A stretch of 64,000 nt of DNA from Comamonas terrigena NBRC 13299 (GTDB lineage: Bacteria > Pseudomonadota > Gammaproteobacteria > Burkholderiales > Burkholderiaceae_C). The stretch spans positions 2,623,001-2,687,000 of the forward strand of contig NZ_AP019749.1 of the NCBI RefSeq assembly GCF_006740045.1, given 5' to 3'. This document shows, piece after piece, positions 1 to 64,000 of the stretch (positions are counted from its first letter, which is position 1; every line of letters begins with the position of its first letter). The notes under the pieces are model-generated. The model saw nothing but the letters and a program-made list of their open reading frames with translations. It was not told the origin of the DNA and did no database searches. Both the position numbers and the translations under genes were made by a program.

Positions 1-630
1 CAGCTCGCCGCTCATCACCGCCATCTGCGCCTGGGCCGATCCCTTGTACGGCACATGGGTCATGCGCGTGCTGGTGCGATTGCCCCAGGAGGTGAAGCTC
101 AGGTGGGCGATATTGCCCGGCCCGGCCGAGCCGTAGCTGATGCGGTCCGGATTGCGCTGGGCATAGCCGATCATGTCCTTGGGGTTCTGGATATTGTTCT
201 TCTGCGTCCAGGCCGGATTGGCGATCAGGATGAAGGGCGCATCCACCGCCACCGTGATGGGCGTGAAATCCTTGGCCTTGTACGGGCTCTTCTTGTAGAG
301 CTGGGGGTTGATGGTGATGCTGCTGGAATTGGTGAACAGCAGGGTGTAGCCGTCCGCCGTGGCGCGCGCCACCTCCCCCACCCCCAGCGAGCCGTTGGCG
401 CCGGGCTTGTTTTCCACCACCACGGGCTGGCCCAGGGTCTTGCTCAGGTGGTCAGACATGATGCGGGCCACCGTGTCGGTGATGGAGCCGGCGGGAAAGC
501 CCACCACCATGCGGATGGGCTTGGTGGGCCAGTCGCTCTGGGCCTGCGCGGCGGTCAGCGGCAGTCCCAGGGCCAGGACGGCGGCGGCGCCCAGCTGCAG
601 GCTGCGGCGGCGGGTGGAAATGGTTGGCAT
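1..630 (-). CDS. Bug/TctC-family periplasmic solute receptor (3' part outside window)
   Basis: Periplasmic binding protein of the Bug (tripartite tricarboxylate receptor) family, expected to bind a small carboxylate or similar ligand. The ATG at 630 follows an AAGGAG box. The first 30 or so residues form a signal peptide with an Arg-rich start, a hydrophobic core and an AQA-type cleavage site. The mature part opens with the family pattern PTKPIRMVVGFPAG and continues with ENKPGANGS. About 210 of the usual 320 residues are visible; the C-terminal third lies beyond the left edge. No TctA or TctB membrane gene is visible, as is common for Bug receptors in this group. It lies downstream of a CaiB-like transferase gene on the same strand. 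The ligand is unknown. Confidence 0.9.
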   Translation of the reverse strand, partial: MPTISTRRRSLQLGAAAVLALGLPLTAAQAQSDWPTKPIRMVVGFPAGSITDTVARIMSDHLSKTLGQPVVVENKPGANGSLGVGEVARATADGYTLLFTNSSSITINPQLYKKSPYKAKDFTPITVAVDAPFILIANPAWTQKNNIQNPKDMIGYAQRNPDRISYGSAGPGNIAHLSFTSWGNRTSTRMTHVPYKGSAQAQMAVMSGEL

Positions 631-816
631 GGCGTTGTCTCCTTCTCTATAGGTATGTGCTTGCCGCCCGGGCACGACAGATGCAACGGATGCAACCGGT
701 GCGTCTGTCGTGTCCAGGCAGCCCTGGGGCCAGGGCCTTGGACCGCCCTGGCTCCCCGATGCGCTGCACCGCCCCGGCCGGTGCGGCCAGCGGGGTGCGG
801 GGTGCAGCGTCCCGTT

Positions 817-3336
817 TCAACCGCAAACTGCGGGCTTGGCCGGGCGGGCCTGCCCCCTCGGGGCAGTGTTTGCAGCGGCCTTGCCCGGTGCCTTGGCCCG
901 GGCTTCGGTGCCAATCACGCCGCTGGCCTCCAGGGCCTGCAGCTGCTCCGGTTTCAGCTGCAGCAGCCGCTGCAGCACGGCGTGCGTGTGCTCGCCCAGC
1001 GTGGGCGCCACGCGCGGCATGGGCATGGGCCGTCCGTCCTGGCGGAAGATGGTGGTGCTGGAGATGTAGCTGCCCACATAGGGCCGCTCCACCGTGCGCC
1101 AGAACGCTCGCTGCTGCAGGTGCGGGTCCTGCAGCAGCTGGCCCAGGGTGCGCACCGCGCCGGCGGGCACGGCGGCCTGCTGCAGCGCCTGCATGGCGTC
1201 GTCGTCGCTGCGGCCCAGGGTCCACTGCGTGATGCCCGCATCCAGCTCCGCCTGGCGGGCGCGCCGGCCTGGGGCATGGGCCAGGGCCGCATCGGCGGCC
1301 CAGTCGGCCCGCCCCAGCAGCCGGCACAGGGCCTGCCACTGCGCGTCGTCCGCCACGCTGAGCACCAGCCAGGCATCGTCCCCGGCGCAGCGGTAGCAGC
1401 CATGCGGCGCATGCACCGCGTGGCGGTTGCCCTGGCGCTCCGGCACGCTGCCGGTCAGCGACTGCTCGATCAGGAACGGCGCGGTCAGCGGCAACATGCC
1501 TTCGACCTGCGACATATTGATGTGCCGCCCCTGGCCCGTCGCCTGCTGCACCAGCAGGCCCAGCAGCAGCGCCGCCGAAGCGTTGAAGCCGCCCATGGGG
1601 TCGCCGTAGGCATAGGACGTCATGGCCGGCGGGCCGTCGGCATGGCCGGTGTACAGCGGCAGGCCGCTGGCCTGCTCCAGCGTGCCGCCGTAGGCGCGGG
1701 TATTGCTCCAGGCGTTGTCCAGGCCGAAGGCCGGCATGGACAGCATCACCACGCGCGGGTTCACCTGGCGCAGCGCCGCATAGTCCAGCCCCAGCTTGGG
1801 CAGCACCTCGGCCGAATAGTTCTCCACCACCGCATCGGCGCCGTGCACCAGCTCCTTGAGCAGGCGCTTGCCTTCGGCCTGGGTCAGGTCCAGGGTGATG
1901 CCGAACTTGCCCCGGTTCATCAGGTTGAAATTCGACTTCTTCTCATACAGCCGGTCGCGGTAGAACTCTTCGGTGTAATTGGTGCCGCGCCACCAGTCCG
2001 GGTAGCTGGCGCTTTCCACCTTGATGACTTCAGCCCCCAGGTCGGCCAGCATGCGCGAGGCAAACGGCCCGGCCCAGCCCATGGTCAGGTCCACCACGCG
2101 CAGCCCGGCCAGCGGCAGCTGGCCTGCCGCCGCCGCTGCCCGCTCCGGCACGGCACGCTGCAGGCCCGCCGCGCGGTAGTGGGCACTGTCCGCCCCCAGC
2201 AGCGGCGCCCGGCCGCCCAGCAGCGGCCCGGCCGCATCCAGGCGCTGCGGCAGCACCGGCCCCTCGAACTGCGCCGCCCCCAGCTGCACCGGCACAAAGG
2301 CCTTGCGCTCGCGGTGCACCGCCTGCTCCAGCAGCTGCGCCATGGTGGGCACGATCACCGCCGGGTGCTTGTTCGCCGTCAGCAGCGCAAACCATTCCTG
2401 CGTGCTGCGCGACGGGAACACGTCTTTGAGCAATGCGTCGATCAGGTCGGCATGCGCCATGCGGTCCGGCCCGCTGAAAAAGCGCGGGTCGCTTCCCAGC
2501 TCCGGCCGGCCGATGGCATCGCACAGGCCGGCCCACTGCGCCAGCGTGTTGGTGAAGATACCGATCCAGCCATCGCGGGTCTGCAGAATGCTGGCCGGGT
2601 GCGTGGTGCAGAAACGGTTCACCCCCAGGCGCGGCGCATGGGCCTTGTCCTGCACCAGGCCGGCTTCCATCTCCACCACGCTGAAGGCGGCTTCCTGCAC
2701 GCTCAGCACATAGCGGCGGCTGCCCTGGGCACGGCCCATCCAGGCCGCCACGGCCACCGTGAATGCGCCCAGACCCGCCACGATGCCGGTGTGCACATCG
2801 TGGGGCATGTGGGGCGCGCCCTCCACCGGGCCGCTGCCGTGCACCGCACCGGCCAGCGCGCGGCAGGTGGCGTCGGTGGCCACAAAGTCCTTGTACGGGC
2901 CGCTGTCGCCAAACCAGGTGAAATCCACCCCCATGGGCGGCGGTGTGGCTGCACCGGCGGCCTGCCCCCAGGTCCACAGCGGCTGCTGCAGCGCAGCCAG
3001 GCCCTGCTCCAGCGCGCGGGCGTCCAGCACCAGATCGCAGCTGCGCGCCAGCGTGCCCATCCAGGCCCGGTCGGCCGGCTGCGCCGCATCGGCCGCCACG
3101 CTGCGCTTGTTCGTGTTCAGCCAGGCAAACAGCGCGCTTTCGGGCGCCACGCCGTACTGCGGCACCACCAGCGGCGGCATCTGGCGCCAGGCATCGCCCT
3201 GGGGCGGCTCCACCTTGATCACCTCGGCACCGAAATCGGCAAACAGCTTGCCGGCATAGGCCACGGCCGCGCCGCCGCCCACTTCGAGCACGCGCAGCCC
3301 TTTGAGGGCCAGCTGCGCCATGTCGGGTTCTTGCAT
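817..3336 (-). CDS. Double-domain CaiB/BaiF family III CoA-transferase
   Basis: A family III (formyl-CoA transferase type) enzyme of 839 residues, about twice the usual 400, with two CaiB/BaiF repeats in tandem. The N-terminal unit starts at LKGLRVLEVGGG and carries FGAEVIKVEPP. The second starts at LPLAGLRVVDLTMGWAG and carries LGAEVIKVES, MNRGKFGITLDL and YGDPMGG, the last being the usual site of the catalytic aspartate. The corresponding region of the first half reads HDVHTG. The family moves CoA from a donor thioester to a carboxylate. The start at 3336 is supported by AAGGAG about ten bases upstream; 3321 is a weaker alternative. It sits 76 bp after the fused carboxylase gene, so the transferase may make or recycle that enzyme's CoA-ester substrate. 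This pairing is an inference. Confidence 0.88.
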   Translation of the reverse strand: MQEPDMAQLALKGLRVLEVGGGAAVAYAGKLFADFGAEVIKVEPPQGDAWRQMPPLVVPQYGVAPESALFAWLNTNKRSVAADAAQPADRAWMGTLARSCDLVLDARALEQGLAALQQPLWTWGQAAGAATPPPMGVDFTWFGDSGPYKDFVATDATCRALAGAVHGSGPVEGAPHMPHDVHTGIVAGLGAFTVAVAAWMGRAQGSRRYVLSVQEAAFSVVEMEAGLVQDKAHAPRLGVNRFCTTHPASILQTRDGWIGIFTNTLAQWAGLCDAIGRPELGSDPRFFSGPDRMAHADLIDALLKDVFPSRSTQEWFALLTANKHPAVIVPTMAQLLEQAVHRERKAFVPVQLGAAQFEGPVLPQRLDAAGPLLGGRAPLLGADSAHYRAAGLQRAVPERAAAAAGQLPLAGLRVVDLTMGWAGPFASRMLADLGAEVIKVESASYPDWWRGTNYTEEFYRDRLYEKKSNFNLMNRGKFGITLDLTQAEGKRLLKELVHGADAVVENYSAEVLPKLGLDYAALRQVNPRVVMLSMPAFGLDNAWSNTRAYGGTLEQASGLPLYTGHADGPPAMTSYAYGDPMGGFNASAALLLGLLVQQATGQGRHINMSQVEGMLPLTAPFLIEQSLTGSVPERQGNRHAVHAPHGCYRCAGDDAWLVLSVADDAQWQALCRLLGRADWAADAALAHAPGRRARQAELDAGITQWTLGRSDDDAMQALQQAAVPAGAVRTLGQLLQDPHLQQRAFWRTVERPYVGSYISSTTIFRQDGRPMPMPRVAPTLGEHTHAVLQRLLQLKPEQLQALEASGVIGTEARAKAPGKAAANTAPRGQARPAKPAVCG

Positions 3337-3412
3337 CACGTTCTTGTCTCCTTGGGAAAGGTGGCTGCACCTTTCATCCCCGGGTGGACGGCTGCCCGCC
3401 CGGGGGCTTGCC

Positions 3413-6400
3413 TTACCAGGTGTCCACAAAGCGGCCGCGGGGCTTGGCCGCGTGCATGGCCGCGGCGTGGATGCCGGACACCAGCCACTTGCGCGTCTCG
3501 GCCGGGTCGATGACCGCGTCGATCTCCACATTGGCCGCCACGTTCATGGCGTGGCCGCGGGCGTACATCTGGGCCACCAGCTGGTCGTACAGCGCCTTGC
3601 GCTCGGGACCGTCGGGCACCGCCTGCAGCTCTTTCTTGAAGCCCAGCTGGATGGCGCCTTCCAGGCCCATGGGGCCGTATTCCCCGGTGGGCCAGGCCAC
3701 GGTGAAGTGGCTGGCATGCCAGCCGCCGCCGGCCATGGCCATGGCGCCCAGGCCGTAGCATTTACGCAGGGTGACCGCCAGGATGGGCATGCGCAGCTTG
3801 GCCGCCGCCACGAACATGCGCGAGACATGGCGCACCTGGGCCTTGGCTTCGATGTCCGGGCCGACCATGAAGCCGGGCGAGTCGATCAGCGAGATGATGG
3901 GCAGGCCGTGGGCATCGCACAGCTGCATGAAGCGCGCGGCCTTGTCGCCGGCATCGGCGTCGATCGCGCCGCCCAGGTGGCGCGGGTTATTGGCCATGAT
4001 GCCCACCGGCTTGCCTTCGATGCGCGCCAGCGCCGTGTGGATGCCCACGCCAAAGCCTTCGCGCAGCATCAGCACGCTGCCCACGTCCGCCACGCCGTGG
4101 ATGGCGGCGCGCGTGTCGTAGGCACGCAGGCGGTTTTCCGGCACCACGCTGCGCAGCGCCAGCGGATTGGGTGCCGTCCATTCGCGCGCCCGGCCCTGGA
4201 AGAAGGACAGGTACTGCTTGGCCACGGCCACGCCTTCGGCCTCGTTGTCGACCAGCACGTCGATCACGCCGTTGGCGTACTGCACCGGCGCCGGCCCCAC
4301 CTCCTCGGGCTTGAAGATGCCCAGACCGCCGCCTTCGATCATGGCCGGACCCGCCAGGCCGATGTTGGACGACTTGTCGGCAATGATCACGTCGCAGCAG
4401 CCCACGAAGGCGGCATTGCCCGCAAAGCAGCGGCCCGAGACAATGCCCACCACGGGCACCTCGCCGCTGAGCTGCGCGAACGCGGCAAAGGACGAAGTCT
4501 GGAAGCCCGAGATCGAGGGATAGTCCACATCGCCGGGGCGGCCACCGCCGCCTTCGCCGAACAGCACGAACGGCAGCTTGTCGCGCAGCGCCACTTCCAC
4601 GATGCGGTCGGTCTTGACGTGGTTGCGCTTGCCCTGGGTGCCGGCCAGCACCGTGGCGTCATAGGCCATCACGGCGGCCCGCGCCCGCTCGGCATCGATC
4701 AGCGCGCCGTTGATGTTGCCCACGCCTGTGATCAGGCCGTCGGCCGGGGTGTTGGCCACCAGGTCTTCCACGCTGCGGCGCTTGGTCTGGGCGGCAATCG
4801 CCAGCCCGCCGTACTCCACAAAGCTGCCGTCATCGTCCAGCAGATCGGCCACGTTCTCGCGGGCCGTGCGCTGGCCGCGCGAGCGGCGCCGGGCCACGGC
4901 CTCGGGGCGGTTGGCGTCCCACAGAAAAGCCTGGCGGTCGATCAGGCGCTGCAGGTCCGGGCGCACGGCCAGCGGGTCCTGCGCCTGCACCTGGGCGGTG
5001 GCGTCCTCGGCCACGCCCCCCTGGGGCTGCAGCACGGCCAGAATGCGGCCCTGAGGCACAATCTCGCCCACGGTGCCGCGCACCTCCAGCACCTGGCCGG
5101 CCTGCTCGGCGGCCACCACGTGCTGCATCTTCATGGACTCGATCACCGCCACCGTCTGGCCTGCCTGCACCGTGCTGCCGGCCTCCACCAGCAGCTCGAT
5201 CAGCACGCCGTGGGTGATGGCGCGCACGGCCGACCAGCTGTCATTCTCCAGCGCCTCGTCTTCCACGGCTGCGGCCGGGGCGGACGTGCTGACCGCAGTC
5301 GGGCGCGGACGGGTCTTGGCACGGTCTTCGGCCTCGATGGCCTGCATGCGGGCCAGCAGGCTGTCCAGGTGTTCGGCCCAGTAGCGGGTGTGGATGTTCT
5401 GGCGTGCAAAGTCCTCGCTGCCCACCACGGCCCGCAGCAGCGGCAGATTGGTCTGCACGCCGTCGATGTGGAATTCGGCCAGCGCCCGCTCCAGGCGGCG
5501 GGCGGCATCGGCAAAACTGGCGCTGTGGCTGGTGACGATCAGCTTGGCCAGCAAGGTGTCGTAATGCGGCGAAGGCGTGTAGCCGCCGTAGCCGTGGGTG
5601 TCCACGCGCACGCCCAGGCCGCTGGGGGCGTCGAACTGCTGCAGGCAGCCCTGGGAGGGGTGGGACATACCTTTGGCGTCGGTGCTCTCGCCGTTGATGC
5701 GGGCCTGGATGGCAAAGCCCTGCACCACAGGCGGACGCTGTGGGTCCAGCCCCAGCTCCTGCAGGCTGCGGCCCTGGGCAATGCCCAGCTGGGTCGCCAC
5801 CAGGTCCACCCCGGTCACCTGCTCGGTCACCGTGTGCTCCACCTGCAGGCGGGGGTTGGCCTCGATGAACACCGCCGCCACCTGGTGGCCCTGGGGGTCC
5901 TCTTCCACCAGAAACTCAAACGTGCCCAGGCTGCGGTAGCCCACGCGCCGGGCCATGGTCAGTGCCGCCTGGGTGACCTGTTCGCGCAGCGCGGGCAGCA
6001 GCACCGGGCTGGGGGCAATTTCCACCAGCTTCTGAAAACGGCGCTGCAGCGTGCAGTCGCGCTCGCCCAGGGCAATTGCCTGCTCGCCGTCGCCCACGAT
6101 CTGCACCTCGATATGGCGGGCGCGCACCACCAGGCGCTCGCCATAGACCGCTTCCATGCCGAAAGCGGAACGGGCCTCGGCCTTGCAGCGCGTATAGGCC
6201 TCGGCCAGCTCGGCGCGCTCCGTCACCACGCGCATGCCCCGGCCGCCGCCGCCGCCCACGGCCTTGATGACAATGCCGTTGCCGCCCTGGGCGTCGAAGA
6301 ACGTGGTGATCTCCTCCAGCGTGGCATCGCCGCGCGTGGACGGCATGATGGGCACGCCGCAGGCCACCGCCAGGGCAATGGCCTGGGCCTTGTCGCCAAA

Positions 6401-6730
6401 CTGCGCCAGCTGCTGCGGCGCGGGGCCGACAAAGGCCACGCCGGCATCGGCGCAGGCCTGGGCAAAGTCGGCCCGCTCGCTCAGAAAGCCGTAGCCTGGG
6501 TGGATGGCATCGGCCCCGGTGGCCTGCGCCGCGCCGATGATGGCCTGCACATCCAGATAGGCCGCCGGCCCGCTGGCCTGCAGCGCCACGGCCTCATCCG
6601 CCAGGTGCACATGGCTGCTGTTGGCGTCGTCCTTTGCATACACGGCCACCGAATGCAGGCCCAGATCCGCGACTGCACGGATCACCCGCACCGCAATTTC
6701 GCCCCGGTTGGCGATCAATACCTTTTTCAA
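3413..6730 (-). CDS. Single-chain biotin-dependent acyl-CoA carboxylase (BC-BCCP-CT fusion)
   Basis: All parts of an acyl-CoA carboxylase lie in one chain of 1105 residues. Residues 1 to about 450 are biotin carboxylase (VLIANRGEIAVRVIRA, glycine-rich GGGGGRGM, EANPRLQVEHTVTE). A biotinyl domain follows with ESMKM, whose Lys534 would carry biotin. From about 600 to the end is a carboxyltransferase with SGRCFAGNAAF and SLIDSPGFMVGPD. The size and composition resemble single-chain long-chain acyl-CoA carboxylases; most family members split these parts among two or three genes. The start is TTG at 6730 with AGGA seven bases upstream. It is flanked by a Bug receptor gene and a CaiB-like transferase gene, which suggests carboxylation of a CoA ester formed from an imported acid. 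The substrate cannot be read from the sequence. Confidence 0.92.
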   Translation of the reverse strand: MKKVLIANRGEIAVRVIRAVADLGLHSVAVYAKDDANSSHVHLADEAVALQASGPAAYLDVQAIIGAAQATGADAIHPGYGFLSERADFAQACADAGVAFVGPAPQQLAQFGDKAQAIALAVACGVPIMPSTRGDATLEEITTFFDAQGGNGIVIKAVGGGGGRGMRVVTERAELAEAYTRCKAEARSAFGMEAVYGERLVVRARHIEVQIVGDGEQAIALGERDCTLQRRFQKLVEIAPSPVLLPALREQVTQAALTMARRVGYRSLGTFEFLVEEDPQGHQVAAVFIEANPRLQVEHTVTEQVTGVDLVATQLGIAQGRSLQELGLDPQRPPVVQGFAIQARINGESTDAKGMSHPSQGCLQQFDAPSGLGVRVDTHGYGGYTPSPHYDTLLAKLIVTSHSASFADAARRLERALAEFHIDGVQTNLPLLRAVVGSEDFARQNIHTRYWAEHLDSLLARMQAIEAEDRAKTRPRPTAVSTSAPAAAVEDEALENDSWSAVRAITHGVLIELLVEAGSTVQAGQTVAVIESMKMQHVVAAEQAGQVLEVRGTVGEIVPQGRILAVLQPQGGVAEDATAQVQAQDPLAVRPDLQRLIDRQAFLWDANRPEAVARRRSRGQRTARENVADLLDDDGSFVEYGGLAIAAQTKRRSVEDLVANTPADGLITGVGNINGALIDAERARAAVMAYDATVLAGTQGKRNHVKTDRIVEVALRDKLPFVLFGEGGGGRPGDVDYPSISGFQTSSFAAFAQLSGEVPVVGIVSGRCFAGNAAFVGCCDVIIADKSSNIGLAGPAMIEGGGLGIFKPEEVGPAPVQYANGVIDVLVDNEAEGVAVAKQYLSFFQGRAREWTAPNPLALRSVVPENRLRAYDTRAAIHGVADVGSVLMLREGFGVGIHTALARIEGKPVGIMANNPRHLGGAIDADAGDKAARFMQLCDAHGLPIISLIDSPGFMVGPDIEAKAQVRHVSRMFVAAAKLRMPILAVTLRKCYGLGAMAMAGGGWHASHFTVAWPTGEYGPMGLEGAIQLGFKKELQAVPDGPERKALYDQLVAQMYARGHAMNVAANVEIDAVIDPAETRKWLVSGIHAAAMHAAKPRGRFVDTW

Positions 6731-6789
6731 AATGTCTTCCTAACTTCGCTGACTACACTGACTGGAGATACCGAGGGATGCCGCCCATG

Positions 6790-7785
6790 TCACAGGCGGA
6801 TGTTGTTCTTGACCACGATGTCCTTGGTGACCCTGGCTTCCTCGGTCACGGACTGGGTGAATTGCGCAGCGCTCAGCCAGCCGGGGTTGCCACCCTGGGC
6901 CTTGAGCTTGGCAATGAAATCGGGGTTGTTCAGGCAGGCCTGCAGCACCTGCTCGGCGTACTGCCGGGTGGTGGCGGGAACCTTCTTGGAGACGGCCACA
7001 CCGCTCCAGGCGTCCATGTTGAAACCGGGCACGCTGGCTTCGATCTGGCGCACGTCCTTGAAGTCATCCGGCTTGGCGCTGCCGGCAATGCCGATGGCGC
7101 GCACCTTGCCGCCGCGCACATGGGGCGATGCGGCGGCGCCCGACTCCAGCACAAAGTCGATCTCGCCCGACATCAGGCCCATGATGCAGGGGCCGCTGCC
7201 TTTGTAAGGGGTGTGCACGGCCTGCAGGCCGGACAGGCTCTTGAGCCATTCGACACCGATGTGCTGGGGCGTGCCGATGCCGGCCGAGCCGTAGTTCAGC
7301 GAGCCGGGATTCTTCTTGTGCGCCGCCATGATGTCGTCGAAGGACTTGAAGGGCGAATCCGCTCGCACGATCAGCACCAGCGGGCTGGCACTGGCCCGCG
7401 CCAGCAGCGCCAGCTCCTGCATGGGCTCGAAGCTCATCTTCATCAGCAGCGGATTGGTGATGACCTGGCTTTGCGTCACGAACAGCCAGTTGCTGGGATC
7501 GGCCTGGCCGCGCACCACGTTGTCGGTGGCAATGTTGCCGCCGGCGCCGGGACGGTTTTCCACGATCACCGTCAGGCCGGTGTATTCGCCCACGTAGACG
7601 GCCAGGGTGCGGGCGGTCAGGTCGGTGCCGCCCCCGGGGGGATAGCCCACGATCAGCTTGATCGTCTTGCCTGCCAACTCCGGCGGCGCCGTGACCGCGC
7701 CCTTGGTTTGCGCCATCAGCGGCACCCACGCCATGCACAGGCCACCTACCACTGCTCTGCGCTTGAGATCCACACCCTTGCTCAT
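6790..7785 (-). CDS. Bug/TctC-family periplasmic solute receptor
   Basis: A full Bug receptor of about 331 residues. The signal peptide begins MSKGVDLKRRAVVGG. The mature part has the family motifs IKLIVGYPPGGGTD, VENRPGAGGN and VHTPYKGSGP. The ATG at 7785 has GGAG six bases upstream. An in-frame ATG at 7797 and a GTG at 7828-7830 lack comparable ribosome binding sites. It is the first gene of a minus-strand run leading into the carboxylase (59 bp gap) and the CoA-transferase, so its ligand is probably the acid processed by those enzymes. No membrane components are encoded nearby. Confidence 0.9.
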   Translation of the reverse strand: MSKGVDLKRRAVVGGLCMAWVPLMAQTKGAVTAPPELAGKTIKLIVGYPPGGGTDLTARTLAVYVGEYTGLTVIVENRPGAGGNIATDNVVRGQADPSNWLFVTQSQVITNPLLMKMSFEPMQELALLARASASPLVLIVRADSPFKSFDDIMAAHKKNPGSLNYGSAGIGTPQHIGVEWLKSLSGLQAVHTPYKGSGPCIMGLMSGEIDFVLESGAAASPHVRGGKVRAIGIAGSAKPDDFKDVRQIEASVPGFNMDAWSGVAVSKKVPATTRQYAEQVLQACLNNPDFIAKLKAQGGNPGWLSAAQFTQSVTEEARVTKDIVVKNNIRL

Positions 7786-8181
7786 CACCGTCTCCATAGC
7801 CGTCTCGTTGAAGAGACGCCATGAAATCACGCTGGGAAATGCAGCAGATCAGGGCAAACCCCGCGCTGCCGTCACACAGGCAGCAGCCTTGTCCCGCAAG
7901 CGTCATACACCCCGTAGCCTAGGTGACAGGCCCGCGTGTGGCAGTCTTTACGGATAGGGTGCAGCGGCGTATAGGGCGGTGGCGCAGACACCCTGCACAG
8001 GGCGCCCGGCCGGCGATGGTGGCGGCACGCTGCACGGCGTGCCAGGGTGCAGGACAATATGCCCCGCCAAGCCTTCATCGGGCTTACAGCTTCTACGCAC
8101 TTTCCACATTTCCGCCCCTGCCGCTTTTACCGCTGTTACCGCCCCGCTGCGGTGCCGCGCCTGCCCGGCCTTGCCTGCTCC
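7786..8181. other. Divergent intergenic region, Bug receptor / CynX-like transporter
   Basis: About 400 bp separate two divergent genes and must hold both promoters. Part of it is less GC-rich than the flanks. No convincing paired -35/-10 boxes or long inverted repeat could be read by eye. The plus-strand reading frame is open from 8047 but lacks a ribosome binding site and membrane character before 8182, so it is treated as non-coding. Confidence 0.5.
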
Positions 8182-9438
8182 ATGACCGACTCCTCCCCAC
8201 CCACCGCTGCGCGCCTGCCCACCTGGCTCTGGTTGCTGGCGGTGGTGCTGATCACGCTGAACCTGCGCCCCTTTCTGACCGCCCCCGGCCCGCTCGGCCA
8301 TGCCATCCAGACGGCCACCGGCATGGGGCTGCGCATGTTTTCCTGGCTGACCCTGCTGCCCATGGTGCTGATGGGCGTGGGCACCTGGCTGGCCCCCGCC
8401 GCGCTGCGGCGCCTGGGCCTGCGCCCGGCCATTGTCTGGGCCCTGCTGGCCATCGGCCTGGGCTGCGCGCTGCGGCTGGCAGGCGCCAACGCCTGGGTGC
8501 TGGTGGCCACGGCCGGCCTGTGCGGGGCCGGCGTGGCCCTGGTCCAGGGCATTCTGCCGGGGCTGATCAAGCGCCAGTCCCCCCACCGCATGGCGGTGAT
8601 GATGGGCCTGTATTCGGCCGCCCTGATGGGGGGCGGCGCACTCAGCGCCCAGCTCTCGCCCTGGGCCATGCAATGGGGCCTGGGCTGGCAGGCCGCCCTG
8701 GCCATGTGGGCCGTACCCGTCCTGGTCACGCTGCCCCTGGCCTGGTGGGTGCTGGGGCGCCTGCCCGGCCTGCCGGCACCGGTGCAGACGGCGGCCGACC
8801 ATGCCCAGGCCCATACGCCCGCCAATACGCCGGCCAGTGACACCGGCTGGCTGGTGCGCCGGCCGCGCACCTGGCTGCTGCTGCTGAGCTTCGGCCTGAT
8901 GAATGGCGGCTACGCCAGCACCGTGGCCTGGCTGGCCCCGTTCTACCAGACCCACGGCTGGTCCGGCACCGAAAGCGGCAGCCTGCTGGCCCTGCTGTCG
9001 GTGGCCCAGGCGCTGGCGGCCCTGGCCGTGCCTGCGCTGGCCGCGCGCAGCACCGACCGCCGCCTCTGGATCATGGCCATGCTGGCCCTGCAGGTGCTGG
9101 GCTTCTCCGGCCTGGCCTGCTGGCCCGACGCGGCCCCCACCCTGAACGCCCTGGTGCTGGGCGTGGGCCTGGGCGGCTGCTTTGCCCTGTTCATGGTGGT
9201 GGCGCTGGACCACCTGCCCTCTCCCACCCAGGCCGGCGCGCTGAACGCGCTGATGCAGGGCGGCGGCTTCATCCTGGCCGCGCTGGCACCCTGGATCGTG
9301 GCCCAGCTGCACCAATCCAGCGGCAGCTGGACCCCGGGCTGGCTCTACCAGGCCGGCGTGGCCGCCCTGGTCGGCCTGCTGTCGGCCCGCTTCAACCCCC
9401 GCCACTACGCCCAGCGGCTGCGGGCCCCGGCAACCTGA
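8182..9438 (+). CDS. MFS transporter, CynX/NimT-like
   Basis: An inner-membrane protein of about 418 residues with twelve predicted hydrophobic segments. The N-terminal stretch LITLNLRPFLTAPGPLG resembles the LRP...GP motif of the CynX (cyanate) and NimT (nitroimidazole) MFS branch. Substrates are poorly predictable in this family; cyanate is only one option. The start at 8182 is chosen because the first membrane segment begins just after it, while the 45 codons upstream encode a Cys/Arg/Pro-rich, non-conserved-looking stretch. No strong Shine-Dalgarno sequence is visible. It stands alone on the plus strand, 66 bp before the patatin lipoprotein gene. Confidence 0.82.
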   Translation: MTDSSPPTAARLPTWLWLLAVVLITLNLRPFLTAPGPLGHAIQTATGMGLRMFSWLTLLPMVLMGVGTWLAPAALRRLGLRPAIVWALLAIGLGCALRLAGANAWVLVATAGLCGAGVALVQGILPGLIKRQSPHRMAVMMGLYSAALMGGGALSAQLSPWAMQWGLGWQAALAMWAVPVLVTLPLAWWVLGRLPGLPAPVQTAADHAQAHTPANTPASDTGWLVRRPRTWLLLLSFGLMNGGYASTVAWLAPFYQTHGWSGTESGSLLALLSVAQALAALAVPALAARSTDRRLWIMAMLALQVLGFSGLACWPDAAPTLNALVLGVGLGGCFALFMVVALDHLPSPTQAGALNALMQGGGFILAALAPWIVAQLHQSSGSWTPGWLYQAGVAALVGLLSARFNPRHYAQRLRAPAT

Positions 9439-9504
9439 TCCCCGGCGGGGTCGGCAGGGCGCGCTGCCCGGCCGCCCGGCACCGGGGTCTATACTTTGCC
9501 GCCC

Positions 9505-10560
9505 ATGACTGCACGTTTTCCCGGTATGCGTTTGAATGCATCTTTGCGCCTGGCGGCCTGCGTGGGCGCACTCGGCCTGGCCGCCTGCACCAGCAACCCG
9601 CCCCAACCCAGCACCCCGGCCCCTGCGCCGCTGGCCTCCGCACCGGCAGCGCCGCCGGTGCGCATCGGCATTGCCCTGGGCGGCGGTGCGGCCAAGGGCT
9701 TTGCGCACATCGGCGTCATCAAGATGCTGGAAGCCAATGGCTTCACCCCCGTGGTGGTCAGCGGCACCAGTGCCGGCAGCGTGGTGGGCGCCCTGTATGC
9801 CAGCGGCATGAACGCGTTCGAGCTGCAGGAAAAGGCCGTCGCCCTGGACGAAACCAAGATCCGCGATCTGCAGCTGTCCTCCGGCGGCCTGGTGCTGGGC
9901 CAGAAGCTCGAGGACTATGTCAACGAACAGGTGGCGCGCAAGCCGCTGGACCAGCTCGCCAAGCCTTTTGTGGCCGTCTCCACGCGCCTGGAAGACGGTG
10001 AGCGCACCGTGTTTGCCCGTGGCAACACCGGCCAGGCGGTGCGTGCATCCAGCAGCATCCCTGGCGTGTTCCAGCCCGTCAGCATCGGCAAGTACCACTA
10101 TGTGGACGGCGGCATCGTCAGCCCGGTGCCGGTGGACGCCGCACGCCAGCTGGGCGCGGACATCGTGGTGGCCGTGGACATCTCCAACAAGGCCCGCGGC
10201 AAGAGCCCCGACAACATGCTGGGCGCGCTGAACCAGTCCATCGCCATCATGGGCCAGAAGCTGGGCCAGGCCGAGCTCTCGCGCGCCGACATCGTCATCC
10301 GCCCCAAGGTGCTGGACATCGGCGCTGCCGATTTCAGCCAGCGCGCCAACGCCATTGTGGAAGGCGAAAAGGCCGCACTGGCCGTGATGCCGCAGCTGCG
10401 CGAACGCGTGGCCAAGCTCCAGGCCGAACGCACCAAGGCCACCCAGCTGGCCCAGCAGAAAGCGGCCGAAGCCCAGCACCTGAACTGCCTGGAACAGCGC
10501 TCGCAAATGCAGAAGCTGGCCGGCATGGCGGGGCTGGACAACTCCTGCCCCCGCCCCTGA
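9505..10560 (+). CDS. Patatin-like phospholipase, predicted lipoprotein
   Basis: A patatin/RssA-type serine hydrolase of 351 residues, expected to act on acyl esters of phospholipids at the cell envelope. The N-terminus is a lipoprotein signal ending in the lipobox GLAAC, so the mature protein should be lipidated and membrane-anchored. Catalytic features are the oxyanion-hole loop GGGAAKGFAH, the nucleophile elbow GTSAGS and the dyad aspartate in YVDGGI. The C-terminus has a Lys/Gln/Ala-rich helix. ATG codons at 9505 and 9526 both give a signal peptide and neither has a clear ribosome binding site. A hairpin lies just downstream. Confidence 0.9.
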   Translation: MTARFPGMRLNASLRLAACVGALGLAACTSNPPQPSTPAPAPLASAPAAPPVRIGIALGGGAAKGFAHIGVIKMLEANGFTPVVVSGTSAGSVVGALYASGMNAFELQEKAVALDETKIRDLQLSSGGLVLGQKLEDYVNEQVARKPLDQLAKPFVAVSTRLEDGERTVFARGNTGQAVRASSSIPGVFQPVSIGKYHYVDGGIVSPVPVDAARQLGADIVVAVDISNKARGKSPDNMLGALNQSIAIMGQKLGQAELSRADIVIRPKVLDIGAADFSQRANAIVEGEKAALAVMPQLRERVAKLQAERTKATQLAQQKAAEAQHLNCLEQRSQMQKLAGMAGLDNSCPRP

Positions 10561-10569
10561 GCCGCCGAC

Positions 10570-10595
10570 TCCGGCCTGCGCCATAGCAGGCCGGA
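10570..10595 (+). terminator. Hairpin after patatin gene, possible terminator
   Basis: A perfect 10-bp stem (TCCGGCCTGC paired with GCAGGCCGGA) encloses the loop GCCATA, starting ten bases after the patatin stop codon. The following bases are only weakly T-rich, so intrinsic termination is plausible but not certain. About 245 bp with no other recognisable feature follow before the next gene. Confidence 0.5.
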
Positions 10596-10841
10596 CTTCC
10601 CCTGCCGGGGGACACCCGGCGCGCGGCTGCTCCCTGCTGAACCGCCGCCCGCCACGGCAGGCGCTTGGCCGCACGGCCGCAAGGCCGCACCTCGCCGACC
10701 GCACCGTACCCGCCCGCGTGCAGCCCCCCACTGCGCCTTGCAGCCTGGGCGACAGCACGCCGCCAGCGGGCCGCGTACCATGACCGCCTGCCCCCACTGC
10801 GCAAGCCCCCTGCGCGCGGGGCCTACGACCTCTGCTGCGCC

Positions 10842-12029
10842 ATGACCACCTCCGCTCCCCCACCCCGCTGGTACTTTGGCTGGAACATCGTGGCAGCCGC
10901 CACCGTGCTGACCCTGCTCACCGTGGGCATGCGCCTGGGCATAGGGCCGCTGTTCCTGCCCATGGCGCAGGACCTGGGATTCAGCCGCAGCCTGCTGGCC
11001 TCCATCGTGGCCGTGGGCATGCTGTGCTATGGCCTGGCCATGCCGCTGGCCGGCTGGCTGGTGGCGCGCCACGGCACCCGTTTTGTCCTGCTGGTGGGCA
11101 CCGCCATCCTGGTCACGGCCACGCTGTGGACGGTGAACACCCGCAGCCCCGGCGGCCTGTTGCTGAGCTTCGGCGTGCTGATGTCCATCGGCGCCGGCTT
11201 CACCAGCCCGGTGGCGCTGACGCCTGTCATCAGCCGCTGGTTCAACCGCCGCCGGGGTATGGCGCTGTTCTTCCTGTCCACCGGCTCCATGGCCGGCATC
11301 GCCTTCATGACGCCCGCCCTGGGCATGGCGCTGTACATCGTCCGGGATGATGCCCCGGCCGACGGCGACGCGCCCCTGCAGCCGGCCGCCGCCCGCAGCG
11401 CGCCCGCTAATGCAAATGCCAACGCCATGGCCGGTCTGAGCCTGGGCCAGGCCATGCGCACGGCCACGTTTTTGAAAATCACGCTGGGCCTGTTCGCCTG
11501 CGGCTTCAGCATGAACCTGCTGGGCACGCACGGCATGCCCATGCTGATGGACCATGGCTTTGACGCCACCACCAGCTCACTGGGCATCGGGCTGATCGGA
11601 CTGGTCGCCATTCCCAGCACCATGGTGCTGGGCCGCCTGGCCGACCGGGTGGAACGCAAAAAGCTGCTGGCGGTGATCTATCTGGTGCGGGGCCTGGGCT
11701 TTTTTGCGCTGCTGCTGGCGGGCAACCGGCTGGAGCTGTTCGGCACCTCGGTCATCGGCGGCATAGTCTGGGCCGGCAGCATTGCGCTGTCCTCGGCCAT
11801 CCTGGCCGATGTGTACGGGGTGCAGAAAGTGGGCGTGCTCTATGGCTGGGCCTACCTGGGCCACCAGCTGGGCGCCATGGTCAGCTCCTGGCTGGGCGGC
11901 TGGGGGTATGAACACTTCGGCACGCACTGGCTGGCGTTCGGCCTGTCCGGCGTGCTGTTGCTGCTGGCCGCCGCCGTGGCCCTGGTGCTGCCGGCGCGCC
12001 GCACAGCGCTGCCTGCGGCTGCCGCCTGA
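10842..12029 (+). CDS. MFS transporter, oxalate:formate antiporter/monocarboxylate-like
   Basis: About 395 residues with twelve membrane segments and a Pro-rich cytoplasmic start (TTSAPPPRWYFGWNIV). The opening WYFGWNIVAAAT and the pattern FSRSLLASIVAVGMLCYGLAMPL are typical of the oxalate:formate antiporter/monocarboxylate branch of the MFS. VARHGTRFVLL matches the loop 2-3 region. A Glu/Asp/Ala/Asn-rich loop near residue 180 is the central cytoplasmic loop. The substrate is most likely an organic acid, but this is family inference. The start is the first ATG before the hydrophobic part. It is convergent with the small gene at 12087. Confidence 0.82.
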   Translation: MTTSAPPPRWYFGWNIVAAATVLTLLTVGMRLGIGPLFLPMAQDLGFSRSLLASIVAVGMLCYGLAMPLAGWLVARHGTRFVLLVGTAILVTATLWTVNTRSPGGLLLSFGVLMSIGAGFTSPVALTPVISRWFNRRRGMALFFLSTGSMAGIAFMTPALGMALYIVRDDAPADGDAPLQPAAARSAPANANANAMAGLSLGQAMRTATFLKITLGLFACGFSMNLLGTHGMPMLMDHGFDATTSSLGIGLIGLVAIPSTMVLGRLADRVERKKLLAVIYLVRGLGFFALLLAGNRLELFGTSVIGGIVWAGSIALSSAILADVYGVQKVGVLYGWAYLGHQLGAMVSSWLGGWGYEHFGTHWLAFGLSGVLLLLAAAVALVLPARRTALPAAAA

Positions 12030-12042
12030 CGCGACCGCCGCC

Positions 12043-12059
12043 CGGGCCGCTCAGGCCCG
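12043..12059. terminator. Short hairpin between convergent genes
   Basis: A 6-bp stem (CGGGCC / GGCCCG) with loop GCTCA lies between the stop codons of the MFS gene and the convergent small gene. There is no T-run, so a role in ending transcription from either side is only a possibility. Confidence 0.3.
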
Positions 12060-12086
12060 CGCTGCGCGCTGCCGCCGTTCCGCTGC

Positions 12087-12191
12087 TCAGCTTCCCGTCG
12101 CGGCGAGGATGCTCCACCACAGGACCAGAGTGAACAGCGCAAAGAAGACGGGGTCGAAGCGACCGGACTCCGTCATGGGGTAGTAGCTCAT
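12087..12191 (-). CDS. Small single-span membrane protein, 34 residues, unknown function
   Basis: A very short reading frame with unusually good support. Its ATG at 12191 is preceded by a consensus AGGAGG box four bases away. The product has a polar start (MSYYPMTESGRFDP), one hydrophobic span (VFFALFTLVLWWSILAA) and ends in TGS. This fits a one-pass inner-membrane microprotein with a short cytoplasmic or periplasmic tail. The family is not recognised. The next gene upstream on the same strand ends 452 bp away, so it probably has its own promoter. The case rests on the ribosome binding site and hydrophobicity rather than on homology. Confidence 0.6.
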   Translation of the reverse strand: MSYYPMTESGRFDPVFFALFTLVLWWSILAATGS

Positions 12192-12643
12192 GGCACCTCC
12201 TGCTGCAGACCCAGGGGGCAGCACGCCGGCAGACCACCTCGCGGCCCTCTGACGGACCACCCGGTGCGGGTTCTGGCACACCACCCCTCTCTGCAGGACA
12301 AAGTGTAACCACGCACCCGCATTCCGACAGACGGATGCAAGTAAGCATCGTTCGCGTTTGTGTGTCGGGGGCAAGGCCCCGTTCATCGGGATCGCTGCCC
12401 GGGCCCTGCAGACCGGCCTGGGAGCAGCCGTCCTGCCGCAACAGGCGTGAACGGGCTTGCACGGACGCTGCGCCGCTCCGTTTCCCGAAGCAGCCGGCCG
12501 CCGGGCATGGCCTGCAAAGCGCCTTGCGCAGAGCTTTTCTGCCCCACCCCGGGCTGGCGCCCTGCAGTGTTTTGTCACACTCCCGCCAACTTGGCGGGGC
12601 GTGCGCGGCGAGGCATGGGCGACAGGAGACGCCCTGCCGGCCT
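12192..12643. other. Non-coding stretch between small membrane gene and Bcr/CflA pump gene
   Basis: About 450 bp with no supported gene. It contains a small stem (CCCGCC / GGCGGG, 12582-12598) just beyond the end of the efflux pump gene, next to GTGTTTTGTCACAC, which can also fold. Neither is followed by a T-run on the pump's strand. The promoter of the 34-residue gene should lie near 12200-12350, where base composition is less GC-rich. Confidence 0.45.
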
Positions 12644-14092
12644 TCAGCGCGCCGGCTGCCCGCCTTGCACGGCCACCGGCTGCGCAGCGGCAAAGCGGTA
12701 GCTGGCCAGGGCCAGCCCGATGATGCAGATCTGCGTGACTGCGCAGGCCACAACCGGATTGTCGCCATAGCCCACCAGCTTGGTGCCCAGCGCGCCCATG
12801 GCCATCTGCCCGAAACCGTACAGGCCGGCGGCCGAACCCGTCAGCCACGGCACGGCCGACAGCCCGCGCGACAGCGCAGCCGGGCTGGACATGCCGGCGC
12901 CCAGGGTCATCACCAGCGTCACGGCCACCAGGATGGGGCCGTTGAGCCACCCCGCCAGCTGCACCACCAGCAAGGCGAATGCCATGCTCAGGCCGATGCC
13001 CCCGCCCACATACAGAAAGCGCTCGGCCGGGTAGCGCCCTGCCAGCCGCCGGGTCACCAGGGTGCCCAGGCTGGCGCCCACGATGGTGGCGGCCGCAAAC
13101 CAGCCCACCATGGCAATCGGGTAGCCCAGCTGCTCGTGCACGATGTAGGGCGCCGTCGCCAGATAGGGGTACAGCGCGGTGGTGGAGCATGCGCCGCCCA
13201 GCATGAAGCCGGCAAAGCGCGGCGTGCACAGCAGGGTGCGGTAGTCCCGGGCAATGCCCGCTATGGCCAGCGGCCGGCGCTGGCGGTTGGTCTCCGGCAG
13301 CATGCGCCAGGTGCACAGCACCATGGCCACGCCCATGCCCACCAGGAACAGGTAGATGGCGCGCCAGCCAAAATGCTCGGCCAGGTAGGAGCCCACGATG
13401 GGCGCCAGCCCCGGCCCCACCAGGGTCAGCAGATTCAGCAGGGCCAGGTCCTTGGTCACCCGCTCGGGCGGAGCAATGTCGCGCACAATGGCCCGGCCCA
13501 GCGTGATCCCGGCCGCGCCCCCCAGGGCCTGCACCAGCCGCGCGGCCAGCAGCCACTCCAGCGTGGGCGCGCACAGCGCCACCACGCTGGCCGACAGGTA
13601 CAGCCCCAGGCCCACCAGCAAGGCCGGGCGGCGGCCCCAGGTGTCCGACACCGGGCCGTACACCAGCTGGCCCAGCGCCAGCCCGATCACATACAGGGTG
13701 ATGGTCTGCTGCATGCTGGCCGCCGGTGCATGCAAGGCACTGCCCGCCACCGGCAGCGCCGGCACAAAGATGTGCATGGCCATGGTGCCGCTGAGCGTGA
13801 CCAGCACCAGCAGCCACAGCGGCGCCGTCAGCACCGGCAGCGCGCCCGCGGGGCGGGCTACTGCAGGAGCCGCATCTGCTGCAGAGGCCACAGCTGCAGC
13901 CGGAGCGACCGGCACCACCGGGCTCACGGGCGGTGATGCCGGTGGCGATGGCGGCGATGACGGTGCTGTAGCGCCCTCCTGGCCCGGCCATGCCTTGGCG
14001 GCACCGGGCAATGGAACAGGCAAGGAAGACAGGTCAGCCGCTTCAGGCGCTGCCGTGTCCAGTGGGGAGTGGTGAACGTCCCGGGAATTCAT
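12644..14092 (-). CDS. Bcr/CflA-type MFS drug efflux pump
   Basis: A twelve-span multidrug exporter of 482 residues. Family signs are the first-helix motif HIFVPALP, GQLVYGPVSDTWGRRPALL (MFS motif A) and RLVQALGGAAGITLGRAIVRD (motif C region of DHA1 pumps). The N-terminus carries about 85 extra residues, low in complexity and rich in Ala, Pro and Ser, before the first membrane segment; typical members start almost directly with the membrane domain. It lies 67 bp downstream of a MarR gene on the same strand, a common pairing in which the regulator controls the pump. The substrate is unknown. Confidence 0.88.
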   Translation of the reverse strand: MNSRDVHHSPLDTAAPEAADLSSLPVPLPGAAKAWPGQEGATAPSSPPSPPASPPVSPVVPVAPAAAVASAADAAPAVARPAGALPVLTAPLWLLVLVTLSGTMAMHIFVPALPVAGSALHAPAASMQQTITLYVIGLALGQLVYGPVSDTWGRRPALLVGLGLYLSASVVALCAPTLEWLLAARLVQALGGAAGITLGRAIVRDIAPPERVTKDLALLNLLTLVGPGLAPIVGSYLAEHFGWRAIYLFLVGMGVAMVLCTWRMLPETNRQRRPLAIAGIARDYRTLLCTPRFAGFMLGGACSTTALYPYLATAPYIVHEQLGYPIAMVGWFAAATIVGASLGTLVTRRLAGRYPAERFLYVGGGIGLSMAFALLVVQLAGWLNGPILVAVTLVMTLGAGMSSPAALSRGLSAVPWLTGSAAGLYGFGQMAMGALGTKLVGYGDNPVVACAVTQICIIGLALASYRFAAAQPVAVQGGQPAR

Positions 14093-14159
14093 AGCTTCTC
14101 AGCAGCAGCTTGCGCCCTGCTTTCCATGCCATGCCGGCCACCGCAGTGGCTGCACAGCG

Positions 14160-14687
14160 TCATAGGGTGTCAAAACGGCGGGAGATTTTTTCCAGGGCGC
14201 TGCGCAGCACCACCAGTTCTTCGGGCGTCACATCCACCAGGATGCTGCGCTCGATCTCCAGGCTGCGGGTCAGAATGCGGGCCACCGTCTTGCGCCCGCG
14301 CGGCGTCAGCGCAATGCATTTGGTGCGGCGGTCATTGGGATCGCTGTCCCAGTCCAGCAGGCCCATGCCGCGCAGCTGGTCCAGCACGCGGACCAGGGAC
14401 GAGGTTTCCAGCAGCAGCGCGTGCGCCAGCTCTTTCTGCCGCAACGGGCCGTCGGCCGCGTGCAGCGCCAGCAGCGGTGCACGGGTGGCGTCGGTCAGGC
14501 CCAGGTCCTTGACGCTCTGGTCCACCTGGCGGCGCCACTGGCGGTACACCCCGCCGATCAAGCGCCCCAGCCGGGCCCGCGCCTGCGGCGGCTCGGGCAC
14601 ATCGGGTCCCTCATCCAGCCAGGAAGGGGGGGAGGCGGCCGCCGGCGCCGTGGCGGCATCCACCATGGCATGCGAATTAGTTTGCAT
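14160..14687 (-). CDS. MarR-family transcriptional regulator
   Basis: A winged-helix repressor of the MarR type. The conserved core runs from LGLTDATRAPLLAL through LRQKELAHALLLETSSLVRVLDQL (recognition helix) to the wing GLLDWDSDPNDRRTKCIALT. It is probably cotranscribed with the Bcr/CflA pump 67 bp downstream and likely represses the pair until an inducer binds. The start is uncertain: ATG codons at 14723, 14687 and 14666 all lack a Shine-Dalgarno box. The 14687 start is given because the AT-rich DNA just upstream looks like promoter. The TTGCA inverted repeat at 14682-14702 overlaps or immediately precedes the start. Confidence 0.85.
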   Translation of the reverse strand: MQTNSHAMVDAATAPAAASPPSWLDEGPDVPEPPQARARLGRLIGGVYRQWRRQVDQSVKDLGLTDATRAPLLALHAADGPLRQKELAHALLLETSSLVRVLDQLRGMGLLDWDSDPNDRRTKCIALTPRGRKTVARILTRSLEIERSILVDVTPEELVVLRSALEKISRRFDTL

Positions 14688-14702
14688 GCCAATATTTTGC
14701 AA
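14682..14702. promoter_or_regulatory. Inverted repeat at marR start, likely autoregulatory operator
   Basis: TTGCA and TGCAA are separated by 11 bp inside a short AT-rich island. Perfect five-base arms spaced about one helix turn are typical of dimeric MarR sites. The same stretch can be read on the minus strand as a -35-like TTGCAA 17 bp before a poor -10. The operator role is inferred from position and symmetry. Confidence 0.5.
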
Positions 14703-14762
14703 GAAAACAGTCTGCAGCCGCATGCCCGGGGGCGACACCCTGCTCGCAGCAGGGCAATGCGC

Positions 14763-15191
14763 TCAACCCCCGGCCATGGCCGGTGTGGCCGGTGCGGCCG
14801 CCACGGCGGCACTCACCCGGAACACGCGCTGCTCCGGGTCGTGCAGCACGGCCTGCCATTCCTGGTAGTAGGTGGCATACGGCGGCTTGATGACGCCCCC
14901 GCCCAGGGCCTGCACCTGCGCGGCGGCAGCGTCCACCGCCTGCGGGCTGTCCAGCATGAAGGTGGCATAGGCGGTGACCGGTGCCGGCGCTGCTTCGGCC
15001 GGCATGCGGTCATCAAGCGACAGCAGGGCATAGGCGGCCTCGCTGTTGAAGCCCAGCTCCGCCTCCCCCGCGTCCAGCGCGCGGTAGATGGGCGAGCGGC
15101 GCTGCGCCAGCTCCGGCAGACCCAGCAAGGTGGCATAGAACTGCATCTGCCCTTCGGTGTCGTGGCAGAACTGGTTGACGAAGACCTTCAT
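14763..15191 (-). CDS. VOC (glyoxalase/dioxygenase superfamily) protein
   Basis: A small vicinal-oxygen-chelate protein of 142 residues. The fold pattern is visible: VNQFCHDTEGQMQFYATLLGLPEL at the start, a central strand ending AYATFMLDSPQAVDAAAAQVQALGGG, and the closing DPEQRVFRVS. VOC proteins of this size bind a metal or small ligand and include glyoxalases and antibiotic-binding proteins; the substrate here is unknown. Its ATG overlaps the stop of the 2-oxoglutarate oxygenase gene by four bases (ATGA), so the two are translationally coupled and probably work on the same compound. Confidence 0.8.
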   Translation of the reverse strand: MKVFVNQFCHDTEGQMQFYATLLGLPELAQRRSPIYRALDAGEAELGFNSEAAYALLSLDDRMPAEAAPAPVTAYATFMLDSPQAVDAAAAQVQALGGGVIKPPYATYYQEWQAVLHDPEQRVFRVSAAVAAAPATPAMAGG

Positions 15192-16195
15192 GCCGCCACC
15201 TCCGCGCCCACACCCGTGTCCGTGCCCGCAGGCGTTTTGGTTTTCAGCTGGTAGGTCCGGCGGTACATCTCGCTCAGGTGCTCTCCGGCCGTGCACGGGG
15301 CAAAGCGCGGGGCCTCACCCGCCGGCACTGTGCCGGGCACCGCTTCGATGCGGGCCATGAAGTCCGGCTCGTAGAAGAACGGAATGGAAAAGCGCGGCTG
15401 CCCGCCGGACCGGGTGTTGCGCACCCGGTGCGGGTTGGAGTGGTAGAGCCCGTTGGTCCAGCGCGGAATCATGTCCCCCAGGTTCACCACAAAGCAGTCC
15501 GCCACCGGGGTGGCCGGAACCCAGCTGCCGTCGGGCATGCACACCTCCAGGCCGCCGTGCATGTCCTGGGCCAGGATGGTCAGCGCACCCCAGTCGGTGT
15601 GCGCCCCGGCGCCGAAGGTCTGGGCGTCGGCGTCGGCCGGGTGCGCGGGGTAGCGCAGCATGCGCAGCGACAGCATCGGGCTGGCACTGGTCGCATCGAA
15701 GTAATCCTCCGGCAGTGCCAGCGACAGCGCCAGCAGCTGCATCAGCCGCCGCGACAGCGCCAGCAAGGCCTGGATATAGGCCTCGCACTGCGCGGGGGCC
15801 TGCGGCAGCTCCGGCGGCCACTGGTTGCCGCCATAGGTCTGGTAGCCAGCCTGCACATAGGGGTGGTCGTCCGGGTAGGCCATGCCGCAGTAGAAGCTCT
15901 CCTTCACATCCGGGCGGGCCGACAGGTCCAGCGTCTGCGCGCCCAGCTGCTCGTAGCCGCGCTGCGTGGGCGAGTGGTGGATGGACAGGCGCTCGCGCGT
16001 CGCCTCGGGCACCGCCTCGAACAGCTGGCGCGCCAGCGCAAACTGCTGCTGCACCACCTCGGCGGCAATGCCGTGGTGGCGCACATAGAAGAAGCCCGAG
16101 CCCATGGCCGCCTGGCGCAGCTGCGCCGCCACCTCCGCACTGCGGGGCGCGCCGGGATGCAGTGCATCCGTCAGATCCAGAATTGGAATACCCAT
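15188..16195 (-). CDS. 2-oxoglutarate/Fe(II)-dependent oxygenase, isopenicillin N synthase-like
   Basis: A non-heme iron oxygenase of 335 residues. The iron triad is visible as H199-T-D201 (GAGAHTDWGALTIL) and H256 (NPHRVRNT). The 2-oxoglutarate-binding Arg-x-Ser is R268-F-S270. The N-terminal half matches the DIOX_N region (GFFYVRHHGI, HHSPTQRGYEQLG). Such enzymes hydroxylate or desaturate small molecules, consuming 2-oxoglutarate. The start at 16195 gives the usual IPILDL opening. It lies 96 bp after the NMT1-like binding protein gene and overlaps the VOC gene, with a LysR gene and a base-deaminase gene further upstream. Thymine- or purine-type hydroxylation is one guess; the sequence does not settle it. 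Confidence 0.9.
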   Translation of the reverse strand: MGIPILDLTDALHPGAPRSAEVAAQLRQAAMGSGFFYVRHHGIAAEVVQQQFALARQLFEAVPEATRERLSIHHSPTQRGYEQLGAQTLDLSARPDVKESFYCGMAYPDDHPYVQAGYQTYGGNQWPPELPQAPAQCEAYIQALLALSRRLMQLLALSLALPEDYFDATSASPMLSLRMLRYPAHPADADAQTFGAGAHTDWGALTILAQDMHGGLEVCMPDGSWVPATPVADCFVVNLGDMIPRWTNGLYHSNPHRVRNTRSGGQPRFSIPFFYEPDFMARIEAVPGTVPAGEAPRFAPCTAGEHLSEMYRRTYQLKTKTPAGTDTGVGAEVAA

Positions 16196-16291
16196 CACAA
16201 AACCCGTATCAAAGAGAAAACACCAGCAGAAAACACCAGCGGGCACATACCGCGCATGCCGTGCATGCCGCCCGCCGACAGCCGCCTGCCC

Positions 16292-17314
16292 TCACGCCGG
16301 CAGGCGGCGTGCCGCTGCGGGCGGCAAAAAGGCATCGGTCCAGATCTGCGCCGTGGTCAGCGAAGACTGCAGATTGAAGGCCTCCAGGGTCTCGCTCAGC
16401 GTGGCCTGCAGGCGCTCGGGCGTGGCCGCCCCCCAGCCGTGGGCCGCCGTGCCTGCCGACTTCATGCTGCCGTCGATGATCAGGCGCAGCCGCTCCAGCT
16501 CGATGGCCTCGTTCATCAGGGGCTCGCGCGCCTTCACGGCGGCCGCGCCGGCGCGGGGGTCGGCAATGGCATCCAGCCAGCCCCGGGCGGACGCCGCCAC
16601 AAAGGCCTTCATCGCCCCGGCATTGGCCATGGAACGGGTGCTGGCCACCAGGCCGTTGCCGTACGACTGGATGCCGAAGTCCGCATAGCGGTAGACATCC
16701 AGCGTGGCCAGGTCCACACCGCGCGCCTTCAGGTTCAGCAGGCCGGTGAAGTAGAAATAGGCGGCGGCATCGAAGTCCCCCTTGGCAAAGCGCGTGTCGC
16801 CCACGCCCGGCTCCAGGTTCTCCCAGCGCACGCCGCTGGCGTCAAAGCCCTGGGCCTTGGCAAAGGCGGGAAACAGCTTGCGCGAGGCATTGAAGGGCTG
16901 GCCCAGAATGGTCTTGCCGGCCAGGTCGGACGCCTTGCGCACCGGGCCGCCCTTGCGGGTGATCACCGCATTCGGGTTCTGGTCGTACTGGATGGCCACC
17001 GCCTGCAGGCCCGCACCGGGGTTGCGCACCATGAACTCGATCATCGACGCCAGGTCGGCCGAGGCCGCATCGTAGGCACCGCTGGCCACCAGGCTGATGA
17101 CGCCGGTGGAGCCGTTGCCGGTGTCGATCACCACATCCAGACCGGCATCGCGGTAGTAGCCGCGCTGCTGGGCCAGCAGAAAACCGGCACCGGAGGCTTC
17201 CACCTTCCAGCCCAGGTTGAACTTGAAGCGGGTGGGGCTGGCCGCGCGGGCCAGCCCCAGGGCACCCAGTGCGGAACAGCCCAAGCTGGCTTGCAACAGT
17301 GAACGGCGTTTCAT
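16292..17314 (-). CDS. NMT1/THI5-like ABC transporter substrate-binding protein
   Basis: A periplasmic binding protein of about 340 residues, of the group that handles nitrate, sulfonates, thiamine precursors or pyrimidines. The start MKRRSLLQASLGC followed by a hydrophobic core and ARAA is a signal peptide of possible twin-arginine type. The mature part has FNLGWKVEASGAGFLLAQQRGYY, as in the family. The ATG at 17314 has GGAG nine bases upstream. No permease or ATPase gene accompanies it, so it must use partners encoded elsewhere. It leads the minus-strand run into the oxygenase and VOC genes. Confidence 0.85.
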   Translation of the reverse strand: MKRRSLLQASLGCSALGALGLARAASPTRFKFNLGWKVEASGAGFLLAQQRGYYRDAGLDVVIDTGNGSTGVISLVASGAYDAASADLASMIEFMVRNPGAGLQAVAIQYDQNPNAVITRKGGPVRKASDLAGKTILGQPFNASRKLFPAFAKAQGFDASGVRWENLEPGVGDTRFAKGDFDAAAYFYFTGLLNLKARGVDLATLDVYRYADFGIQSYGNGLVASTRSMANAGAMKAFVAASARGWLDAIADPRAGAAAVKAREPLMNEAIELERLRLIIDGSMKSAGTAAHGWGAATPERLQATLSETLEAFNLQSSLTTAQIWTDAFLPPAAARRLPA

Positions 17315-17646
17315 GGCAATACTCTCCGAGGTGTGGGGGGAAAACAATCGCAACATCCGGTCCTGAGCGAGATCAAAACACCGGCCTGGGATTCACTGTA
17401 GAGCGCCCCACCCCGGTTCAGAAAGCACAGAATTTGCAGCAAGCCGCTCTCAAAAAGCGCACAGCACAAGCCTGATGCACGCCCCACGCCACCCTGGTGC
17501 AGCGGCGCACCAGCACAGGGCAGCATGCCCCGTGGCCTGCCGCTTTTTCGCATTGCTTTCACCCTTGGTTCGGCCTTGGCACGGCCCCTGCGCCCGCCCT
17601 GCGCAGCCCCTGCCCGCTGCTGCCATCGCCCCGGCAGCCGTCGCCG
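17315..17646. other. Intergenic region between LysR gene and binding-protein gene
   Basis: About 330 bp holding the promoter region of the binding protein-oxygenase-VOC run. The part at 17400-17470 is less GC-rich. No clear LysR box or hairpin with a T-run was found by eye, and no reading frame here looks coding. Confidence 0.4.
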
Positions 17647-18588
17647 TTAGCGCAGGTGCGCGCCCTGGGCAGTCTCCACGGCCTGGGCCCGCGCCACGGC
17701 CTCGGTCAGCAACCGCACAAAGGCATCCAGCGCCGGCGCCAGGGCACGCCCGGCCCGCACATACACCCCCAGCTCGCTGACCAGCGCCCCCGGGGTGCGC
17801 AGCGGCACAAACACCAACTGGCCGGCGGCCAGCTCCCGCTCCAGCCCCAGCCGGGTCTGGAAGGCCACGCCCACCCCGTCACGCGCCAGGGTGCGCATCA
17901 GGTCGATGGAGGCCGACTCCAGCGGCACATGCAGCTGCCCGGCCAGCCTGTCCAGCCAGGGCTGCAGCAGCCAGCGCACCGACAGCTCGGCCCCCGGCAG
18001 CAGCAAGGGGTAGGCCGCGCAGTCGGACAGGCTCACGGCGGCCCGCCCGGCCAGCGGGTGCGCCGGCGTCACCACCGCCCCCAGGTCGAACCGGCACATG
18101 GCCAGCTGGGTCAGCTCCGCATGGCGCGGCAGGGCAAAGCCCACGGCCACATCGGCCTCGCCCATGGCCACCGCCGCGGCCATGCTGGCCGAACCGCTGG
18201 AACGGGTGGTCACCCGCACGCCCGGGTAGTGCTGCGCCATCTGGGCCAGCACCTGGGGCAGAAAGTCCGCATTCAGCCCCTCCACCGCCTGCAGGCTGAC
18301 CTCGCCCCGGCGGATGCCGCGCAGCGCATCCAGCTCGCTGTCCACGCGGTGGGCGTCCTGCAGCACCACAATCACATGGCGCGCCACCACCTCGCCCGCC
18401 GCCGTCAGCTGCAGGCCGGCAGGCAGACGCTCGAACAGCGGCGCGCCGATCTGGTCTTCCAGCTCCAGCAGCTGGCGGTTCACCGCCGACGAGGCCACAT
18501 GCAGGCGCCGCGCCGCCTCACGGATGGAGCCGGCCTTGCGGATGGCATCGAAATACAGCAGTGCGCGGGCGTGCAGTCGCAGGGTCAT
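17647..18588 (-). CDS. LysR-family transcriptional regulator
   Basis: A LysR regulator of 313 residues. The N-terminal winged helix-turn-helix is clear (ALLYFDAIRKAGSIREAARRLHVASSAVNRQLLELEDQIG, then LFERLPAGLQLTAAGE). A periplasmic-binding-protein-like effector domain follows from about residue 90. It lies between the deaminase gene (96 bp upstream) and the binding-protein/oxygenase run downstream, all on one strand, so it is the likely controller of this cluster. The effector is unknown. Confidence 0.92.
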   Translation of the reverse strand: MTLRLHARALLYFDAIRKAGSIREAARRLHVASSAVNRQLLELEDQIGAPLFERLPAGLQLTAAGEVVARHVIVVLQDAHRVDSELDALRGIRRGEVSLQAVEGLNADFLPQVLAQMAQHYPGVRVTTRSSGSASMAAAVAMGEADVAVGFALPRHAELTQLAMCRFDLGAVVTPAHPLAGRAAVSLSDCAAYPLLLPGAELSVRWLLQPWLDRLAGQLHVPLESASIDLMRTLARDGVGVAFQTRLGLERELAAGQLVFVPLRTPGALVSELGVYVRAGRALAPALDAFVRLLTEAVARAQAVETAQGAHLR

Positions 18589-18684
18589 GGGGCAATGAGC
18601 GCACCGCCCCAGAGGGGTTCCGGGGATGGGCGCCAGGGTGACAAGGGCCTGGCATCCGTTGCAAGATCGGCGCCAGCCCGCGTG

Positions 18685-19158
18685 CTACAGCGCCTTGGCC
18701 TGCAGCACCTGTACGGCGGCATCGCGCTGCAGGCCGCCCTGCACCGTGACCGCCGGCGCCGCCGGGCCCAGCACCTGCGCCGCCGTGGCGGGCAGCACCG
18801 GGCCGCCCAGGGCCTGGGCAATGTCCTGGGTGGTGGCGGCATAGACCACGCGGCGCACGCCGGCCCAGAACAGCGCACCGCTGCACATGGCGCAGGGCTC
18901 GCCGCTGGCATAGACCGTGCCGCCCTGCAGCACCTGCGGGCCCAGGGCTTTCTGCACTTCCTGCACCAGCACGGTCTCGGCATGGCTCATGCAATCCTGG
19001 GCACTGACCTGGTTATTGCGCGCCACCCACAGCACCCGGCCTTGCGCATCGGTCAGCGTGGCGCCAAACGGCATGTCGCCGCCCTCCAGCGCCTGGCGCG
19101 AGGCATCGATGGCCAGCGCCATGGCGTGGTGGTCGGCGGCGGAAAAATCGGTGGTCAT
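18685..19158 (-). CDS. Cytidine/deoxycytidylate deaminase-fold nucleobase or nucleoside deaminase
   Basis: A zinc-dependent deaminase of 157 residues with the complete active site: H59-A-E61 and P88-C89-A-M-C92. The first Glu is the proton shuttle and the His and two Cys bind zinc. The length and PCAMCSGAL form resemble guanine/cytosine deaminases and TadA. Lying among LysR, binding-protein and oxygenase genes rather than with translation genes, a catabolic base deaminase is more likely than tRNA editing. The start at 19158 drops seven residues (MMWSVCS) of an upstream in-frame start. Its upstream DNA contains an unusual 11-bp repeat array. Confidence 0.88.
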   Translation of the reverse strand: MTTDFSAADHHAMALAIDASRQALEGGDMPFGATLTDAQGRVLWVARNNQVSAQDCMSHAETVLVQEVQKALGPQVLQGGTVYASGEPCAMCSGALFWAGVRRVVYAATTQDIAQALGGPVLPATAAQVLGPAAPAVTVQGGLQRDAAVQVLQAKAL

Positions 19159-19231
19159 AGAACAAACACTCCACATCACAAGCCGTGGAAGCTACCACCT
19201 TTGCGAGCGTCCCGGCAGCGATACCGGACCT

Positions 19232-19320
19232 ACAAAAGGCCAACAAAAGGCCAACCCAAAGGCCAATGCAAAGCCCACAAAAGGGCAACAAGATGGCAAC
19301 ACAAGTGCGACAAACGAGCA
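19232..19320. repeat. Eight 11-bp degenerate tandem repeats with phased A-tracts
   Basis: From 19232 the sequence can be cut into eight successive units related to ACAAAAGGCCA: the first two are identical, the third has 12 bp, the rest have 11 bp and diverge gradually. Most units carry a run of three or four A at the same place, so A-tracts recur about once per helix turn, which should bend the DNA. The array lies between the AhpD-like gene's end and the deaminase start, 74-162 bp upstream of the latter. The 11-bp period is not a multiple of three, which argues against a protein repeat. Confidence 0.75.
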
Positions 19321-19399
19321 AGACCGGGCCGCTGCAGCGCCGGAGCCGCGCAGGGGCAACGCCGCACGACGCGGCCCCTTGGTCCGGCGCGGGTGGCGC

Positions 19400-19984
19400 T
19401 CAGCGTCCCATGCTGAAGAACTCGTCGTTGGGCCGCATGCTGGTGACATTCGCCATGCGGTTGGACAGGCCGAAGAAGCTGGCAATGGCGGCGATGTCCC
19501 AGATATCGTCCTGGGTGAAGCCATGCGTCTGCAGCAGGGCAAAGTCGTCGTCGCCCACGCCGTGGGCGGCCTGCGAGACCTTCATGCCGAAGTCCAGCAT
19601 GGCTTTCTGGCGCGCGCTGAGGTCGGCCTTGCGGTAGTTGATGGCCACCTGGTCGGCAATCAGCGGGTTCTTGGCGCGGATGCGCAAAATGGCTCCGTGC
19701 GCCACCACGCAGTACTGGCACTGGTTGGCATTGCTGGTGGCCACCACAATCATCTCGCGCTCGGCCTTGGTCAGGTTGCCGGGCTTGTCCATCAGCGCAT
19801 CGTGGTAGGCAAAGAAGGCGCGGAATTCGTCCGGCCGGTGCGCCAGCACCAGAAACACATTCGGGATGAAGCCGGATTTTTCCTGCACCGCCAGGATGCG
19901 CTGGCGAATATCGTCGGGCAGGTCGTCGAGCTGCGGCACCGGAAAGCGGCTGATGGCAGGGGCGGAAGCGGTCGAAGCGGTCAC
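19400..19984 (-). CDS. Peroxidase-related AhpD/carboxymuconolactone decarboxylase-fold protein
   Basis: An AhpD-like protein of about 194 residues. The redox-active motif is visible as NQCQYCVVAHG, with the two Cys and following His of alkylhydroperoxidase-like enzymes, followed by the helix pattern LSARQKAMLDFGMKVS. It is of the 'uncharacterised peroxidase-related' size class, expected to reduce peroxides with an external thiol donor. The start is GTG at 19984, with GGAG nine bases upstream; no ATG gives the conserved N-terminus. It lies 116 bp downstream of the lipid-modification operon on the same strand and might protect its products, but no overlap forces cotranscription. Confidence 0.85.
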   Translation of the reverse strand: MTASTASAPAISRFPVPQLDDLPDDIRQRILAVQEKSGFIPNVFLVLAHRPDEFRAFFAYHDALMDKPGNLTKAEREMIVVATSNANQCQYCVVAHGAILRIRAKNPLIADQVAINYRKADLSARQKAMLDFGMKVSQAAHGVGDDDFALLQTHGFTQDDIWDIAAIASFFGLSNRMANVTSMRPNDEFFSMGR

Positions 19985-20100
19985 TGGGCAGGTCTCCTGG
20001 TTCTTTGCCCCAAGGGTAGCCGGCCCCGCCGGCGCAGACCAGCCCAGAACTACCCTGCCCTGCAGGCGCACGCTCTTGCTCCCTGCAGCCCCGTGCGGTG

Positions 20101-21036
20101 TCAGGGCACCGGGCCGGAGACCGTCTCCACCACGCGCTGCATGCGGGCGATTTCGCGCGCCGGCACCGGCTGCTCGCCCGACGCCATGCGCATCAGCAGG
20201 CAGTGCAGCATCTCGGTGGACAGGCCGTGCAGCACCAGGCGGTGGCCGGCACGCAGCGTGGACAGCGGCACCAGCGGGTGCTTGTTGTTCAGCATCACCA
20301 GGTGCTCGGGCGTGGCCAGGATCTTGGCGCAGTAGATGGCCAGGGTCTCGTCCAGCTGCAGGGAATTGCTGGCGCGCCAGAAGTCGTGGTCGGTCAGCAG
20401 CAGCTGGTAGACCGGGGTGTAGACCTCGATGGCGCTTTGCAGGTCCAGCTTGTTGAGCGGCCCGCACGGCATGTCTTCCAGCCGCAGCGTGGGCTCGGTC
20501 ACCATGGTGAAATCCGGTTCGGCCACCGGCCCCAGCTCCTTGCCTTCGGCGCGCAGCGCCTGGTTCAGGCGGATCACGAAGTTGAACAGGTTCAGATCGT
20601 GCTTGAGGAACAGCTCATCCTGGATGTCGTCGATGCAGGCCGGCTCGATGGGCGCGGTCTTGACCGGCGTGGGCGCATTGGCCGCCACAAAGGCCAGGAT
20701 GTGGGATCCCAGGTGGAAGTGCCGCATGATCAGCCAGTTCGCCTCCGGCGAGACAAAGGTGTTCATGCTGAAGGCCAGCACCTTGTGCAGCAGCCGGGAA
20801 TGCGCCCAGCGCTTGGGCAGCACCACCTTCAGGATCTGGATGGCGATGATGCTCAGCCGCGCCAGCGGGCGCAGAAACGGCAGCAGGTACTGGCGCGAGC
20901 TGCTGCTGCAGTCGCGCAGCCACGCGGCCTTGACGGCGTCGGGCAGCGGCGTGCTCTGGTCCAGGTACAGCGCCAGCCAGGGGTCGGGATCGCGCTCGTC
21001 CCAGGGCTGGTCCAGAAAATCCTTGTGCTTGTCCAT
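20101..21036 (-). CDS. Unrecognised mostly helical protein, last gene of the lipid-modification operon
   Basis: A 311-residue protein whose family I do not recognise. It has no signal peptide. A hydrophobic or amphipathic stretch (FLRPLARLSIIAIQILKVVL) is followed by HSRLLHKVLAF and NWLIMRHFHLGSHILAF, with several spaced His residues. The C-terminal half is helical, with a LNNKHPLVPLSTLRAGHRLVLHGLS region. The ATG at 21036 is supported by AGGAG six bases upstream. A GTG at 21057 overlapping the previous stop is also possible. Its position directly after the ketoacyl synthase-oxidase fusion suggests a dedicated role in the same pathway, perhaps binding or moving an acyl product at the membrane. 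Confidence 0.75.
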   Translation of the reverse strand: MDKHKDFLDQPWDERDPDPWLALYLDQSTPLPDAVKAAWLRDCSSSSRQYLLPFLRPLARLSIIAIQILKVVLPKRWAHSRLLHKVLAFSMNTFVSPEANWLIMRHFHLGSHILAFVAANAPTPVKTAPIEPACIDDIQDELFLKHDLNLFNFVIRLNQALRAEGKELGPVAEPDFTMVTEPTLRLEDMPCGPLNKLDLQSAIEVYTPVYQLLLTDHDFWRASNSLQLDETLAIYCAKILATPEHLVMLNNKHPLVPLSTLRAGHRLVLHGLSTEMLHCLLMRMASGEQPVPAREIARMQRVVETVSGPVP

Positions 21037-21053
21037 ATCGGGCTCCTGCTCTT

Positions 21054-23000
21054 TCACCGTGCCTGCGGCAGCACATGCTGGAACTGCATCAGGTACAGCT
21101 GGGCCGTGTGCTGCGCCGTCTGCACAATCGCCTGGGCCGCCGTGCCGTCGGCATCCAGCGCCAGCGCCATCTGCACCGCCATCAGCCAGCGCTCCAGGTG
21201 GTGCTCGTCATTGGCGCCGTGGTATTCCAGAAAGCGGAAGGCATCGGGCGGCAGCGGCAGCGCCTGGCGCAGCAGCGGCAGCAGGCTGGGCACGATGCGC
21301 TGGCCCGTGCCTTCGATGATGTAGATGGCGCCCAGCAGGCCGATGGGGTTGGGCGTGGCCGCCAGTCCGTGCAGGTAGGCGTTCAGCGCCTCCCCGCCCG
21401 GGTTGCGGCGCAGCTGGGCGATGTCGGTGGCCGTGCCGCCGGCCTTCAGGTAGTCGCTGTGCAGCACCTTGAAGTCGTGCTGCTCGTCGTCGGCATGCAG
21501 ATCGATCAGCCCGGCCAGCGCCGCGTATTCGCCGGTCAGCGAGGCCGCCCCTTCGCGCATCCACAGGCTGCCCTCGCGCACCTGGGGAATCCAGTGCCCC
21601 ATCCAGCGCACATAGTCGGCCGTGTCCAGCTGGCGCGTGCGCATGCGCTGCAGCAGCGGCGTGCGCCAGACGCGGGAGCGGTAGTCCTGCCAGATGCTGG
21701 CCAGCTCGGTCAGCAGCGGCGCCAGCGCCTGGGGCGCCGTGGCCGGATCGTGCGGCGCGGCAATGGTGGCCACATCGGGCAGCGCGCCCTGGTCGGCCGA
21801 ATCGGCTGCACCAGCGGCTGCGGCCTTGCGCGGCAGGGAGGCCTCGGGTGCGGCCTGCACCGGCGTGTCCGCCTCCACCTCCCACAGCATGAAACCGGCC
21901 GTGAAGCGCCCGGATTCGGGAATGAAGCACAGCACCGTGTCCCCGGCCTTCAGGCGCGCGCCCTGCTGCTGCAGAAACTCCGACAGCATGATGAAGATGG
22001 ACGCCGCACCGGTGTTGCCGCGCCAGGCCAGATTGCTCCACCAGCGCTCGCGCGGAATGCCCAGCTGCGCCTTCTCCAGCAGCTCGTCCACCACGGGGAT
22101 GAAACGCTCGGACGAGTAATGGCACAGGAAATGGTCGATCCCGCGCTCGGGCACCCAACCCTGGTGGGCCAGATCGGCGTACTCGTGGATGCAGACATCG
22201 AACAGGTGCGGCAGCAGGCGGATGTCCTGGCGCAGCGCCAGCGCGCCCGCGGCCTCGGCATCGCCCCAGGCGGGAAAGTCCAGGTGGCTGGTGCTGCGGT
22301 CCGGGGTCAGCCCCAGCTGCATGCAGACCGGGTAGTCGCCGGCAAAGCTGCGCTGGTGGGTCCAGCGCAGCTTCAGGCGCAGGCCCGGGGTGTGGGGCAG
22401 CGCCTGCGGCCCACCCAGCAGCACGGCCCCCGCGCCGTCCGACAGCATCCAGCGCAGGAAGTGCGCGTCGAAATCGGTGTCATAGCCCTGCGCCGCAAAG
22501 CGCGAACGCTTGAACAGGCGCGACGGCATCTCGCTGGCCACGGCCAGCGCCAGCGGGTGGGCACCGCCTTGCACCGCCTGGGCCGCGGCCTGCAGCGCAC
22601 CCACGCTGGCGGCGCACACGCCGTGCACGGACAGGGTCTCCATCGGCGGCGCGGCCATCTCGCCCTGGATCATGTTGGCAAAGCCCGGCATCAGCGCATC
22701 GCCCCCGGACGAGCCGCTGGACAGAAAGCCCACCTCGCCCAGCTTGCGGCCCGCCTGCGCCAGCGTGGCCTCGATGGCGGCCTGCGCCATCTGCGCGTTG
22801 CTGAACACAGTCTGCCCTTCCCCGTCGATGGCGTAGTGCCGGGTCTGGATGCCGTTCTCCCCCAGGATGCGGCGCTTGAGACGGTCGGAAATGCGGTTCA
22901 GCGGCGCCACATAGGCGTCCATCCCGGCGTTGTCCACCGGGGCGCCGGGCAGGAACATGCCGGCAGATTGCAGGTAGACGTTGGAATAGGCAACAGGCAT
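21054..23000 (-). CDS. Ketoacyl synthase III fused to a heme-oxygenase-like diiron oxidase (HDO) domain
   Basis: A two-domain enzyme of 648 residues. Residues 1-375 are FabH-like: catalytic Cys129 in VHGVCAASVG, His294 in FLCHYSSE and Asn329 in GNTGAAS form the usual Cys-His-Asn triad, so condensation or acyl transfer should work. An Ala/Pro-rich linker (about 380-425) leads to a C-terminal TenA/HDO-like helical domain. It has a plausible full diiron ligand set: E506, H514, E563, H594, D598 and H601; the H-xxx-D-xx-H spacing matches characterised HDOs such as SznF. HDOs oxidatively cleave or hydroxylate small molecules; UndA turns a fatty acid into a terminal alkene. The gene lies 18 bp after a desaturase gene and shortly before an unknown gene. 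The product is not predictable. Confidence 0.85.
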   Translation of the reverse strand: MPVAYSNVYLQSAGMFLPGAPVDNAGMDAYVAPLNRISDRLKRRILGENGIQTRHYAIDGEGQTVFSNAQMAQAAIEATLAQAGRKLGEVGFLSSGSSGGDALMPGFANMIQGEMAAPPMETLSVHGVCAASVGALQAAAQAVQGGAHPLALAVASEMPSRLFKRSRFAAQGYDTDFDAHFLRWMLSDGAGAVLLGGPQALPHTPGLRLKLRWTHQRSFAGDYPVCMQLGLTPDRSTSHLDFPAWGDAEAAGALALRQDIRLLPHLFDVCIHEYADLAHQGWVPERGIDHFLCHYSSERFIPVVDELLEKAQLGIPRERWWSNLAWRGNTGAASIFIMLSEFLQQQGARLKAGDTVLCFIPESGRFTAGFMLWEVEADTPVQAAPEASLPRKAAAAGAADSADQGALPDVATIAAPHDPATAPQALAPLLTELASIWQDYRSRVWRTPLLQRMRTRQLDTADYVRWMGHWIPQVREGSLWMREGAASLTGEYAALAGLIDLHADDEQHDFKVLHSDYLKAGGTATDIAQLRRNPGGEALNAYLHGLAATPNPIGLLGAIYIIEGTGQRIVPSLLPLLRQALPLPPDAFRFLEYHGANDEHHLERWLMAVQMALALDADGTAAQAIVQTAQHTAQLYLMQFQHVLPQAR

Positions 23001-23018
23001 GGAAAGTTCAGTTCGGGT

Positions 23019-23954
23019 TCATCGAATGGATTCGGGCGGCATCAGCGGCTGCGTGCGCGCACGGCGTGCAAACAGCCCCAGCACGAACACCCGGCCCATA
23101 TAGGGCAGCAGCCCGCCCTCGTTCAGCGCCGGGTGCACGCGGTGGCGGTACAGCCGCCGGTGCAGCCCCGTCAGCGCCGACCAATGGGCCTGCGGGTGTT
23201 CGTGGTGGGCCGTGTGCAGGCCGATATTGAACAGCAAGGGGTTCACCAGCCCCTCGAAATTGCGCGCGTAGTTCAGGGCGATACCGTCGGTCTTGCGCTG
23301 CGCCCTGGACAACGGGCGGCCGTCGGCATGGGCATGCTGCAGGTAGTTGGTGGCCAGCAGCCAGTGCAGGCCATGCAGCTGCGGCACGATGACGAACAGC
23401 AAGGCCTTGCGCCAGTCCAGCAGCAGCAGGAAGGTCCAGCTGCCCAGCCACAGCAGGTACTGGCCCATGCAGTAGCGAAACGCCCCGGGCCAGTGCCGGC
23501 GCAGATTCGCCAGCCAGCGGATGAACAGCGGGTACAGCACGCATGCCGCATGCAGCGGGTGGACCAGATAGCCCCACAGGTGGTTGGTGTCGCCGCCGAA
23601 CTCCGGCCGGTAGGTGCGCGCCACATCGCGCGGGCCGTGGCGGAAGCGGTGGTGGTTGCCCACATGGGCGGGCCAGAACACGAAGGTGGGATGGCCTTGC
23701 AGCAGGGTCAGCACATAGTCCGTCAGCCGGTTGGCCCAGCGCCCCCGCCACATGCGCAGGTGCGTGTGGTTGTGGTGGATCACGCCCACGCCCAGCGTCA
23801 GAAACAGCGTGATGGCATACAGCCACCAGACAAAACCATGCGTCCACTGCCAGACCACCAGGGCCGGCAGCGCCAGCAGATAGGCCACGGACTGCCAGTC
23901 GCGCTGGTGGCGCAGGCGCGGCAGAAGCTGGGCCGGGGCTGCCGCTGGCGGCAT
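23019..23954 (-). CDS. Membrane fatty acid desaturase-like protein
   Basis: An integral-membrane non-heme diiron enzyme of 311 residues. The histidine boxes are complete: H60-HNHTH65, H97 with HHRFRH106, NYLQHAHAD around 207-209, and HTAHHEH at 247-253, placed between hydrophobic hairpins. The superfamily covers acyl desaturases, hydroxylases and the alkene-forming decarboxylase UndB. Its ATG directly follows the stop of the sterol-desaturase-like gene (TGAATG) and it is 18 bp from the synthase-HDO fusion gene, so it is the second gene of a four-gene operon. Probable substrate: an acyl chain made or used by the fusion enzyme. Confidence 0.88.
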   Translation of the reverse strand: MPPAAAPAQLLPRLRHQRDWQSVAYLLALPALVVWQWTHGFVWWLYAITLFLTLGVGVIHHNHTHLRMWRGRWANRLTDYVLTLLQGHPTFVFWPAHVGNHHRFRHGPRDVARTYRPEFGGDTNHLWGYLVHPLHAACVLYPLFIRWLANLRRHWPGAFRYCMGQYLLWLGSWTFLLLLDWRKALLFVIVPQLHGLHWLLATNYLQHAHADGRPLSRAQRKTDGIALNYARNFEGLVNPLLFNIGLHTAHHEHPQAHWSALTGLHRRLYRHRVHPALNEGGLLPYMGRVFVLGLFARRARTQPLMPPESIR

Positions 23955-24740
23955 TCAGTGCCGGCCCTCGGGGGCCTTCGGAGACCCGGCGGACCCGGAG
24001 GATCCGGCGGACCGGGGGGCCGGTGCCTGCAGCTGGGTGCGCATCAGCTGGTCCATGAAGGCCAGCGCAAAGCCGTAGTTGCCGCGCGAACGCGCATGGT
24101 GCAGGTGGTGGCGCCGGCTGGCCGCCAGCGGGTGGGCGTCGGACACGCGCGGGAAGAAGTCGTAATTGGAATGCCCGATCACGTTCAGCACCAGGCTGAG
24201 CACCGGCACCGCCGCCAGCGACCAGAAATAGAAGTCGTGCACCAGCATGGGCAGCAGGATGATGTTGCCCAGCATCAGCGCCTCCAGCGGGTGGAAGCTG
24301 TAGGTCGACCAGGGCGTGGTCACATAGGAGCGGTGGTGGTCCCCATGGAAGCGGACCAGGGCCTTGGCGTGCAGCAGCCGGTGGTTCAGCCAGAAGTGCA
24401 CATCGTTCCAGACCATCAGCACCACGATCTCGGCCGCCACCCGGGCGGCGCTGGCCGTGGGGGCCAGCTGGGCCCAGCCCAGCTGCAACAGGCCCCAGGG
24501 CACGACCATGCCGGTGCCGAAGATCAGCACCGACAGCGCCGACTGGCGCCATTCGCGCTGCAGCTGGTCGGGCTGCAGGGCCCGCGTGTCCAGCACCTTG
24601 CCCACCTGGCGGCGCGCCAGCATGCGCGTCAGGGCCGTCATGCCCCAGCCGCCCAGCAGGTACAGCGCGCCAAAGAAGGCCAGGCCCACGGCCATGACCT
24701 GCCAGGCCGTGAGCTGGGTGAACCACAGACCGGCGTTCAT
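23955..24740 (-). CDS. Sterol desaturase/fatty acid hydroxylase superfamily protein
   Basis: A 261-residue membrane protein with the superfamily's metal-binding histidines: H115-FWLNH120-RLLH124, HGDHH at 132-136, H150, H190 and HHLHH at 211-215, between about four hydrophobic segments. Members hydroxylate or desaturate sterols, carotenoids or fatty acids using a diiron centre. It is the first gene of the four-gene operon. Upstream, a TATCAT element (24816-24821, minus strand; five of six -10 bases) is the best promoter candidate, without a good -35 box. A Ser/Gly/Pro-rich tail follows the last conserved region. The substrate is unknown. Confidence 0.87.
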   Translation of the reverse strand: MNAGLWFTQLTAWQVMAVGLAFFGALYLLGGWGMTALTRMLARRQVGKVLDTRALQPDQLQREWRQSALSVLIFGTGMVVPWGLLQLGWAQLAPTASAARVAAEIVVLMVWNDVHFWLNHRLLHAKALVRFHGDHHRSYVTTPWSTYSFHPLEALMLGNIILLPMLVHDFYFWSLAAVPVLSLVLNVIGHSNYDFFPRVSDAHPLAASRRHHLHHARSRGNYGFALAFMDQLMRTQLQAPAPRSAGSSGSAGSPKAPEGRH

Positions 24741-24911
24741 GCGCCCTCCCCGCAGCCGTGGCAGGCGGCGGTTTCAGGTGTATCCAGGCGTTCGTCCCTC
24801 GGCAGCATGCGGCGCATGATAACGGAGGGACTGCGCCGGCCCGCCAGGCGAACAGAGTGTTACGACCTGCATCGCAAGGCCGCGCCCCCGGTTCTCCCGG
24901 CGGGGCGGCCC

Positions 24912-26774
24912 TCAGAACGCGTCTTCGGGCAGCTCGGCGCAGGTCATGTCGCGCTGGCGCACCACCTGCAGCCAGGCACCGATCCGGGGCAGCTCGTAGT
25001 GGAAGAAATAGCGGGCCGCACCCATCTGCCCGGCATGGGCCGGGGCGGACAGCGCCGCATCCCGCGCCAGCACGACCAGGGCCACGTCCAGCCACATCCA
25101 GGCCAGCACGGTGTGGCCGAAGGCCTGCATATAGGGCACGGCATTGGCCAGCGCCTCCTGCGGATTGGCCGTGGCCCAGGCGGCCTTGGTGGCCGCGCCC
25201 ACATCCTGCAGGGCCTGGGCCAGCTGGTTGGCATAGCCTGCCAGCTGCGGCACCTGCAGCGCACGCTCGATGGTGGCGTTGATGGTAGCCGCCAGCAGCT
25301 GCAGGCCGGCGCCGTCCTGCATGCGCACCTTGCGGCCCAGCAGGTCCGCCGCCTGGATGCCGTGCGTGCCCTCGTGGATCATGTTCAGGCGGTTGTCGCG
25401 CCAGTACTGCTCCACCGGGAAGTCGCGCGTGTAGCCATAGCCGCCGTGGATCTGGATGGCCAGGCTGTTGGCCTCCAGGCAGAACTCGCTGGGCCAGCTC
25501 TTGCAGATCGGCGTCAGCACTTCCAGCAGCAGCTTGGCACGGGCCGCCACCTCGGGCGTGCCGGTGCGCCCGTCGTCCACCAGGCGGGCGCAGTACAGGT
25601 TCAGCGCCAGCGCGCCTTCGCCATAGGCCTTCTGGGCCAGAAGCATGCGCTTGACGTCGGTGTGCTCGATGATACGCACCTGCGGACGCGTGGCGTCCTT
25701 GCCGGCTTCGCCGACCGGGCGGCCCTGCGGGCGGTTGCGGGCATAGTCCAGGCTGGCGTAGTAGCCCGCCAGGCCCAGCATGGTGGCCGCCATGCCGATG
25801 CCGATGCGCGCCTCGTTCATCATGTGGAACATGCACTTCAGGCCTTCGTGCGGCTGACCCACCAGGTAGCCGATGGCGCCCGCGCCCTGCCCGTCCAGCC
25901 CGCCGCCGCCGTCCCCGCGCACCGGGTACTTGCCTTCGCCAAAGTTCAGCAGCGTGTTGGTGGTGCCGCGCCAGCCCAGCTTGTGGTTCAGGCCGGCCAG
26001 GGCCACATCGTTGCGCTCGCCGGTCAGCTGCCCCTGGGCATCCACCAGCTTCTTGGGCACGATGAACAGCGAGATGCCCTTCACCCCGGGAATCAGCTTG
26101 CCGTCCGGCCCCGGGATCTTGGCCAGCACCAGGTGGACAATGTTCTCGGTCAGCTCGTGGTCGCCGGCGCTGATCCACATCTTGTTGCCCTTGAGGCGGT
26201 AGCGCGCCCCCAGCGGATCGCTCTCGAAACCGTCCCCGTCCGGCAGCGCGCGGGTGCTGATGTCGCTCAGGCTGGAGCCGGCCTGCGGCTCCGACAGGGC
26301 CATGGTGCCGGCCCAGTTGCCCTCCAGCTCATTGACGGCGAACACCTGCTTTTGCAGCGGCGTGCCGTGTACCAGCAGCAGGTTGGCATTGGCGCTGGTC
26401 AGCAGGTTGGAGCCCATGCTGACGGACGCGCAGGCAAAGAAACTGTTGGCCGCCGCCTCCACCAGATAGGGCAGCTGCATGCCGCCCCATTCGGCGTCCT
26501 TGCCTGCGGCCAGCATGCCGGCCTCGGCATAGGCGCGGCGCGCGTCGTAGGTGCACTGGGGCAGGATCACCTTCTCACCGTCGAAGCGCGGCTCTTCGGT
26601 GTCGACCGTGCGGTTGAAGGGCGCGTACTTCTCGCGCGCAATGCGCTCGCAGGTGTCCAGCACGGCGTCAAAGGTTTCGCGGCTGTGGTCGGCGTAGCGG
26701 GTGCGGGCCGTCAGGCCCTCGCCCTGCAGCCAGTCGTAGACAAGGAAATCAAGCGTGGATCGCAGCTGGGACAT
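24912..26774 (-). CDS. Acyl-CoA dehydrogenase
   Basis: A flavoprotein of about 620 residues that oxidises an acyl-CoA to the 2-enoyl-CoA. It belongs to the longer branch of the family (FadE/DmdC-like) with an extra C-terminal domain. Visible signatures: MALSEPQAGSSLSDI (substrate and FAD loop), WISAGDHEL, LGWRGTTNTLLNFG, and IHGGYGYTRDFPVEQYWRDNRL followed by IHEGTHGIQAADLLGRK (C-terminal FAD contacts; the Glu is the usual base position). The ATG at 26774 gives the normal N-terminus. It is on the same strand as the thiolase and FadB/FadJ-like genes but separated by 378 bp, so it may have its own promoter. Confidence 0.93.
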   Translation of the reverse strand: MSQLRSTLDFLVYDWLQGEGLTARTRYADHSRETFDAVLDTCERIAREKYAPFNRTVDTEEPRFDGEKVILPQCTYDARRAYAEAGMLAAGKDAEWGGMQLPYLVEAAANSFFACASVSMGSNLLTSANANLLLVHGTPLQKQVFAVNELEGNWAGTMALSEPQAGSSLSDISTRALPDGDGFESDPLGARYRLKGNKMWISAGDHELTENIVHLVLAKIPGPDGKLIPGVKGISLFIVPKKLVDAQGQLTGERNDVALAGLNHKLGWRGTTNTLLNFGEGKYPVRGDGGGGLDGQGAGAIGYLVGQPHEGLKCMFHMMNEARIGIGMAATMLGLAGYYASLDYARNRPQGRPVGEAGKDATRPQVRIIEHTDVKRMLLAQKAYGEGALALNLYCARLVDDGRTGTPEVAARAKLLLEVLTPICKSWPSEFCLEANSLAIQIHGGYGYTRDFPVEQYWRDNRLNMIHEGTHGIQAADLLGRKVRMQDGAGLQLLAATINATIERALQVPQLAGYANQLAQALQDVGAATKAAWATANPQEALANAVPYMQAFGHTVLAWMWLDVALVVLARDAALSAPAHAGQMGAARYFFHYELPRIGAWLQVVRQRDMTCAELPEDAF

Positions 26775-27152
26775 GTTGTGGCAAACCAAAGAGGCTGCTT
26801 GCGCCTGCACTTACGCGCCGCCATGCCGTGGCAACAGCCATGGCCCTGGCCATCGGCACAATGGACGCACCGAATGCACCGGACGCACTGCACGCAAGCA
26901 GCGGTGATGGAAGTTAAGGGGGATACAGCGCCCGCACCACGGGGGTCGGCACAGGGTTGACAGTAGCGGCAGCGGCGCGGTCTGCATGTCACCTGCGCGG
27001 CGCCAGACCGCCTGCCAGTCACCCAGGGGTCAGCGGGATTTCCCGCAGAGGGCGCACCGGCCCCGGGCCGCCTTGCACGGCCCGGGGGGCCGCAGTCCGT
27101 GGCGGGCTGCCACAGGCTGCGGGAAAGCCGCATTGGCCGCAGCGGCCCGCGC
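26775..27152. other. Intergenic region upstream of acyl-CoA dehydrogenase gene
   Basis: About 380 bp between the thiolase stop and the acyl-CoA dehydrogenase start, carrying the latter's promoter. It includes three tandem 9-bp units (26863-26889). A TTGACA on the plus strand at 26956-26961 has no matching -10 and faces no gene. No reading frame here appears coding. Confidence 0.4.
26863..26889. repeat. Three 9-bp tandem repeats
   Basis: GGACGCACC, GAATGCACC and GGACGCACT follow each other without gaps, about 90 bp upstream of the acyl-CoA dehydrogenase start. Units one and three differ only in the last base. The copy number is low, and it could be chance or a small protein-binding array. Confidence 0.4.
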
Positions 27153-28328
27153 TTACAGCACTTCGAAGATGCCGGCCGCGCCCATGCCGCCGCCGATGCA
27201 CATGGTCACGCACACCCGCTTGGCACCACGGCGCTTGCCTTCGATCAGCGCGTGGCCGGTCAGGCGCTGGCCCGACAGACCGTAGGGGTGGCCCACGGCG
27301 ATGGCGCCGCCGTTCACATTCAGGCGGTCAGCGGGAATGCCCAGCTTGTCGCGGCAGTAGATCACCTGCACGGCAAACGCCTCGTTCAGCTCCCACAGAT
27401 CGATGTCGTCCATCTTCAGGCCCAGCTTCTTGAGCACCTTGGGAATGGCAAACACCGGGCCGATGCCCATCTCATCGGGCTCGCAGCCGGCCACGGCAAA
27501 GCCCAGGAAGCGGCCCAGGGGCTGCAGGCCCTTGCGGGACGCGTAGTCTTCGCTGGTCAGCACGCAGGCGCCGGCACCGTCGGAGAACTGGCTGGCATTG
27601 CCGGCCGTGATCAGGCCGCCGGGCAGCGCGCTGCGCAGGCCGCTGATGCCTTCCTTGGTCGTGCCTTCGCGGATGCCTTCGTCCTTGCTCACCGTCACCT
27701 GCTTGGTGATCAGGCCCAGGGTCTTGTCGGCCACGCCCATCACCGTGGTGATGGGGGCGATTTCGGCATCGAACAGGCCGGCCGCCTGGGCGGCCACGGC
27801 CTTTTGCTGGCTGGCGGCGCCGTACTCGTCCATGGCGTCGCGGCTGATCTGGTAGCGCTGGGCCACCTGCTCGGCCGTCTGCAGCATGTTCCAGTAGATC
27901 TCGGGCTTGAGCTTGAGCAGCGCCGGATCCTGGCTCATGTGGCGGTTGGCTTCCAGCTGCACGCAGGAGATGGACTCCAGGCCGCCGGCCACCAGCACGT
28001 CGTTTTCGCCGGCGATGATGCGCTGGGCGGCCAGGGCAATGGACTGCAGGCCCGAGGAGCAGAAGCGGTTGATGGTCAGACCGGAGGTGGTGACCGGCAG
28101 GCCGGCACGCATGGCGATCAGGCGCGCGACGTTGCCGCCGGTCGTGCCTTCGGGCAGGGAGCTGCCCATGATCACATCTTCCACCTCGGCACCGTCGATG
28201 CCGGCGCGCTGCACGGCGTGCTGCACGGCGTGGCCGCCCATCGTGGGGCCATAGGTCATGTTAAAAGCGCCCTTCCAGCTTTTGCACAGCGGGGTACGGG
28301 CGGTGGAGACGATCACTGCAGAAGTCAT
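27153..28328 (-). CDS. Acetyl-CoA C-acyltransferase (thiolase)
   Basis: A thiolase of 391 residues, the standard length. The acylated Cys90 is in NRFCSSGLQ, His347 in GHPYGLSG, and the base Cys377 in [11 protein letters not shown], all at canonical positions. The usual HPIGASG reads HPYGLSG, a variant seen in some degradative thiolases. It should cleave 3-ketoacyl-CoA in beta-oxidation. It is 102 bp after the multifunctional FadB/FadJ-like gene on the same strand, the usual two-gene fad arrangement. The ATG at 28328 is preceded by an AAGGAT box. Confidence 0.94.
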
Positions 28329-28430
28329 GGATTCATCCTTTTCAGCGGGGGCTGCCGCCAGGCAGGCCGCAGCGCAGGTGCGGCGGCAGGTGGCAAGGCA
28401 GCCCGGTCATTCGGTGGGGGGTGGCAGTCT

Positions 28431-30545
28431 TCAGGAGAAGGACTTGCCTTCGGCGGCCAGGCGGGCCAGCAGCGGCGCGGGCTGCCAGAACTTGCCGTCG
28501 TCCAGCGGGTTCTGGGCAAAGCGCTCCATGGCGCGGGCCACATTGCCCAGGCCGATCTCGTTGGCGTAGTGCATGGGGCCACCGCGGTAGATGGGGAAAC
28601 CATAGCCGGTCAGGTAGACCATGTCGATGTCGCCCGACTTGCCGGCAATGCCGTCTTCCAGGATGTGGGCGCCTTCGTTGACCAGGGCGTAGACCAGGCG
28701 CTGTACGATTTCCTCGTCGGAAATCTTGCGCGGCGTGATGCCCAGTTCCTTGCGGTGGTCCTCGATCAGCTTTTCCACCAGGGCCGAGGGAATCGCATCG
28801 CGCTTGCCGGCCTGGTAGTCGTACCAGCCCGCGCCGGTCTTCTGGCCGAAGCGGCCCAGCTCGCACAGCTTGTCGGCAGTGCGGCTGTACTTCATGTCGG
28901 CGCGCTCGGTGGCGCGGCGCTTGCGGATGGCCCAGCCGATGTCGTTGCCGGCCAGATCGCCCATGCGGAACGGGCCCATGGCAAAGCCGAACTTCTCGAC
29001 CGCCTTGTCCACCTGCTGGGGCGTGGCGCCTTCGTCCAGCAGGAAACCGGCCTGGCGGCTGTACTGCTCGATCATGCGGTTGCCGATGAAGCCATCGCAC
29101 ACCCCGGAGACCACCGCCGTCTTCTTGATCTTCTTGGCCAGCTTCATCACCGTGGCCAGCACGTCCTTGGCCGTGGCCTTGCCGCGCACCACTTCCAGCA
29201 GCTTCATCACATTGGCGGGGCTGAAGAAGTGCATGCCCACCACATCCTGCGGGCGCTTGGTGAAGCCGGCGATCTTGTCCACGTCCAGCGTGGAGGTGTT
29301 GGACGCCAGGATGGCGCCGGGCTTGGCAACAGCGTCCAGCTGGGTGAACACCGCTTCCTTGACGCCCAGCTCCTCGAACACCGCCTCGATGATCAGGTCG
29401 CAGTCCTTCAGGTCGTCATAGGCCAGCGTGGTGGTCAGCAGAGCCATGCGCTGGGCGTACTTGTCTTCCTTGAGCTTGCCCTTATTGACCTGGGCTTCGT
29501 AGTTCTTCCTGATCGTGGCCACGCCACGGTCCAGCGCTTCCTGCTTGGTTTCCAGAATGGTCACCGGAATGCCGGCATTCAGGAAATTCATGCTGATGCC
29601 GCCGCCCATGGTGCCGGCGCCAATCACGCCCACCTTCTGCACGTTGCGCACCGGCGTGTCGGAAGGCACATCGGCAATCTTGGAAGCGGCGCGCTCGGCC
29701 ATGAACAGGTGGCGCAGCGCACGGGACTCGGGGGTCCACATCAGGTTCACGAACAGCTCGCGCTCGAACAGCAGGCCGTCGGCAATCTTGCGCTTGGTGG
29801 CCGCTTCCACCGCGTCCACGCACTTGAGCGGCGCGGGGTAGTTCTTGGACATGCCGCCCACCATGTTGCGGGCAAAGCCGAAATAGGCATCGCCCAGCGG
29901 GTGCTTGCAGGGCAGATTGCGCACCAGGGGCAGCGGCTCGCTGCTGGCGGCATGGCGCTCGCCCACGTCCTGGGCCAGGGCCAGGGCCTCGGCTGCCAGG
30001 CTTTCGGCCGACGCGGACAGCTTGTCGAACAGCTTCTGGCCGGGGGCCATGGCCAGCATCTCGCTCTTGACGGTCTCCCCGCTGACGATCATGTTCAGCG
30101 CCGCCTCCACGCCCAGGGCGCGGGGCAGGCGCTGCGTGCCGCCGGCACCGGGCAGCAGGCCCAGCTTGACTTCGGGCAGCGCAATGCTGGTACCGGGGGC
30201 CACGATGCGGTAGTGGCAGCCCAGGGCCAGCTCCAGGCCACCGCCCATGCAGACGGTGTGGATGGCGGCCACCACGGGCTTGGTGGACTGCTCCACGGCG
30301 GCGATCACGCTGTGCAGATTGGGCTCCTGCATCGCGCTTTCCTTGCCGAACTCCTTGATGTCCGCACCGCCGGAGAAGGCTGCGCCCGCACCGGTGATGA
30401 TGATGGCCTGCACCGCGGCGTCGCCCTGGGCCTGCTTGACGCCCTCCACCACCGCACGGCGGGTGGCCAGACCCAGCCCGTTGACGGGCGGGTTGTTGAG
30501 CGTGATCACGGCCACTGCACCGTGGACCTTGTATTCAGCCGTCAT
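28431..30545 (-). CDS. Multifunctional enoyl-CoA hydratase/3-hydroxyacyl-CoA dehydrogenase (FadB/FadJ-type)
   Basis: The alpha-type beta-oxidation enzyme, 704 residues. The N-terminal crotonase domain has the oxyanion and acid residues in [11 protein letters not shown] and [20 protein letters not shown]. The NAD-binding domain begins at [13 protein letters not shown] (about residue 305) and contains [13 protein letters not shown] and [18 protein letters not shown]. Two C-terminal 3HCDH domains follow. It hydrates enoyl-CoA and oxidises the 3-hydroxy product. The ATG at 30545 has AGGAG about ten bases upstream. It heads the operon with the thiolase. The DNA just upstream holds an 18-bp palindrome, likely the operator. 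Confidence 0.94.
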
Positions 30546-30573
30546 GCCTGTGTCTCCTGTTTTGGAATGAAAT

Positions 30574-30591
30574 AAAACGGTCGTTCGTTTT
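30574..30591. promoter_or_regulatory. Palindromic operator upstream of the beta-oxidation genes
   Basis: AAAACG and CGTTTT flank GTCGTT, giving a symmetric 18-bp element 29-46 bp before the start of the FadB/FadJ-like gene, in an AT-rich island. The size and CGTT-type symmetry suit a TetR-family regulator of fatty acid oxidation. Its core ACGGTCGTTCG recurs exactly at 40617-40627. No regulator gene of this type is present in the window. Confidence 0.55.
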
Positions 30592-30757
30592 CCATTCTAG
30601 GAAGATGCAGGCGACAAAACCATGGCGGTCTGCCCCAGGTTTGACGCACATGGGACAGCATGCCGGCCCCGGCTTGACGCGCGTCATGCTGCCATGCAGC
30701 ACGCACGCGCTGTCACGGGCACCGACCCCGTGCAAACCCTGATCCCGGCGGGACGGA

Positions 30758-32263
30758 TCAGCGGCGGCGTTCCTGTGCCACCAGCCGCGCCATCAGTTCC
30801 CAGGCGGGTGCATGCTGGGCCAGCGGCACCGACAGGCGCAGCATGCTGCCGGGCACCTGGCGCGGCGAAAACAGCACGCCCGGTGCCATCAGCAGCCCCT
30901 GCTCGGCCGCCCGCCGGGCCAGCAGCTCGGAATCCATGCCGCAGTCGGCCCAGACGAACATGCCCGCCTGCGGCTCCTGCGGCACCTGCCAGCCCAGCGC
31001 CTCCACCCGGCGCAGGCACTGGGCGCGCGCCTTGTCCACCCGGGCGCGCAGGCGCTCCACATGGCGGCGGTACTGGCCTTCGCTGAGGATACGGTGCACC
31101 ACCATCTCGCCCAGCTGCGGGGTGGTCAGGCCCGCCAGCAGCTTCAGGTCCACCAGTTGCTGCAGCCGGTCCGCATGGGCCGCGATATAGCCCACACGCA
31201 GGCTGCCCGCCAGCGTCTTGGCATAGCCACCCACCAGCAGCACGCGCTGCAGCCGGTCCAGCGCGGCCAGGCGCACCGGCTGGCCGGGGTGGAAGTCGGC
31301 ATAGGTATCGTCCTCCACCAGCTGGAAGTCGTGCTCCTCCGCCACCTTCAGCAGCGCATGGGCCACGCCGGCCGACAGCGTCTGCCCCGTGGGGTTGTGC
31401 ACCGCCGTGTTCAGGATGAACAGGCGCGGCTTGTGCTGGGCGGCCAGCGCCTGCAGCGCCGCAATGTCCGGCCCGCCCGGGCCGCGCGGCACGCCCACCA
31501 CCTGGGCGCCCACGGCCTGCAGGCGGCCGAAGATATGGAACCAGGCCGGATCCTCCACCAGCACCACATCGCCGGGCCGCACCATCAGGCGCACGATCAG
31601 ATCCAGCCCCTGGGTCACGCCAGCCACCATCACCAGGTTGTGCTCCGGGTGCACCGGCACGTCCTGGGCCTGCAGATAGGCCGCAATCTGCTGGCGCAGC
31701 GGCCCGTAGCCCTGCGGCAGGCCGTAGCCCGACAGGCTGATGCCGGCCGAACGCCCCACGCTGCGGATGGCGGCGGTCAGCATCTCCGGCTCCAGCCACT
31801 GCGGCGGCAGCAGGCCGACGCTGCCCGTGGCCTCGGGCACCGCACCCTGCTGGAACATATTGCGCAGCAGGTAGGGCGTGTCGATGGGCTGGTCCGCCGC
31901 CACGCGCATGGCCGCCTCCAGCGGCTGCTGCGGCGCGCCCAGATTGCGCAGCGCACTCACAAAGAAGCCAGCGCCGCGCCGGGAATGCACCAGGCCCAGC
32001 GCCGCCAGCCGGTCATAGGCCTGAACCACGGTGTCCCGGCTCACGCCGCTGTCCTGCGCCAGCTGGCGCACCGACGGCAGGCGCATGCCGGCGCGCAGGC
32101 CGTGGCTGCGCACCAGGCCCTCCACATGGGTCACCAGCTGCTCCACCAGGGGCACGCCGCTGCCGCGCAAGGGCTGCCAGTGCCAGGCGCCGCCGGCCTG
32201 GCGGCGCGCCGGCAGCTCCGCGTCGGCGGGGAGGCTGGAATCGGGTGCAGGCAGAAGTGTCAT
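30758..32263 (-). CDS. MocR-type (GntR-aminotransferase) transcriptional regulator
   Basis: A fusion regulator of about 501 residues. The N-terminal GntR winged helix is clear (GLRAGMRLPSVRQLAQDSGVSRDTVVQAYDRLAALGLVHSRRGAGFFVS). A fold-type I aminotransferase domain follows with DPAWFHIFG, EDDTYADFH and the PLP-binding lysine region GGYAKTLAGSLRVGY. MocR proteins sense PLP or amino acids. It is divergent from a LysE-type exporter gene 109 bp away, which it likely controls. The start at 32263 removes 13 residues that lie in the promoter; no clear ribosome binding site is visible. Confidence 0.92.
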   Translation of the reverse strand: MTLLPAPDSSLPADAELPARRQAGGAWHWQPLRGSGVPLVEQLVTHVEGLVRSHGLRAGMRLPSVRQLAQDSGVSRDTVVQAYDRLAALGLVHSRRGAGFFVSALRNLGAPQQPLEAAMRVAADQPIDTPYLLRNMFQQGAVPEATGSVGLLPPQWLEPEMLTAAIRSVGRSAGISLSGYGLPQGYGPLRQQIAAYLQAQDVPVHPEHNLVMVAGVTQGLDLIVRLMVRPGDVVLVEDPAWFHIFGRLQAVGAQVVGVPRGPGGPDIAALQALAAQHKPRLFILNTAVHNPTGQTLSAGVAHALLKVAEEHDFQLVEDDTYADFHPGQPVRLAALDRLQRVLLVGGYAKTLAGSLRVGYIAAHADRLQQLVDLKLLAGLTTPQLGEMVVHRILSEGQYRRHVERLRARVDKARAQCLRRVEALGWQVPQEPQAGMFVWADCGMDSELLARRAAEQGLLMAPGVLFSPRQVPGSMLRLSVPLAQHAPAWELMARLVAQERRR

Positions 32264-32305
32264 GGCAAAAGCAGCAGGCCAGTGTGTGAAGTGAACCGGC
32301 AAAGT

Positions 32306-32320
32306 GTACTGCTACTGTAC
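32306..32320. promoter_or_regulatory. Imperfect palindrome/direct repeat between mocR and lysE-like genes
   Basis: GTAC occurs at both ends of a 15-bp imperfect palindrome, and the direct repeat TACTG-C-TACTG lies inside it. MocR regulators commonly bind closely spaced direct repeats between their own gene and a divergent target, and this element sits in exactly that 109-bp gap. Binding is inferred. Confidence 0.45.
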
Positions 32321-32372
32321 CGCCAGCAGGCCGGACAATGTCCCCAGGCCACTGCCTTACTGCGGACACACC

Positions 32373-33008
32373 ATGGACACCCTGACCCCGACGCTGACCC
32401 TGACCACCCTGCTGCCGCTGGCGATGTTCGCCATCGTCAGCTCCATCACCCCCGGCCCCAACAATGTGATGCTGACCGCATCGGGCGCCACCTTCGGCTA
32501 CCGCCGCACCCTGCCCCACATGCTGGGCATCAGCGCGGGCGGCGCCCTGATGCTGCTGCTGGTGGGCGCCGGCCTGGGCACCGCCTTCAGCACCTGGCCG
32601 CTGCTCTACACCCTGCTGCAGATCGCGGGCGGCATCTACCTGCTGTGGCTGGCCTGGAAGATCAGCCAGGCGGGCGGCATCCAGGAAGGCCGGACCCACG
32701 GCAAACCCTTCTCGTTCTGGCAGGCTGCCGCCTTCCAGTGGGTCAACCCCAAGGCCTGGATCATGACCGTGGGCATCGTCGCGGCCTACACCCCGCGCGA
32801 GAGCTTTGTGGCCAACCTGCTGCTGGCCACCCTGGTGCTGGCGATGGTGAACTTCCCCTGCATCAGCGTCTGGACCCTGTTCGGCAGCGCCGTGGGCCGG
32901 GCACTGCGCACGCCGCAGGCGCTGCGCTGGTTCAACCGCAGCATGGCCTTTTTGCTGCTGCTGTCGCTCTACCCCATTGCCCGGGAACTGTTCGCCCACG
33001 GCGCCTGA
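32373..33008 (+). CDS. LysE/RhtB-family amino acid exporter
   Basis: An inner-membrane protein of 211 residues with about six hydrophobic spans, the standard LysE/RhtB size. The first helix carries the family motif FAIVSSITPGPNNVMLTASG, followed by GYRRTLPHMLGI. Members export amino acids or derivatives. The divergent MocR gene suggests control by an amino acid or PLP-related signal. The start at 32373 is the first ATG before the membrane domain. The end is 47 bp from the convergent MATE gene. Confidence 0.9.
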   Translation: MDTLTPTLTLTTLLPLAMFAIVSSITPGPNNVMLTASGATFGYRRTLPHMLGISAGGALMLLLVGAGLGTAFSTWPLLYTLLQIAGGIYLLWLAWKISQAGGIQEGRTHGKPFSFWQAAAFQWVNPKAWIMTVGIVAAYTPRESFVANLLLATLVLAMVNFPCISVWTLFGSAVGRALRTPQALRWFNRSMAFLLLLSLYPIARELFAHGA

Positions 33009-33055
33009 GCGGGAGCGGAACCGGAGGCACCGCCCCCGCACCCCAGTCCCTGGCC

Positions 33056-34516
33056 TCAGTCCCAGCGCGTGCGCCACACGGCCCAGGCCGTGCCCAGGCC
33101 ATAGACCACCATGCCGGCGGTGACCACCAGGAACAGCGACTGCGCCGTCACGCCGGCCTGCTGGCTCAGCCACAGGCCCAGCCCGGCCACCACCACCAGC
33201 CGCGCCGTGCCCGCCAGCACCGGCCCCCAGATGCGGCCCGAGCCCAGCGCCGCGAAATACAGCGCCAGCCCCATGCCAAAGAAGGCAAAGCCCGGCCCGG
33301 CCATGCGCAGGTACAGGTCGGCATGGTGCAGCACCTGGGCGTCGGTGGTGAAGATGCGCGACCACAGCTGCGGCCACAGCACCACCAGGGCGCCAATGCC
33401 GGTCAGCGCCACCGCCGCCACCCAGCCCGCCGCCCAGGCCACGCGCCGTGCGCGCTGCACCTGGCCGGCCCCCATGGCCATGCCCACCATGGGCACCGAA
33501 GCCACGCCCACGCCAAAGGCAATGGGAATCAGCAAAAACTCCAGCCGCTGGCCGATACCGTAGCCCGCCAGCGCCTGCGGCCCCAGCCGCGCCACCAGGC
33601 CGGTCATGATCAACGCGGTCAGCACCGACTGCACCGGCGACAGGCAGGCCAGCGCCCCCACCCGCAGAATGTCCCTGAACATCGGCCAGGACAGCTGCAC
33701 CCCGCGCCAGGGGATGCGCACCCGGGTCTGGCCCCACTGCAGATAGGCCAGCAGCACCAGCACCCCGCAGGCCATGGCCACGATATTGCCCACGGCCACC
33801 CCGGTCATGCCCCAGCGCGGAAACGGCCCCAGGCCCAGGCCCAGCGCACCGCCCACCGCAATCTGCAGCACCGCCACGGCAAACACCACCGAGGACGGCA
33901 CGCGCATATTGCCGGTGCCACGCACCACCGAAGCCAGCGTGTTGCACAACCACACCAGCATGGCGCCACTGAACAGCACCTGGCCGTAGCCGCTGGCGGT
34001 GTGCAGCACCTCGCCCTGCCCGCCCAGCCAGCCAAAGAACACCGGGCCGCACAGCACGAACAGCAGCGCATAGGCCAGGCCCACCCCGGCACCGATGGCA
34101 ATCGCATGCAGTGCCAGGGTGCCCGCCTTGTTGCGGTCGCCCGCCCCCAGCGCCCGGCTGATGGCCGAGGACACGCCCCCGCCCATGGCGCCGTTGCTCA
34201 TCATCTGCGTGAGCATGGCGAACGGGAACACCAGGGCCATGGCCGCCAGCGGCACCGTGCCCAGCTGGCCCACGTAATAGGTTTCGGCCACCCCCACCAG
34301 CACCGACATCACCAGCGCCAGCACATTCGGCACCGACAGCCGCAGTAAGGTGGGCAGGATGGGGCCGGTGAGCAGCGGCGAGCCGCCCGCCATTGCGGCC
34401 GTGGCCGGCTGCACAGCGGGGCCGGCCGCAGCGGTCACGGTCGCAGTCTCGTTCGTTGTCGCTGTCGCGGTCGTTGCCGCCACCGGCATCGCGGCACGGG
34501 CCACCGGCGGGTTCAT
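33056..34516 (-). CDS. MATE-family multidrug efflux transporter
   Basis: A MATE pump of 486 residues with twelve membrane segments. Family regions include LSVPNVLALVMSVLVGVAETYYVGQLG at the start of the membrane domain, the repeat-like RVGALACLSPVQSVLTALIMTG in the second half, and GIGQRLEFLLIPIAFGVGVAS. It exports cationic or aromatic compounds using an ion gradient. The first 45 or so residues are an Ala/Thr-rich low-complexity extension not usual for the family. Its ATG overlaps the stop of the marR gene by four bases, so regulator and pump are translated together. Confidence 0.9.
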   Translation of the reverse strand: MNPPVARAAMPVAATTATATTNETATVTAAAGPAVQPATAAMAGGSPLLTGPILPTLLRLSVPNVLALVMSVLVGVAETYYVGQLGTVPLAAMALVFPFAMLTQMMSNGAMGGGVSSAISRALGAGDRNKAGTLALHAIAIGAGVGLAYALLFVLCGPVFFGWLGGQGEVLHTASGYGQVLFSGAMLVWLCNTLASVVRGTGNMRVPSSVVFAVAVLQIAVGGALGLGLGPFPRWGMTGVAVGNIVAMACGVLVLLAYLQWGQTRVRIPWRGVQLSWPMFRDILRVGALACLSPVQSVLTALIMTGLVARLGPQALAGYGIGQRLEFLLIPIAFGVGVASVPMVGMAMGAGQVQRARRVAWAAGWVAAVALTGIGALVVLWPQLWSRIFTTDAQVLHHADLYLRMAGPGFAFFGMGLALYFAALGSGRIWGPVLAGTARLVVVAGLGLWLSQQAGVTAQSLFLVVTAGMVVYGLGTAWAVWRTRWD

Positions 34517-35055
34517 GGTGCCTCCTGCGCGGCGTCAGCAGCGGCCGGCGTACCGACCACGGGCGTTGCCGCCTGCAGCTGCCCCAGCATGTGGTCCACC
34601 ACCTGCTCCAGCTGGGCAATAGTGTCTTCGCCGCACAGTGCCCGCACCTGCTGCTGGGCCTGGCGCCAGTACTGTGCGCCAAGGCGGTGGGCCTGTTCGC
34701 CGGCCTCCGTCACCCGCACGCAGCGGCTGCGGGCGTCGACCCCGGCCACCACCTCGATCAGCCCCTGCGCCTGCAGCGTCTGCAGATTGCGGGTCAGCGT
34801 GGTGCGGTCGGTGTTCAGCAGCTCCGCCAGGCGGGACACCGTGAGCGGGCCGTCCTTGGCACGGCGCGCCTGCCCCAGCAGATTGAACTGGGTGCCACGC
34901 AGGCCGCTGGGGGCCAGCATGTCGTCGTAGAACTGCGAAATCTTGCGCGACAGGCTGCGCGCCATGAAGCTGGTGCAGCGGGCCGGGCTGGCCGTGGGGG
35001 CCGACGATGGTGCCGGCGTGGCAGCGAGGGGGGAAGCGGACGACGGGGGCGGCAT
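34513..35055 (-). CDS. MarR-family regulator of the MATE pump
   Basis: A MarR-type winged-helix protein of 180 residues. The core runs from LRGTQFNLLGQA through LTVSRLAELLNTDRTTLTRNLQTLQAQGLIEV to the wing DARSRCVRVTEAGEQA. The ATG at 35055 has GGAG six bases upstream; an in-frame GTG at 35079 is less likely. It is cotranscribed with the MATE gene (ATGA overlap). A strong inverted repeat at 35101-35133 upstream is the expected operator, so the pair probably autorepresses. Confidence 0.9.
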   Translation of the reverse strand: MPPPSSASPLAATPAPSSAPTASPARCTSFMARSLSRKISQFYDDMLAPSGLRGTQFNLLGQARRAKDGPLTVSRLAELLNTDRTTLTRNLQTLQAQGLIEVVAGVDARSRCVRVTEAGEQAHRLGAQYWRQAQQQVRALCGEDTIAQLEQVVDHMLGQLQAATPVVGTPAAADAAQEAP

Positions 35056-35100
35056 GGGGTTCTCCGGCTGCAGCGCCACCGGCCCGGGCCGGTCTATGCG

Positions 35101-35133
35101 TGCAGCTACACGTATTCAATCAGTGTAGATGCA
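35101..35133. promoter_or_regulatory. Strong inverted-repeat operator upstream of marR-MATE
   Basis: Two 11-bp arms, TGCAGCTACAC and GTGTAGATGCA, match in ten of eleven positions when one is reversed and complemented, and are separated by an AT-rich 11-bp centre. The site lies 46-78 bp before the MarR start, where the promoter should be. In addition CACGTATT occurs twice, partly overlapping it. Symmetry of this quality is unlikely by chance in a GC-rich genome. Confidence 0.7.
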
Positions 35134-35234
35134 CGTATTGCAGCGCGCTGTCCGGTGCGGGACGCCCCGGGCAGCGGCACAGGAACCGCTGCCGCGCAGA
35201 GCGTGCGCGCCGGCCGTGCCCACAGACCCCGGCC

Positions 35235-35930
35235 TCACACCTCCAGCCACTCCTTGCGCACACGCTCGTTGCGCAGCAGATCGGCCGGCGTGCCGTCGTA
35301 GACGATGGCGCCATGGCCCATCACCAGCGCCCGGTCCGAAATCTTCATGGCAATGGTCAGCTTCTGCTCGATCAGCAACACCGACACCCCGCGCTCGCGC
35401 AGCCGGCCCAGGTATTCGCCCACCAGCTCCACGATCTTGGGCGCCAGGCCCTCGGTGGGCTCGTCGATGATGATCAGGTCCGGGTCGCCCATCAGCGTGC
35501 GGCACAGGGTCAGCATCTGCTGCTCGCCGCCCGACATCACGCCGGCCTCGGTGTGCTGGCGCTCCTTCAGGCGCGGGAACATGGCGTACATGTCGTCAAA
35601 GCTCCAGCGGCTGCCTTTGCCCTTGCCTTTCTGGCCCAGCAGCAGGTTCTGGTGCACCGTCAGATTGGGGAACACATCGCGGCTTTCCGGCACATAGCCC
35701 AGGCCCAGGTGGGCGATCTCAAAGGTCTTGCGCCCGGTCAGCGCCTGGTCCTTCCAGCGGATGTCGCCCTCCCAGTCCACCAGGCCCATGATGGCCTTGG
35801 CCGTGGTGCTGCGGCCCGATCCGTTGCGTCCCAGCAGGGCCACGATCTCGCCCGGCGCCACCTGCAGGCTCACGCCGTGCAGCACATGGCTTTTGCCGTA
35901 ATAGGCGTGCAGTTGGTCAATCTTCAGCAT
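35235..35930 (-). CDS. livF: LIV-type ABC importer ATPase (LivF-like), importer 1, with Walker A Lys to Arg
   Basis: An ABC ATPase of 231 residues. The signature MSGGEQQM, Walker B DLIIIDEP and the switch region are normal. The Walker A loop reads GRNGSGRST, so the lysine that normally contacts the ATP phosphates is Arg40 (codon 35811-35813). Pair it with the LivG-like ATPase upstream, with permeases LivM and LivH. The start at 35930 has a GGGAG box four bases upstream and sits 11 bp after the livG stop; an in-frame TTG at 35945 is less likely. It probably energises import of a branched or aromatic carboxylate or amino acid. Confidence 0.9.
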   Translation of the reverse strand: MLKIDQLHAYYGKSHVLHGVSLQVAPGEIVALLGRNGSGRSTTAKAIMGLVDWEGDIRWKDQALTGRKTFEIAHLGLGYVPESRDVFPNLTVHQNLLLGQKGKGKGSRWSFDDMYAMFPRLKERQHTEAGVMSGGEQQMLTLCRTLMGDPDLIIIDEPTEGLAPKIVELVGEYLGRLRERGVSVLLIEQKLTIAMKISDRALVMGHGAIVYDGTPADLLRNERVRKEWLEV

Positions 35931-35941
35931 CCCGCTCCCTC

Positions 35942-36727
35942 TCAATGCGCGCCGGCCTGGGCATCGGCCACGCTGGAGCCCAGATAGGCTTCCTGCACCC
36001 GCGGATCGGCCCGCACCCGCTCGGGCGTGTCGAAGGCAATCACCTCGCCATAGACCACCACGGCGATCTTGTCCGCCAGGCCGAACACCACGCCCATGTC
36101 ATGCTCCACCGTCAGCAGGGTGCGGCCCTCGGTCACCTCGCGGATCAGCTGGATGAAGCGGCCGGTCTCGCTGTTGCTCATGCCGGCCGTGGGCTCGTCC
36201 AGCAGGATCACGCTGGCCCCGCCGGCAATGGTGATGCCAATCTCCAGCGCCCGCTGCTCGGCATAGGTCAGGTTCACGGCCAGCGTGTCGCGCCGGCGCT
36301 CCAGCCGGATCTGGGCCAGCAGCTGCTCGGCCCGTGCGTTCACATCGTCCATGCGCGACAGAAAGCGCAGAAAGCTGTAGCGGTAGCCCATGCTCCACAG
36401 CACGCTGCAGCGCAGGTTCTCGAACACGCTGAGCTTGGGGAAGATGTTGGTGATCTGGAAGCTGCGCGACAGCCCGGCGCGGTTGATCTCGAACGGCTGC
36501 TTGCCGTCGATGCGCTGGCCGTGCAGGTAGATCTCGCCGCTGCTGGGCGCAAAGCGCCCGCTGATCAGGTTGAACAAGGTGCTCTTGCCGGCACCGTTGG
36601 GGCCGATCACGGCCACGCGCTCGCCCGGGCGCACCGCCAGGTCGGCGCCGCAGATGATCTCGGCCTTGCCGAAGCTCTTGCGCACCGCGCGCAGCTCCAG
36701 TGCGTAGTGGGATGCCTGCTCGCTCAT
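35942..36727 (-). CDS. livG: LIV-type ABC importer ATPase (LivG-like), importer 1
   Basis: An ABC ATPase of 261 residues with Walker A GPNGAGKST and Walker B VILLDEP. The signature reads LTYAEQRALEI, a relaxed form common in LivG. The C-terminus carries the LivG-type extension (YGEVIAFDTPERVRADPRVQEAYLG). Its ATG overlaps the livM stop by four bases. Since the partner LivF-like protein has an altered Walker A, this subunit may do most of the ATP hydrolysis; that is an inference. Confidence 0.92.
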   Translation of the reverse strand: MSEQASHYALELRAVRKSFGKAEIICGADLAVRPGERVAVIGPNGAGKSTLFNLISGRFAPSSGEIYLHGQRIDGKQPFEINRAGLSRSFQITNIFPKLSVFENLRCSVLWSMGYRYSFLRFLSRMDDVNARAEQLLAQIRLERRRDTLAVNLTYAEQRALEIGITIAGGASVILLDEPTAGMSNSETGRFIQLIREVTEGRTLLTVEHDMGVVFGLADKIAVVVYGEVIAFDTPERVRADPRVQEAYLGSSVADAQAGAH

Positions 36728-38136
36728 GCGCCCTCTCCCCGCTGGATGCGGTGTTCAATCTCTTCCTGGATCTGCCCCCAGTCCTGCACGAACTGGCGGC
36801 GCACCAGCTCGAACAGCGCCAGCCCGGTCAGCAGCACCGCCCCCGCGCCCAGCCAGCTTGAGGCGCTGCGCACATCCAGCGTCATGCCCAGAAAGCGCAG
36901 CGTGTCGCCCAGCGCGGCATTGAGTTGCAGGTGGTAGATCATCTCGATCATCGCCGCCGCGCCCAGCAGCGCCGCCAGCGCCGTGCCGCCCAGCGCCAGG
37001 TAGGCGGCAACAATGCGCCCCAGCTTGCCGTACTTGGCCAGGCGCAGGTTCATCATGATCAGGCTGGCAATGCCGCCCGGGGCATACATCACCATGAACA
37101 GGAAGATCAGGCCCAGGTACAGCATCCAGGCCTTGGTCAGCTCGGACAGCAGCACCATGGCCAGCACCATCAGCACCGCGCCGATGATGGGGCCGAAGAA
37201 GAAGGTGGCACCGCCCAGGAAGGTGAACAGCAGGTAGGAGCCCGAGCGCAGCACGCTGACGCTGTCGGCCGCGGTCACGATCTCGAAATTGATCGCCGCC
37301 AGCCCGCCGCCCACGCCGGCAAAGAAGCCGGCAATCACAAAGCCCATGTAGCGCACGCGCTGGGTGTTGAAGCCCACAAAGGCCACGCGCTCCGGGTTGT
37401 CGCGCACGGCGTTGAGCATGCGGCCCAGCGGCGTGCCGGTGAAGGCGAACATCGCGGCCGTGCAGATAAAGCAGTAGACCGCAATCAGGTAGTACACCTC
37501 GATGGCCGGGCCGAAGGTGATGCCCAGCAGCGGCTGGCCGTAGACCCGGTCGGTGGTGATGCCGCCCTCCCCGCCGAAGAAGCCGGGGAACATCAGCGCC
37601 ATGGCCGCCACCAGCTCGCCCACCCCCAGGGTGATCATGGCAAAGGTGGTGCCGGACTTCTTGGTGGTCACCCAGCCCAGCAGCGCGGCAAAGAACATGC
37701 CGGCCAGGCCGCCAACCACCGGAATCAGCACCAGCGGCACCGGCAGGCTGCCGCCGCTGGCCAGGTTCATGGCGTGGATGGCAATGAACGAGCCCAGCCC
37801 GGTATAGACCGCATGGCCGAAGCTCAGCATGCCGCCCTGCCCCAGCAGGATGTTGTAGGACAGGCAGATGATGATGGCATACCCCATCTGGCTGAGCATG
37901 GTCAGCGCCAGGCTGCTGGTGAACACATGGGGGGCGACGATCAGCAGCAGCGCAAACACCGTCCACACCACCATGCGGCCGATGTTCAGCGGGCGAAAGC
38001 GGTACACCGCGCCCTTGCCCGGAGCGGCGGCCGCCGCTGGGACCGGCGCCTGTACGGGCGCAGATTTCGGGCCGCGCGCCGTGTCTGCCACAGGCACGAC
38101 TTCGTTCACGGCAGGGGAAGAAGCTTGAATGGACAT
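36724..38136 (-). CDS. livM: LIV-type ABC importer permease (LivM-like), importer 1
   Basis: A permease of 470 residues with multiple hydrophobic spans and the conserved pattern LSYNILLGQGGMLSFGHAVYTGLGSF early in the membrane domain. The C-terminal part extends past the last common segment, and the N-terminus has about 45 Ala/Pro-rich residues before the first span, so it is longer than the usual 330-420. GGAGG lies ten bases before the ATG at 38136. It starts 4 bp after the livH stop and overlaps livG. Confidence 0.92.
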   Translation of the reverse strand: MSIQASSPAVNEVVPVADTARGPKSAPVQAPVPAAAAAPGKGAVYRFRPLNIGRMVVWTVFALLLIVAPHVFTSSLALTMLSQMGYAIIICLSYNILLGQGGMLSFGHAVYTGLGSFIAIHAMNLASGGSLPVPLVLIPVVGGLAGMFFAALLGWVTTKKSGTTFAMITLGVGELVAAMALMFPGFFGGEGGITTDRVYGQPLLGITFGPAIEVYYLIAVYCFICTAAMFAFTGTPLGRMLNAVRDNPERVAFVGFNTQRVRYMGFVIAGFFAGVGGGLAAINFEIVTAADSVSVLRSGSYLLFTFLGGATFFFGPIIGAVLMVLAMVLLSELTKAWMLYLGLIFLFMVMYAPGGIASLIMMNLRLAKYGKLGRIVAAYLALGGTALAALLGAAAMIEMIYHLQLNAALGDTLRFLGMTLDVRSASSWLGAGAVLLTGLALFELVRRQFVQDWGQIQEEIEHRIQRGEGA

Positions 38137-38140
38137 GGCT

Positions 38141-39094
38141 TCAATCCTCCCGCGTACCCAGCAGGCCCTTGGGGCGGAAGATCAGCATCAGCACCAGGAA
38201 CAGATAAGGCAGTATCGGCGCCACCTGCGCCACCGTCAGGCTGAGCACCGGCCAGCCGAAGGTCTCGGGCGTCGCCTTCAGGCCCAGCTGGGCCAGCACA
38301 TCGGCCCAGGAAAAATCGATCGCCACGGCAAAGGTCTGCACGATGCCGATCAGCAGCGAGGCCAGAAACGCCCCGGCCAGCGAACCCAGGCCGCCGACCA
38401 CCACCACCACAAAGATGATGGAGCCCACCGACATGGCCATGGCCGGCTCGGTGATGTAGGTGTTGCCGCCGATCACGCCCGCCAGCCCGGCCAGCGCGCA
38501 GCCGCCGCCAAACACCAGCATGAACACGCGCGGCACGTTGTGGCCCAGGGCCTCCACCATGTGCGGCTGCTTCAGCGCCGCCTGAATCACCAGCCCGATG
38601 CGAGTGCGCGTCAGCAGCAACCACACCGCCACCAGCATGCACACCGCCACCAGCATCACGAACGAGCGCGACTTGGGGAACTGCGTGCCGTACAGCGTGA
38701 ACAGCGGCCCCTGCAGCTGCGGCGGCAGACCGTAGGGCACGGTGCCGCGCCCCCAGACCAGCTGCACCACTTCCAGAATCAGATACGACAGGCCGAAGGT
38801 GATCAGCAGCTCCGGCACATGGCCGAACTGGTGCACCCGGCGCAGACACAGCCGCTCGAACAGCGCCCCCAGGGCACCCACCAGCAGCGGTGCAATGAAA
38901 AGCGCCGGCCAGAAGCCGATTGCGCCCGAGAGGGTGTACGCAAAGTACGCGCCCAGCATGTAGAAGCTGGTGTGCGCGAAGTTGAGCACCCCCATCATGC
39001 TGAAGATCAGCGTCAGGCCCGAACTGAGCATGAACAGCAGCAGCCCGTAGCTCACGCCGTTCAGCAGGGAGATGGTGAAGAATTCCAGACTCAT
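38141..39094 (-). CDS. livH: LIV-type ABC importer permease (LivH-like), importer 1
   Basis: A permease of 317 residues. It shows LNGVSYGLLLFMLSSGLTLIFSMMGVLNFAHTSFYMLGAYFA, the LivH hallmark, and ends with the common FLVLMLIFRPKGLLG. It should form the membrane channel with LivM. The ATG at 39094 has no strong ribosome binding site. It is separated by 197 bp from the binding-protein gene upstream; no hairpin with a T-run is evident in the gap. Confidence 0.93.
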   Translation of the reverse strand: MSLEFFTISLLNGVSYGLLLFMLSSGLTLIFSMMGVLNFAHTSFYMLGAYFAYTLSGAIGFWPALFIAPLLVGALGALFERLCLRRVHQFGHVPELLITFGLSYLILEVVQLVWGRGTVPYGLPPQLQGPLFTLYGTQFPKSRSFVMLVAVCMLVAVWLLLTRTRIGLVIQAALKQPHMVEALGHNVPRVFMLVFGGGCALAGLAGVIGGNTYITEPAMAMSVGSIIFVVVVVGGLGSLAGAFLASLLIGIVQTFAVAIDFSWADVLAQLGLKATPETFGWPVLSLTVAQVAPILPYLFLVLMLIFRPKGLLGTRED

Positions 39095-39291
39095 GGACGA
39101 TCGGCCCGCGCACGCTTGACACTGACCGGCCCCGCAGGCCGGCCCCCTGTGCAGCACTGCAGCGCCTGGCGGCGCGCAGCCCTGCCCCTCTCATACCGCC
39201 CGCACGGCCTGCCCAGCCCGCCCCTTGCCAGGGGCAGCCGGGCTGCGGCGCACCGCGCGCCGCAGGGGCCGTGTGGACCGTGCAGCCCCAC

Positions 39292-40542
39292 TCAGCTGGG
39301 CCGCTTCATCTGGCAGGACGTAGGCGTGCTGGCCACATAGGGTTCGAAATATTTCACCGGCACAAAGGTGTAACCGGTGTTTTCCGAGTCTATCGGGTAT
39401 TTGCCCCCGGCTTTTTCCCAGCGGCTGATGTACAGGCCCTGCTGCAGCTGGTGGTCGGTCTTGCGCATCTCCACCTCCCCGTTGAAGCTCTTGAACTTCA
39501 TGCCCTCCATCACGGCTGCCACCTTCACCGGGTCGGTGCTCTTGGCCCGGGCCATGGCTTCGCTGAGCATGGCAAAGCCGTGGTAGACCGAGGCGGTGTA
39601 CATATCGTCATTGAACTTGGCCTTGAAGTCCTTGACGATCTTGTTGATCGGGCCTTCGGCGTTCAGATGGCTATAGCCCACCATATAGACCTTGCCGGCC
39701 GCCGCCGCTCCCATGGCCGTGGGCGCGCCGGTGGCAATGCCGTAGTAGGTGTAGAACTTGACGTTGTTCAGGCCGGCATCGTTGGCGGCCTTGACCAGCA
39801 GCGCCAGGTCCGAGCCCCAGTTGCCGGTGATCACGCTGTCGGCACCCGACTGCTTGATCTTGGCGATGTAGGGAGAGAAATCGCGCACCTGGGCCAGCGG
39901 CGCCATGTCGTCGCCGACGATTTCCACGTCCGGGCGCTTGCGCTTGAGCATCTCCTTGGCGTACTTGCTGACCTGGTGGCCGTGGGCGTAGTTCTGGTTG
40001 ATCAGGTAGACCTTCTTCACCTCGGGAAGGTCCTTCATGTAGGTGGTCAGCGCCTCCATCTTCATGGACGTGTCGGCATCCAGGCGGAAATGCCAGTAGC
40101 TGCACTTGCTGTTGGTCAGGTCCGGGTCCACGGCCGCATAGTTCAGGTAGACCACTTCCTTGCCCTTGTTGCGGGCGTTGTGCTTGTCCAGCGCATCCAT
40201 GATGGCCAGCGCCGGGCCGGAGCCGTTGCCCTGCACCACATAGCGCACGCCCTGGTCCATGGCCGAGCGCAGCGCGCTGGTGGTTTCCTGCGGGCTGAGC
40301 TTGTTGTCGATGGGGACGATCTCGAACTTCACCCCGGCCGGATTGTTCTTGCTGAATTCCTCGGCCATGAACTGCCAGCTCTTCATCTGGTTGGTGCCCA
40401 GCGCCGCCATCAGGCCGGACAGCGGGTCCAGCCAGGCGATCTTCACCGTCTCGCCCTTCTGGGCGTGGGCGGGCAGACTCAGACTGGCCGTGAGGGCGGC
40501 CAGGGTCAGCGTGGCAAACGTGGTCTTCAGCGCGAACTGCAT
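39292..40542 (-). CDS. LIV-type ABC importer substrate-binding protein, importer 1
   Basis: A periplasmic Leu/Ile/Val-binding-like protein of 416 residues. The signal peptide ends in the site PAHAQ. The mature part has VKIAWLDPLSGLMAALG and MKSWQFMAEEFSKNNPAG, then QGNGSGPALAIMDAL. AGGAG is six bases before the ATG. An acyl-CoA ligase gene precedes it on the same strand, which suggests the ligand is a carboxylic acid rather than a branched-chain amino acid. An 11-bp motif shared with the beta-oxidation promoter lies upstream at 40617-40627. Confidence 0.9.
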   Translation of the reverse strand: MQFALKTTFATLTLAALTASLSLPAHAQKGETVKIAWLDPLSGLMAALGTNQMKSWQFMAEEFSKNNPAGVKFEIVPIDNKLSPQETTSALRSAMDQGVRYVVQGNGSGPALAIMDALDKHNARNKGKEVVYLNYAAVDPDLTNSKCSYWHFRLDADTSMKMEALTTYMKDLPEVKKVYLINQNYAHGHQVSKYAKEMLKRKRPDVEIVGDDMAPLAQVRDFSPYIAKIKQSGADSVITGNWGSDLALLVKAANDAGLNNVKFYTYYGIATGAPTAMGAAAAGKVYMVGYSHLNAEGPINKIVKDFKAKFNDDMYTASVYHGFAMLSEAMARAKSTDPVKVAAVMEGMKFKSFNGEVEMRKTDHQLQQGLYISRWEKAGGKYPIDSENTGYTFVPVKYFEPYVASTPTSCQMKRPS

Positions 40543-40616
40543 GCAGGACTCCTGTGAGGGCTACGTGGATCGGCCGGTATGTCAGCCGATGGCTTGCGCA
40601 AGCGTAGCCGGGCCGC

Positions 40617-40627
40617 ACGGTCGTTCG
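40617..40627. promoter_or_regulatory. ACGGTCGTTCG motif shared with the beta-oxidation operator
   Basis: This 11-base string, 75-85 bp upstream of the binding-protein gene, is identical to the core of the palindrome before the FadB/FadJ-like gene (30577-30587). The flanking symmetry is weaker here. It may mark a common regulator for fatty acid oxidation and this importer/ligase cluster, or may be coincidence. Confidence 0.4.
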
Positions 40628-40839
40628 CCCTGGGACTTGTACGGCAGGGATTGCCCCGGGGCCCGCAGGCCCGGCCCGCCACGCAGCAAAACGCCCGGCG
40701 CGCATGCACCCCGGGCCTGCGGGGATATCCCCCGAAACCCATGGTACATGCGCACCAGGCGCTCTGTTTGGTGTAGCTGCAGCCGCGCCGCCGGTCTGCC
40801 CCGGACGGTGCGCGGCCAGTGTGCGGCCAGCGCGGGGGC

Positions 40840-42477
40840 TTACAGCCCCGGCAGCTTGTAGCCGGCCAGTTGTTCGCGCAGCTTGGTCTTGAGCATCTTG
40901 CCGGTCGCCCCCAGCGGAATGGCGTCCACAAACACCACATCGTCCGGAATCTGCCACTTGGCCGTCTTGCCGTCGAAAAAGGCCAGCAGCTCCTCGCGCG
41001 AGACCTCGGCACCGGCCTTCTTCGCCACTGCCACGATGGGGCGCTCGTCCCACTTGGGATGGGGCATGCCGATGCAGGCCGCCATGGCCACCGCCGGGTG
41101 GCCCATGGCAATGTTCTCGATGTCGATGGAACTGATCCACTCCCCGCCGGACTTGATCACGTCCTTGGTGCGGTCGGTGATCTGCATATAGCCGTCGGGG
41201 TCGATGGTGGCCACGTCGCCGGTGGGGAACCAGCCGCGCCCTTCCTCGTCCTTGACCAGGGGGCTGGCACCCTTGTAGTAGGTGTCCAGAATCCACGGCC
41301 CGCGCACCAGCAGGTCGCCGCAGGCCTTGCCGTCCCAGGGCTGGTCCCGGCCGTCGCTGTCCACGATGCGCATGTCCACGCCGTAGATGGGACGGCCCTG
41401 CTTCTGCAGGATCTTGCGCTGCTGCTCCTTGGGCAGCGCCAGGTGCTTGTTCTTGAGCGTGCCCAGCGTGCCCAGCGGGCTCATCTCGGTCATGCCCCAG
41501 GCGTGCAGCACGCGCACGCCATAGGTGTCCTCGAAGGTGTCGATCATGGCCGGCGGGCAGGCCGAGCCGCCGATCACCGTGCGGTTGAGGTGGCTGAACT
41601 TCAGGCCGCCCTGCTGCATATGGGTCAGCAGCATCTGCCAGACGGTGGGCACACCGGCGGCAAAAGTGACGCCTTCGGCCTCGATCAGATCGTACAGCGA
41701 CTTGCCGTCCAGCGCCGGGCCGGGGAAGACCACCTTGGCGCCGGTCAGCGCGGCCGAATACGGCAGGCCCCAGGCATTGACGTGGAACATGGGCACCACG
41801 GGCAGCACGGCATCGCGCGCCGACAGGTTCATCACATCGGGCAGCGCCGCGCCGTAGGCGTGCAGCACGCTGGAGCGGTGGCTGTACAGCACCGCCTTGG
41901 GGTTGCCGGTGGTGCCGCTGGTGTAGCACATGCTGGAAGCGGTGTTCTCGTCCAGCTGGGGCCAGCGGTAGTTCTTGGACTGGCCGGCAATCCAGGCCTC
42001 GTAGCTGACCAGGCCGGGAATGCCACTGTCGGTCGGCAGCTTGTCGGCATCGCACAGCGCCACCCACTGGCGCACCGTGGGGCACTTGGCGTGCACCGCC
42101 TGGATCAGCGGCAGGAAGGTGGTGTCGAAGCACAGCACCTGGTCTTCGGCGTGGTTGACGATCCAGGCAATCTGCTCGGGGTGCAGGCGCGGGTTGATGG
42201 TGTGCAGCACCCGGCCCGAGCCGCTGACGCCGTAGTACATCTCCATGTGGCGGTAGCCGTTCCAGGCCAGCGATGCCACGCGGTCGCCGTGGGCCAGCTT
42301 CAGCCCGTCCAGCGCATTGGCCAGCTGCTTGGCGCGGGCCGTCAGGTCGCGGTAGGTGTAGCGGTGGATGTCGCCCTCCACGCGGCGCGAGACGATTTCG
42401 GCGTCGCCGTGGAAGCGGTTGGCAAATTCAATCAGCGACGAAATCAGCAGCTGCTGATCCTGCATCAAACCTTGCAT
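40840..42477 (-). CDS. AMP-dependent long/medium-chain fatty acid-CoA ligase
   Basis: An acyl-CoA synthetase of 545 residues. The ATP motif is MCYTSGTTGNPKAVLYSH, the adenylate motif HAWGMTEMSPLG, and the hinge ITDRTKDVIKSGGEWISSIDIE. The C-terminal lysine region is PLGATGKMLKTKLREQL. It makes an acyl-AMP and then the CoA ester of a carboxylic acid. The ATG at 42477 has AAGGAG ten bases upstream. It lies 297 bp before the LIV-type importer 1 genes on the same strand, a likely importer-activator partnership. A 12-bp palindrome GGGGATATCCCC sits at 40721-40732 in the gap. Confidence 0.93.
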   Translation of the reverse strand: MQGLMQDQQLLISSLIEFANRFHGDAEIVSRRVEGDIHRYTYRDLTARAKQLANALDGLKLAHGDRVASLAWNGYRHMEMYYGVSGSGRVLHTINPRLHPEQIAWIVNHAEDQVLCFDTTFLPLIQAVHAKCPTVRQWVALCDADKLPTDSGIPGLVSYEAWIAGQSKNYRWPQLDENTASSMCYTSGTTGNPKAVLYSHRSSVLHAYGAALPDVMNLSARDAVLPVVPMFHVNAWGLPYSAALTGAKVVFPGPALDGKSLYDLIEAEGVTFAAGVPTVWQMLLTHMQQGGLKFSHLNRTVIGGSACPPAMIDTFEDTYGVRVLHAWGMTEMSPLGTLGTLKNKHLALPKEQQRKILQKQGRPIYGVDMRIVDSDGRDQPWDGKACGDLLVRGPWILDTYYKGASPLVKDEEGRGWFPTGDVATIDPDGYMQITDRTKDVIKSGGEWISSIDIENIAMGHPAVAMAACIGMPHPKWDERPIVAVAKKAGAEVSREELLAFFDGKTAKWQIPDDVVFVDAIPLGATGKMLKTKLREQLAGYKLPGL

Positions 42478-42691
42478 ACGGGGTCTACTCCTTGGATCCG
42501 GTCGGTGCCGGTGGTTTTGTTCTGGACTCGCTGCACATCGTAGCCCAGGGCCGTTTGGGCGACTTTCCGTGCTTTCCAGCATGCCAGCCTGACACCTGGG
42601 TGACGCACGGCGCTGCGCGGCTGTGCACCAGCGCGCGCGCCGCTTGCCCCGCCGGCTGCAAGGGCAAGCGCCTGCGCCAACAATAAGACGC

Positions 42692-44305
42692 ATGCATGCA
42701 CCTGCCTCCGCCCCTTCCGGCGCATCCGCTGCCCCCGCCGCAGCCGCTGCGACCACCGCTTGGCAACCTACCTGGAACCCCCAGGGCTTTGCCAGCCTGG
42801 GCCCCGCTTTTCTGACCCGGCTGGACCCCACGCCCCTGCCCACACCCCAGCTGCTGGCCCACAGCCCCGACCTGGCCGCCCAGCTGGGCATACCGGCCGG
42901 CTGGTGGCAGACCGAGCAGGCCGCCCAGGTGCTGACCGGCAACCGCCTGCTGCCCGGCAGCCAGCCCTATGCCACCGTCTACAGCGGCCACCAGTTCGGC
43001 GTGTGGGCCGGCCAGCTGGGCGACGGCCGTGCCATCGTATTGGGTGAGGTGCTGGGCGAGGCGCAGAAAGAAACCGTCGCAACCACCGACACCACTGACA
43101 CTGACACTGCCGCTCCCTCCGCCCCCGGCTGGGAGCTGCAGCTCAAGGGCGCGGGCCGCACGCCATATTCGCGCCGGGGCGACGGGCGGGCCGTGCTGCG
43201 TTCGTCCATCCGCGAGTTTCTGTGCAGCGAAGCCATGCACGCCCTGGGCATTCCCACCACGCGCGCGCTCAGCCTGACCGGCAGCCCGGCCTCCATCTAC
43301 CGCGAAGAGGTGGAAACCGCCGCCGTGGTCTGCCGCGTCGCGCCCAGCTTCATCCGCTTCGGACACTTCGAGCACTTTGCCGCGCGCGGCCAGGAAGCCG
43401 AGCTGCGCCAGCTGGCCGATTACGTGATCGACCGCTACTACCCCGCCTGCCGCACCGCGCCCGGCAACCCCTACGCCGCCCTGCTGCGCACCGTGGCCGA
43501 ACGCACGGCCGAGCTGCTGGCCCACTGGCAGGCCGTGGGCTTTTGCCACGGCGTGATGAACACCGACAACATGTCCATCCTGGGCCTGACCATCGACTAC
43601 GGCCCGTTCCAGTTTCTGGACGGGTTCGATCCCGACCACATCTGCAACCACAGCGACACCCAGGGCCGCTACGCCTTCCGCCAGCAGCCGCAGGTGGCGT
43701 ACTGGAACCTGTTCTGCCTGGGCCAGGCGCTGCACCCGCTGATCGGCGAAGAAGACACCACCGTCGCCGCCATCGAGGCCTACCGCCCGCACTTCTCCGC
43801 CGCCTTTGCCGCGCTGATGCGCCGCAAGCTGGGCCTGCCGGCCCTGGCGCAGACCGGCACTGCCGCCACCACACCCGAAGAGGCCGACCCCGCCACGCCC
43901 GTGGTGGGCCAGCTGCTGCAGCTGCTGGCGTCGGAAAAAGTGGACTACCCCATCTTCTGGCGCCGTTTGTCCGATGCCGCCGCAACCGGGCAGTACGATG
44001 CGGTGCAGGACCTGTTCGTGGACGGCGCTGCCTGGCAACGCTGGCTGCCCTCCTACCTGGCACTGCTGGCGGCTTCCGGCAGCGCGCCGGATACGGCCGC
44101 CATGCACCGGGCCAACCCCCGTTTTGTGCTGCGCAACCACCTGGGCGAAACCGCCATCCGCGCCGCCCAGGCCGGCGACACCGGCGTGCTGCAACAATTG
44201 CAGGCCGTGCTGGCCGCACCGTACGACGCCCACCCGGCGCACAATGACTGGGCCGGCTTCCCGCCCGACTGGGCTTCCTCCATCTCCATCAGTTGCTCCT
44301 CATGA
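42692..44305 (+). CDS. selO: SelO-type protein adenylyltransferase (YdiU/UPF0061)
   Basis: A pseudokinase-fold enzyme of 537 residues that transfers AMP to protein side chains and is linked to redox stress. Conserved regions: [45 protein letters not shown], and the metal-binding [28 protein letters not shown]. The C-terminus ends in SCSS, the site where eukaryotic SelO has selenocysteine, so the cysteine form is present. Its stop overlaps the msrB start (ATGA), tying it to methionine sulfoxide repair. An Ala-rich N-terminus precedes the conserved core; the ATG at 42692 is chosen on that basis. Confidence 0.93.
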
Positions 44306-44844
44306 CCTACCCCATCCAGAAGACCAGCGCCGAGTGGCAGGCCCTGCTGCAGTCCAAGCACGCCGAACCGGTGGCCTTTGAAGTCACCCGCCACGCCGCC
44401 ACCGAACGCGCCTTTACCGGCAAATACGAGCAGTACTGGGCCGATGGCAGCTACCACTGCATCTGCTGCGGCGCCAAGCTGTTCGACTCCGACACCAAGT
44501 TCGACGCCGGCTGCGGCTGGCCCAGCTTCTGGAAGGCCGTGCCCGGTGCCATCACCGAGATCGTGGACCGCAGCCACGGCATGGTGCGCACCGAAACCGT
44601 GTGCAGCCGCTGCGGCGCCCACCTGGGCCATGTGTTTGAAGACGGCCCGCTGCCCACCGGCCTGCGCTACTGCATGAATTCCGCCTCGCTGGACTTCCTG
44701 GGCGACGCCCCGCCCCCCAGCCCCACCGGCGTGGTCGACAACGGCAGCCAGGCGCCGGGTGAGGTGGCCGCGCCCACCTCGCCCGACGACACACCCAGTC
44801 GCACCGACGGCGGCCACCGCCAGGCCCAGGGCGGCCATAGCTGA
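44302..44844 (+). CDS. msrB: Peptide-methionine (R)-S-oxide reductase MsrB
   Basis: MsrB of about 180 residues, reducing R-form methionine sulfoxide in proteins with thioredoxin. The zinc-binding CXXC pairs are visible (CICCG and CSRCG). The catalytic region [11 protein letters not shown] has the active-site Cys. [14 protein letters not shown] matches the substrate pocket. The ATG overlaps the selO stop by four bases without its own ribosome binding site, so translation depends on selO. The last 45 residues are a Pro/Gly-rich tail not needed by the family. Confidence 0.95.
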
Positions 44845-45055
44845 ACTCTCTGCAACGCGCGCCCGCCCGCCGGTGAGAATGGGGGGCGGCCAGCGCCAGC
44901 GGACCGTGCCACCGCCATGCGGACGGGCCGCCCGTGCCCCCTGCCGTCCATCCTGCTTGCGCCCTCCCGTCAGCAACCCTTGTCTGCGGGGTTTTTCGGA
45001 TATGGCATGCTGCGTTCTTTCGCACCCGGCCCGCAGCGGCTGTCCGCACCGTTAC

Positions 45056-45646
45056 ATGAAATTTCTGCTCGATTTCTTCCCCATCATCCTGTTCTTTGTG
45101 GCCTACAAGGTCTGGGGCATCTACACCGCCACCGCGGTGGCCATCATCGCCACCGTGCTGCAGATCGGCTATCTGCGCTACAAGACCGGCAAGGTGGAAC
45201 CCATGCAATGGGTCAGCCTGGGCGTGATCGTGCTGTTCGGCGGCGCCACGCTGCTCGCGCACGACGAGAATTTCATCAAGTGGAAGCCCACGGTGCTGTA
45301 CTGGCTGATGGGTGGCGCCCTGCTGGTCGGCCAGCTGTTCTTCAAGAAGAACCTGCTCAAAAGCCTGATGGGCGCCCAGATGCAGCTGCCTGAAGCGGCC
45401 TGGCGCACCATGAACTGGAGCTGGACCGGATTCTTCGCCGTCATGGGCGTGCTCAACCTGTGGGTGGCCTACAACTTCGACACCGACACCTGGGTCAACT
45501 TCAAGCTGTTTGGCGGCATGGGGCTGATGCTGGTGTTCGTGCTGGCCCAGGCCGTGTACCTGAGCCGCCACATGAAGGAAGCCGGCGGCGACAACCCGGC
45601 CCTGCCCGGCGCCGACGCCCAGCAGACCCAGGACCGCCAGCCATGA
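45056..45646 (+). CDS. yciB: Inner membrane septation protein A (YciB/IspZ family)
   Basis: A membrane protein of 196 residues with five or six spans. It starts with the family pattern [18 protein letters not shown], followed by the centre [19 protein letters not shown] and [16 protein letters not shown], and [20 protein letters not shown]. It affects envelope shape and septation. Its stop overlaps the bolA start (ATGA). An upstream TTGTCT near 44980 and TATGGC are a weak promoter guess. The long reading frame further upstream is not part of the gene. Confidence 0.93.
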
Positions 45647-45912
45647 GCGCCCTGCCCATCACGGCAGCCGCCCTCGAAGCGCGGCTGCGCGAAGTGCTGT
45701 CCCCGACCCAGCTCGAAGTGATCGACGAAAGCCACCAGCACGCCGGTCACGCCGGCGCCAACGGCACCGGCTTTGGCACCCATTTCCGGGTGCGCGTGGC
45801 CAGCCCGCTGTTTGACGGCAAACCGCGCGTTGCACGCCATAGGCTTGTGTATGATTCCTTGCAAGATTTCATCGACCAGGGCCTGCATGCCCTGGCGATC
45901 GAAGTGTTGTAA
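45643..45912 (+). CDS. bolA: BolA-family protein
   Basis: An 89-residue BolA protein, expected to act with monothiol glutaredoxin in iron-sulfur cluster handling and stress morphology. It shows [18 protein letters not shown], with the His used in cluster binding, [16 protein letters not shown], and [23 protein letters not shown]. The start overlaps the yciB stop. This small gene within yciB-bolA-ppiC is conserved synteny in Comamonadaceae-like genomes, from memory. Confidence 0.93.
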
Positions 45913-45988
45913 GCGCCAGCAACCCTCTGTTCAAGTCCCGCTGCCCTGCTGGCCGGTGGGCTCACCTATTTTCCTTTTTGGATCCCGC

Positions 45989-46774
45989 ATGAAAAAACAG
46001 CTCTTGTCCAGCCTTGTGGCAGCCGCCCTGTTGGGCACGATGGCCTTCTCGGCAACCGCCCAGAACCTGGCCATCGTCAACGGCAAGCCTGTGCCCAAGG
46101 CGCGCGCAGACGTTCTGAAGCAACAGCTGGAGCGCTCCGGCCGCCCCGTGTCGGCAGAAATGGAAGAGCAGATCAAGGAAGAAGTGATCGCCCGCGAAAT
46201 CTTCCTGCAGGAAGCCGGCCGCCGCGGCCTGGCTGCTTCGCCTGGATTCCGCCAGCAGATGGAACTGAATCGTGAAAACGTTCTGATCCGCGAACTGTTC
46301 ATCGACTTCCAGAAGAAGAACCCTGTCACCGACGCCGAAATCAAGGCCGAATACGACAAGTTCGCCGCTGCCAACGAAGGCAAGGAATACCACGCTGCCC
46401 ACATCCTGGTGGACTCCGAAGAACGCGCCAAGGCCATCATTGCCGAAGTGAAAGGCGGCAAGAAGTTCGAAGACATCGCCAAGAAGGAATCCAAGGACCC
46501 CGGATCCGGCGCCCAAGGCGGCGACCTGGGCTGGTCCAACCCCGGCAGCTACGTGCCCGAATTCAGCGAAGCTATGCTCAAGCTGAACAAGGGCGAAATG
46601 ACCAGCACCCCGGTCAAGACCCAGTTCGGCTGGCACGTGATCCGCGTGATCGAAACCCGCCAGGCCCAGCTGCCTGCGCTGGACGACGTCAAGCCCCAGA
46701 TCGCCCAGCAACTGGAACAGCAAAAGCTGATGCAGTTCCAGGACGGTCTGCGCGCCAAGGCCAAGGTGCAGTAA
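45989..46774 (+). CDS. Periplasmic peptidylprolyl isomerase (parvulin/PpiC type)
   Basis: A parvulin-type folding catalyst of 261 residues. The first 25 residues are a signal peptide ending SATAQ, so it should act in the periplasm or cell envelope. The N-terminal helical region resembles SurA/PrsA-type chaperones. The parvulin domain begins at YHAAHILVDSEERAKAIIAE and includes GSGAQGGDLGW and QFGWHVIRV. It is 76 bp after bolA. A strong terminator follows at 46820-46841. Confidence 0.93.
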   Translation: MKKQLLSSLVAAALLGTMAFSATAQNLAIVNGKPVPKARADVLKQQLERSGRPVSAEMEEQIKEEVIAREIFLQEAGRRGLAASPGFRQQMELNRENVLIRELFIDFQKKNPVTDAEIKAEYDKFAAANEGKEYHAAHILVDSEERAKAIIAEVKGGKKFEDIAKKESKDPGSGAQGGDLGWSNPGSYVPEFSEAMLKLNKGEMTSTPVKTQFGWHVIRVIETRQAQLPALDDVKPQIAQQLEQQKLMQFQDGLRAKAKVQ

Positions 46775-46819
46775 GCACCCGGCACGGTGCCGCTGGCCGG
46801 CACCTGCCCCCCAAAAAAA

Positions 46820-46841
46820 CGCGGCTTCGGCCGCGTTTTTT
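46820..46841 (+). terminator. Intrinsic terminator after peptidylprolyl isomerase gene
   Basis: The stem CGCGGC/GCCGCG with a stable TTCG loop is followed by six T and preceded by seven A, so it could work on both strands. It lies 46 bp after the stop of the isomerase gene and ends the selO-to-ppiC group. Confidence 0.9.
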
Positions 46842-46951
46842 GATGGGCGCCTGCCGGGCAGCGATCGCCCCGCCCCTTCCTTCCGTACTTCCCGCCGGAC
46901 TTCCCGGCGGACCTGCCCGCCGCCCGGGCATGTGCCCCGGTCAGAAACAGA

Positions 46952-46994
46952 CAAGCCCCTGTCCGCGCCGTCCTCGGCGGCAGACAGGGGCTTG
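46952..46994 (-). terminator. Hairpin downstream of the frameshifted acyl-CoA synthetase gene
   Basis: CAAGCCCCTGTC and GACAGGGGCTTG form a perfect 12-bp stem around a 19-nt loop that itself holds GCCG-TCCT-CGGC. On the minus strand it lies about 75 bp past the synthetase stop and is followed by TCTGTTTCTG, moderately T-rich. It is probably its terminator. Confidence 0.55.
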
Positions 46995-47067
46995 CCTTGG
47001 GGGCTTGCTTGAGAAGGTGACCGAGGGCTCAGCCCTGCGGCCTCAGACCCTCAACGCAGTGAGGCCC

Positions 47068-48700
47068 TCAGGCCGCGCACAGATCCGGCTGGCGCAGCAG
47101 ATGCTTCTGGATCTTGCCGCTGGTGGTCTTGGGCAGGCTGTCCACAAAGTGGTAGCTGCGCGGGCGCTTGTAGCTGGCCAGGCGGTCGCCCTGCATCAGA
47201 AAGGCATCCAGCACCGCCGCCGTCACCGCCGTGCCCGGCTTGGCCACCACATAGGCGGCCACCACCTGGCCCCAGCGCGCGTCCTTCTCGCCCACCACGG
47301 CCGCTTCCAGCACCTCGGCGTGCTCGACCAGGGCATCTTCCACCTCGCGCGGGTAGACGTTCTCCGCCCCCGAATTGATCATGTAGTCGATGCGGTCGCG
47401 GATCCACAGATAGCCATCGGCATCCAGGTGCCCCAGATCGCCGGTGTGGTACCAGCCGTGGGCCAGCGCCTTGGCGTTGGCCTCCGGGCGGTTCAGGTAG
47501 CCGGCCATCATGCAGGGGCCGCGCACCAGGATCTCGCCCACCTCGCCCACCGCGCAGGCGTCGGACGGGTCGGTGGCGGCGCCGTCCTCGCGCACCCGCG
47601 CCACCACCAGATCGTGGTTCAGCGACGGCAGGCCGGCCGAGCCGGCATGGCTGAGCTGCTCATGCGGATACAGCACCGACATGCACGGCCCCATTTCGGT
47701 GGTGCCGAAGACCTGCACCAGGCCCGATCCCACCTGGCGCGTCCATTCGCGGATCAGGTGCGGCGCCATCGAGGCCCCGCCGTACTCCACCAGGCGCAGC
47801 GACGACAGATCGCGCTGCCCCAGGCTCGCGTCGTTCAGCAGCATGGTGACCATGGTCGGCGCGGCAAAGAAGAAGGTGACTTTTTTCCGCCTCCACCAGG
47901 CGCAGCGCATCGGCCGCATCAAAGCGGCGCTGCAGCACCTGGGTGGCGCCCACCTGCAGGCGCGGCAAAAAGCTGGTGTGCAGCTCGGCCGTGTGGTTCA
48001 GCGGGGCCACCGACAGGCCCACATCCTCGCGGCGGAACTGCATCACCTGGTGCATCATGGCGTTGTGTGCCAGCTTGCTGCGGTGGGTGTGCAGCACGCC
48101 CTTGGGGCGGCCGGTGGTGCCGCTGGTGTACATCAGGATGCAGGGCGCATCCTCGTCCACCCGCACGTCCACCGGCGTGGCGGGCTGGCCGTCTGCCAGC
48201 GCGGCCAGCTGCGCGGTGGCAAAGGCCGGTGCGGCGCCCGGATCGGCATGGATCCAGTGCTGCACCTGGGGCACCAGCAGCCTGGCCTTCTCGACCACGG
48301 CAGCGCCCTCATCCTCGAACACCAGCGCCTTGGCACTGCCGTCCTGCAGGATGAACGCCAGCTCCTGCGCGGCCAGCCGGTAGTTGATGGGGTTGAAGAT
48401 GGCACCCAGGCGCGCCGTCGCCAGCAAGGTGAACACAAAGGCCGGCGTGTTGTACAGAAAGGCCGCCACCACATCGCCCTGGCCAATGCCCAGCTGCTGC
48501 AGGCCGTGGGCGTGGCGGTTCACCTCGGCATCCAGCTCGGCATAGGTCCAGGCGCGGCGGCCCTGCGCGTCCGACACCACCAGCGCCTCCTTGCGCGGCA
48601 GATAGCGCGCCGGCCAGGCCAGCGTGTCGCCCAGGGTCAGCGCCGCACGCGGTGCCGGGACAGGGGCTGCGCCCGCGGGGGAAAACTGTGTGTCGACCAA
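47068..48700 (-). pseudogene. Acyl-CoA synthetase split by a one-base frameshift
   Basis: An AMP-binding ligase in two frames. The upstream part has the ATP motif MYTSGTTGRPKGVLHTH; the downstream part has VFGTTEMGPCM and DRIDYMINSGAENVYPREVE and ends with TTSGKIQKHLL. The break is at a six-T run (47881-47886; six A on the coding strand). With five, the frame reads EAEKVTFFFAA and the whole gene would encode about 543 residues. The start is TTG at 48700 with AAGGAG six bases upstream. The intact flanks and homopolymer position make an assembly error quite possible; true decay or slippage cannot be excluded. It likely activated a fatty or related acid. Confidence 0.85.
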
Positions 48701-48735
48701 CTTCGTCTCCTTGAATCCATCGAAATTGGTAGACG

Positions 48736-48741
48736 AGTATA
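48736..48741 (-). promoter_or_regulatory. -10 element for the acyl-CoA synthetase gene
   Basis: TATACT on the minus strand, 36 bp before the TTG start, matches five of six -10 bases; a leader of about 29 nt would include the AAGGAG box. The -35 region is poor, which suggests an activator or a weak promoter. Confidence 0.4.
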
Positions 48742-48767
48742 GGCAGCGCCTCAGATCGATTGCATCT

Positions 48768-48779
48768 ATGCATATGCAT
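48768..48779. repeat. ATGCATATGCAT palindrome between divergent promoters
   Basis: A perfect 12-bp palindrome beside another GCAT (TTGCATCT), lying between the synthetase -10 element and the gcv promoter. An AT-rich symmetric site here could bind a regulator of either gene. No function is demonstrated. Confidence 0.4.
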
Positions 48780-48784
48780 CCGGG

Positions 48785-48813
48785 TAGGCACCGCCCATCG
48801 GGCCGGATATACT
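48785..48813 (+). promoter_or_regulatory. Predicted sigma70-type promoter of the gcv riboswitch/operon
   Basis: The -10 TATACT (48808-48813) has five of six consensus bases. At 17 bp spacing the -35 is TAGGCA (48785-48790, four of six). Transcription would begin near 48820, just before the first conserved riboswitch bases at 48824, which supports the call. Confidence 0.6.
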
Positions 48814-48823
48814 GCGCGGATTC

Positions 48824-49042
48824 GTCAGGAGAGCGCGCCCGGCCAGCAGGCCCAGCGGCGCCGCCGAAGGCGCAGGGGCAACCCCGAACGCTCAGGCAAA
48901 AGGACTGGCAGCCGCCCGCCGCATCGACCGCGGGCGTACCTTGTTGGAGAGAGGCGCGGGTGCTGGCACCCCGTCCACCGAAGGAGCAAGCCCCACGCCT
49001 GGAAGGTGCGGGTGAATCTCTCAGGTAAAGCGGACAACAGGG
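48824..49042 (+). ncRNA. Tandem glycine riboswitch upstream of gcvT
   Basis: Two glycine aptamers in series. The first has AGGAGAGC, GCCGAAGG (48863-48870), a GGGG-CAA-CCCC stem and CTCAGGCAAAAGGACTG (48891-48907). The second has TTGGAGAGAGGC from 48944, CACCGAAGGAGCAAGCC, and ATCTCTCAGGTAAAGCGGACAACAGGG near 49016-49042. These are the hallmark conserved strings of the class, in the right order with a short linker. It precedes gcvT, the expected target: glycine should switch on the glycine cleavage genes. A terminator hairpin follows directly. Confidence 0.95.
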
Positions 49043-49051
49043 CAAAGCGCA

Positions 49052-49079
49052 GGCGGCGCAGGCCGCCGGCATTTCTTTT
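49052..49079 (+). terminator. Expression-platform terminator of the glycine riboswitch
   Basis: GGCGGC/GCCGCC with loop GCAG is followed by GGC and the T-rich ATTTCTTTT. The flanking GCAAAGC (49042-49048) and GCTTTGC (49080-49086) are also complementary and could extend or compete with the structure, sharing its 5' base with the end of aptamer 2. The design fits a transcriptional ON switch: without glycine the hairpin ends transcription. Confidence 0.65.
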
Positions 49080-49097
49080 GCTTTGCTCTGCGACACC

Positions 49098-50228
49098 ATG
49101 ACCGCTGACACCACCGACCTGCTGACCACCCCGCTGTACGCCCTGCACCTGGAGCTGGGGGCACGCATGGTTCCCTTTGCCGGCTACGCCATGCCGGTGC
49201 AATACCCCAGCGGCCTGATGGCCGAACACCGCCACACCCGCGACGCCGCCGGCCTGTTCGACGTCTCCCACATGGGCCAGCTGCGCCTGGTGGGCCCTGA
49301 CGCCGCCGCCGCACTGGAAACCCTGCTGCCCGTCGACGTGCAGGGCCTGGGCCTGCACAAGCAGCGCTACGGCCTGCTGCTGAACGCCCAGGGCGGCATC
49401 CTGGACGACCTGATGTTCGTCAACCGCGGCGACGACCTGTTCCTCATCGTCAACGGCGCCTGCAAGGTGGCGGACATCGCCCACATCCAGCAGCACATCG
49501 GCAGCCGCTGCCAGGTCATCCCCATGCCCGAACAGGCCCTGCTGGCCCTGCAAGGCCCGCAGGCCGCCGCAGCCCTGGGCCGCCTGGCCCCCGAAGTGCT
49601 GGGCCTGGTGTTCATGACCGGCATGGCGGTACAGATCGACGGCATTGCCTGCTACGTCACGCGCAGCGGGTACACGGGCGAAGACGGCTTTGAAATCTCC
49701 GTGCCCGGCACCCAGGCCGAAGCCCTGGCCCGCAAGCTGCTGGCCCAGCCCGAGGTGGAACCCATCGGCCTGGGCGCCCGCAATTCGCTGCGCCTGGAAG
49801 CCGGCCTGTGCCTGTACGGCAACGACATGGACGACAAGACCACCCCGGTGGAAGCCGCCCTCACCTGGGCCATCCAGAAGGTGCGCCGCACCGGCGGTGC
49901 CCGCGCCGGCGGCTTTCTGGGCGCCGACACCGTGCTGGCCCAGCTGGACAACCCGGCGCTGCTGCAACGCAAGCGCGTGGGCCTGATCGCCACCGAGCGC
50001 GTGCCGGTGCGCGAGCCCGCCGTGCTCGAGAACATGGACGGCCAGCAGGTCGGCTACATCACCAGCGGCCTGCTCAGCCCCAGCCTGAACCAGCCCGTGG
50101 CCCTGGGCTATGTGCAGCCCGACTACACCGCAGAAGGCACGGAACTGTTCGCCATGGTGCGCGGCAAGCCGGTGCCCATGAAGGTGTCGGCCACCCCGTT
50201 CGTTCCGGCGCGCTACCACCGCGGCTGA
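49098..50228 (+). CDS. gcvT: Glycine cleavage system aminomethyltransferase (T protein)
   Basis: The T protein, 376 residues: it takes the aminomethyl group from lipoyl-H protein, releases ammonia and makes methylenetetrahydrofolate. It shows TPLYALHLELGARMVPFAGYAMPVQY, LFDVSHMGQL, SRSGYTGEDGFEIS-type folate region (YVTRSGYTGEDGFEIS), GLGARNSLRLEAGLCLYGND, and the C-terminal PVREPAVLE barrel domain. The ATG at 49098 directly follows the riboswitch terminator, with no strong Shine-Dalgarno box. It is first in gcvT-gcvH-gcvP. Confidence 0.96.
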   Translation: MTADTTDLLTTPLYALHLELGARMVPFAGYAMPVQYPSGLMAEHRHTRDAAGLFDVSHMGQLRLVGPDAAAALETLLPVDVQGLGLHKQRYGLLLNAQGGILDDLMFVNRGDDLFLIVNGACKVADIAHIQQHIGSRCQVIPMPEQALLALQGPQAAAALGRLAPEVLGLVFMTGMAVQIDGIACYVTRSGYTGEDGFEISVPGTQAEALARKLLAQPEVEPIGLGARNSLRLEAGLCLYGNDMDDKTTPVEAALTWAIQKVRRTGGARAGGFLGADTVLAQLDNPALLQRKRVGLIATERVPVREPAVLENMDGQQVGYITSGLLSPSLNQPVALGYVQPDYTAEGTELFAMVRGKPVPMKVSATPFVPARYHRG

Positions 50229-50397
50229 ACGGTCTGCGGCCAGCCCGCCTGCCGGCCCCCGGCGCCACAAAAAAGCACCGCCAAGCCCGGGTGCAGGCGC
50301 CAAGGCCGCTACAGTGCTGCCAGACCTGTCCCAAACACTGCGTGCACCGCCTGCACCAGCCCATTTTTTTTCAGAAACTTACCCAACGGAGCTTCCC

Positions 50398-50772
50398 ATG
50401 AGCATCAAGTTTTCCAAAGAGCACGAGTGGATCAACACCGCCGACACCAACGCCGCTGTGGTCGGCATCACTGTCCACGCGCAGGACGCGCTGGGCGATG
50501 TGGTGTTCGTCGACCTGCCCGCCGTGGGCACCACCTTCAATGAAGGCGAAGTGGCCGGCGTGGTCGAATCCGTCAAGGCCGCAGCCGATGTCTACATGCC
50601 CGTGAGCGGCGAGATCGTCGAAGTCAACGAAGCTCTGCGCGACGACCCCTCCCTGGCCAACAGCGACCCGCTGGGTGCCGGCTGGTTCTTCAAGGTCAAG
50701 CTGTCCGATGCATCGCAACTGGATGCGCTGATGGACAAGACCGCCTACGACAGCTTCGCGGCCGGCGCCTGA
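50398..50772 (+). CDS. gcvH: Glycine cleavage system H protein
   Basis: The lipoyl carrier of the glycine cleavage system, 124 residues. The lipoylated lysine is in VESVKAAADVYMP, the normal ESVKA motif. FSKEHEWI and GITVHAQDALGDVVFVDLP are conserved. GGAG lies seven bases before the ATG. The 169-bp gap after gcvT has a run of eight T at about 50363-50370 without a stable hairpin before it, so readthrough is expected. Confidence 0.97.
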   Translation: MSIKFSKEHEWINTADTNAAVVGITVHAQDALGDVVFVDLPAVGTTFNEGEVAGVVESVKAAADVYMPVSGEIVEVNEALRDDPSLANSDPLGAGWFFKVKLSDASQLDALMDKTAYDSFAAGA

Positions 50773-50821
50773 CGCCCAGCCCGCAGCCGTACCGCCCCAG
50801 CTTTTGAGATAGGTCCCCTCC

Positions 50822-53725
<2,904 letters not shown>

Positions 53726-53767
53726 CTTTTCAGCGGAAATTCCACACCACCTAGGGATAGCCCTTGT

Positions 53768-53787
53768 AGCCGCCCCTGCGGGCGGCT
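53768..53787 (+). terminator. Hairpin after gcvP, probable terminator
   Basis: AGCCGCCC/GGGCGGCT with loop CTGC forms a perfect 8-bp stem 42 bp after the gcvP stop. The trailing sequence TTACACTG is only mildly T-rich. The same stretch could supply TTGTAG...TACACT (18-bp spacing) as a weak promoter for the histidine kinase gene. Confidence 0.5.
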
Positions 53788-53838
53788 TACACTGCCCCTC
53801 CCTGTGGCGTGACACACCCGCGCTGCGGCACCACTTCT

Positions 53839-56044
<2,206 letters not shown>

Positions 56045-56060
56045 GCACTGCCACCTGCCG

Positions 56061-56729
56061 ATGACCGAGATGTGTGCCCAGGCCACCGCGCCGCTGCATT
56101 GCCTGTTTGAAGACCCGCACCTGCTGGTGCTGGACAAGCCCGCCGGCCTGCTGTGCGTGCCCGGGCGCGGCCCGGACAAGCAGGACTGCCTGAGCGCCCG
56201 CGCCCAGGCCCGCTGGCCCGACGCGCTGATCGTGCACCGGCTGGACATGGCGACCTCCGGCATCGTGCTGATGGCGCGCAGCCTGGACGTGCAGCGCCGC
56301 CTCAGCCTGGCCTTCGAGCAGCGCCGGGTGCACAAGAACTACGAGGCCGTGGTCAGCGGCACCCCTCCAGCAGCACCGCAGCAGTGGCAGGACCTGCACG
56401 CCCCGATTGCCGCCGACTGGGAACGCCGCCCGCTGCGCGTGGTGGCCCCGGAAGGCAAGCCCAGCCATACGCGCTGGCAGCGGCTGGATTCCTGGCTGCA
56501 GCAGGGGCAGCCCGTCAGCCGCCTGCGGCTGGAGCCGGTGACCGGCCGCACCCACCAGCTGCGCCTGCACATGCAGCACCTGGGCCACCCCATGCTGGGC
56601 GACGCCCTGTACGCGCCACCGGACATTGCCGCCGCCGCCCCGCGCCTGCTGTTGCACGCCTGCACGCTGGCGCTGCAGCACCCCATCACAGGGCAGGACA
56701 TGCACTGGCACAGTGCGGTGCCGTTCTGA
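56061..56729 (+). CDS. RluA-family pseudouridine synthase
   Basis: A 222-residue RNA pseudouridine synthase. The catalytic motif HRLDMATSGIVLMAR includes the essential Asp; LVLDKPAGLLCVPGRG and VTGRTHQLRLHMQHLGHPMLGDALY are the other family motifs. The short size without an S4 domain matches RluA, which modifies 23S rRNA and some tRNAs; the exact target is not decidable. The start at 56061 is 16 bp after the kinase stop, so cotranscription is possible. Confidence 0.92.
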   Translation: MTEMCAQATAPLHCLFEDPHLLVLDKPAGLLCVPGRGPDKQDCLSARAQARWPDALIVHRLDMATSGIVLMARSLDVQRRLSLAFEQRRVHKNYEAVVSGTPPAAPQQWQDLHAPIAADWERRPLRVVAPEGKPSHTRWQRLDSWLQQGQPVSRLRLEPVTGRTHQLRLHMQHLGHPMLGDALYAPPDIAAAAPRLLLHACTLALQHPITGQDMHWHSAVPF

Positions 56730-57229
56730 GCCGCGCGCGCTTCCTACGCCTTCCTGCGCCTTTCTGCCCCATCCTGCAACCGTCCTGCGCCAGCATCGCC
56801 TCGCAGTTCCCAGGGTGAACCCCAAGACCGGGCCGACACGGTTCAAACCCGGTTTGTCCCTGCGCAAAAAACCATAAGAAAAATACGCCTGTACGGCGCT
56901 CTGGAATTAAATAGCCTGCTATTCATTTCATAGACAGTAAGGGCTGACATCCGTCTGACGCAGGGTTTTCACTGCGGCGCTTGAAACCTGCACTTCAGCG
57001 CAAAAGCTTTTACAGATTTGCAATATTCCTGCAATCTTCCGCCTGCACAGCGCCCCTGCGGTGGGGGTATCAAATTTGCAGGCGCTTGCTCCATAGGCAA
57101 AAACCCTGTTGTTGCACCTACCCCGGCCGATAAGCTGTGCTCCATGCCAATTTCCCCGCCTCGCATTTGGCATGGACATTGCAAACCCTCCGGATATCTC
57201 GACACTTCACCACAACAGAGAGGATTTTT
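56730..57229. other. 500-bp regulatory region upstream of LIV importer 2
   Basis: No gene is supported. Two AT-rich islands (56870-56945 and 57000-57040) stand out from the GC-rich background and should hold the promoter of the livK-H-M-G-F operon. An 11-bp near-perfect direct repeat, TGCAATATTCC and TGCAATCTTCC, is at 57019-57040. No sigma70 pair better than a weak match was found, so an activator-dependent promoter is likely. Confidence 0.5.
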
Positions 57230-58351
57230 ATGCGCACTCCGTTCCGTATGCATGCCGTGGTTGCGGCACTGGGTCTTGCTGGCGCCGCGTTCCTGGGCAC
57301 GGCCCACGCACAGGCCATCAAGATCGCCATGGTGATCCCCACGACCGGCCCTCTGACGCAATACGGTGACATGGTCAAGGAAGGCGCAACCACGGCCGTG
57401 GAAATGGCCAATGCCGCTGGTGGCATCAACGGCAAGAAGATCGAGCTGGTGCCGGTGGACGACGCCTGCGAACCCAAGCAAGGTCCCGTGGCCGCCAACC
57501 GCGTGGTCAACAGCAAGATCGGCTATGTAATCGGTCCCGTCTGCTCGGGCGCCTCCATCGCTGCCGCCCCCATCTACAACAACGAAGGCGTGGTCGTGGT
57601 CACCCCTTCCGCCACGTCGCCCGCGCTGACCGATGGCAAGAACTACCACTTCATCTTCCGCACCATCGGCCGTAACGACCAGCAGGGCCCTGCCGCTGCC
57701 AAGTTCATCATCACCCAGGCCAAGCCCAAGAAGGTCGCCATCCTGCACGACAAGCAGTCGTACGGCCAGGGCATTGCGGCTTCCGTGCGCGACGACCTGA
57801 AGAAGGCCAACGTGCCCGTGGCCCTGTTCGAAGGCATCAACGCCGGCGACAGCGACTACTCCGCCGTCATCACCAAGCTCAAGGGCGCTGGCGTGGATTT
57901 CGTCTACTTCGGCGGCTACCACCCTGAAATGGGCCTGCTGCTGCGCCAGGCTGCCGAGCAAGGCCTGAAGGTCAAGATGATGGGCCCCGAAGGCGTGGGC
58001 AACCCCGAAGTCAACGCCATCGCCGGTGCCGCCGTCGAAGGCATGCTGGTGACCCTGCCGGCCGACTTCTCCGCCAACCCCAAGAACGCTGCCGTGGTCA
58101 AGGCTTTCAAGGATGCCAAGCGCAATGCGTCGGGCGCCTTCCAGCTGACCTCGTTCGCCGCCGCCCAGTCGCTGCTGGACAGCATCAAGGCCGTGGGTGA
58201 CAACCCCGCCAAGGTGGCTGACCACCTGCACAAGGCCACGATCGACACCGTGATCGGCCCTGTGTCCTGGTCCAAGCAGGGTGACCTGAAGGCCTTCGAC
58301 TTCCAGGTCTTCCAGTGGCACAAGGACGGCAGCAAGACGCTGGCCAAGTAA
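57230..58351 (+). CDS. livK: Branched-chain amino acid ABC importer binding protein, importer 2
   Basis: A periplasmic LivK/LivJ-type protein of 373 residues. The signal peptide ends with the site AHAQA. The mature part begins IKIAMVIPTTGPLTQYGDMVKEGA, with GINGKKIELVPVDDACEPKQ and VVNSKIGYVIGPVCSGAS, the classical LIV-binding pattern. AGAGAGGA precedes the ATG at 57230. It is first of five genes, separated from livH by an attenuator-like hairpin, which would explain higher binding-protein levels. The likely ligand is Leu/Ile/Val or a related amino acid. Confidence 0.95.
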   Translation: MRTPFRMHAVVAALGLAGAAFLGTAHAQAIKIAMVIPTTGPLTQYGDMVKEGATTAVEMANAAGGINGKKIELVPVDDACEPKQGPVAANRVVNSKIGYVIGPVCSGASIAAAPIYNNEGVVVVTPSATSPALTDGKNYHFIFRTIGRNDQQGPAAAKFIITQAKPKKVAILHDKQSYGQGIAASVRDDLKKANVPVALFEGINAGDSDYSAVITKLKGAGVDFVYFGGYHPEMGLLLRQAAEQGLKVKMMGPEGVGNPEVNAIAGAAVEGMLVTLPADFSANPKNAAVVKAFKDAKRNASGAFQLTSFAAAQSLLDSIKAVGDNPAKVADHLHKATIDTVIGPVSWSKQGDLKAFDFQVFQWHKDGSKTLAK

Positions 58352-58374
58352 GCCGCTAGCCAGCTAGCACCACG

Positions 58375-58418
58375 GGGCAGGACAGCCGCACCCATCGGCG
58401 TTCCTGCCCGGTTTCTTT
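58375..58418 (+). terminator. Attenuator-like hairpin between livK and livH
   Basis: GGGCAGGA pairs with TCCTGCCC across an 18-20 nt loop that can fold further (GCCG...CGGC). GGTTTCTTT follows. It lies 24 bp after the livK stop. A partial terminator here would lower the downstream genes relative to the binding protein, a known arrangement in importer operons. Confidence 0.55.
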
Positions 58419-58472
58419 AACCCGGGCCTCCCGCCATCCTTGCCTGTGGCCCTCAACGGCGGAAGAGACACC

Positions 58473-59398
58473 ATGTCTGACTTATTGCCCCAGCTGATAC
58501 AGCAGCTTTTCAACGGGCTCTCTCTCGGAGCCATCTATGCCCTGATTGCCATCGGCTACACCATGGTCTACGGCATCATTGGCATGATCAATTTCGCCCA
58601 TGGCGACATCTACATGATCGGGGCCTATGTCGGCCTGGTCACGCTGTCGGCCGTGGGTACGCAGGGCAGCCTGCCCATCTGGGCCGTGATCGGTCTGATG
58701 CTGGTGGTCGCCGTCATCATCACCGGCGTGTACGGCCTGGCCGTCGAACAGGTGGCCTACAAGCCCTTGCGCAACAGCCCCCGCCTGGTGGCGCTGATCT
58801 CCGCCATCGGCATGTCCATCTTCCTGCAGAACTGGGTGGCCCTGGGCCAGGGCGCGCGCGACATGGCCGTGCCCTCGCTGCTGCCCGGCGCCATCAACTT
58901 CCACATGGGTGACAACTTCGAAGTCTTCATCCCCTACGCCCGCATGCTGATCATCGTGGTCGCCGTGGTGCTGATGGTGCTGCTGACGCTGTACATCAAG
59001 CATTCCCGCATGGGCCGCGCCTCGCGCGCCTGCGCACAGGACATGCACATGGCCAGCATGCTGGGCATCAACACCAACCGCGTGATCTCGTTCACCTTTG
59101 TGCTGGGCGCCATACTGGCCGCCGTGGGCGGCGTGCTGATCGCCCTGGCCGTGGGCAAGCTCAACCCCTTCATCGGCTTCATCGCCGGCATCAAGGCCTT
59201 CACGGCCGCGGTGCTGGGCGGCATCGGCTCCATCCCGGGCGCCATGCTCGGCGGCGTGATCCTGGGCGTGGCGGAAACCTTTGCCGCTGCCTACATCTCG
59301 TCGGAATACAAGGACATCGTGGCCTTCGGCCTGCTGGTGCTGATCCTGCTGTTCCGCCCCACCGGCCTGCTGGGCAAACCTGAAGTGGAGAAAGTCTG

Positions 59399-59399
<1 letters not shown>
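58473..59399 (+). CDS. livH: Branched-chain amino acid ABC importer permease LivH, importer 2
   Basis: A permease of 308 residues with about eight spans. Hallmarks are [45 protein letters not shown] near the start and the C-terminal [25 protein letters not shown] box precedes the ATG at 58473. Its stop overlaps the livM start by one base (TGATG). Confidence 0.96.
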
Positions 59400-61418
<2,019 letters not shown>

Positions 61419-61422
<4 letters not shown>

Positions 61423-62135
61423 TGTCCAAGACCATGTTGGAGCTGGAGCACGTCTCCACGCATTACGGCGCCATCTGCGCGGTGAACCAGGTCAGCCTGA
61501 AGGTGAACCAGGGCGAGATCGTCACCCTGATCGGCAGCAACGGCGCAGGCAAGACCTCGCTGCTGATGACCGTCTGCGGCGGCCCGCGCGCCAGCAGCGG
61601 CACCATCCACTTCGAGGGCGAGGACATCACCTCCCTGTCCACCCACCACATCATGCGCCGCGGCATCGCCATCTCGCCCGAGGGGCGCCGCGTGTTCTCC
61701 GACCTCACCGTCACCGAGAACCTGCAGATGGGCGGCTTCTTTCTGAACAAGGCCGAGATCGAAGACGGCAAGGAGCATGTCTTCAAGCTCTTCCCTCGCC
61801 TGAAGGAACGCGCCAGCCAGCGCTCGGGCACCATGTCCGGCGGCGAACAGCAGATGCTGGCCATCGGCCGCGCGCTGATGAGCAAGCCCCGCCTGCTGCT
61901 GCTCGACGAACCCACGCTGGGCCTGGCACCGCTGATCATTGCGCAGATCTTCGAGATCATCCAGACCATCCGCGCCGACGGTGTGACCGTGTTCCTGGTG
62001 GAGCAGAACGCCAACCGCGCGCTGCAGATTGCCGACCGCGGCTATGTGCTGGAAACCGGCAAGGTGGTGCTGGAAGACACGGGCGAGAACCTGCTGAAGA
62101 ACGACCAGGTGCGCAAGGCCTACCTGGGCGGCTGA
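61419..62135 (+). CDS. livF: Branched-chain amino acid ABC importer ATPase LivF, importer 2
   Basis: An ATPase of 238 residues with a normal Walker A GSNGAGKTS (unlike the paralogue at 35235-35930), signature MSGGEQQMLAIGRAL, and Walker B LLLLDEPTLGLAP. GGAGAGGC precedes the ATG at 61419. It is last in livK-H-M-G-F; a strong terminator lies 69 bp downstream. Confidence 0.96.
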
Positions 62136-62203
62136 ACTAAACCCCGCCGGTCCCGCGCCGCAGGCCCGGGCGGTTCGGGCAAGCCGGGCCATGCGGACAA
62201 ACA

Positions 62204-62234
62204 GGGCAGTGCCACCATGCACTGCCCTTTTTTT
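62204..62234 (+). terminator. Strong intrinsic terminator of the liv importer 2 operon
   Basis: GGGCAGTGC and GCACTGCCC form a perfect 9-bp stem with loop CACCAT, followed at once by seven T. This is the clearest rho-independent terminator in the window besides 46820-46841. Confidence 0.93.
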
Positions 62235-62335
62235 GCGCCTGCCCGCCCGGCGGCCCTGGCCCGGGTGTCCCCCACCGCCGGTTTCGGCCCCCGATGTGAC
62301 GCGGAGCTGCCGCTGCAGCCGCTACCATCGGCAGC

Positions 62336-63097
62336 ATGCAAAACCGCCCCCTCACCATCCTCACCGGCGCTTCGCGCGGCATGGGCCTGGCCATGGCCGA
62401 ACAGCTGCTGCAGCAAGGCCACCAGCTGATCACCATCGCCCGCCAGCGCAACGCTGCCCTGGACGATCTGGCCGCCCGCCTGGGCGTGCCGCTGCAGCAG
62501 TGGCAGCACGACCTGGCCGCCCCTGCGCAGGCTGCCGCCGCCCTGCGCGACTGGCTGCAGGCACAGGACGCCACGCAGTTCGCCAGCGCCACCCTGATCA
62601 ACAACGCCGGCGTGATCCCGCCGATTGCCCCGCTGTCGCACAGCGACTGGTCGGCCGTCAGCAACGGCCTGCGCGTGGGCCTGGAAGCGCCCATGCTGCT
62701 GACCAGTGCCTTTCTGCAGGCCACCGAGCACTGGACGCAGCCGCGCAAGGTGCTGAACATCTCGTCCGGCCTGGGCCGCCGCGCCATTGCCTCGCAAGCC
62801 ACCTACTGCGCCGCCAAGGCCGGCATGGACATCTTCTCGGCCTCGGTGGCACTGGACGAAGCCGCCAAGCCCCACGGCGCACGCATCTGCTCGCTGGCAC
62901 CCGGTGTGATCGACACCGACATGCAGGTGCAGCTGCGCACCAGCGCCGCCACCGACTTCCCGGATGTGGAACGCTTTGCCCAGCTGCACGCCAGCGGCAG
63001 CCTGACCTCGCCCCAGGATGCGGCCGCCCGCAACCTGGCCTGGCTGGAGCGGGCCGACTTCGGCCAGCAGGTCGTGGCCGACGTGCGCCAGCCCTGA
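62336..63097 (+). CDS. Short-chain dehydrogenase/reductase
   Basis: An NAD(P)H-dependent oxidoreductase of 253 residues. The cofactor motif is TGASRGMG, with NNAG for the adenine pocket and the catalytic Ser/Tyr/Lys set in NISSGLG and YCAAK. It resembles the sepiapterin/benzil reductase-like SDRs, which reduce small carbonyl compounds; the substrate is unknown. It stands alone after the liv terminator. The ATG at 62336 gives the normal start; no strong ribosome binding site is visible. Confidence 0.9.
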   Translation: MQNRPLTILTGASRGMGLAMAEQLLQQGHQLITIARQRNAALDDLAARLGVPLQQWQHDLAAPAQAAAALRDWLQAQDATQFASATLINNAGVIPPIAPLSHSDWSAVSNGLRVGLEAPMLLTSAFLQATEHWTQPRKVLNISSGLGRRAIASQATYCAAKAGMDIFSASVALDEAAKPHGARICSLAPGVIDTDMQVQLRTSAATDFPDVERFAQLHASGSLTSPQDAAARNLAWLERADFGQQVVADVRQP

Positions 63098-63712
63098 GAG
63101 TGTGGCGGCGATGGACCGGTTCGCGCCCCACGACCCAGGCCATCGCAAATAACGACACCTTCAAGCAAGGCCCCGGCCCTCACCTGGCCCGGGCCATGCC
63201 CGGCACTGCGCCAGCGGCCAGAGCCACCACGCAGCGCGCCATGGCTAGCCAGTTATTCAGCCAGACTGCGCTTTTCTAGCGAATCCCACACCCCGCCCGG
63301 CGCGCTGCGGGCCAGCGGCGCCCACGCCCTCTGCCCGGCGTGCACCGCACCCACACGGGGCGGTGCGCATTTTGGTGCCCCGGTGCTCACCACAACGGGG
63401 AATGCCAGCTAATATGCCTGCCTTCCCCACGCAACTGCGTGCTTTGTGGGCCTTGTGGCGGCTGCTCCCGATCGGACAGATGCCACCAACCATCGCCACG
63501 CTGGCAACCCCGGCAGGCACAGCATGCATGTCCGTGGGGTCGCCCCGGCACAACCGCCGGGACCTGAAGCTCCGAAACCCGGAGCAAACCCTCTTGATGG
63601 CGGACCCACCCTCCCCGATCATCGAAACAGCCCACTCTGTGATGGATCTGCACCTGGCCCTGTCCGGCCTGCGCAGTCCCAGTCTGACCCTTGTCACCGG
63701 AGCCTTTTTTCC
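63098..63712. other. 615-bp non-coding region before the Bug receptor gene
   Basis: No coding region is supported on either strand. It holds several stems: GCACCG...CGGTGC (63342-63366), CCCGGC-ACAACC-GCCGGG near 63544, and GCTCC-GAAACCC-GGAGC near 63567. A TAATAT element (63410-63415) is a possible -10, with a weak -35 (TCACCA). A long structured leader for the following gene is possible. Confidence 0.4.
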
Positions 63713-64000
63713 ATGTTTCGCCAACTGATCACCTGCACCTCCATGGCCTTGGCCCTGGGCGCCACTGCCACCCACGCATTCGCACAAGGCGGCACCCAGG
63801 ACTACCCCAACAAGCCCATCCGCCTGGTGATCCCCTTCCCGCCGGGTGGTGGTACCGACATCCTCTCGCGCGTCATCGCCAACAAGCTGACCGAAGCCAC
63901 CGGCTGGACCGTGGTGCCCGAGAACAAGGCCGGCGCCGGCGGCACCATCGGCATCACCGAAGCCGTGAAGTCCCAGCCCACCGGCTATGACATGGTCATG
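63713..64000 (+). CDS. Bug/TctC-family periplasmic solute receptor (5' part)
   Basis: The first 96 codons of a third Bug receptor. The signal peptide runs to about residue 25 (MALALGATATHAFAQGG). The mature part has PNKPIRLVIPFPPGGGTDILSRVIANKL and PENKAGAGGTIG, the family hallmark. GGAG lies about ten bases before the ATG. The rest lies beyond the right edge. No membrane partner is visible. Confidence 0.9.
   Translation, partial: MFRQLITCTSMALALGATATHAFAQGGTQDYPNKPIRLVIPFPPGGGTDILSRVIANKLTEATGWTVVPENKAGAGGTIGITEAVKSQPTGYDMVM

Follow-up and report, generated by a model that had tools for sequence, protein, structure and literature searches.

The locus considered here raises the question of what four closely packed genes of Comamonas terrigena NBRC 13299 do together, and in particular whether they form a genuine pathway and what that pathway might make. 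The genes lie in a stretch of 64,000 nucleotides, referred to below as the window, which corresponds to positions 2623001-2687000 of a 4.67-Mb single-contig genome. An earlier note, made from the DNA sequence without database searches, had proposed that they constitute a lipid operon of a type not previously described. We conclude that the operon is a real, conserved biosynthetic unit assembled from known kinds of enzymes and one protein family of unknown function, and that the cassette probably makes a lipid that is not yet described.

Gene organization

The operon spans positions 24740-20101 of the minus strand, with the four genes in the order A-B-C-D. Gene A (23955..24740) encodes a membrane protein of the fatty-acid-hydroxylase or sterol-desaturase type, 261 aa in length; gene B (23019..23954) encodes a membrane protein of the fatty-acid-desaturase type, 311 aa in length; gene C (21054..23000) encodes a protein of 648 aa in which a StlD/DarB-like ketosynthase is fused to a haem-oxygenase-like domain (PF14518), as judged from domain matches and sequence relatives; and gene D (20101..21036) encodes a DUF6999 protein of 311 aa, counted from its likely ATG. 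All four are on the minus strand. The two domains of C are joined by a linker (residues 379-419, positions 21744..21866, minus strand) that varies in both length and sequence and is predicted with a pLDDT below 50 at residues 381-406.

The coordinates agree with the original description of four genes separated by 0-18 bp or overlapping at their ends: A and B abut, the gap between B and C is 18 bp, and C and D overlap in GTGA in the window sequence. The open reading frame of D covers 21057-20101 and opens at a GTG at 21057, an alternative ATG at 21036 is preceded by AGGAG, and a database protein 99% identical to D (P0121) is 311 aa long; the ATG at 21036 is probably the start rather than the GTG at 21057. 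A simple promoter and terminator scan, in which promoters were represented by the sigma-70 consensus only, found no promoter on the operon strand within 19600-25200.

Conservation of the gene cluster

With C as the query, the GTDB species genomes yielded 37 loci. The order A-B-C-D is found in 32 of them, including loci from Comamonas, Delftia, Acidovorax, Iodobacter, Collimonas and Chitinibacter; this count includes one locus in which D is cut by the end of the contig (L015) and one in which the match to A begins at residue 57 (L026). The two domains of C occur side by side in all 37 loci, and in the fused loci inspected for this they share one open frame. The five exceptions are three Lysobacter loci that have A and are without B, a Collimonas locus (L027) whose contig ends behind C, and a Corticibacter locus (L019) in which C and D stand alone. 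A whole-genome search at an E-value of 0.001 did not find B in the three Lysobacter genomes, and in Corticibacter A and B are adjacent to each other elsewhere, at a distance of about 100 kb provided that the contigs are numbered alike. Between the end of B and the start of C the distance ranges from -17 to 18 bp over the 32 loci with a value for it. Between the end of C and the start of the match to D, 32 of 36 loci have at most 86 bp, and the other four (L024, L025, L026 and L028) have 319-457 bp.

Within the genus, A (at E <1e-100), B and D are each found in 40 of 53 genomes, and the three sets of genomes are identical. In these genomes the three genes share one contig and strand and leave 1980-2098 bp between B and D, which is room for C; the counts derive from searches with A, B and D, and in one genome (G403) D continues on a second contig. 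Two further genomes have only a weak match to A (31% identity, E near 4e-4). The 40 genomes should not be read as independent events because they are related. The claim that the four genes are kept together is borne out by the common order in several families and the all-or-none occurrence in the genus, with Lysobacter lacking B. Carriers of the operon include Comamonas testosteroni ATCC 11996 and Delftia acidovorans NBRC 14950.

Outside the genus DUF6999 is rare: in the family 6 genomes out of 200 have it, in the phylum 9 out of 398, and in two other groups 2 out of 119 and 2 out of 197, where the counts include the window's own genome and repeats. It is present in one of 14 named control genomes, that of Caulobacter vibrioides, and in 51 different genomes altogether. 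Loci of 3.8 kb were fetched via DUF6999 alone for 15 of these genomes (the window's locus included), and a ketosynthase and an oxidase domain were found beside it in all 15.

Four genomes have a different architecture, with one gene for the ketosynthase, another for the oxidase and DUF6999 after them. Two of these (G223 and G663) come from one family elsewhere in the phylum and two (G368 and G871) from the window's own class; the named relatives of the DUF6999 protein of G223 belong to Sphingomonas, Novosphingobium and their kin. All four genomes are without B, and A is either absent or represented only by distant A-like proteins with 28-33% identity. Because these split-type genomes keep the ketosynthase, the oxidase and DUF6999 without B or a close A, the three proteins are the core of the system, and A and B are dispensable accessories.

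Two genes flanking the operon in the window were considered as additional members and rejected. The acyl-CoA dehydrogenase gene at 26810-24912 is found beside the cassette in only 2 of 37 loci (L007 and L011), and the carboxymuconolactone-decarboxylase-type gene behind D has no match in the 37 loci. A distant match (36%) to the flanking acyl-CoA dehydrogenase occurs in L023.

The ketosynthase domain

The ketosynthase occupies residues 1-378 of C (21867..23000, minus strand) and is of the ACP-synthase-III type by its domain match. Its catalytic triad, Cys129, His294 and Asn329, is at the positions originally given for it and is invariant in 24 fused proteins as well as in a mixed set of seven (three fused and four split-type). 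The domain had been described as a FabH-like ketoacyl synthase III, of which the condensing enzyme with its triad stands and a plain FabH does not: the score is 301.5 bits with the StlD/DarB model NF005293 (curated cut-off 450 bits) and 54.1 bits with the fabH model (cut-off 292.1 bits), and "FabH-like" is therefore too loose a term. Over 299 genomes, NF005293 assigns 560-601 bits to seven proteins and 302-344 bits to five proteins of this system, and the next score is 66. Since the domain falls under the StlD/DarB cut-off, its reaction may differ from that of StlD and DarB.

By sequence and by fold alike, StlD is the best solved relative of the ketosynthase. A fold search with the model of C placed StlD at ranks 1-6 in Foldseek and 1-2 in VIA, the model itself being modest (pLDDT 74.8, pTM 0.54, with parts of the ketosynthase below 50). 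The alignment to StlD/DarB is full-length and includes the Cys-His-Asn triad, but C is only 32-38% identical to seven DarB-type proteins and differs from them in being fused, in most loci seen, to an oxidase domain. In a phylogenetic tree rooted with FabH, DarB forms its own clade (support 100) and the fused ketosynthases of the system are placed outside it, whereas the four split-type ketosynthases group with DarB (11 sequences, support 99) and the ketosynthase of L049 is placed between the fused sequences and the DarB and split-type sequences. The FabH root of this tree is on a very long branch, and the tree does not show the ketosynthases of the system as one clade.

The OleA and PpyS head-to-head condensing enzymes have the thiolase fold in common with C, and the joining of two acyl chains is the reaction that we assume for C, but their structural score to C is lower than that of StlD. 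OleA has a catalytic glutamate about 24-26 residues before its cysteine, whereas C shows no glutamate at that spacing and has an invariant proline, Pro105, at minus 24, a comparison based on sequence distance only.

A further difference concerns the gene neighbourhood. A protein of 305 aa is encoded beside DarB in four of four DarB control loci, and we take it to be DarA, which acts as an aromatase in dialkylresorcinol (dar) clusters. It is absent from the 64-kb window and from 62 loci of 3.8 to 19.5 kb (same-genome repeats included), so that within these local stretches the usual neighbour of DarB is not found near C.

The haem-oxygenase-like domain

Residues 420-648 of C (21057..21743, minus strand) match PF14518 with 41.6 bits when the domain is searched alone and 38.5 bits within the whole protein (cut-off 28.9). 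The model of this part is helical, with residue blocks mostly at a pLDDT of 81-94; the structure-search lists for the whole of C are filled by ketosynthases. According to a study of haem-oxygenase-like diiron oxidases (HDOs), these enzymes bind two metals through an E-H-E-H-(D/E)-H motif (PMC11363339). Of the 150 largest groups in that study, about 85% retain the frame E-H-X-H-(D/E)-H; a single group has E-H-X-H-V-R, Asn occurs within the last three positions in about 4%, and about 9% are without a strong prediction (PMC11363339).

The residues E476, H502, E506, D509, E563, H594, D598 and H601 are invariant in nine fused and split-type domains and also in a profile of 12 sequences. The split-type oxidases, which are only 31-36% identical, still keep the metal-type invariants. 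The ligand set originally read in this domain (E506, H514, E563, H594, D598 and H601) is upheld except for H514, a position occupied by H, F or Y across 10 fused proteins. Five of the six motif positions are thus present (E506, E563, H594, D598 and H601), and the first histidine is aligned with Asp509. An alignment to PDB 3DDE sets D509 against the histidine of the E-x-x-H pair; the invariant H502 lies seven residues earlier and E476 is on the preceding helix. A MAFFT alignment to the CADD family is less clear, with a gap at this place, so that the main grounds for an exchange of His for Asp509 are the 3DDE alignment and the conservation of the residue. Since Asp509 is aligned with the first canonical histidine, C may have an altered or a mononuclear metal site.

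The domain has the PF14518 match, the helical model and the E-x-E-H-D-H frame in common with the HDO superfamily (UndA, BesC, SznF, CADD/PabS and FlcD). It differs from the characterised HDOs, which have a first histidine where C has the aligned Asp509 with invariant His502 nearby, and it is fused behind a ketosynthase; searching the HDO review by term brought up no fusion of the ketosynthase type. As for individual members, one split-type protein weakly matches the CADD model (25.1 bits, cut-off 200), and two passages of the PabS paper offer no usable metal-ligand numbering (PMC11965152).

DUF6999

D is a full-length member of its family, with a PF22523 match of 420.6 bits that covers profile positions 2-274 of 275. 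Its model is all-helical and confident (pLDDT 86.2, pTM 0.84). Foldseek and VIA searches with it against solved and viral structures gave no significant match, and a sequence search found no relative in the PDB. Other Pfam matches on DUF6999 members are weak and involve three families in one member each. Six residues, H113, H153, D154, D236, H277 and E282 in the numbering of the 318-aa open reading frame, are invariant in eight sequences, one of which is only 27% identical to D of the window, and they look like a putative active or metal site. An HD-domain metalloprotein was considered for DUF6999 and is not proposed: the H...HD...D order is similar, yet no HD domain appeared in profile or fold searches. 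The name DUF6999 occurs in no paper among the open-licence PubMed Central literature, which omits most subscription papers.

The membrane enzymes

A matches PF04116 with 74.1 bits and B matches PF00487 with 56.2 bits, both above the Pfam cut-offs, and the histidine boxes are complete in both. The earlier note had reported intact boxes in the two enzymes, and the core histidines are indeed kept in 48 of 48 aligned sequences for each: H115, H120, H124, H132, H135, H136, H190, H211, H214 and H215 in A, and H61, H63, H65, H97, H101, H102, H106, H247, H250 and H251 in B. Sequences covering less than 70% of the window protein were left out of these counts, and some of those retained are second copies from one genome. 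The boxes provide a likeness to UndB and other membrane desaturases and hydroxylases at the family level only, and A and B differ from these enzymes in having neither an NCBIfam match nor a solved relative: no NCBIfam model matches A or B, and sequence searches of the PDB found no relative of B and, for A, a single unrelated match (E 0.65).

Proposed pathway and alternative explanations

We tentatively regard the operon as a small lipid-biosynthesis unit whose product, after tailoring, could be a dialkyl aromatic or a diketone lipid; this product, like every reaction that follows, is what we infer. The ketosynthase would load one acyl group on Cys129 and condense it in a head-to-head manner with a second thioester, probably a beta-ketoacyl one, which would come from general fatty acid metabolism, the operon being without a carrier protein. 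The condensation would yield a 1,3-dicarbonyl or an intermediate of the 2,5-dialkylcyclohexane-1,3-dione type. The HDO domain, using O2 with a di-iron or other metal centre, would then oxidise this intermediate in cis, most likely by desaturation or aromatisation, and would thereby take over the job of the DarB-neighbour protein in dialkylresorcinol clusters. DUF6999 may perform or scaffold a third core step, and A and B, as enzymes of the membrane di-iron type, could hydroxylate and desaturate the alkyl chains in the membrane as an optional step. The original picture of presumed oxygen-activating iron enzymes arranged around a condensing enzyme in a conserved operon is consistent with the linkage across families. 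No described pathway with the ketosynthase-HDO fusion or the four-gene set was found in the open-licence PubMed Central literature (most subscription papers are outside it), in keeping with the initial failure to recognise the set as a known system. A head-to-head ketosynthase acting in cis with an O2-using HDO of a new ligand type, Glu-Asp-Glu-His-Asp-His plus an extra His, and with a DUF6999 protein as a third core enzyme that has no known fold and is possibly metal-binding, may represent a widespread undescribed lipid pathway, to which we give somewhat less than an even chance.

An alternative that we consider rather unlikely is that the operon serves to make or remodel an ordinary membrane lipid, with A and B acting on phospholipid chains and the ketosynthase supplying an unusual membrane acyl chain and not a secreted metabolite. 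A and B belong to families of membrane fatty-acid enzymes, and phospholipid-turnover genes flank the cassette in single lineages: a DgkA gene overlaps the end of D in L049, an MFS-acyltransferase-AMP ligase gene (LplT-Aas-like) lies directly behind D in L047, and PLD-like genes lie directly before A in L050 and L051. In Iodobacter-type loci an acetoacetate-decarboxylase-family gene precedes A, and in one of them (L025) an M23 peptidase gene and an AnmK gene lie between D and an MFS-acyltransferase gene. These neighbours give a hint of membrane-lipid or beta-keto chemistry. Among the loci searched, however, none of the four kinds (DgkA, LplT-Aas-like, PLD-like and acetoacetate-decarboxylase-family) recurs beside the cassette in another lineage, and each of the phospholipid genes may for that reason be there by chance. 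In addition, we know of no membrane lipid pathway that uses a StlD/DarB-type ketosynthase with an HDO domain, which counts against this explanation.

We find it improbable that the product is a hydrocarbon or ketone, which the earlier note had suggested among other products. In this reading an OleA-like condensation would give a beta-keto acid, and an UndA-like enzyme would decarboxylate it oxidatively, leaving an alkene, enone or ketone. The ketosynthase has its nearest relative in StlD and not in OleA, and a hydrocarbon is retained as one rival product only. Equally doubtful is a haem-oxygenase-like domain that is no dimetal oxidase but metal-free or mononuclear, as in PqqC/TenA and FlcD, and serves for example to close the condensed chain as a cyclase or to release it as a hydrolase. 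The superfamily does include metal-free and mononuclear members of the fold (PMC11363339), and Asp509, aligned with the first canonical histidine, is itself invariant in the 12 profile sequences, but E506, E563, H594, D598, H601, H502 and E476 remain invariant down to 31-36% identity, as expected for a metal site. That the genes are chance neighbours without a joint function is very improbable, given that the three Lysobacter genomes without B, the relocated A and B of Corticibacter and the four split-type genomes without B stand against all-or-none occurrence in 40 of 53 genomes, an order kept across families and core linkage in 15 of 15 loci.

Implications

If the proposed pathway is correct, many Comamonas and Delftia strains and some distant Proteobacteria would make a lipid that has apparently gone unreported, and they would carry out condensation and oxygen-dependent oxidation in one polypeptide. 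The named carrier strains are cultivable and make the pathway directly testable. An HDO clade with aspartate in place of the first histidine would test what a site needs for O2 activation, and DUF6999 would gain its first functional context.

Genes flanking the operon

In the window, gene A is preceded by an acyl-CoA dehydrogenase gene (24912-26810) and gene D is followed by an AhpD-like peroxidase-related gene (19400-20467), neither of which is a conserved neighbour of the operon. PLD-like genes are found immediately before gene A in two lineages (L050:4978-6135 and L051:4828-6393) and are of two distinct kinds, the encoded proteins having only 29% identity over 135 residues. In L025, an Iodobacter-type locus, gene A is preceded by an acetoacetate-decarboxylase-family gene (5369-6202), which is also present in L026 and L028 and has a short match in L024. 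Among the relatives' loci, L022 is titled 'Pantoea sp. 18069', and its copy is 84% identical to the Comamonas protein, which suggests that the assembly is mislabelled or mixed.

Further neighbours occur where the ketosynthase and the oxidase are encoded by separate genes. The ketosynthase gene of one such genome (G368) is abutted by a gene for a His-rich membrane protein of 188 aa (L048:11941-12507), which has no Pfam match and for which relatives were not found in the remaining loci searched. In another (G223), DUF6999 is immediately followed by an LplT-Aas-like fusion of MFS, acyltransferase and AMP ligase (1133 aa; L047:5697-9098), with no match in the loci of the remaining three split-type genomes. 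Window segments 40894-42462 and 47110-48481 match this protein weakly (24-28% identity), which points to additional acyl-ligase-type genes ~16-24 kb from the operon. Outside the split-type genomes, in G316, the first 4 bp of a prokaryotic diacylglycerol kinase gene (L049:9171-9557) are shared with the end of the DUF6999 gene, and this overlap suggests that the two genes are co-translated.
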